IMG/VR virus record: IMGVR_UViG_3300044825_002172
Coordinates: 1-24,137 of that record
Strand: one strand, 5' to 3'
Length of the DNA stretch: 24,137 nucleotides
DNA from: a virus
A model generated the notes under the pieces. The model searched no databases. It had not been told where the DNA came from and worked only from the letters and a program-made list of their open reading frames with translations. The position numbers were made by a program, and so were the translations under genes. This document shows, piece after piece, positions 1-24,137 of the stretch; the first letter of the stretch is position 1, and each line of letters begins with the position of its first letter.

Positions 1-67
1 AGAACAGCAGGCGGGTTTCGAGCGGCGAGGGCGGCTCGCGGTCGTTCTCGTTGGGGTCGGCGATCAT
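1..67 (-). CDS. 5' end of an unidentified leftward gene (partial)
   Basis: On the minus strand an ATG at 67-65 overlaps the TGA of the preceding leftward gene (66-64) in an ATGA arrangement, and the frame stays open for 22 codons to the window edge. The visible protein begins MIADPNENDREPPSPLETR, an acidic, proline-containing start without a recognisable domain. The 4-nt overlap matches the two other junctions in this leftward cluster, which is the main reason to accept so short a fragment. The function cannot be told from what is visible. Confidence 0.55.
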   Translation of the reverse strand, partial: MIADPNENDREPPSPLETRLLF

Positions 68-249
68 AGGGGCGTTGCTTTCTGTCGTAGTCGTTGGGAG
101 TAAGCAAGACGCGCGGCTTCCCGCACGCCTCTCGAAAGGTTGCCGTCGCCGAGTAGCCGCAAGAGTCGTTCGGTGTCTCGGTCAACCATGACGTTGACGC
201 GACGCAGCGCGGCGAAATGGCGTTCGGTCTTCGGGCCTGGGCGGGTCAT
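64..249 (-). CDS. Small putative ribbon-helix-helix (CopG-like) DNA-binding protein
   Basis: This encodes a 61-residue basic protein. Residues about 17-50 fit the ribbon-helix-helix pattern: a short strand (RVNVMVD), a first helix (DTERLLRLLG), a turn with N-L-S, and a second helix (RGVREAARLAY). Proteins of this fold usually bind operator DNA as dimers and repress their own or neighbouring promoters, so a regulatory role in the phage is inferred. The frame is open further upstream, but the ATG at 249-247 is preferred because it overlaps the upstream gene's TGA (248-246) by 4 nt, as at the other junctions. A G-rich stretch just upstream can serve as ribosome site. It could also be an antitoxin-like protein, but no toxin is recognised beside it. 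Confidence 0.6.
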   Translation of the reverse strand: MTRPGPKTERHFAALRRVNVMVDRDTERLLRLLGDGNLSRGVREAARLAYSQRLRQKATPL

Positions 250-488
250 GCCCCCGTCCGCAGCGCGGCCAAACGTTGACGACGTTCCGCGTGGTACTCC
301 GCGGTCGTCCAGTTCTTCGCAACGTACTCGTTGAGCAGCGCGCACTCGGCCTGGGCGAAGTCGGGCCACATGCCGCTGCGGACGATCTTCCCGTCGTTGC
401 GCACGACATCCGCCGTGATCTGGCGGCCGGGGAACTCCGGCTCGCGGTACTCGACGCGGAACGAGTAGGGGCGGGCGGGGAGGGTCAC
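246..488 (-). CDS. Hypothetical protein, leftward phage operon
   Basis: This encodes an 80-residue protein of unknown function. The frame is open to 620, but the GTG at 488-486 is chosen: it overlaps the upstream TGA (487-485) as GTGA and has a GGGAG-type ribosome site a few bases before it. From that point the protein reads like real coding sequence (SFRVEYREPEFPGRQIT, then ADVVRNDGKIVRSGMW), with strand-like segments followed by a helical C-terminus containing NEYVAKNW and an Arg-rich end. No family was recognised. Tight coupling to its neighbours suggests an early or regulatory phage operon transcribed away from the structural genes. Confidence 0.6.
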   Translation of the reverse strand: MTLPARPYSFRVEYREPEFPGRQITADVVRNDGKIVRSGMWPDFAQAECALLNEYVAKNWTTAEYHAERRQRLAALRTGA

Positions 489-757
489 AGGCGCTCCCAA
501 CCGCGAGCCGCAAGGGCTTCCGTGATCGCGTCGCGGACGGCGGTCAACTCGTTCCGCGTCAGGGAGACGTGGGTGAACGTGGCGACCGGCTTGCCGTTGC
601 CGTACGAGCCTCGCCCGCAACGTCCTCGCAGTTGCAGAGCGATCGTGTCGGGCGCATCGGAGTAGACCCGCACGGCGTTGTCGGTTTCGACATCGTGGGT
701 CGGCCGATTGACCTTTGGCGTGTTGCGGATCGAGACGCAGCGATCGTAGGTGGTCAT
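485..757 (-). CDS. Hypothetical protein, first gene of leftward operon
   Basis: This encodes a 90-residue protein starting at ATG 757-755, with GGAG (complement of 768-771) at a normal distance. It has a predicted strand-rich first half, a glycine/arginine patch (RGRCGRGSYGNG), and a C-terminal helix (RNELTAVRDAITEALAARG). No domain was recognised. It is the promoter-proximal gene of the leftward set, and a sigma-70-like promoter can be proposed at 793-820. Its end overlaps the next gene by 4 nt (GTGA). Confidence 0.6.
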   Translation of the reverse strand: MTTYDRCVSIRNTPKVNRPTHDVETDNAVRVYSDAPDTIALQLRGRCGRGSYGNGKPVATFTHVSLTRNELTAVRDAITEALAARGWERL

Positions 758-792
758 TTGCTCAGGCTCCAGTGATGTTGCGATGAAACGTA

Positions 793-820
793 ACTATACA
801 CATCGATCGGTCGTTGCGAA
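793..820 (-). promoter_or_regulatory. Possible sigma-70 promoter for the leftward operon
   Basis: On the minus strand TATAGT (complement of 793-798) matches the -10 consensus at five of six positions. A TTCGCA (complement of 815-820) lies 16 bp upstream and matches the -35 consensus at four of six. Transcription would start near 786, giving a leader of about 29 nt before the ATG at 757. The proposed -35 lies inside the first copy of the 22-bp repeat (812-833), so a factor binding the repeat could interfere with this promoter. This is a by-eye match only. Confidence 0.4.
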
Positions 821-833
821 AGAGCGTAGTTTG
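812..833 (+). promoter_or_regulatory. 22-bp intergenic repeat, copy 1 (candidate phage late promoter or activator site)
   Basis: This copy differs from the other two by one base (GAAAGAGCG instead of GAAATAGCG). It lies in the divergent gap, 32 nt before the ATG of the gpW-like gene at 866. A weaker look-alike starts at 778, where TTGCGA and CGTA recur at the same 11-nt offset. No sigma-70 -10 box stands 16-18 bp downstream of TTGCGA. Confidence 0.65.
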
Positions 834-865
834 CATGAACGACTGATCGCCTATGCAATTTGCCT

Positions 866-1093
866 ATGGCGACCTCTTTCGACGCGCAGATCGCAGCCCT
901 GAACGAAGCCATCGCCGCCGGAGTGCGGTCGGTGACGATCCAGGGTGAAACAACGACGCTCAACCCCGTCGCGGGGCTGATCGCTGCGCGGGATGACCTC
1001 GTTCGCCAGAAGGCCGCCGCAGAGGCCGCCGCGGGCACGTCCAAGGCTCGGCCCGTGCGCTTGCTGCACTACGCCGGCCGGGGCTACGACTGA
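866..1093 (+). CDS. W: gpW-like head-tail joining protein
   Basis: This encodes a 75-residue protein resembling lambda gpW (68 residues), which joins the filled head and allows the head-tail connector to assemble. It shows the family layout: an N-terminal helix (AQIAALNEAIAAG), a strand pair (VRSVTIQGETTTLNP) and a second helix (VAGLIAARDDLVRQKA), ending in a short tail rich in Arg and Gly. An in-frame TTG lies at 860, but the ATG at 866 is preferred. The stop overlaps the portal start (TGATG), and gpW directly before the portal is the lambda order. In lambda a terminase gene precedes W; here the upstream genes run the other way, so packaging genes must be elsewhere. Confidence 0.8.
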   Translation: MATSFDAQIAALNEAIAAGVRSVTIQGETTTLNPVAGLIAARDDLVRQKAAAEAAAGTSKARPVRLLHYAGRGYD

Positions 1094-2970
1094 TGCCGAC
1101 GCGCAAGTCGGTGCGGCAAGTGGCCGCCAGCAAGCGAGCCGCTGCCGCTGCGCTCGACGCCCAGGCGAAGTACGACGCCGCTGGCTTCGGCCGGAGAATC
1201 AAGTCGTGGAACCCCGCGTCCAGCGGCCCGAACAACGCGCTCGAAGGGTTCGAGCGGCTGCGCAACCGATCGCGCGACTCCGTTCGCAACGACTGGGCGG
1301 GCTCATCGGTCGAACAGAAGTGGACGACCACGCTGATCGGCACGGGCATCGTGCCGCGGTGGGAGAACAACCGGATCAGCGACCTGTGGGAGCAGTCGCG
1401 GTCGGAGCTTGACGCCGACGGCGTTGCCGACGTGTATGGTCTCCAGGCGCTCGCCACCCGGGGGTTCATCGGAGCGGGCGAGTCGTTCCTGCGGAAGCGT
1501 CCGCGGGATCTGAACGCCCCGCTGACCGCCCCGGTGCAAGTGCAACTGGTCGAAGGCGACTTCTGTCCGCGCTTTGACTCCGACACGTGGACGGGGATGC
1601 CAGAGGGCAACACGATCCGTAGCGGCATCGAGCGGAACAAGTATGGCCGCCGCGTCGCGGTGTGGTTCTACAAGTCGCACCCAGGCGATCGGCCCGACCT
1701 CTACACGACGCCCAGCATGGGAGACCTCGTTCGCGTCCCGATCTCGGACGTGGCGCAGTTCTACGAGCCCCGTCGACCAGGCATGCTGCGCGGCGTGTCG
1801 GATCTAGCCTCTGTGCTCACGCGGTTGCGCGCGACCGGCAACCTCGAAGACGCGGTGCTCGATCGACAACTGCTGGCGAACCTCTTCACGATGTTCGTCA
1901 CGAAGACGTTGCCGACCAACTACGACGGGCAAGTCGATCAGAACACGGGGCTGCCCGTGTTCTACAACCGCAACGGTACGCCGCTGGTCGGGCTCGAACC
2001 GGGCATGTCGCAGGAACTGTTGCCCGGCGAGGACGTGAAGTTCGCCAACCCGCCCGAGCCCGGCGTGTCGCACAGCGACTACCTGCGCACGATGGGCCTG
2101 GGCACGTCGGCCGGCGTGGGGATGCCCTACGAGTTGTTCTCGGGGGACATCCGCGAGGTCGGCGACCGCGCGCTCCGCGTGCTCATCAACGAGTTCCGTC
2201 GTTACGCCGAGCAACGGCAATGGTTGTGGGTGATCCCGCAGCACTGCATGCCGGTCGTGAGGTGGTGGGCCGAAGCCCTGTACCTCAAAGGCACGTTCAG
2301 TCGGCGCGAGTACGAAGAGGCGATCCGCCCGTCGTGGAACCCGCAAGGGTGGGAGTACATCCACCCGGTGCAGGACGTTCAAGGCGTCAAGCTCGCGATC
2401 GAGACGGGCCTGACCTCGAAGACCGCGGCGATCCTCAAGCGTGGTGACGACCCGCGGGTGGTGCTCAAGCAACGCGAGCAGGACGCTAAGGACGAGAAGG
2501 CCGCCGGCCTCGTTCCGCCCCCGGCACAGCCCGCGAGCCCGCCGACCTCGGGCGCAAAGCCCCCGCCCGATCCGGCGGCGCTCATGATGAGCATGGCGAC
2601 GACGATCTCGGCGCAGATGGCGGGGACGTTCGAGAAAGCGCTGTCGTCGTTCGCCGACGGCGTTCGGGCCATGTCGTCGCAGCCGCGCGAAACGCATCTG
2701 CATGCCACCGTGGCCGCGCCGAACGTGGCCGTCGAGAACAAGGTCGAGCCGACCCCGGTGCACACGACGGTCAACAACGTCGTCGAGCCGACCCCGGTCC
2801 GCGTGGCCGTCGAGAACAAGGTCGAGCCGACGCCCGTGACGATCGAGAACACGGTCGAGGCGACGTTGACCATGCCCCCGCGTGAGTCGAAGACAACCGT
2901 CGTTTACGACGAGGAAAGCGGACAGATCCGCGAGTCGACCACGACCGAAACCACGATCCCCCTCCAGTGA
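1093..2970 (+). CDS. B: Portal protein, lambda gpB-like
   Basis: This encodes a 625-residue protein of the lambda-type portal family, which forms the dodecameric ring at one capsid vertex through which DNA enters and leaves. Residues about 53-87 carry the family's N-terminal pattern: RNRSRDSVRND, then a segment ending LIGTGIVP, comparable to the lambda gpB stretch ending VGTGIKP. The middle has the typical clip and stem features (SGDIREVGDRALRVL, then PQHCMPVVRWW). It is about 90 residues longer than lambda gpB. The extra part is a Pro/Ala-rich linker (residues about 470-500), a helical stretch, and a C-terminal tail with repeated ENKVEPTPV units, followed by a segment (TTVVYDEESGQI) like the ends of other phage portal-family proteins. 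It overlaps the W-like gene by 1 nt. Confidence 0.88.
   Translation: MPTRKSVRQVAASKRAAAAALDAQAKYDAAGFGRRIKSWNPASSGPNNALEGFERLRNRSRDSVRNDWAGSSVEQKWTTTLIGTGIVPRWENNRISDLWEQSRSELDADGVADVYGLQALATRGFIGAGESFLRKRPRDLNAPLTAPVQVQLVEGDFCPRFDSDTWTGMPEGNTIRSGIERNKYGRRVAVWFYKSHPGDRPDLYTTPSMGDLVRVPISDVAQFYEPRRPGMLRGVSDLASVLTRLRATGNLEDAVLDRQLLANLFTMFVTKTLPTNYDGQVDQNTGLPVFYNRNGTPLVGLEPGMSQELLPGEDVKFANPPEPGVSHSDYLRTMGLGTSAGVGMPYELFSGDIREVGDRALRVLINEFRRYAEQRQWLWVIPQHCMPVVRWWAEALYLKGTFSRREYEEAIRPSWNPQGWEYIHPVQDVQGVKLAIETGLTSKTAAILKRGDDPRVVLKQREQDAKDEKAAGLVPPPAQPASPPTSGAKPPPDPAALMMSMATTISAQMAGTFEKALSSFADGVRAMSSQPRETHLHATVAAPNVAVENKVEPTPVHTTVNNVVEPTPVRVAVENKVEPTPVTIENTVEATLTMPPRESKTTVVYDEESGQIRESTTTETTIPLQ
2725..2831 (+). 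repeat. Repeated segment encoding the portal C-terminal tail
   Basis: A 29-bp sequence at 2725-2753 recurs at 2803-2831, 78 bp (26 codons) later. It encodes VAVENKVEPT twice, with a diverged unit between them (VNNVVEPTPV). The period is 13 residues. The tail is rich in Val, Glu, Pro and Thr and probably forms extended strands on the portal outside its conserved core. Confidence 0.8.
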
Positions 2971-2981
2971 AGGACTGACCT

Positions 2982-3479
2982 ATGGCAATCGTTGCCGGCG
3001 ACATCAAGTACCGCCTCAGTGGCGGGGGTTCCAACACCGACCCAGCGGCGTCGTTGGGCGGCGCGGAGTCGTCGACCGACGCCGGGTCGACCATCTTCGA
3101 CAACGTGTCGAGCGTGGAGGGCGCAGCGGGCGATGTCGAGTACCGCTGCGTCTACGTCAAGAACACGCACGGCTCGCTCACCTACCAAGGCGCGAAGATC
3201 TGGATTCAGGCCAACACGCCGAGCGCCGACACGACGGTCGACATCGGCCTCGGCACGACCGCCGTCGGCACAGGTAACGAACAGACCATCGTCGATGAAC
3301 AGACCGCGCCCTCCGGCGTGACGTTCGCTGCGGCGGCCAATGAAGGTGCCGCGCTGTCGATTGGCGACATCCCGGCGGGGCACCACAAGGCTGTGTGGAT
3401 TCGCCGCACCGTCACCGCAGGCGCTGCGGCGGCCTCCGACTCGTTCACGTTGCGCTCCAAGGGAGACACGCTGCCATGA
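2982..3479 (+). CDS. Phage structural protein of unknown role, AGDIK-type beta domain
   Basis: This encodes a 165-residue protein with no signal peptide. It begins MAIVAGDIKYRLSGG and is rich in Ser, Thr, Gly and Ala, as expected for a beta-sandwich virion protein. Its first ~100 residues align without large gaps to the N-terminus of the 1226-residue tail protein at 17987: AGDIK lies at residues 5-9 in both, and the F-D/N-x-(V/I)-S block near residue 40 and the following strands correspond. This suggests both attach to related partners, or that one arose from the other. A strong AAGGA ribosome site (2970-2974) precedes the ATG. It overlaps the next gene by 4 nt (ATGA). Similar proteins occur in phage structural clusters, but I know of no assigned function. 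Confidence 0.7.
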   Translation: MAIVAGDIKYRLSGGGSNTDPAASLGGAESSTDAGSTIFDNVSSVEGAAGDVEYRCVYVKNTHGSLTYQGAKIWIQANTPSADTTVDIGLGTTAVGTGNEQTIVDEQTAPSGVTFAAAANEGAALSIGDIPAGHHKAVWIRRTVTAGAAAASDSFTLRSKGDTLP

Positions 3480-5923
3480 CCCCCGTACAAGCTGCGGCGT
3501 TGGCCGCCATCGAGGCCGGCGCGGCTACCCTGCGCGAAACGTTGACCGACGCGCCGCCCCCGCCCGCGCCGACCTACGCGATAACGGCGAGCGCCGCTGC
3601 GATCGACGAAGGGCAGGCCGTCGTGTTCACGGTCACGACCACGCACGTTCCGACAGGCACCGCGCTGCCGTACCGGCTGCAAGGTGCCGTGACGGCCGTT
3701 GATCTCGACGGCGTTCCGATGAACGGCGCCGTGTTGATCGGGCCGGACGGCACGGGCATGCTGGTCGTTCCGACTCGCGCCGATCTGGTGACGGAGGGCG
3801 ATGAGGTCATCGAAATGGTGCTCGATCTGCCCGGCGTGCTCGCCCAGGCGTCGGCCGTCGTGCGGGACACGAGCACCACGCCGCCCCCGCCCCCGCCGCC
3901 TCCGCCTCCGCCTCCGCCTCCGCCTCCGCCTCCGCCTCCGCCTGCGACAGCGGAACGCTTCGTCGAACTGCTGGACCCGGCGAAGACGATCACGATGCGT
4001 GCGTGGTTCGACGGTCAGACCTACGACCGCAACGCGAGGTTTACCCCGATCACGACGGACACGTGGCGGGCCGAGTTCCTTGCGGCGGACTACGCTGCGA
4101 ACAGCCTGCGCCCGTGTTCGGCAAGCGGCTACACGCTGATGGTCGCGTCGATCGACAACCCGACTGCTTGGACGCCGCACGCAAGCGTCACGGTGGCCGC
4201 TGGCGCGCAAGGTGGGTTCTTCACGTTCCGCGCGAACGAGTTCGCCGACGGGTGGTATTTGCTCAAGGCCGTCCCCAACAGCGGGGCCGAAACGAGCATT
4301 CCGGTTGCCGTGCACGTGCAGCGAAACGGCCCGGTGGCGTCCGAGCCGGCCATGTTCGTGCAGGCCGGGTCACACGATCACCATCACGCGTGGCGGTACG
4401 GGCGGACTGTGTACGCCAAGGTGCCGGCGCGGTTCGACCCGGTGCGAGTGCCGGCGTCGATCACAAGGGCTTACCCGCCCGTCGATACCGCGGTCCCGCG
4501 TTCGCAGTTGTTTGCGATCGACCTCGCGGTGCATCGGCCGGGAGACTGCTACCGCACTCGCAAGAGTAACGGCACGCTGAACGCCGCCAACCTCCAGTCG
4601 TATTACTGGTCGTACATGGTGAGCAAGTTCCCGGGGCAAGTCGCGCAACTCGACGGCCCCCGCGGCGAGGGCAACGTCGCGATGGCGACGCATCTGCAAG
4701 TCGGCCGAAACGGGGGCGTCTACTTCTGCGACCCGTGGCGGTTCGGGCACATCGCACCGGACGGCACCGTGAAGACGATCGCTGGATGGCGGCAGGAACC
4801 CCCGGCCCAGCGAGATTTCCCGATCGTTGACGAGTCCTCGTCCCCGCGAACGCTGGTCGGGGACTGGTCGGGCGTGCCGGTGTCGCGATGGGGCTTCCAC
4901 GAGTTGTGGGGGGCCACGTGGGACATGCGTACGCTGGTCGTCGACGAGGACGCCCCGCCGATCCCGAACGGCACAAACCCCGACGGCACGCCGAAGCTGG
5001 AAAAGCCGCACAAGTTCAACCCGCGATCGTTCCTCGCGGACTCGCAAAACAACCGCGTGTGCCTGCTGGAGTTCGACAAGGCGTCGCACTCGACCCCGGT
5101 CAAGGTGATGGAGTTCATCACCGGCTTGAACGACCCGTGGGATGTGGTGTGCGTCGACGGCGTGCTCTACGTCAGCGAACGCATGTCGCACCGCATCGCG
5201 GCGTACGACGCGACCACAGGGGCGTTCATCCGCGTGGTGGTGTCCGGTCTGCCGTTGGCGTCGATGAACGCCAGCATCCGCCGCATGCAACGCAACGCAG
5301 GCGTCTCGCTGGCCGACTGCCGTGCGCAAGCGTGTGTGGCGCCCGAAGGGCTGTATCACCTTGACGGGTGGCTCTACTTCGGGTCGCTCGTGCAGCAACA
5401 GGTGCGCCGTGTTCATCTGGTCACGGGCGCGCTCGAAGTCGTCGTGGCGGAGCCGTACGTCGACCAGGGCTCCAACTTCTTCAAGATCGCCGTCAGCGGG
5501 CCGAACACGTTCGGACCTGTTGGCACGACGTGGGTGTGCACGTTCGCCGGGGCGGGCTACGGCGGTCGGCCCGCGGCGTACCTGCCCGACGGCTCGAAGT
5601 GGGACTACGGGTGGATCGTTTCCGGCGAAGGCCCCGGCCGCGTGTGGGATGGTGTCGGCTACGCGTGCTCTGTCGGTGTGGGCCCAGGGGCCCTCGCGTT
5701 CGCGTCAAGCGAAGAGGGGGTGTGGAAGATCGGGCGCGTCCAGCCTGGGGACGCCTCGTGGGGCTGGAGTCGCATGCAGGCGCTCGAACGCCTGTGGCGT
5801 GACAACGGCTGGCATCTGACGCACGGGCCCGGCGGCTGGGGCTACTACGGCTTGCCGCTACCGTGGGGCGAGTCCCCCGAAATCGACGACTACCTCCGCG
5901 CGTGCGGGCACACGCAAACCTGA
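3476..5923 (+). CDS. Large accessory virion protein: Calx-beta-like domain, polyproline linker, beta-propeller
   Basis: This encodes 815 residues. Residues about 33-133 resemble Calx-beta domains of phage fibre proteins (ITASAAAIDEGQAVVFTVTTT ... GDEVIEMVLDLPG). Residues 136-156 are 21 consecutive prolines. Residues about 157-310 look like a further beta domain. From about 400 to 790 there are blade-like repeats of the NHL/SMP-30 propeller type, such as SFLADSQNNRVCLLEFD, DPWDVVCVDGVLYVSE and LYHLDGWLYFGS. The C-terminus has a Trp/Gly-rich stretch and ends near PEIDDYLRACGH. The start is the ATG at 3476, coupled to the upstream stop; the frame is open further upstream without support. The architecture fits an exposed fibre or decoration, possibly binding surface carbohydrate. 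That role is inferred. Confidence 0.7.
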   Translation: MTPVQAAALAAIEAGAATLRETLTDAPPPPAPTYAITASAAAIDEGQAVVFTVTTTHVPTGTALPYRLQGAVTAVDLDGVPMNGAVLIGPDGTGMLVVPTRADLVTEGDEVIEMVLDLPGVLAQASAVVRDTSTTPPPPPPPPPPPPPPPPPPPPPATAERFVELLDPAKTITMRAWFDGQTYDRNARFTPITTDTWRAEFLAADYAANSLRPCSASGYTLMVASIDNPTAWTPHASVTVAAGAQGGFFTFRANEFADGWYLLKAVPNSGAETSIPVAVHVQRNGPVASEPAMFVQAGSHDHHHAWRYGRTVYAKVPARFDPVRVPASITRAYPPVDTAVPRSQLFAIDLAVHRPGDCYRTRKSNGTLNAANLQSYYWSYMVSKFPGQVAQLDGPRGEGNVAMATHLQVGRNGGVYFCDPWRFGHIAPDGTVKTIAGWRQEPPAQRDFPIVDESSSPRTLVGDWSGVPVSRWGFHELWGATWDMRTLVVDEDAPPIPNGTNPDGTPKLEKPHKFNPRSFLADSQNNRVCLLEFDKASHSTPVKVMEFITGLNDPWDVVCVDGVLYVSERMSHRIAAYDATTGAFIRVVVSGLPLASMNASIRRMQRNAGVSLADCRAQACVAPEGLYHLDGWLYFGSLVQQQVRRVHLVTGALEVVVAEPYVDQGSNFFKIAVSGPNTFGPVGTTWVCTFAGAGYGGRPAAYLPDGSKWDYGWIVSGEGPGRVWDGVGYACSVGVGPGALAFASSEEGVWKIGRVQPGDASWGWSRMQALERLWRDNGWHLTHGPGGWGYYGLPLPWGESPEIDDYLRACGHTQT
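3881..3943 (+). repeat. CCGCCT hexanucleotide array encoding 21 prolines
   Basis: Seven perfect CCGCCT units (3902-3943) follow a less regular CCG/CCC run from 3881. The array is in frame, so gain or loss of units would change linker length by two prolines without breaking the gene. The polyproline run would be a rigid spacer between the Calx-beta-like domain and the propeller half, and its translation is likely to depend on EF-P. Confidence 0.95.
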
Positions 5924-5938
5924 CGTACAGGGGAAAGC

Positions 5939-6568
5939 ATGGCAACCGTTGTTTCGACGTTCGCCAAGACCGGCGGGGTCGCTCTACTGGCGCTCACGCA
6001 GCAGTCTTCCGGCACCGTCACCGTAGGGTCTTCCGTGGATGTTGCGGCTCTGCTCGCGGCGCGCATCTTCGTCAGCATGGGCCGCACGGTCGGGACCGCG
6101 TTGACGAACGAAGTGCTGTTTCGGTTGCAGGGGTCTGCAAAAGACTCCGGCGACGACGAGTGGTTCGACATCTATTCGTTCACGTCCGCTAACGGGAAGA
6201 CGGCGGCGTCAGCGACCACGTTGAACGGCGCAACTTCTGCGAACGCGTCGACGTTTGTCGTGTCTTCTGCGACCGGGATCACGGCGGGCGATCGGCTGTA
6301 CCTGCGCGAGACGGGAACCCCCGGCAACAGCGAGTTTGCGGACGTGAAGTCGATGAGCGGAACGACGGTCACGCCGTTCAACAACCTCACTCGGGCGCAC
6401 ACGAACTCGATCGCAATCTGCGATCAAGCGGAGCGGTTCTCGTGGACCGAAAGCCTTGTCGGCGTGAAGAGGCTGCGGTTCATCGTTGATTCCGCGACAA
6501 ACGCAGCGGGCCAAACGGTCGATGTGATCGCGTGGTTGGTGACGCTGGATTCCGTGTCGTCGACCTGA
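5939..6568 (+). CDS. Small beta-rich phage structural protein, function unknown
   Basis: This encodes 209 residues with no signal peptide and many Ser, Thr, Ala and Val residues. The outer parts (residues about 1-75 and 155-209) read as one beta domain (TVTVGSSVDVAALLAARIFV ... WTESLVGVKRLRFIVD). The centre (about 85-150; TFVVSSATGITAGDRLYL) resembles the short beta insertion modules common in phage decoration and fibre proteins. A strong ribosome site (AGGGGAAA, 5929-5936) precedes the ATG. It lies 15 nt after the propeller protein and 9 nt before the next gene, so the three are probably co-expressed. A virion decoration or fibre-base role is plausible but unproven. Confidence 0.6.
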   Translation: MATVVSTFAKTGGVALLALTQQSSGTVTVGSSVDVAALLAARIFVSMGRTVGTALTNEVLFRLQGSAKDSGDDEWFDIYSFTSANGKTAASATTLNGATSANASTFVVSSATGITAGDRLYLRETGTPGNSEFADVKSMSGTTVTPFNNLTRAHTNSIAICDQAERFSWTESLVGVKRLRFIVDSATNAAGQTVDVIAWLVTLDSVSST

Positions 6569-6577
6569 CCGGCAGGC

Positions 6578-8074
6578 ATGTCTCTCCCCGTCGATCTGCC
6601 GTGGGACCGGCAGCCGCAGCACGACGATTCTCCGGTAGTTGACTCTCGGCTACCTAAGCCGGGCCTACTGTGGTTGGCATCTGCCAATCGCGAATTGGCC
6701 CGCGGCATTGTCCCCACCGTCACAGGCACCGTTACTCGTACCCCGAACAAAGGGGGTATTGGCGCGAATTTTCTTTCCGGGGGCATTCTCGACTTCGGGG
6801 ACGTTAGCGACTCCGCGTCGTTTACGAACCTGTTGGTGTTCGAGGTTCCCTCGCTGGCTTCAACTGCGCTGTCTCAGTCTGACTACGACAACGGGGGAAG
6901 TGAGTCGGCAGGGTCGCAGTACATCGACATTACGTCGAGCGGCGACGTGCGGTTGGTGCGCGACAGTCAAGCGGTCATCCTTGAGACTACCGTCGGCGGT
7001 GTCGTTGCGGCAAGGCGCGAACACTGGGCTCTCGTTTCCTGGGACCAGAACACGGGCAGCGGGTTCATTGCTGTAGACGGGCGGATTCGAGTCTCGGCAA
7101 GCGTAGGCACGTCAAACTGGATCAACACCGGGCGGTATGTACTCGGTCGACGGCGGCCGAGCGACTTGAGCGCCACCAGCGACCATACCCAGTACGCGCA
7201 TGCCCGATGGGATTCCGCGCTTTCGCAAGAGCAAGCTCGTTGGTTGACCCGCGGGCGCTACCGGGCGTTGTTCTCCCCGCGGCCGTTGCAGGTGTCGGTG
7301 CCACCGATTGTCGCCGGAACGACCTCGGTCGAGTCCGACCTTACCGCCTCGTACTCGGTCGTCGGCACCGTCAGCAAGGATCTCGCGGCGAGTTACACGG
7401 TCGTTGCCGCCATCAGCAAGGATCTCGCGGCCTCGTACGCGGTGCAAGTCGCCGTGACGCAGGATCTCGCGGCCTCGTACTCGGTCGTCGGCACCGTCAG
7501 CAAGGATCTCGCGGCGAGCTACACAGTCGTTGCCGCCGTCAGCAAGGATCTCGCGGCCTCGTACGCGGTGCAAGTCGCCGTGACGCAGGATCTCGCGGCC
7601 TCGTACTCGGTGACGGGCACGGTGACGAAGGACTTCACGGCGTCGTACGACCTGCTGGCCGACTCGACGGTGACGAAGGACTTCACGGGGTCGTACACGA
7701 TCACCGGGTCGGTCGAGTCGGACCTTGCCGCGTCGTACTCCGTGCGCGAGGCAGTCTCGAAAGATCTCGCGGCGAGCTACATCGTCGTTGCGGCCGTTCA
7801 AAAGGATCTCACGTCGTCGTACTCGATCCAGGCCGCCGGCACGGGTGCAACGGCCGACGAGATCGCAACGGCTGTGTGGGCGAAGATCGGCGAAGATGGC
7901 TTGCCCTATGGCGACCTCGTGCGGGTGCTGCTGGCGGCTCTCTCCGGCCGCACGGAGGGCATCGGAACGCTCAACGAACGCTACCTGAGCGCCGACGGCT
8001 CGAAGACCCGTATCGATGCGACGTTCGACTCGAACAACAACCGCGTGGCCGTCACGCTCGACGGAACGCCGTGA
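6578..8074 (+). CDS. LamG-like virion protein with a 14-residue tandem repeat array
   Basis: This encodes 498 residues. Residues about 20-235 look like a concanavalin/LamG-type jelly roll (ILDFGDVSDSASFTNLLVFE, then REHWALVSWDQNTGSGFIAV), a fold that often binds sugars. It ends in RALFSPRPLQVSVP, a form I associate with phage LamG proteins. Residues 251-422 are about 12 copies of a 14-residue unit based on KDLAASYSVVGTVS. Residues about 424-498 form a separate end domain (ADEIATAVWAKIG ... RVAVTLDGTP) of a kind seen at the end of phage tail and fibre proteins. The ribosome site GGCAGG lies just before the ATG. An exposed fibre or decoration role is inferred. Confidence 0.65.
   Translation: MSLPVDLPWDRQPQHDDSPVVDSRLPKPGLLWLASANRELARGIVPTVTGTVTRTPNKGGIGANFLSGGILDFGDVSDSASFTNLLVFEVPSLASTALSQSDYDNGGSESAGSQYIDITSSGDVRLVRDSQAVILETTVGGVVAARREHWALVSWDQNTGSGFIAVDGRIRVSASVGTSNWINTGRYVLGRRRPSDLSATSDHTQYAHARWDSALSQEQARWLTRGRYRALFSPRPLQVSVPPIVAGTTSVESDLTASYSVVGTVSKDLAASYTVVAAISKDLAASYAVQVAVTQDLAASYSVVGTVSKDLAASYTVVAAVSKDLAASYAVQVAVTQDLAASYSVTGTVTKDFTASYDLLADSTVTKDFTGSYTITGSVESDLAASYSVREAVSKDLAASYIVVAAVQKDLTSSYSIQAAGTGATADEIATAVWAKIGEDGLPYGDLVRVLLAALSGRTEGIGTLNERYLSADGSKTRIDATFDSNNNRVAVTLDGTP
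7328..7843 (+). repeat. 42-bp coding tandem repeats, including a recent 126-bp duplication
   Basis: About 12 units encode variants of (K/Q/S)D(L/F)xxSYxVxxxVx. Within the array 7346-7471 and 7472-7597 are two three-unit blocks of exactly 126 bp differing at only a few bases, and the following block begins with the same sequence at 7598. One unit near 7650 has two extra residues. The near-identity of the 126-bp blocks indicates recent expansion by recombination or slippage. Confidence 0.92.
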
Positions 8075-8259
8075 ACTTCAACACCCGGCTGTTCGGGGGC
8101 CGGCTGTATGCCGGGCGGTTGTTTCGCGCGCCGGTAGGACGGCAGCCGTCGCCTGACGATCAGCGCATGTGGGGCGGCGGGGGCGCGTCCAGCCGGAAGC
8201 GCAAGACGCAGCGTCGAACGACCCCCGAGGAAGTATTTTTGTTGCTCGTTGCGAAATAG
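8071..8259 (+). CDS. Small basic phage protein, end of the accessory cassette
   Basis: This encodes 62 residues starting at GTG 8071, which overlaps the TGA of the repeat protein (8072-8074) as GTGA; the frame is open further upstream, but only as a shadow of that gene. The N-terminus (FNTRLFGGRLYAGRLF) has a repeated R-L-(F/Y)-x-G pattern that I have seen in small proteins of phage structural clusters. It continues with a Gly run and a basic stretch (SSRKRKTQRR). The last codons and the TAG stop lie in the second copy of the 22-bp repeat. The function is unknown; the small size and coupling leave some doubt that it is expressed. Confidence 0.55.
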   Translation: MNFNTRLFGGRLYAGRLFRAPVGRQPSPDDQRMWGGGGASSRKRKTQRRTTPEEVFLLLVAK

Positions 8260-8268
8260 CGTAGTTTG
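8247..8268 (+). promoter_or_regulatory. 22-bp intergenic repeat, copy 2
   Basis: This copy is identical to copy 3. Its core is GCGAAATAGCGTAGTTTG (8251-8268). It begins inside the last codons of the 62-residue gene, supplies that gene's TAG stop (8257-8259), and ends 33 nt before the ATG of the protease gene, almost the same distance as copy 1 to its gene. An AT-rich stretch (8232-8243) lies directly upstream. Confidence 0.7.
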
Positions 8269-8301
8269 ACCGTCGTTGCTACTCGAAAGGATCATGCCGC
8301 C

Positions 8302-9273
8302 ATGAAAACTTGGTTCCACATGAAGGCCAAGGCCGACGCGCCGAAAGCCGCCGAGATCACGATCTTCGACGAGATCGGGTTTTGGGGCGTCACGGCGGGG
8401 ACGTTTCAGAAGGATCTCAAGGCGCTCGGGGACGTGGAGCAGATCGACGTGCTGGTCAACAGCCCGGGCGGCTCGGTCGTCGACGGGCTGGCGATCTACA
8501 ACATGCTGTCGCAGCACCCGGCCACTGTGAACGTCAAGGTGATGGGCATCGCCGCGTCGGCTGCGAGCTTCATCGCGATGGCCGGCGACTCGATCGAAAT
8601 GCCCTCGAACACGTTCATGATGGTGCATTCGCCGATGAGTGGCGTGTTCGGCAACGCCGACGAAATGCGCGACACCGCGGATGTGCTCGACAAGATCGAA
8701 GCGTCGATCCTGGGCATCTACGCGAAGCGCACCGGCAAGAGCGACGAAGATCTCAAGGCGTTGCTCAAGGCGGAGACGTACATGACGGCCGCCGAGGCGG
8801 TCGAACTGGGCTTCGCGACCAAGGTCACGGATGCGCTGGAAGCCACCGCGTCGTTCGACATCGATCGGCTGCCGGTCAACGTGCAAGCCATGTTCCGCAA
8901 GCCGGCGGCCACCCCGAACACGCCGCTGGCCGAGCAGATCGTCGCCCGCGCCAAGACCGCCGGCCTGGAGCAGTTCGGCCCAACGTTCGCCCTGTGCGAG
9001 ACGTTGGACGAGGCTGACCGTGTGATCGCCGAAGCTCGCGAGATCGGCGCGCTGTGCCGCGTCATGGCGATCGACGACAAGCGGTTCGAGGCGTTCGTCA
9101 ACGCTCGCAAGTCGTTGCCCGAAGTGCGAGCGGCCATCGCCGCGGAGCGCGTCGCGGCGGCCGAGCAGACGATCGACACCGCGCCCCCGACAAAGCCCCC
9201 GGTGATGTCGCGCGGCCCCCTCCACACGAACGCATGGGCAAAGGCCCTGGGCGTGACTCTCCCCACCAACTGA
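8302..9273 (+). CDS. C: ClpP-type prohead protease
   Basis: This encodes 323 residues. Residues about 15-180 are a ClpP/SppA-like serine protease domain: [10 protein letters not shown] at 53-62 forms the oxyanion-hole segment, GIAAS places the nucleophile at Ser86, and FMMVHSP places the catalytic His at 109. The third catalytic residue is not certain. Such proteases cleave scaffold and other prohead proteins during capsid maturation. The C-terminal 140 residues are helical, ending in a Pro-rich stretch, and could carry a scaffold function as the lambda C/Nu3 region does, though no internal start with a good ribosome site is seen. A TTG at 8266 in the repeat is in frame, but ATG 8302 with AAAGGA 10 nt upstream is chosen. 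Confidence 0.9.
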
Positions 9274-9280
9274 GGACACC

Positions 9281-10138
9281 ATGTCGACCCTCACCCAGAA
9301 CATCGAAACGCTCGAATTCCTGCTGTCCGAGGCCACGGGTGGGCGCAGCCGCGAGGTCGGCACGGCCACCGTCACGGGCTCCGTGGCGCTGCCCTCCGGC
9401 ACCGTCCTCGGCAAGCTGACGCGCGCCGGCAGTGCGGCCAGCGTCACCGGCTCGATCGCAACGACCACGCTGACCGTCACGGCGGTCGGCAGCGGCACGC
9501 TGACTCCGGGCCAGACCATCAGTGGCTCGGGCGTCACGGCGGGCACGAAGATCGTCAAGCAACTCACCGGCACGCCCGGTGGCGTCGGCACCTACCAAGT
9601 CGACACGTCGCAGACCGCCTCGTCGACCACGGTCACGGCGGCCGGCGCGGTGTCGGCGGCGTACGCCGGCAACACCGGCAACGGCACGATGGGCGCCGTC
9701 ACGCTGTCGGCCGGCGCGAAGCCGGGCGCGTACAAGCTGACGATCATCGAGCCGGGCACCAACGTCGGCACGTACGTCGTGGAAGACCCGGACGGCCTGT
9801 TCGTCGGCCGCGGGGTCGTGGCCTCGGCGTTCAGTGCCGGCGGTCTGGCGTTCACGCTGGCCGACGGTTCGACCGACTTCGTGTCCGGTGACGGCTTCAC
9901 GATCACCGTCGGCGCTGGCTCGGGTTTCTACGTCAAGTATGACGATGCCTCGGGCGTCAACGGCTCGGACGGCGCGGCTGCGGTCCTCTACAACCCGCTG
10001 CCCGGCACGAACGGCGACTATCCCGTGACGCTGTTCGTGCGCGACTGCGAAGTCATCGGCGACCGCCTGAACAACGGGGCGGGTGTCGACGCGGCCGGCA
10101 AGGCAGACCTCGCGAAGCTCGGCGTCATCGTTCGCTGA
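9281..10138 (+). CDS. D: Head decoration protein, gpD-like with two inserted domains
   Basis: This encodes 285 residues, against 110 in lambda gpD. Residues 1-47 ([17 protein letters not shown] ... [11 protein letters not shown]) and 216-285 ([20 protein letters not shown] ... [12 protein letters not shown], ending LAKLGVIVR) match the gpD pattern. Between them are a Ser/Thr/Gly beta module at about 52-122 ([19 protein letters not shown]) and another at about 127-214 ([22 protein letters not shown]), both of types seen in other phage surface proteins. gpD trimers sit on the expanded capsid and stabilise it; the inserts would project outward. A GAGGA site overlapping the protease stop precedes the ATG. 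Position between protease and capsid protein is as in lambda. Confidence 0.82.
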
Positions 10139-10175
10139 TCGACCTCCAACCAATCACTCACAGGACGAAAGCAAC

Positions 10176-11183
10176 ATGCTGCTCGATGTCTTCAAGAACG
10201 ACGCGTTCCACTTCCTCGAACTGCAAACGGCGATCCAACTCGCGCCGTTCAAGCCGACCGGCATCGGGAAGATGGGCATCTTCCAGCCTCGCCCCGTGTC
10301 GACGACGGTCATCGCGATCGAACTGCGCGACGGCAAGCTGACCCTCGTCCCGAACGCCCCCCGCGGCGCGCTGGGTCCGGCGAAGAACCTCGAACGCCGC
10401 AAGTTGAATAACTTCAATACGCTGAACCTGCCGCAACGCGTGGCAGTGATGGCGGAGGAAGTCCAGGGGCTGCGGGCCTTCGGCAAGCAGACCGAGGTCG
10501 AGACGGCGATGAACCTGCTGGGCCAGAAGATGCGGGTCGCCCGCACCGACCTCGACGTGACCCACGAGTTCCACCGGGCCGGCGCGCTGCGCGGCAAGAT
10601 CCTCGACGCCGACGGCACGACGGTCATCTACGACCTGTTCTCCGAGTTCGGCGTGGTGCAACTGACGCACGACTTCGCGCTCGACGTGGACGCGACCGAC
10701 GTGCGCAGCAAGGTCGTTTCGTGCCTGCGCAAGATCGAGGACGCGCTGGGCGACACCGCGATGGATGGCGTCGAGTTCCTGTGCTCGTCGACGTTCATGG
10801 ACGCGTTGGTCGACCATCCCGAGGTCAAGGAGAACCTGAAGTTCGACAAGGGCTACCAGAACCGTTCCGATCTGCGCAAGGGCTTCGAGTACGGCGGCGC
10901 CACGTTCCGCGAGTACCGCGGCACCATCGGCGGCAATGCCGTCGTGCCGAACGGGCAAGCGATCCCGGTGCCGATGGGGGTGCCCGACCTGTTCGAGTCC
11001 TACTACAGCCCGGCGCCGTACATGGAGACGGTGAACACGATGGGCCAGGAGGTCTACATGAAGCCCCGCGAAATGGACTTCGACGTGGGCATCGAGTGGC
11101 AGGTGCTGTCGTGCCCGCTGCACATCTGCACGCGGCCGAACGCGATCGTCAAGTGCGGCCTGAACGCCGCCGCCATCGCCTGA
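10176..11183 (+). CDS. E: Major capsid protein, lambda gpE-like
   Basis: This encodes 335 residues, close to lambda gpE (341). It has typical gpE-family segments: an N-terminal DVFKNDAFHFLELQTAI, then KMGIFQPRPVSTTVIAIE, a middle helix (AGALRGKILDADGTTVIYDL), and the C-terminal part with YMKPREMDFDVGIEWQVLS and SCPLHICTRPNAIVKC. Family members have the HK97 capsid fold and build the icosahedral shell. The ATG at 10176 has AGGA at 10162-10165; the frame is open further upstream but without a supported start. The gene follows the decoration gene by 37 nt, and a short hairpin lies directly after its stop. Confidence 0.9.
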   Translation: MLLDVFKNDAFHFLELQTAIQLAPFKPTGIGKMGIFQPRPVSTTVIAIELRDGKLTLVPNAPRGALGPAKNLERRKLNNFNTLNLPQRVAVMAEEVQGLRAFGKQTEVETAMNLLGQKMRVARTDLDVTHEFHRAGALRGKILDADGTTVIYDLFSEFGVVQLTHDFALDVDATDVRSKVVSCLRKIEDALGDTAMDGVEFLCSSTFMDALVDHPEVKENLKFDKGYQNRSDLRKGFEYGGATFREYRGTIGGNAVVPNGQAIPVPMGVPDLFESYYSPAPYMETVNTMGQEVYMKPREMDFDVGIEWQVLSCPLHICTRPNAIVKCGLNAAAIA

Positions 11184-11186
11184 TCG

Positions 11187-11203
11187 CGATCGGCGGGCGA
11201 TCG
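11187..11203 (+). other. Short hairpin after the capsid gene covering the next start
   Basis: CGATCG (11187-11192) and CGATCG (11198-11203) flank a 5-nt GCGGG loop. The second arm reaches the first base of the GTG start at 11203, and the loop holds the only G-rich ribosome site candidate. There is no T-tract, so it is not a terminator. It could lower translation of the connector relative to the capsid protein. CGATCG is common in this sequence, so it may be chance. Confidence 0.35.
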
Positions 11204-11499
11204 TGAAGCCGGAAGTCGGCTTCGCGCTACGACGCGGGCTATCGCTGAAAGGCGAGCCCGCGTTGTTGCGTGGGGCTCCAGCGGGGAACGTGCATCTGGC
11301 GCGGGACGCGAACGTCTACGCGGGGATCGGAGACGTGGCCGACGACAACCCCGTGGTGCGGGTCGCGATCGCTACGATCGATGCCGCGTACGCCCCGAAG
11401 ACGGGCGACGTGCTGGTGCACCCGGACGGTACCTACCGGCTCGACCGGCTGTTCTCGAACAACGGCTATACCGCGGCGTACATCGTCGTGCCCGTGTGA
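11203..11499 (+). CDS. Head-tail connector, FII-like (tentative)
   Basis: This encodes 98 residues starting at GTG with a weak GCGGG ribosome site. The C-terminal half (AYAPKTGDVLVHPDG, then YRLDRLFSNNGYTA) corresponds to the end of lambda gpFII, where a G-D-x-L turn is followed by a strand with V-D-R and a final strand. gpFII seals the filled head to the tail. Position between the capsid gene and the gpZ-like gene is the same as in lambda, except that no FI-type gene is present. Sequence similarity is weak and the call leans on gene order. It could be another kind of small connector. Confidence 0.55.
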   Translation: MKPEVGFALRRGLSLKGEPALLRGAPAGNVHLARDANVYAGIGDVADDNPVVRVAIATIDAAYAPKTGDVLVHPDGTYRLDRLFSNNGYTAAYIVVPV

Positions 11500-12134
11500 T
11501 GGCTACGCGCCGGGCTCTCGTCGTCAAGATCGACTACTCGGAGGCCGCCGCGCTGGCCGATCGCATCGAGTCGATCACGGGGCGGGCGCGGCTCAACCTC
11601 GCAGCGGTCGAGGCGGTCAACGAGGTCACGCTGCGGGCCGAGCCCGAGCTACGGGCCGGCGAGGTTCGAGACATCAATCTCACCGAAGCCTATGTGGCGT
11701 CGAAGACCAGTACGACGCTCGCCGTGCGCAAGCCGACGGCGACGATCCTGACGCGGGGCGACCTCACGATCATGGGGCACTACCCGCTCACCCAGTTGAC
11801 CCAGCCGACGAAGACGACTCGCGTCACGGGTGACGCCTCGCGCGGCATCCCGAAGGGGCTCAAGCAAGCGGGCGTGCGCGCCGCGATCAAGCGATCGGCG
11901 GCTACCGAACAGCCGAAGTGGTTCACGATGCGGCTACGGCGCGGCACCGAGTCAGGCGACAAGGTGGGCGTGTTCGCACGCACCAGCGCCGGCAAGCTCA
12001 AGCACTACTACGGCCCCTCGCCCTACTCGTTGTTCCGCTTCCAGGCCGGCGCACAGGGCGGGGAGATCGCGGACGATCTGCGGCGTACGGCGCTGCTTCG
12101 CATGGTCGACGAGGTTGAAAGGATGATCACGTGA
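11499..12134 (+). CDS. Z: gpZ-like minor tail / head-tail completion protein
   Basis: This encodes 211 residues, near the size of lambda gpZ (192). An N-terminal helical part (ADRIESITGRARLNLAAVEA), a strand region (TSTTLAVRKPTATILTRGD), and a C-terminal basic segment (WFTMRLRRGTESGDKVGVF, then KLKHYYGPSPYSLF) fit the family layout. gpZ acts at the tail's head-proximal end so that joined particles are infectious. A GTG lies one codon upstream (11496), but ATG 11499, which overlaps the previous TGA, is preferred. The end overlaps the next gene by 4 nt. Confidence 0.75.
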   Translation: MATRRALVVKIDYSEAAALADRIESITGRARLNLAAVEAVNEVTLRAEPELRAGEVRDINLTEAYVASKTSTTLAVRKPTATILTRGDLTIMGHYPLTQLTQPTKTTRVTGDASRGIPKGLKQAGVRAAIKRSAATEQPKWFTMRLRRGTESGDKVGVFARTSAGKLKHYYGPSPYSLFRFQAGAQGGEIADDLRRTALLRMVDEVERMIT

Positions 12135-12595
12135 GCAGGTTGCACAAGATCGAGGACGTGGGTGATGTGGTCGTTACCCGGGTCGAGTCGATCCGAACGA
12201 CCAACGGCTACGAAACGGACATCGGCGCGACCGTGTTCCGCGGCCGGCGCAAGGTCGACGACTCGATGCTGCCGTGCACGTCCGTGATCGAGTCGGTCGA
12301 CGAGATCGAGAGCAGTGACGACGCGACCGAGTACCTGATCGGGCAACGGTTTCTGCTGTTCGCCTATCTGGCGTGCGACCCGGACAACCCCAACGTGGCC
12401 GCGCACGCGGCGATCCGCGACATGAAGCGCGCGATCTTCCGCACGGCAGGCAAGGCCGACGTGACCTGGGGCCGCACCATCAAGGTCGTGCGCTACCTCG
12501 GCAAAGACATCGGTCCGCGGGCGGATGGCTCGGCGTTTGTGTTGGCCTCGATCGAGTTCGTCGTGTCGTTCGTCGAGGATGTTGCTGACCCTTGA
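12131..12595 (+). CDS. U: Tail terminator, gpU-like (tentative)
   Basis: This encodes 154 residues (lambda gpU is 131) starting at GTG within a GTGA overlap. It has a mixed alpha/beta pattern: an N-terminal helix, a strand segment (GATVFRGRRKVD), a strand (RFLLFAYLACD), the helix AAHAAIRDMKRAIF and a last strand (LASIEFVVSFVED). This fits small tail terminators, which cap the tail tube and stop its growth. The assignment rests mainly on position between the gpZ-like gene and the major tail protein, as in lambda, and on the ending, where VVSFVED resembles tail-terminator family C-termini. It is the last gene before copy 3 of the repeat. Confidence 0.6.
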   Translation: MSRLHKIEDVGDVVVTRVESIRTTNGYETDIGATVFRGRRKVDDSMLPCTSVIESVDEIESSDDATEYLIGQRFLLFAYLACDPDNPNVAAHAAIRDMKRAIFRTAGKADVTWGRTIKVVRYLGKDIGPRADGSAFVLASIEFVVSFVEDVADP

Positions 12596-12596
12596 T

Positions 12597-12618
12597 CGTT
12601 GCGAAATAGCGTAGTTTG
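12597..12618 (+). promoter_or_regulatory. 22-bp intergenic repeat, copy 3
   Basis: This copy is identical to copy 2. It starts 1 nt after the stop of the tail terminator gene and ends 66 nt before the ATG of the major tail protein. It sits in an 89-bp gap, unusually long in a region where most genes overlap or nearly abut. Nothing resembling a sigma-70 -35/-10 pair at normal spacing is shared by the three copies. Confidence 0.7.
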
Positions 12619-12684
12619 CTCCGGCGCGGAGCAATAGCCACACTCTCTTCCGACCTCTCGTTCCACCCACAGGACTCGTTCAAC

Positions 12685-13434
12685 ATGGCAGCACAAGGCT
12701 TTCTCGGCGCGGGCGACCTCTACATCGCGCGCTACGTCAGCGGCGCTTACGAGGACTACAAGGGCCCCTACCAGTGCGGCAAGTTCGAGATCAAGCCGAA
12801 CTCCGAACTCAAGGAAATGACCTCCAAGGGCCGCAGCACCTACGGTCAGGTGATCGAGTCGGTGGCAGTGCCGCAGCCGTTCGACCTGTCCGTCGACCTG
12901 CGCCAGATCGACAAGGAATCGATCGCGCTGGCGTTCTTCGGCACGACCGGCTCGCTGTCGCAAGGCAGCGGCACGCTGTCGGCTGTCGACGTGACCGCCA
13001 AGCTCGGCGCCTGGGTGCAACTGACCAAGCAGGCGCTCACCGGGGCGTCCACCGTGACCAACGCCGCCGCGTCGACCACGTACGTCGACGGCACGGACTA
13101 CATCATCAACCGCGTGCTCGGTCTGTTCAAGGCGCTCCCCGGCGGCTCGATCACGAACAACCAAGCGCTCAAGCTGACCTCCGCGTACAACGCGATCACC
13201 GGCACCGAGATCAAGGGCGCGACGCAAGCCCAGGTGCGCGCCAAGTTCAAGCTCGACGGCATCAACTTCGCCGACGACCTCCCGGTGATCGTGACGGTGC
13301 ACGAAGCGGTCATCGCGGCCGACGCGGCGTTCGACTTCCTCGGTGACGACTTCAACACCCTGAGCTTGCCCGGCCGCATGAAGACGCCTGCCGGCTTCAC
13401 CGAGCCGTTCACCGTGCATCTTCGCGACGCCTGA
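12685..13434 (+). CDS. V: Major tail (tube) protein, gpV-like
   Basis: This encodes 249 residues (lambda gpV is 246). The N-terminus (MAAQGFLGAGDLYIARY), the strand block KFEIKPNSELKEMTSKGR, then PQPFDLSVDLRQIDKESIAL, and a central VDGTDYIINRVLGLFKALP stretch followed by KFKLDGINFADDLPVIVTV are typical of siphovirus tail tube proteins, which stack as hexamer rings. The frame is open from TTG 12616 in the repeat, but ATG 12685 with AGGA at 12671-12674 is the better start. It directly precedes the terminator and the tape measure gene. Confidence 0.82.
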   Translation: MAAQGFLGAGDLYIARYVSGAYEDYKGPYQCGKFEIKPNSELKEMTSKGRSTYGQVIESVAVPQPFDLSVDLRQIDKESIALAFFGTTGSLSQGSGTLSAVDVTAKLGAWVQLTKQALTGASTVTNAAASTTYVDGTDYIINRVLGLFKALPGGSITNNQALKLTSAYNAITGTEIKGATQAQVRAKFKLDGINFADDLPVIVTVHEAVIAADAAFDFLGDDFNTLSLPGRMKTPAGFTEPFTVHLRDA

Positions 13435-13460
13435 TCGTCACCGGGGCAATCCGGCCCACT

Positions 13461-13497
13461 GGCCCGGGGGCACTCGTTCCCGGGCCTTTTTCTTTCT
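13461..13497 (+). terminator. Rho-independent terminator after the major tail gene
   Basis: GGCCCGGG (13461-13468) pairs perfectly with CCCGGGCC (13479-13486); two G-T pairs can extend the stem. A T-rich tract (TTTTTCTTTCT) follows from 13487. It lies 26 nt after the major tail protein stop and 18 nt before the tape measure start. It probably lets part of transcription stop, so that tail tube protein is made in excess of tape measure. Confidence 0.85.
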
Positions 13498-13514
13498 GCG
13501 AGGACGACGGCTAG

Positions 13515-16500
13515 ATGGCGACCAGCAATCGACGCGACGTATCGTTGGGTGTCTCGGTCGAGACGGCCGGCGAAGACGAACTGCGTCGTCTCGCCACCAG
13601 CACGCGGCAACTGGCGCAAGAGGGCAGCGACGCGGCGCCCGAGTTTCAGCGGCTTGCGAACGAACTCGACCGACTGGCGGATCAGACCGCCGCGCTCTCC
13701 CAGTTCAAGACGGCTGCCGCTGACCTTGCGGCGTTCACCCAGGCCCAGCAACGGGCCGCAGCGGCTGCACAGAACGCGCAGAACGCCCTCGCCGCACAGG
13801 CGGCCTCTGTCGAACGCCTGGGCATCGCCCAGAAGGCCGCCGCGAGCGATCTCGCCGAGGCCGAGGCTGTGCAGCGGCGGGCGGCGGATGCCCTCAAGGC
13901 GCTCGCCCAGGACACCGACCGCGCCGGCCGGCAGACCGCTGAGTACAGGGCCCAGCAAGCGGACCTCCGCACGTCCCTGAACTTCGCTCGTGAAGCGGTC
14001 ATCGCGAAAAAGACCGCCCTCGAAACGGCCAATGCCGCACTGTCGGAAGCGGTCAAGTCCGAGAGGGCGCTTTCGACCGAGTTCACCCGGTCGGAGAGAG
14101 CCGCTGCGACCGCCAACAAGGCGCTCGAACAGCGCAACGTGGCCGTCGAGCAGACCCGCGGTGTCGCCGCGTCGTTGGGCGTCAGCCTGGACAACCTGTC
14201 GGAAGCCGAACAGCGGCTCGCGGCGGCCCAGCGCGCCGGCATCGCCGCCGTCGAGCAGGCGAACGCTGCCCGTGTGGCCGGCGCGCGTGCCGCCGCCCAG
14301 GCCGCCCAGGAAGACGCGGCGTCGATGGCCGCGCTCGAACGGGCCGCCGCCCAGGCCGACCGCGAGCTTGAAGATCTTACGCGGTCGTTGCGGTCGAGCG
14401 AGCAGGCCGCCCGCGAGTTTGCTACCGCGGCACAGTCGACGGCGACCAGCGCTGCCGAAGAGGCCGCCGCCCTCGAACGTCTCCAGCGGGCCGCCCGGGA
14501 ACTCATCAACAGCGAGGCGCAGCTAACGGCCGCGCAACGCGAACTCGCGGCGTCTCGTGACGCCGGTCGCGCGTCGCTGATCGCCGAAGCGCAGCAAGTT
14601 CTCACGGCGAAGCGAGCCGTCGATGAACAGCGCGAGTCGTTGCGGCAACTCGGGCAAGAGTGGCGCAACGCCTCGAATGCGCTCCGGGATGCGTTCGGCA
14701 CGACGGGCGTCCGGTCGCTGAACGCGATCGAGGTCGAGATCCGGCAAGTCGAGAACGCCACGTCGTTGCTCGAACGGCGGTTCCGCGCCGGGGAGATCTC
14801 GGCGAACGACCTCGCCCGAGCCCTGAGCAGTGCCCAGGTGCGGCTGCAACAACTCAAGACGGAAGCGAACACGATCCCGGCGCTTCCGGGCGCACTGGAA
14901 CAGATCAACTCGTCCGTGCTCGGACTGGTGAACCGCTTCGGCGCGCTGTCGGCCGCCATCGCCACCGTGGGCGCCGTCGTCAAGCCGGTCATCGACGCGA
15001 CGGTGGCACTGGATCAGATGCGCCGTGTGCTCACCACGGTGACGGGCAGCGCCGAGACCGCAGCCGCGCAGATCGAGTTCGTGCGTAACGTCGCCCAGCG
15101 CTCCGGCGCGGCGTTCGGCGACGTGGGCCAGTCCTACTCGAAGTTTGCCGCCTCGGCGTTGCAGACCGGCCTGTCGTTGCAGACCGTCCGGCAAACGTTC
15201 GAGTCCGTGTCGCTGGCCGCCGGCAACCTGGGCCTGTCGAGCGACCAAACGAAGCGAGCGCTCGAAGCGCTCGGCCAGATCGCGAGCAAAGGCGTCGCGA
15301 GCATGGAAGAACTGCGGCAGCAGTTGGGCGATGCGCTCCCGGGCGTGCTGCCGCTGCTGGCGCGCGAACTCGGGCTCACGACCTCGGAACTGAACAAGGT
15401 CGTCGAGTCCGGGCAACTGCTGGCCGCCGAGGCGATCCCCGCGATCGGCCGCGCGCTCGGGGCACTCCAGCCGCAGGCCGGTGTGGTCAGCGGCATCGTC
15501 GCCGAGTGGAATCGGTTCAAGAACGTCGTTCTCGAAGCCGGCACGGCGATCACCGAGGGCCCGATCGGAGCGGCTGCCGGCGGCGTGCTCGTTGCGCTGT
15601 CGAAGACGATCCAGAACCTGTCGTTCTACGCGGTGTCGGCTTCGGAGGGTATCGCCCTCATCGGCAAGACGATCGGCATCACGGCGGGCTACCTCATCGG
15701 CGGGGCGAAGGACTGGAACGCCTATCAGGCGGCGTTGTCCGAAGCGGCCGAGGCCGGCGGCGAGCGGCTGCAAGGTCTCGCCGACCGCATCAACGGAGTC
15801 GGCGAAGCGGGCACGCAGGCCGGCAACGGCATTCGCAACCTCGGCACGTCGTTCGCTCAACTCGCGCTCGCCACCGAGAAGTCGATCGACGCGGCCGACA
15901 CCGCGGCGCAGTCGGCGCAGAAACTCGCCCAGGCGAAGAACACCGAGGCCGATGCCGCGGGGCGTGCCGCCAAGGCCGCGGGGCTGAATAACGTCGCGCT
16001 CGACGAAGCCGCCCGTGTGGCGGCCGAGTACGCCGACGCGCTCGACCTCCAGGCTGCCGCCGATCAGCGGGCCGCCGCGGTGCGTCAACAAGCGCTCAAG
16101 ACGTTGCAGGACGAGGGTGCCGCTCGCGGGTTCACGACGGACCAGATCAAGAAAGCGGCCGAAGAACTCCAGAAGGAAATCACCCTCAAGACGGCCGAAG
16201 CCGAGAAGTCGATCGCGGCAGCGGCAGCGGCTCGCGCCGAGGCGGCTGCCCGGATCGTGGCAGCCGATGCGGTGAAGCAGACCGCGGGCGAGTACGACCG
16301 GCTGCGGTCGGCAGCCAACGAGGCGGCTGCCAACCTCGAACGCGTGACGATCGCGTATCGAGACGGCAAGGCGAGCGCCCAGGCCGTCGAAGAAGCCACG
16401 ATCAAGTTGCAAGTTGCCAAGGGTTTGTTGCGCAACTCGATCAACGACCTCATGGCCGTGCTCGACCAGCAACTCAAGCTCGACAAGGCGGACCTCGAAG

Positions 16501-17582
16501 TCAAGGCCGCGCAGATCCGGCTCGACATCGAGCGGCTGCGCACACAACAACTCGAAGCGGAACGACTGGGCCAGATCAGTCGCGCTCGCGAACTGAACAT
16601 CCGCATTGCCGAACTCGAACTCACGGCGTTGCGTGCCTCGTCAGCCGCGCGTGCCGATGAAGCTGAAAAGACGCTGGCGTTCGTCGAAGCGCAGCGGCGG
16701 CAACTCGCCATCGCCGGGTTGCTGACGCCGGAAAAGCAACGCGAACTCGATCTGCTCGCGCGGGCGGCCGAGGCAAAGCGTCTCGAAGCGCTTGCGACCG
16801 ACGAACAGAACAAGCGGTCCGAGGCCAATCTTGAAGCTCTGAAGAACAACAACGTGGCCGTGTACGGCGCGACGGAAGGTAGGAAGGCGTACACCCAAAG
16901 CATCGGCGGGTCTTCCAACGCGCTCGACACGGACACGAAGGCTGCGCAAAGCAACACCGCAGCCACCGACAACCTCACGGCGTCGCAACGCCGGCTGTTG
17001 GAGATCCGTCAGCGGTATGCCGACCTCGTGCGCAACGCCGGGGCGGGCAACACGTCGACGCCGGCCACGAACGCGAGCAACCCTCCGCCGACGTTCGCGT
17101 CCGACCTGTCCGGCCTGGGTGCTCGGAACAGCGGGTTTGCGAACGCCGAGGAAGCGGCCCGCGCGGATCGGTTGGCCGGCAACACCGGGGCGGTTGACAA
17201 CTCGTACATCTTTGCCCTGAAAGCCCGGCTGGACCGAGGCGAGTATTTCGCGGCGAGCGAGCGCGCAGCCATCGAGAACGCCCTTCGCGTTGCGAAAGAC
17301 AACGCCCAATTTTCGGCGCAGGGCGCCCGCGGCATCGGCTTTGCGAGCACCGTGCCCTCGCTGGCGGACGACACGTCCACGTGGGTTCAGATCCTCACCC
17401 GGGTTCTTGAACGCACGGGCGGCGGCGTGAACGACCCGGGCGGCCCCCGTGGCATACAGCCCCGCGTGGTCAACATCAACCTCGGCGGCCGTACGACTCC
17501 CGTGACGACCGCCTCGGACGCCGATGCCGATCAACTGGTGGGCGTGTTGCAGCAACTGGAAACGGCGTCGCAGCGGAGCTAA
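13515..17582 (+). CDS. H: Tail tape measure protein
   Basis: This encodes 1355 residues, the longest gene in the window. Residues about 1-480 are Ala/Glu/Gln/Arg-rich coiled coil. Residues about 495-650 match the conserved tape-measure domain (LDQMRRVLTTVTGSAETA ... MEELRQQLGDALPGVLPLLA). A hydrophobic stretch lies at about 680-735 (GAAAGGVLVALSKTI, then GIALIGKTIGITAGYLIGG), possibly membrane-inserting during DNA ejection. More coiled coil follows to about 1130, then a Gly/Asn/Ser-rich C-terminus. The protein sets tail length; at about 0.15 nm per residue, a common rule, it suggests a tail of roughly 200 nm. GAGGA at 13500-13504 precedes the ATG. Long open frames on the opposite strand are GC-codon shadows. 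Confidence 0.93.
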   Translation: MATSNRRDVSLGVSVETAGEDELRRLATSTRQLAQEGSDAAPEFQRLANELDRLADQTAALSQFKTAAADLAAFTQAQQRAAAAAQNAQNALAAQAASVERLGIAQKAAASDLAEAEAVQRRAADALKALAQDTDRAGRQTAEYRAQQADLRTSLNFAREAVIAKKTALETANAALSEAVKSERALSTEFTRSERAAATANKALEQRNVAVEQTRGVAASLGVSLDNLSEAEQRLAAAQRAGIAAVEQANAARVAGARAAAQAAQEDAASMAALERAAAQADRELEDLTRSLRSSEQAAREFATAAQSTATSAAEEAAALERLQRAARELINSEAQLTAAQRELAASRDAGRASLIAEAQQVLTAKRAVDEQRESLRQLGQEWRNASNALRDAFGTTGVRSLNAIEVEIRQVENATSLLERRFRAGEISANDLARALSSAQVRLQQLKTEANTIPALPGALEQINSSVLGLVNRFGALSAAIATVGAVVKPVIDATVALDQMRRVLTTVTGSAETAAAQIEFVRNVAQRSGAAFGDVGQSYSKFAASALQTGLSLQTVRQTFESVSLAAGNLGLSSDQTKRALEALGQIASKGVASMEELRQQLGDALPGVLPLLARELGLTTSELNKVVESGQLLAAEAIPAIGRALGALQPQAGVVSGIVAEWNRFKNVVLEAGTAITEGPIGAAAGGVLVALSKTIQNLSFYAVSASEGIALIGKTIGITAGYLIGGAKDWNAYQAALSEAAEAGGERLQGLADRINGVGEAGTQAGNGIRNLGTSFAQLALATEKSIDAADTAAQSAQKLAQAKNTEADAAGRAAKAAGLNNVALDEAARVAAEYADALDLQAAADQRAAAVRQQALKTLQDEGAARGFTTDQIKKAAEELQKEITLKTAEAEKSIAAAAAARAEAAARIVAADAVKQTAGEYDRLRSAANEAAANLERVTIAYRDGKASAQAVEEATIKLQVAKGLLRNSINDLMAVLDQQLKLDKADLEVKAAQIRLDIERLRTQQLEAERLGQISRARELNIRIAELELTALRASSAARADEAEKTLAFVEAQRRQLAIAGLLTPEKQRELDLLARAAEAKRLEALATDEQNKRSEANLEALKNNNVAVYGATEGRKAYTQSIGGSSNALDTDTKAAQSNTAATDNLTASQRRLLEIRQRYADLVRNAGAGNTSTPATNASNPPPTFASDLSGLGARNSGFANAEEAARADRLAGNTGAVDNSYIFALKARLDRGEYFAASERAAIENALRVAKDNAQFSAQGARGIGFASTVPSLADDTSTWVQILTRVLERTGGGVNDPGGPRGIQPRVVNINLGGRTTPVTTASDADADQLVGVLQQLETASQRS

Positions 17583-17585
17583 ACG

Positions 17586-17984
17586 ATGACGATCGCTCTA
17601 ACCGTCAGCCCGACGACCGTCACGCTCCCCGTGGATCTGCGGTGGACCGACGAACTTGACTGGCACCCGGTGCGCCAGTCTGTCGAGCGCTCCCTGACGG
17701 GCGCCTTGATCGTCGACGTTGCCGCCGCCGTGCCGGGGCGCTCGATCACGCTGGAGCCCGAGAACGACAGTTCTGCGTGGATGCCGCGCGCCGATGTCGA
17801 GCAGTTGCAGACCTGGGCGGCTGTGCCCGGCCAGGAAATGAGCCTCTTGCTCCGCGGCGTCACTCACACCGTCATGTTCCGGCACCACGAGGGCGAAGCG
17901 CTCACGGCGAAGCCGGTTCTTCACTACTCGGACGTTGATGCGGCCGACTGGTATCTCGTCACGCTCAAGTTGATGAAAGTCTGA
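17586..17984 (+). CDS. Small tail protein after tape measure, function unknown
   Basis: This encodes 132 residues, starting at ATG 17586 with CGGAG (17574-17578) at good spacing; it begins 3 nt after the tape measure stop. It is beta-rich: TIALTVSPTTVTLPVDLRW, then SLTGALIVDVAAAVPGRSIT, then LLLRGVTHTVMFRHHEG, ending WYLVTLKLMKV. No domain was recognised with confidence. The place between tape measure and a very large tail protein is where distal tail or tail-tip hub components are usually encoded, so such a role is a reasonable guess. Confidence 0.6.
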   Translation: MTIALTVSPTTVTLPVDLRWTDELDWHPVRQSVERSLTGALIVDVAAAVPGRSITLEPENDSSAWMPRADVEQLQTWAAVPGQEMSLLLRGVTHTVMFRHHEGEALTAKPVLHYSDVDAADWYLVTLKLMKV

Positions 17985-17986
17985 AC

Positions 17987-20900
17987 ATGGGAATCCTTGC
18001 TGGAGACATCAAGCTCGTTCGCTCGCAAGTGATGGACGACGTTCCCGAGGGCGGGGGCGCTCCGATCGACTCGATCGTGGTCGACGGCACAAGCAACGGG
18101 CTGTTCAACGACATCAGCGAACTCGATCGGGCTGGCGGCCGAGTGAACGCCCGCAAGGTCTTCGTCTCGATCCGCACGCCCGATCGTGAAGGCTACTTCG
18201 GGGCGAACGTCATCGTCAGCGACCCGCCCGACGACCCGAACGTCTCGGTGTCGTTGTTCACCACGGGCGACGTGTTCGACCGCCGCTCGGCCGCCATCAG
18301 CCGCGTCGAGGCGTACTTGAACGCCGGCCCTGAGTTCGCAGGCTACCTGTTCGAGAACCACATCACCGGGCAACGGTCGATTCAGATCTTCGCGCGGACA
18401 ACCGTCACCCCGCCACCGATCGGCCGCACGCTGCTGTTGCGTCAGAACGAGGGTCTGCTGACGGTGTACGAACAGTACGTTCGAGTGACGCGGGTCATCA
18501 CCGAAGAGCGCACGTTCACGACGGCGGGCCCGACCGACTTTCAGGCGCTGGTCATCACGTGCGACATCAGCGATCGGCTGCGGTACGACTTCACCGGCTC
18601 GCCGTCGAATCGGTTCTTCACTCGGGCCGTCGGTTCCGCGATCCTGCGCGACACCGTGGTCGCCGATGCGGCGGTCTACGGCGGCGTCGTGCCGCTGGCC
18701 GACCCCGTGGAGATCAACGACACGTCGTGCATGGCGGAGGGCATCTACACGCAACTCGTTCCGAACAGCCGCACGGAAACGTCTCTCGTTGACCAGAAGC
18801 CGAGCGCCGACTTCGCGATCGTGCTCGCGTCGAGCCCGCGAGCCGTGACTGTCGGCGGGTCGCCGCTGTCGCAACGCATCAGGATCGGCCAAGAGAATCG
18901 CGGGTTCAACTACGTCACGATCTTGAGCCCGTTGCCGGGCCCGGGGACGGTCCGCGTCAACTTCCGGGCGCTCGGCAACTCGTACACGATCAACGACAAC
19001 GGAGACGGCACGCTCGGCGGGGCCAGCGAGTCGGGCACGGGGACGGTCAACTACTCGACGGGAAGCGTGTCGGTCACGCTGAACGCGTTGCCCGACGATC
19101 GTTCTGCCGTGGTGTTCTACTGGGGCGAGAAGTCGACCTACACCGATCGCGCTGGTGTGATCGGCTACCGGCCGCCTGAGTTCTCGTTCAGCCTGGAGAA
19201 GCAAGGGATCATCCCCGGTACGGTGGAGTTCGCCTGGGAGTCCGGCGGCAGCCCGAAGACGGCGACCGCGAACTCGGCGGGCGTCATCAGCGGCGATGCG
19301 ACCGGCGAGGTCAACCACAACGCCGGAGTCGTTTACATCCGTCCGACGGCGATGCTCGATGCTGGCGGTCAGATCGAAATCTCATACCAGTGGGCCGACA
19401 TCGAAGAGGAACTGCACTCGGGCCTCTCGCCCGATGGTGCCGGCGCGATCTCGTTCACGCTGGCCTCGGCTCCGGTCCCCGGCACGGTCGAACTGCTGTG
19501 GGTCACGTCCCGCGAAACGTCCGTCAGCAGCGGTGCCGTGAGCGCCCAGGGAAGTTCCTCAAAGAGCACCAGCGCGAGCACGTCGGTGACGATGCTGGAG
19601 GAATCGCGACTCGTTCCGCCCTACCTGGGGACGGTGTTGCAGTTCGACGGCGGTAGCGCTGGCGCCGCTCGCGGCTACGCTCCGAACACGTTCCGCATCC
19701 GTTCGCTGACGACCGGCGCCGTGTGGGAGCAAGAGGGCACGGTCGAAACGACTCGCACGCCCCTCGTGTCGACCCGCAGCGCGTCGTCGAGTAATGGGTC
19801 AAGCTACAGCACGACCGAGAAGCAGACTTCGCGTAGCTCGGTCGCGGTCTCGCACCACATCACCGACGACGGCGCCGGGTCGTTCTTCGGCGCGCTCGGC
19901 ACCGTCGGCTACGTGTCGAAGGCGGTCGTCATCAAGGTGCAGGGCGACTACTCCGAGAACACGTTCGAGAGCACGCACGAGGACGCGTCGACGTGGGAGT
20001 CGCTGAACGCTACGACCGAGCCCACCGCCACGACCGGCGGCTCGACTCCGCCCTCGGCTGACGATGGCGGCGGCGGCAGCAGTAGCGCTCGTGGCGGTTC
20101 GAGCGGCAGCACGACGCAGAAAGAGATCTACGCGACGAGTTCGATGATCGCGCGGTATCGCATCGGCACGGCCGTTCCCGCCTCGCGCGTCGAGACCTAC
20201 ACGCCGCCCGGCGTAACGATCGACCTGACCCCGTTCACTCGCGACTACGTGGTCCCGGGGAGCGTGCGGTTCCTGTGGATGGGGCACGTCTACCAAGACT
20301 TCGACGGCAAGATCTATCGCGACCCGTCCGGCGACGACCCCGGCACTCGGGTTGGGTCGGTCACATACTACTCAGGTGTCGTTGCGATCGGCGATTACGT
20401 CGTGGGTGCCTCGCCGCAGACCGTCACGATCCAGTCGATGTTCACGACGAAGCGCACCCCCGACGTGGCGAACATCACGTTCAACACCCCGGCGAGCCCG
20501 ATCAAGCCCTCGGCGCTCACCCTGTCGGTCGTTGACGCCACCGGGACGCAGATCATCGCCACCGCGGAGACGGACGGCGACATCGTGGGCCCGCACACGC
20601 GGGGCAAGGTCGACTACGAGTCGGGGTTGGTCGAAGTGCAGTTCGGCGACTACGTGCTCAACTCGGGCCTCACCGACGCGCAGAAGGCCGAATGGTGGTA
20701 CGACGCCGACAACGTGCGGACGGCCGACGGCAAGATCTGGCGCCCGTGGCCGGTTGATCCCGAGACGTTGCGTTACGCGTTCGTCTCGTTCGTCTACCTG
20801 CCGCTCGACTCGACGATCCTCGGCATGGACCCGGTTCGGCTGCCGCAAGACGGCCGCGTGCCGATCTTCCGCCCCGGGTCGTTCGCTGTGCTCGGCCACA

Positions 20901-21667
20901 CCGCTACCCGCGCGCCCGAGGTCGTGGCGAACGGCAACGTCAAGTCGTGCGGCCGAGTGCGGTTGTCGCGCGTCCGAGTCATCGGCAACGACGGCGACGT
21001 GATCGACACCGGCTACACGGCCAATCTCGACGCCGGTACGGTGACGTTCACCGACGTGTCCGGGTATTCGCAGCCGGTCACGATCGAGCACCGCGTCGAA
21101 GACATGGCGATGGTGTCGGATGTGCAGATCAACGGCAAAGTGTCGTTCACGCGGCCGATCACGCACGAGTACCCGGTGCCCGGGTCGTATCTGTCGAGCG
21201 CCCTCGTCGCGGGCGATCTGCGGTCCCGAGTGAGCGTGCTGTTCGATCAGCAAACGTGGACCGGCGTTTGGTCCGACTCGTTGATCGGTGCGGCTGCGAC
21301 GGCGACGTTCAACGACATCAGTCACCCGATCCAAGTCACGAACGAAGGCGCGTTGACCGAGCGGTGGTTCGTGCAGTTCGCCTCGGGCGGAACGACGTTC
21401 AACGTCATCGGCGAACACGTCGGCGTGATCGCCACGGGGAACACGTCGTCGGACTGCGCGCCGATCAACCCCGCTACCGGAGCGCCGTACTTCGTGATCC
21501 CTTACCTCGGCTGGGGCCTGGGGTGGGCGGTCGGCAACGTTCTGCGGTTCAACACCGTCGGCACGTTCTACCCCGTGTGGTTGCTCCGCACGATCCAGCA
21601 AGGGCCCGAGACGGAGCCCGACGACTCGTTCACCGTGCTTGTGCGCGGGGACGTGGACCGACCCTGA
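17987..21667 (+). CDS. Very large tail-tip or fibre-type structural protein with repeated beta modules
   Basis: This encodes 1226 residues, starting at ATG 17987, 2 nt after the previous stop. Residues 1-100 are related to the 165-residue protein at 2982. Further on, a module recurs: a P-G-(T/S)-V strand, then a G-x-(V)-(N/D)-(Y/H) turn and strands with S/A-G-x-V. Examples are GTVNYSTGSVSVTLNALP, GEVNHNAGVVYI, GSVTYYSGVVAIGDYV, GKVDYESGLVEVQFGDYV and ANLDAGTVTFTDV. A Ser/Thr/Gly-rich low-complexity insert lies at about 515-720. The C-terminus (PVWLLRTIQQGP ... DSFTVLVRGDVDRP) looks like a compact domain. It probably takes the place of lambda J-type tip proteins in the tail tip, but I recognised no J domain. 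Composition suggests no enzyme activity. Confidence 0.65.
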   Translation: MGILAGDIKLVRSQVMDDVPEGGGAPIDSIVVDGTSNGLFNDISELDRAGGRVNARKVFVSIRTPDREGYFGANVIVSDPPDDPNVSVSLFTTGDVFDRRSAAISRVEAYLNAGPEFAGYLFENHITGQRSIQIFARTTVTPPPIGRTLLLRQNEGLLTVYEQYVRVTRVITEERTFTTAGPTDFQALVITCDISDRLRYDFTGSPSNRFFTRAVGSAILRDTVVADAAVYGGVVPLADPVEINDTSCMAEGIYTQLVPNSRTETSLVDQKPSADFAIVLASSPRAVTVGGSPLSQRIRIGQENRGFNYVTILSPLPGPGTVRVNFRALGNSYTINDNGDGTLGGASESGTGTVNYSTGSVSVTLNALPDDRSAVVFYWGEKSTYTDRAGVIGYRPPEFSFSLEKQGIIPGTVEFAWESGGSPKTATANSAGVISGDATGEVNHNAGVVYIRPTAMLDAGGQIEISYQWADIEEELHSGLSPDGAGAISFTLASAPVPGTVELLWVTSRETSVSSGAVSAQGSSSKSTSASTSVTMLEESRLVPPYLGTVLQFDGGSAGAARGYAPNTFRIRSLTTGAVWEQEGTVETTRTPLVSTRSASSSNGSSYSTTEKQTSRSSVAVSHHITDDGAGSFFGALGTVGYVSKAVVIKVQGDYSENTFESTHEDASTWESLNATTEPTATTGGSTPPSADDGGGGSSSARGGSSGSTTQKEIYATSSMIARYRIGTAVPASRVETYTPPGVTIDLTPFTRDYVVPGSVRFLWMGHVYQDFDGKIYRDPSGDDPGTRVGSVTYYSGVVAIGDYVVGASPQTVTIQSMFTTKRTPDVANITFNTPASPIKPSALTLSVVDATGTQIIATAETDGDIVGPHTRGKVDYESGLVEVQFGDYVLNSGLTDAQKAEWWYDADNVRTADGKIWRPWPVDPETLRYAFVSFVYLPLDSTILGMDPVRLPQDGRVPIFRPGSFAVLGHTATRAPEVVANGNVKSCGRVRLSRVRVIGNDGDVIDTGYTANLDAGTVTFTDVSGYSQPVTIEHRVEDMAMVSDVQINGKVSFTRPITHEYPVPGSYLSSALVAGDLRSRVSVLFDQQTWTGVWSDSLIGAAATATFNDISHPIQVTNEGALTERWFVQFASGGTTFNVIGEHVGVIATGNTSSDCAPINPATGAPYFVIPYLGWGLGWAVGNVLRFNTVGTFYPVWLLRTIQQGPETEPDDSFTVLVRGDVDRP

Positions 21668-21685
21668 ACGTAGAGAGGAACCCTC

Positions 21686-22837
21686 GTGGCAAACGAAGTC
21701 AAGTTCATGCACTCCGGGATGACCGGAGCCCCGACCCTGAGCGGCGTTGCCGGGGCGCTTGTGTCGTTGCTCGACACATGCCTCGTGAACGGCTTCGGCG
21801 CCGGCACGGTCGATTCGGTCGTGGTGTCCGGCGGCATCGCGACCGTCACACGCTCCGGCGGGCACCCGTTCGAGGTCGGCTCGATCGGAGAGATCGCCGG
21901 GGCCACGCCGAGCGGCCTGAACGGGCAGAAACGCATCCTCACGGTGCCGAGCGCGAGCACCTACACGTTCGACGCAACCGGCGTCGCCAGCGGCACCGCG
22001 ACGGGCACGATCACGCACAAGGTCGCGGCGGCCGGCTGGACGAAAGAGTTCAGCGGCACGAACCTCGCGGCCTACAAGTCGCCCAACGTGGCCGCCACGG
22101 GGTGCTTGCTGCGCGTCGACGACACCGGAACGACGGTGGGGCGAGTCGTTGGCTACGAAACGATGTCGGACGTGAACACCGGCACCGGGCCGTTCCCCAC
22201 CAGCGCCCAGGTGAGCGGCGGTGCGTATATCGGCAAGTCGGCGACGGGGGACTCGACGACGCGGGCGTGGATTCTCTTCGCTGACGATCGCGGCGTGTAC
22301 CTGTCGATTCAGCACAGCGGAACGACAAGCTACTCGACGTATTTCTTCGGCGACATCCTCTCGGCGAAGTCCCCCGACCCTTACTCGTGCGCGCTGGCCG
22401 CATGGTCGGCGAACAACGTCGGGTCGACGCCGGGCTCGATCACGCTGTCGGACGTGGCTTACGCCGACGTTAGCACGAACACGAATATGTGGCTCGCACG
22501 AGGCGCGTCGGGCCTGGGCGGATCGCAGGCGACGCGGCGTTCAGCGACGGCGTTCGTCGGGTCGACGACGTTCTCAGGCGGAGGCGGCGCGGCCTACCCG
22601 AACCCGGCCGACAACGGCCTGTACCTGTTCCCGATGCACATCAGCGAGAACCCCGCGAGCCCGTCGTACCGCGGCATGCACCCCGGGGCGTACTACTGCC
22701 CTCAAGCGGTGGGCACCGGAACGATCGCGTCGCGTGAGTCGATCACGGGGGTGACGAACTTGTCGGGGCGCACGCTCAAGGCCGTGCTGAACGCCTCGGG
22801 CCCGCTGTTCGTCGACATCACGGGGCCCTGGAGGTAA
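21686..22837 (+). CDS. Phage virion protein of a widespread unnamed family
   Basis: This encodes 383 residues starting at GTG 21686 behind AGAGAGGA. The N-terminus (VKFMHSGMTGAPTLSGVAGA, then LVSLLDTCLVNGFG) and the following beta module (TVDSVVVSGGIATVTRSGGH, then SIGEIAGATPSGLNGQKRIL) belong to a family I recognise from many phage tail clusters without an assigned function. Later segments (GWTKEFSGTNLAAYKS, RVDDTGTTVGRVVGYETM, TGTGPFP) are also characteristic. A C-terminal domain has Tyr/Gly/Pro-rich loops. It is likely part of the tail tip or fibre assembly, judging by position. Confidence 0.65.
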   Translation: MANEVKFMHSGMTGAPTLSGVAGALVSLLDTCLVNGFGAGTVDSVVVSGGIATVTRSGGHPFEVGSIGEIAGATPSGLNGQKRILTVPSASTYTFDATGVASGTATGTITHKVAAAGWTKEFSGTNLAAYKSPNVAATGCLLRVDDTGTTVGRVVGYETMSDVNTGTGPFPTSAQVSGGAYIGKSATGDSTTRAWILFADDRGVYLSIQHSGTTSYSTYFFGDILSAKSPDPYSCALAAWSANNVGSTPGSITLSDVAYADVSTNTNMWLARGASGLGGSQATRRSATAFVGSTTFSGGGGAAYPNPADNGLYLFPMHISENPASPSYRGMHPGAYYCPQAVGTGTIASRESITGVTNLSGRTLKAVLNASGPLFVDITGPWR

Positions 22838-22841
22838 GCCG

Positions 22842-23222
22842 ATGCCGGCCACCCACACGGCAGCAGCGGCGCTTGACACCGCGCCGTTCCTGCTGATCCC
22901 GTTCGCGAAGACGTGGCCTATCCCGCGGATCGCGCTCGAACGCACGCTCTACTACCAAGACGTTCGGTTCTCGGGCTATGGCCGCGTGTACGGCGACACC
23001 AAGGTCAAGGGCATCCCTGACTTCCCGAAGTACGCCCGGGTGCGCCTGTTCGACGAAGTGACCGGCCTGCTGCTGCGCGAGCAGTGGAGCAACCCAACGA
23101 CCGGGGCGTGGGAGTTCCTGAACGTCAACGTCGCCCGTCGGTACACCGTGATCGCGTACGACCCTGACAAGTCGTACCGCGCCGTCGCGGCCGACAACCT
23201 CCAGCCGGAGCCGATGGCATGA
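22842..23222 (+). CDS. Small tail-cluster protein with carboxypeptidase-regulatory-like fold
   Basis: This encodes 126 residues with an excellent GGAGG ribosome site (22830-22834), which overlaps the upstream gene's end. The core (GRVYGDTKVKGIPDFPKYAR, VRLFDEVTGLLLREQWSN, GAWEFLNVNVARRYTVIAYD) shows the pattern of carboxypeptidase-regulatory-like beta-sandwiches: a G-x-(V/I)-x-G strand, R-V-R-L-F strand, then GAWEF. Similar small proteins accompany the preceding family in other phages. A virion-associated role is inferred. It overlaps the next gene by 4 nt (ATGA). Confidence 0.6.
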   Translation: MPATHTAAAALDTAPFLLIPFAKTWPIPRIALERTLYYQDVRFSGYGRVYGDTKVKGIPDFPKYARVRLFDEVTGLLLREQWSNPTTGAWEFLNVNVARRYTVIAYDPDKSYRAVAADNLQPEPMA

Positions 23223-23620
23223 GCGATGTCGATATCTCGCCCGAGCACAACGAGTACCGACTGCTCGGCACGCGGGCGCATCTGGACTCGGCTACGGGGA
23301 ACGGGCGGCTCAAGGTCTACACGGCACCGAAGCCGGCCCCCGGCGGCGCTCCGGGCGCAGCGAATCTACTCGTGACGATCACGCTCACGAAGCCCGCGGG
23401 CGCGATCGATGGCGGCCTGCTGATTCTCGAAGCGCTCAACCCCTACGACCTCGCTGTGGCGACCGGCGACGCCGCCTGGGGGCGCCTGGAGAACGGCGAC
23501 GGGCAGTGGAACTCCGACCTCGCGGCGGGCGCGGCCGGCAGCGGCAAGCCGATCCAGTTCGACAACGTGTCGATGTTCGCTGGCGGCAAGGTGTCGCCAA
23601 CGGTGATGGCCGTCGGGTAG
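23219..23620 (+). CDS. Small phage structural-cluster protein, function unknown
   Basis: This encodes 133 residues, translationally coupled to the gene before it. After about 20 residues it has a beta domain: GNGRLKVYTAPKPAPGGAPG, NLLVTITLTKPAGAIDGG, TGDAAWGRLENGDGQW and a last strand pair (PIQFDNVSMFAGGKVSPTV). The scheme, in which a K-V-Y strand is followed by a proline/glycine loop and an L-V-T-I-T-L strand, is one I recognise from unnamed proteins near phage tail fibres. No activity can be proposed. Confidence 0.6.
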   Translation: MSDVDISPEHNEYRLLGTRAHLDSATGNGRLKVYTAPKPAPGGAPGAANLLVTITLTKPAGAIDGGLLILEALNPYDLAVATGDAAWGRLENGDGQWNSDLAAGAAGSGKPIQFDNVSMFAGGKVSPTVMAVG

Positions 23621-23624
23621 CCCC

Positions 23625-24137
23625 GTGCCCGCCGTCGATCTGCTGTTCCGGCAACCGTCGACCGGCGTCCCGGCGTCGCTGGTCTTCGGTGTTCTCGAAG
23701 AACTCCCAGACCGACAGTTCCTGATCTCGGCGGCGCTGCCGGCGCCGACGTTTGCGATCGGACTCGCGCGGACGCGAGAGGTCGCGGTCGCGTTCTCGTT
23801 GCCCGCTCCGACGTTCTCGATCGCGGCCACGTACTCATCGTCGACGGAACGCCCAACCGTGGCGCGCACGCGGGCTTCGTGGCAAGTCGCTCGGACGACA
23901 GAGGTCGGCGCCGAAGACTCGTTCGACGAAGCGACCCGTGTCGTTGCGGGCGCCGAGACGCCGCACGAGGAAGCCGTGCCGGTGCGAGCTTCGTCGACGG
24001 TGCGCCATCAAGACGGCCTCCACACGGTACGCGCCGCAGTGACGCAGGCGCACCAGATCGCGCAGCCGGTGCCGCCCGTCCAGGCCGGCGCTCGGCATCA
24101 GGACATGCTGCGGCACGCCCGCCCGCAAGTCCGTGTC
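23625..24137 (+). CDS. Phage structural protein with repeated HQD segments (3' end missing)
   Basis: The frame opens at GTG 23625, 4 nt after the previous stop, and continues for 171 codons to the window edge. The protein begins PAVDLLFRQPSTGVPASLVF, followed by paired strands (LPAPTFAIG ... LPAPTFSIA). It then turns into a loosely repeated region with aromatic/His and Gln-Asp motifs (VRHQDGLH, ARHQDMLRHARPQ, ASWQVARTTEV). Repeats of this type are known to me from large unnamed proteins at the end of phage tail clusters. The GTG start is the earliest sensible one. Total length cannot be seen. It is probably a fibre or tip component. Confidence 0.65.
   Translation, partial: MPAVDLLFRQPSTGVPASLVFGVLEELPDRQFLISAALPAPTFAIGLARTREVAVAFSLPAPTFSIAATYSSSTERPTVARTRASWQVARTTEVGAEDSFDEATRVVAGAETPHEEAVPVRASSTVRHQDGLHTVRAAVTQAHQIAQPVPPVQAGARHQDMLRHARPQVRV

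Follow-up and report, generated by a model that had tools for sequence, protein, structure and literature searches.

Predicted late-activator sites before three virion gene units in a fragment of a lambda-like siphophage

A repeat before three units of virion genes

The window studied here is the whole 24,137-nucleotide stretch of the IMG/VR virus record IMGVR_UViG_3300044825_002172, a contig that is probably a fragment. Gene identities were assigned with PHROGs profiles (Table 1), which identified no terminase gene in the 24-kb fragment, and Rfam and tRNA scans of the window were empty. Two open reading frames without a PHROGs match contain repetitive stretches of their own: the 498-aa ORF at 6578-8074 holds 42-bp tandem repeats (14-aa units) at 7337-7846, and the 814-aa ORF at 3479-5923 holds CCGCCT repeats that encode a proline-rich linker at 3879-3950.

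Two exact copies of the sequence CGTTGCGAAATAGCGTAGTTTG lie at 8247-8268 and 12597-12618, and a third copy, at 812-833, differs at one position. All three copies are on the plus strand, none is on the opposite strand, and no fourth copy was found within 3 mismatches in the whole 24,137-base record. The repeat core lies at 816-833 (one mismatch), 8251-8268 and 12601-12618 (both exact); distances to the -10 hexamers below are counted from the 17-nt core given in Table 1. Since shuffles that keep dinucleotide composition average only 0.02 matches per window at up to 3 mismatches, chance is excluded. An earlier note on this DNA had described a 22-bp repeat that occurs three times in one orientation and is not due to chance, and the position scan and the shuffles confirmed this. 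It had also placed the copies 32-66 nt before the first ATG of each block; the measured distances are 32 nt (ATG 866), 33 nt (ATG 8302) and 66 nt (ATG 12685). A possible 62-aa ORF (8071-8259) reaches into copy 2, where its stop codon lies, and copy 3 directly follows the stop codon of the tail terminator gene. The core reads as an imperfect dyad, GCnAAnTA-N3-TAnTTnGC, in which 6 of 9 pairs match, as the binding of a dimer would lead one to expect.

Table 1. Virion genes, repeat copies and predicted promoter elements in the window
Feature	Position	Strand	Remarks
Repeat copy 1, predicted late-activator site before the head-tail adaptor	812-833	+	one change; 17-nt core 817-833
Predicted -10 of copy 1, TGCAAT	854-859	+	20 nt past core; weak (G at position 2); inferred from family spacing
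Head-tail adaptor Ad1, first in unit 1	866-1093	+	phrog_2545, E=4e-11
Portal protein	1093-2970	+	phrog_21, E=2e-80
Repeat copy 2, predicted late-activator site before the head maturation protease	8247-8268	+	core 8252-8268
Predicted -10 of copy 2, GATCAT	8290-8295	+	21 nt past core
Head maturation protease, first in unit 2	8302-9273	+	phrog_133, E=2e-80
Major head protein	10176-11183	+	phrog_29, E=1e-50
Tail terminator (connector)	12131-12595	+	phrog_5078, E=9e-6
Repeat copy 3, predicted late-activator site before the major tail protein	12597-12618	+	core 12602-12618
Predicted -10 of copy 3, CACACT	12639-12644	+	20 nt past core
Major tail protein with Ig-like domain, unit 3	12685-13434	+	phrog_807, E=1e-37
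Intrinsic terminator between major tail protein and tape measure genes	13461-13486	+	11-bp GC-rich hairpin and T-run

The third unit had been taken to comprise the major tail protein and the tape measure protein. A simple joint unit is not borne out, since a strong intrinsic terminator lies between the two genes. A similar hairpin with a T-run is present at the same place in Curvibacter phage PCA1, Acidovorax phage ACPWH and a further relative (L004). Because this terminator divides the two genes and has its like in relatives, the tail-protein gene probably forms a short unit of its own that is highly expressed, with read-through into the tape measure gene.

A family of sites in related phages

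The exact 20-mer motif was found in no other IMG/VR contig, and capsid relatives at 33-41% identity do not carry the window's own motif. Shorter searches were set aside: a 14-mer matched 81 IMG/VR stretches, nearly all with a single match and microvirus contigs among them, and the 7 matches in bacterial genomes are about the number expected by chance for an 18-mer in 257 Gb, none sharing the flanking bases of the window copies. The exact sequence of the repeat is thus specific to this phage, but the repeat is a member of a recognisable family of sites. The family element, CGAAAT-N5-CG(CAG/TTG/TTA/TTT...), stands upstream of the head-tail adaptor, head protease and major tail protein genes in PCA1, in the Acidovorax phages ACF1 and ACPWH and in dozens of IMG/VR relatives, usually directly past the stop codon of the preceding gene.

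Judged by its virion proteins, PCA1 is the nearest annotated phage (major tail protein 57%, protease 47% and capsid 45% identity). It has six exact CGAAAT-N6-GTTGG sites, all on the late strand; five of them are at or beside a gene boundary, and four of these five begin with the first base past a stop codon. As in the window, the sites at 55191, 4727 and 8629 precede the adaptor, the protease and the major tail protein; the -10 hexamers predicted for the latter two are at 4764-4769 and 8666-8671. Both ACPWH and ACF1 carry CGAAATCGTGCCGCAG-type sites before the protease and the tail protein. A site with one mismatch stands before the adaptor of ACF1, whose sites at 4508, 10419 and 14736 on the late strand occupy the same three gene positions. 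None of these sites is marked in the PCA1 and ACF1 annotations. In PCA1 the head-tail adaptor is annotated with a start that overlaps the predicted -10 (L145:8230-8262, PCA1 55229-55261), and an in-frame ATG 11 codons downstream (55262) looks like the likelier start.

An alignment search of IMG/VR with the tail protein gave 80 loci, most of which carry CGAAAT (or CGCAAT, TGAAAT), 5 nt, and then CGCAG, CGTTG, CGTTA, CGTTT or GGTCG. A matrix of the family matched 157 sites on the late strand and 0 on the other strand (1.08 Mb). Column-permuted matrices gave 0-5 matches per strand and a reversed matrix 1 and 3, and unrelated phage contigs gave 0.085 matches per 20 kb, at a lower threshold. In these loci the matrix placed 60 sites before the tail protein, which were in part training data, and, independently of training, 37 before the protease and 28 within the gene that follows the tape measure gene. 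Enrichment of the motif in gene gaps on the coding strand of whole genomes, which had been proposed as a check, was positive in the relatives.

Spacing to a -10 hexamer

Non-redundant sites in front of the tail-protein gene, 42 in all and with copy 3 of the window among them, were compared downstream of the 17-nt core. All 42 have a hexamer of the form nAnnnT 20 nt (28 sites) or 21 nt (14 sites) past the core, and other offsets show it in 0-5 of 42 sites. Although the pattern was picked after viewing the alignment, and six doubtful sites were excluded in advance, neither choice could produce so large a contrast between offsets. A separate -10 at fixed spacing implies the host sigma-70 polymerase. 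The earlier note had favoured, beside an activator site, a promoter for a phage-encoded or phage-modified RNA polymerase, and had named an unusual sigma factor and a processing site as further options; the part on a phage polymerase is not supported. The length and single orientation of the repeat would suit promoters of a phage-encoded single-subunit RNA polymerase. Such promoters would form one continuous block that has the start at its end, whereas the family has a sigma-70-like -10 set apart 20-21 nt downstream; the virion genes are those of a lambda-like siphophage and not T7-like, and the PCA1 and ACF1 annotations contain no RNA polymerase. We therefore regard this possibility as extremely improbable.

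The in-gene site, present in about 28 relatives, has a -10 at the same spacing as the other family sites. It is mostly read as the codons CGA AAT, lies about 160 nt before the next gene, and in several phages copies the phage's own right-half type, e.g. GTTG in PCA1 and L182. The window has no such site: its gene at 17586-17984, with homologues in L147-L225, PCA1 and ACF1, has CAGACC instead. These in-gene sites bear on the idea that the repeat acts in RNA, as a processing site, an antiterminator loading site or a leader structure that starts each unit. Copies at or just past stop codons, between genes and in one orientation would be in line with it. However, a site of the same class lies inside a coding gene of about 28 relatives, a DNA-level -10 at a fixed distance is not expected of such an element, and there was no Rfam match, making an action in RNA highly improbable.

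We consider it very unlikely that the copies are operators, or stoperator-like sites through which a phage repressor would silence the late genes in the lysogen. The stoperators of mycobacteriophage L5 are likewise short, asymmetric sites in a single orientation at gene starts, a resemblance that speaks for this reading. The strict spacing to a -10, the restriction to the late strand and the position immediately before virion genes argue against it, as does the lack of exact copies in the early region of PCA1.

The predicted -10 elements of the window fit the family rule to different degrees. Copy 3 fits best, and several relatives share its hexamer CACACT and its spacing; copy 2 fits at 21 nt and copy 1 only loosely. 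The candidates TGCAAT (copy 1) and GATCAT (copy 2) are weak. With a matrix built without the window, position 12602 (copy 3) ranks first of all window positions on both strands, mainly due to its -10. The cores of all three copies score below zero on this matrix because the two bases ahead of the invariant G are TA in place of the family's CC, and copy 3 alone is rescued by its -10. The predicted hexamers of copies 1 and 2 end 6 nt before ATG 866 and ATG 8302. Since the predicted transcription start, about 6-9 nt past the hexamer, would then land on the ATG, the mRNAs from these copies may be leaderless, or another start may be used.

The TTG that closes each copy could open a -35, 17, 18 and 17 nt from the predicted -10 of copies 1, 2 and 3. 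The statement that the copies share no -35/-10 pair was thus only partly right. Copy 2 reads TTGACC-18-GATCAT and matches TTGACA at 5 of 6 positions with an 18-nt spacer; copies 1 and 3 match at 3 of 6. These pairs would favour ordinary duplicated host sigma-70 promoters, the repeat including the -35 region and no dedicated activator being involved. In that case it is difficult to see why conservation covers 17-22 bp upstream of the -35 and not the -10, which varies among the copies. Most relatives, moreover, have CAGG in place of TTG, yet keep CGAAAT and the spacing, and relatives encode activators, so we hold this explanation to be unlikely.

Mor/C-type activators and the predicted late circuit

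PCA1 encodes a protein of 138 aa (UZZ64568.1) that matches PF08765 (Mor) with E=1.4e-9 and phrog_836, 'late transcriptional activator', with E=9e-23. In ACF1, the gene Acf1_00012 (L269:3784-4233), annotated as hypothetical and near the terminase region, is a Mor/C-type activator by profile (E=1.6e-48). In most of the long contigs that cover the region, a relative of the PCA1 activator is encoded on the strand of the tail-protein gene, some 10-19 kb upstream of it; a few contigs seem to be circularly permuted, and there the distance is not directly readable. Most contigs that reach upstream of the terminase encode a Mor/C-type (PF08765, phrog_836) activator there. The Pfam Mor profile matched 9 of 11 activators and phrog_836 all 16 of a second alignment. 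The window, a fragment that does not cover this region, has no activator gene. A search of IMG/VR with the activators alone yielded an independent contig that the tail-protein search had missed (L278); on the activator's strand and downstream of that gene it carries three sites, and two of these precede the portal region and the protease.

A structure model of the activator (mean pLDDT 69.8, a modest confidence) gave one significant viral structural match, the Mor-like transcription factor of Achromobacter phage Mano (E=3.3e-5). It matched no PDB chain at E<=0.001, and a profile of the activators searched against the PDB did not find Mor itself. A fold from a single sequence was of too poor quality and was discarded.

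Mor-family genes were also found in relatives without the element. The presence of any PF08765 gene was rejected as a marker, for it does not separate carriers from non-carriers because other Mor subfamilies occur. When scored against the PCA1 activator, all detected activators of element-bearing phages rank above the rest, and one phage (L198) lacks the element yet has a fairly close activator. Two Stenotrophomonas phages with Mor-like activators and other virion genes, Suso and QH16, showed no comparable element in a crude comparison of gene gaps. No activator was detectable in ACPWH. This record (L146, MH727593), deposited as complete, has none of the annotated terminase and portal genes of its close relative ACF1, nor the activator region; given the missing terminase and portal genes, it is probably incomplete.

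At the Mu promoter Pm, a Mor dimer binds a 16-bp 5-6-5 element from -51 to -36, centred at -43.5, which replaces the -35, and the sigma-70 polymerase uses the -10 (PMC4390567, PMC4287176). The sites described here similarly combine an element of about 16 bp near -50 to -35, a -10 hexamer for the host sigma-70 polymerase and, in relatives, a PF08765 activator. The length and position of the element agree with those of the Mor element within 1-2 bp, its centre being estimated at about -41 to -42 rather than -43.5. In contrast to the 5-bp inverted repeat of Pm, the element here keeps a constant left half, CGAAAT, with a right half that varies from phage to phage, and the common CGAAAT...CGCAG form is not symmetric. 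Pm is without a proper -35; in the relatives the right half-site (CAGG, GTTGG) falls close to where a -35 would be. Mu has a single middle promoter where several are predicted in this lambda-like siphophage. The other Mu activator, C, acts at several late promoters (Plys, PI, PP, Pmom) through a dyad element that lies upstream of the -35 or overlaps it (PMC4461284, PMC4287176). One phage activator is likewise predicted here to switch on several late promoters, but with another site sequence and other genes, the adaptor/portal, protease/capsid and tail-protein genes of a lambda-like head-tail module. The late regions of PCA1 and ACF1 share the element class and the gene boundaries with the window and have a Mor/C-type activator before the terminase region; their right halves are GTTGG and GCAG, the window's is GTTTG, and both phages have extra sites. 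Lambda places a comparable head-tail gene module under late control. Its late genes depend on Q, with one late promoter and antitermination, unlike the several separate promoters predicted here.

Very probably, then, each copy is a binding site for a phage-encoded Mor/C-type late activator that recruits the host sigma-70 polymerase, a reading suggested by the match of the element geometry (16-17 bp, about -50 to -34) with the Mor promoter of Mu. The sites of the window are most likely late promoters of the sigma-70 kind that depend on an activator. The activator site was among the proposals of the earlier note and is well supported by the -10 spacing in 42 of 42 sites, the strand count of 157 to 0 and the upstream Mor/C-type activator of the relatives. 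The window phage would have an activator of its own, which would bind each copy at about -50 to -34 and replace or assist a poor -35 contact. This would bring host sigma-70 RNA polymerase to the -10 hexamer, which lies 20-21 nt beyond the 17-nt core. The adaptor/portal, protease/capsid and major-tail-protein units would each be transcribed from a start of their own at one of the three sites, and once the activator was made the late genes would come on together.

On the minus strand, 793-820 holds a sigma-70-like pair (TTCGCA-16-TATAGT) that points left toward the minus-strand genes, with its -35 inside copy 1. An activator on copy 1 could silence these genes while switching the late genes on.

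A more far-reaching idea, which we put forward tentatively and think rather doubtful as a whole, is that a large group of lambda-like siphophages uses several Mor/C-activated late promoters in which the fixed left half CGAAAT is combined with lineage-specific right halves (GCAG, GTTGG, GTTAG, GTTTG, GGTCGG) as mutually exclusive codes. The window phage would then represent a new code, and two of its three late mRNAs would be leaderless.

We found no prior description of these sites in the literature searched, which mostly left out subscription journals. The analysis gives a concrete late-gene circuit, with activator, site, -10 and targets, for a group of environmental phages that is widespread but has been little studied. 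Promoter positions are predicted with single-base precision, at coordinates that annotation currently misses, and the variation of the half-site offers a natural set for learning how Mor/C activators read DNA.
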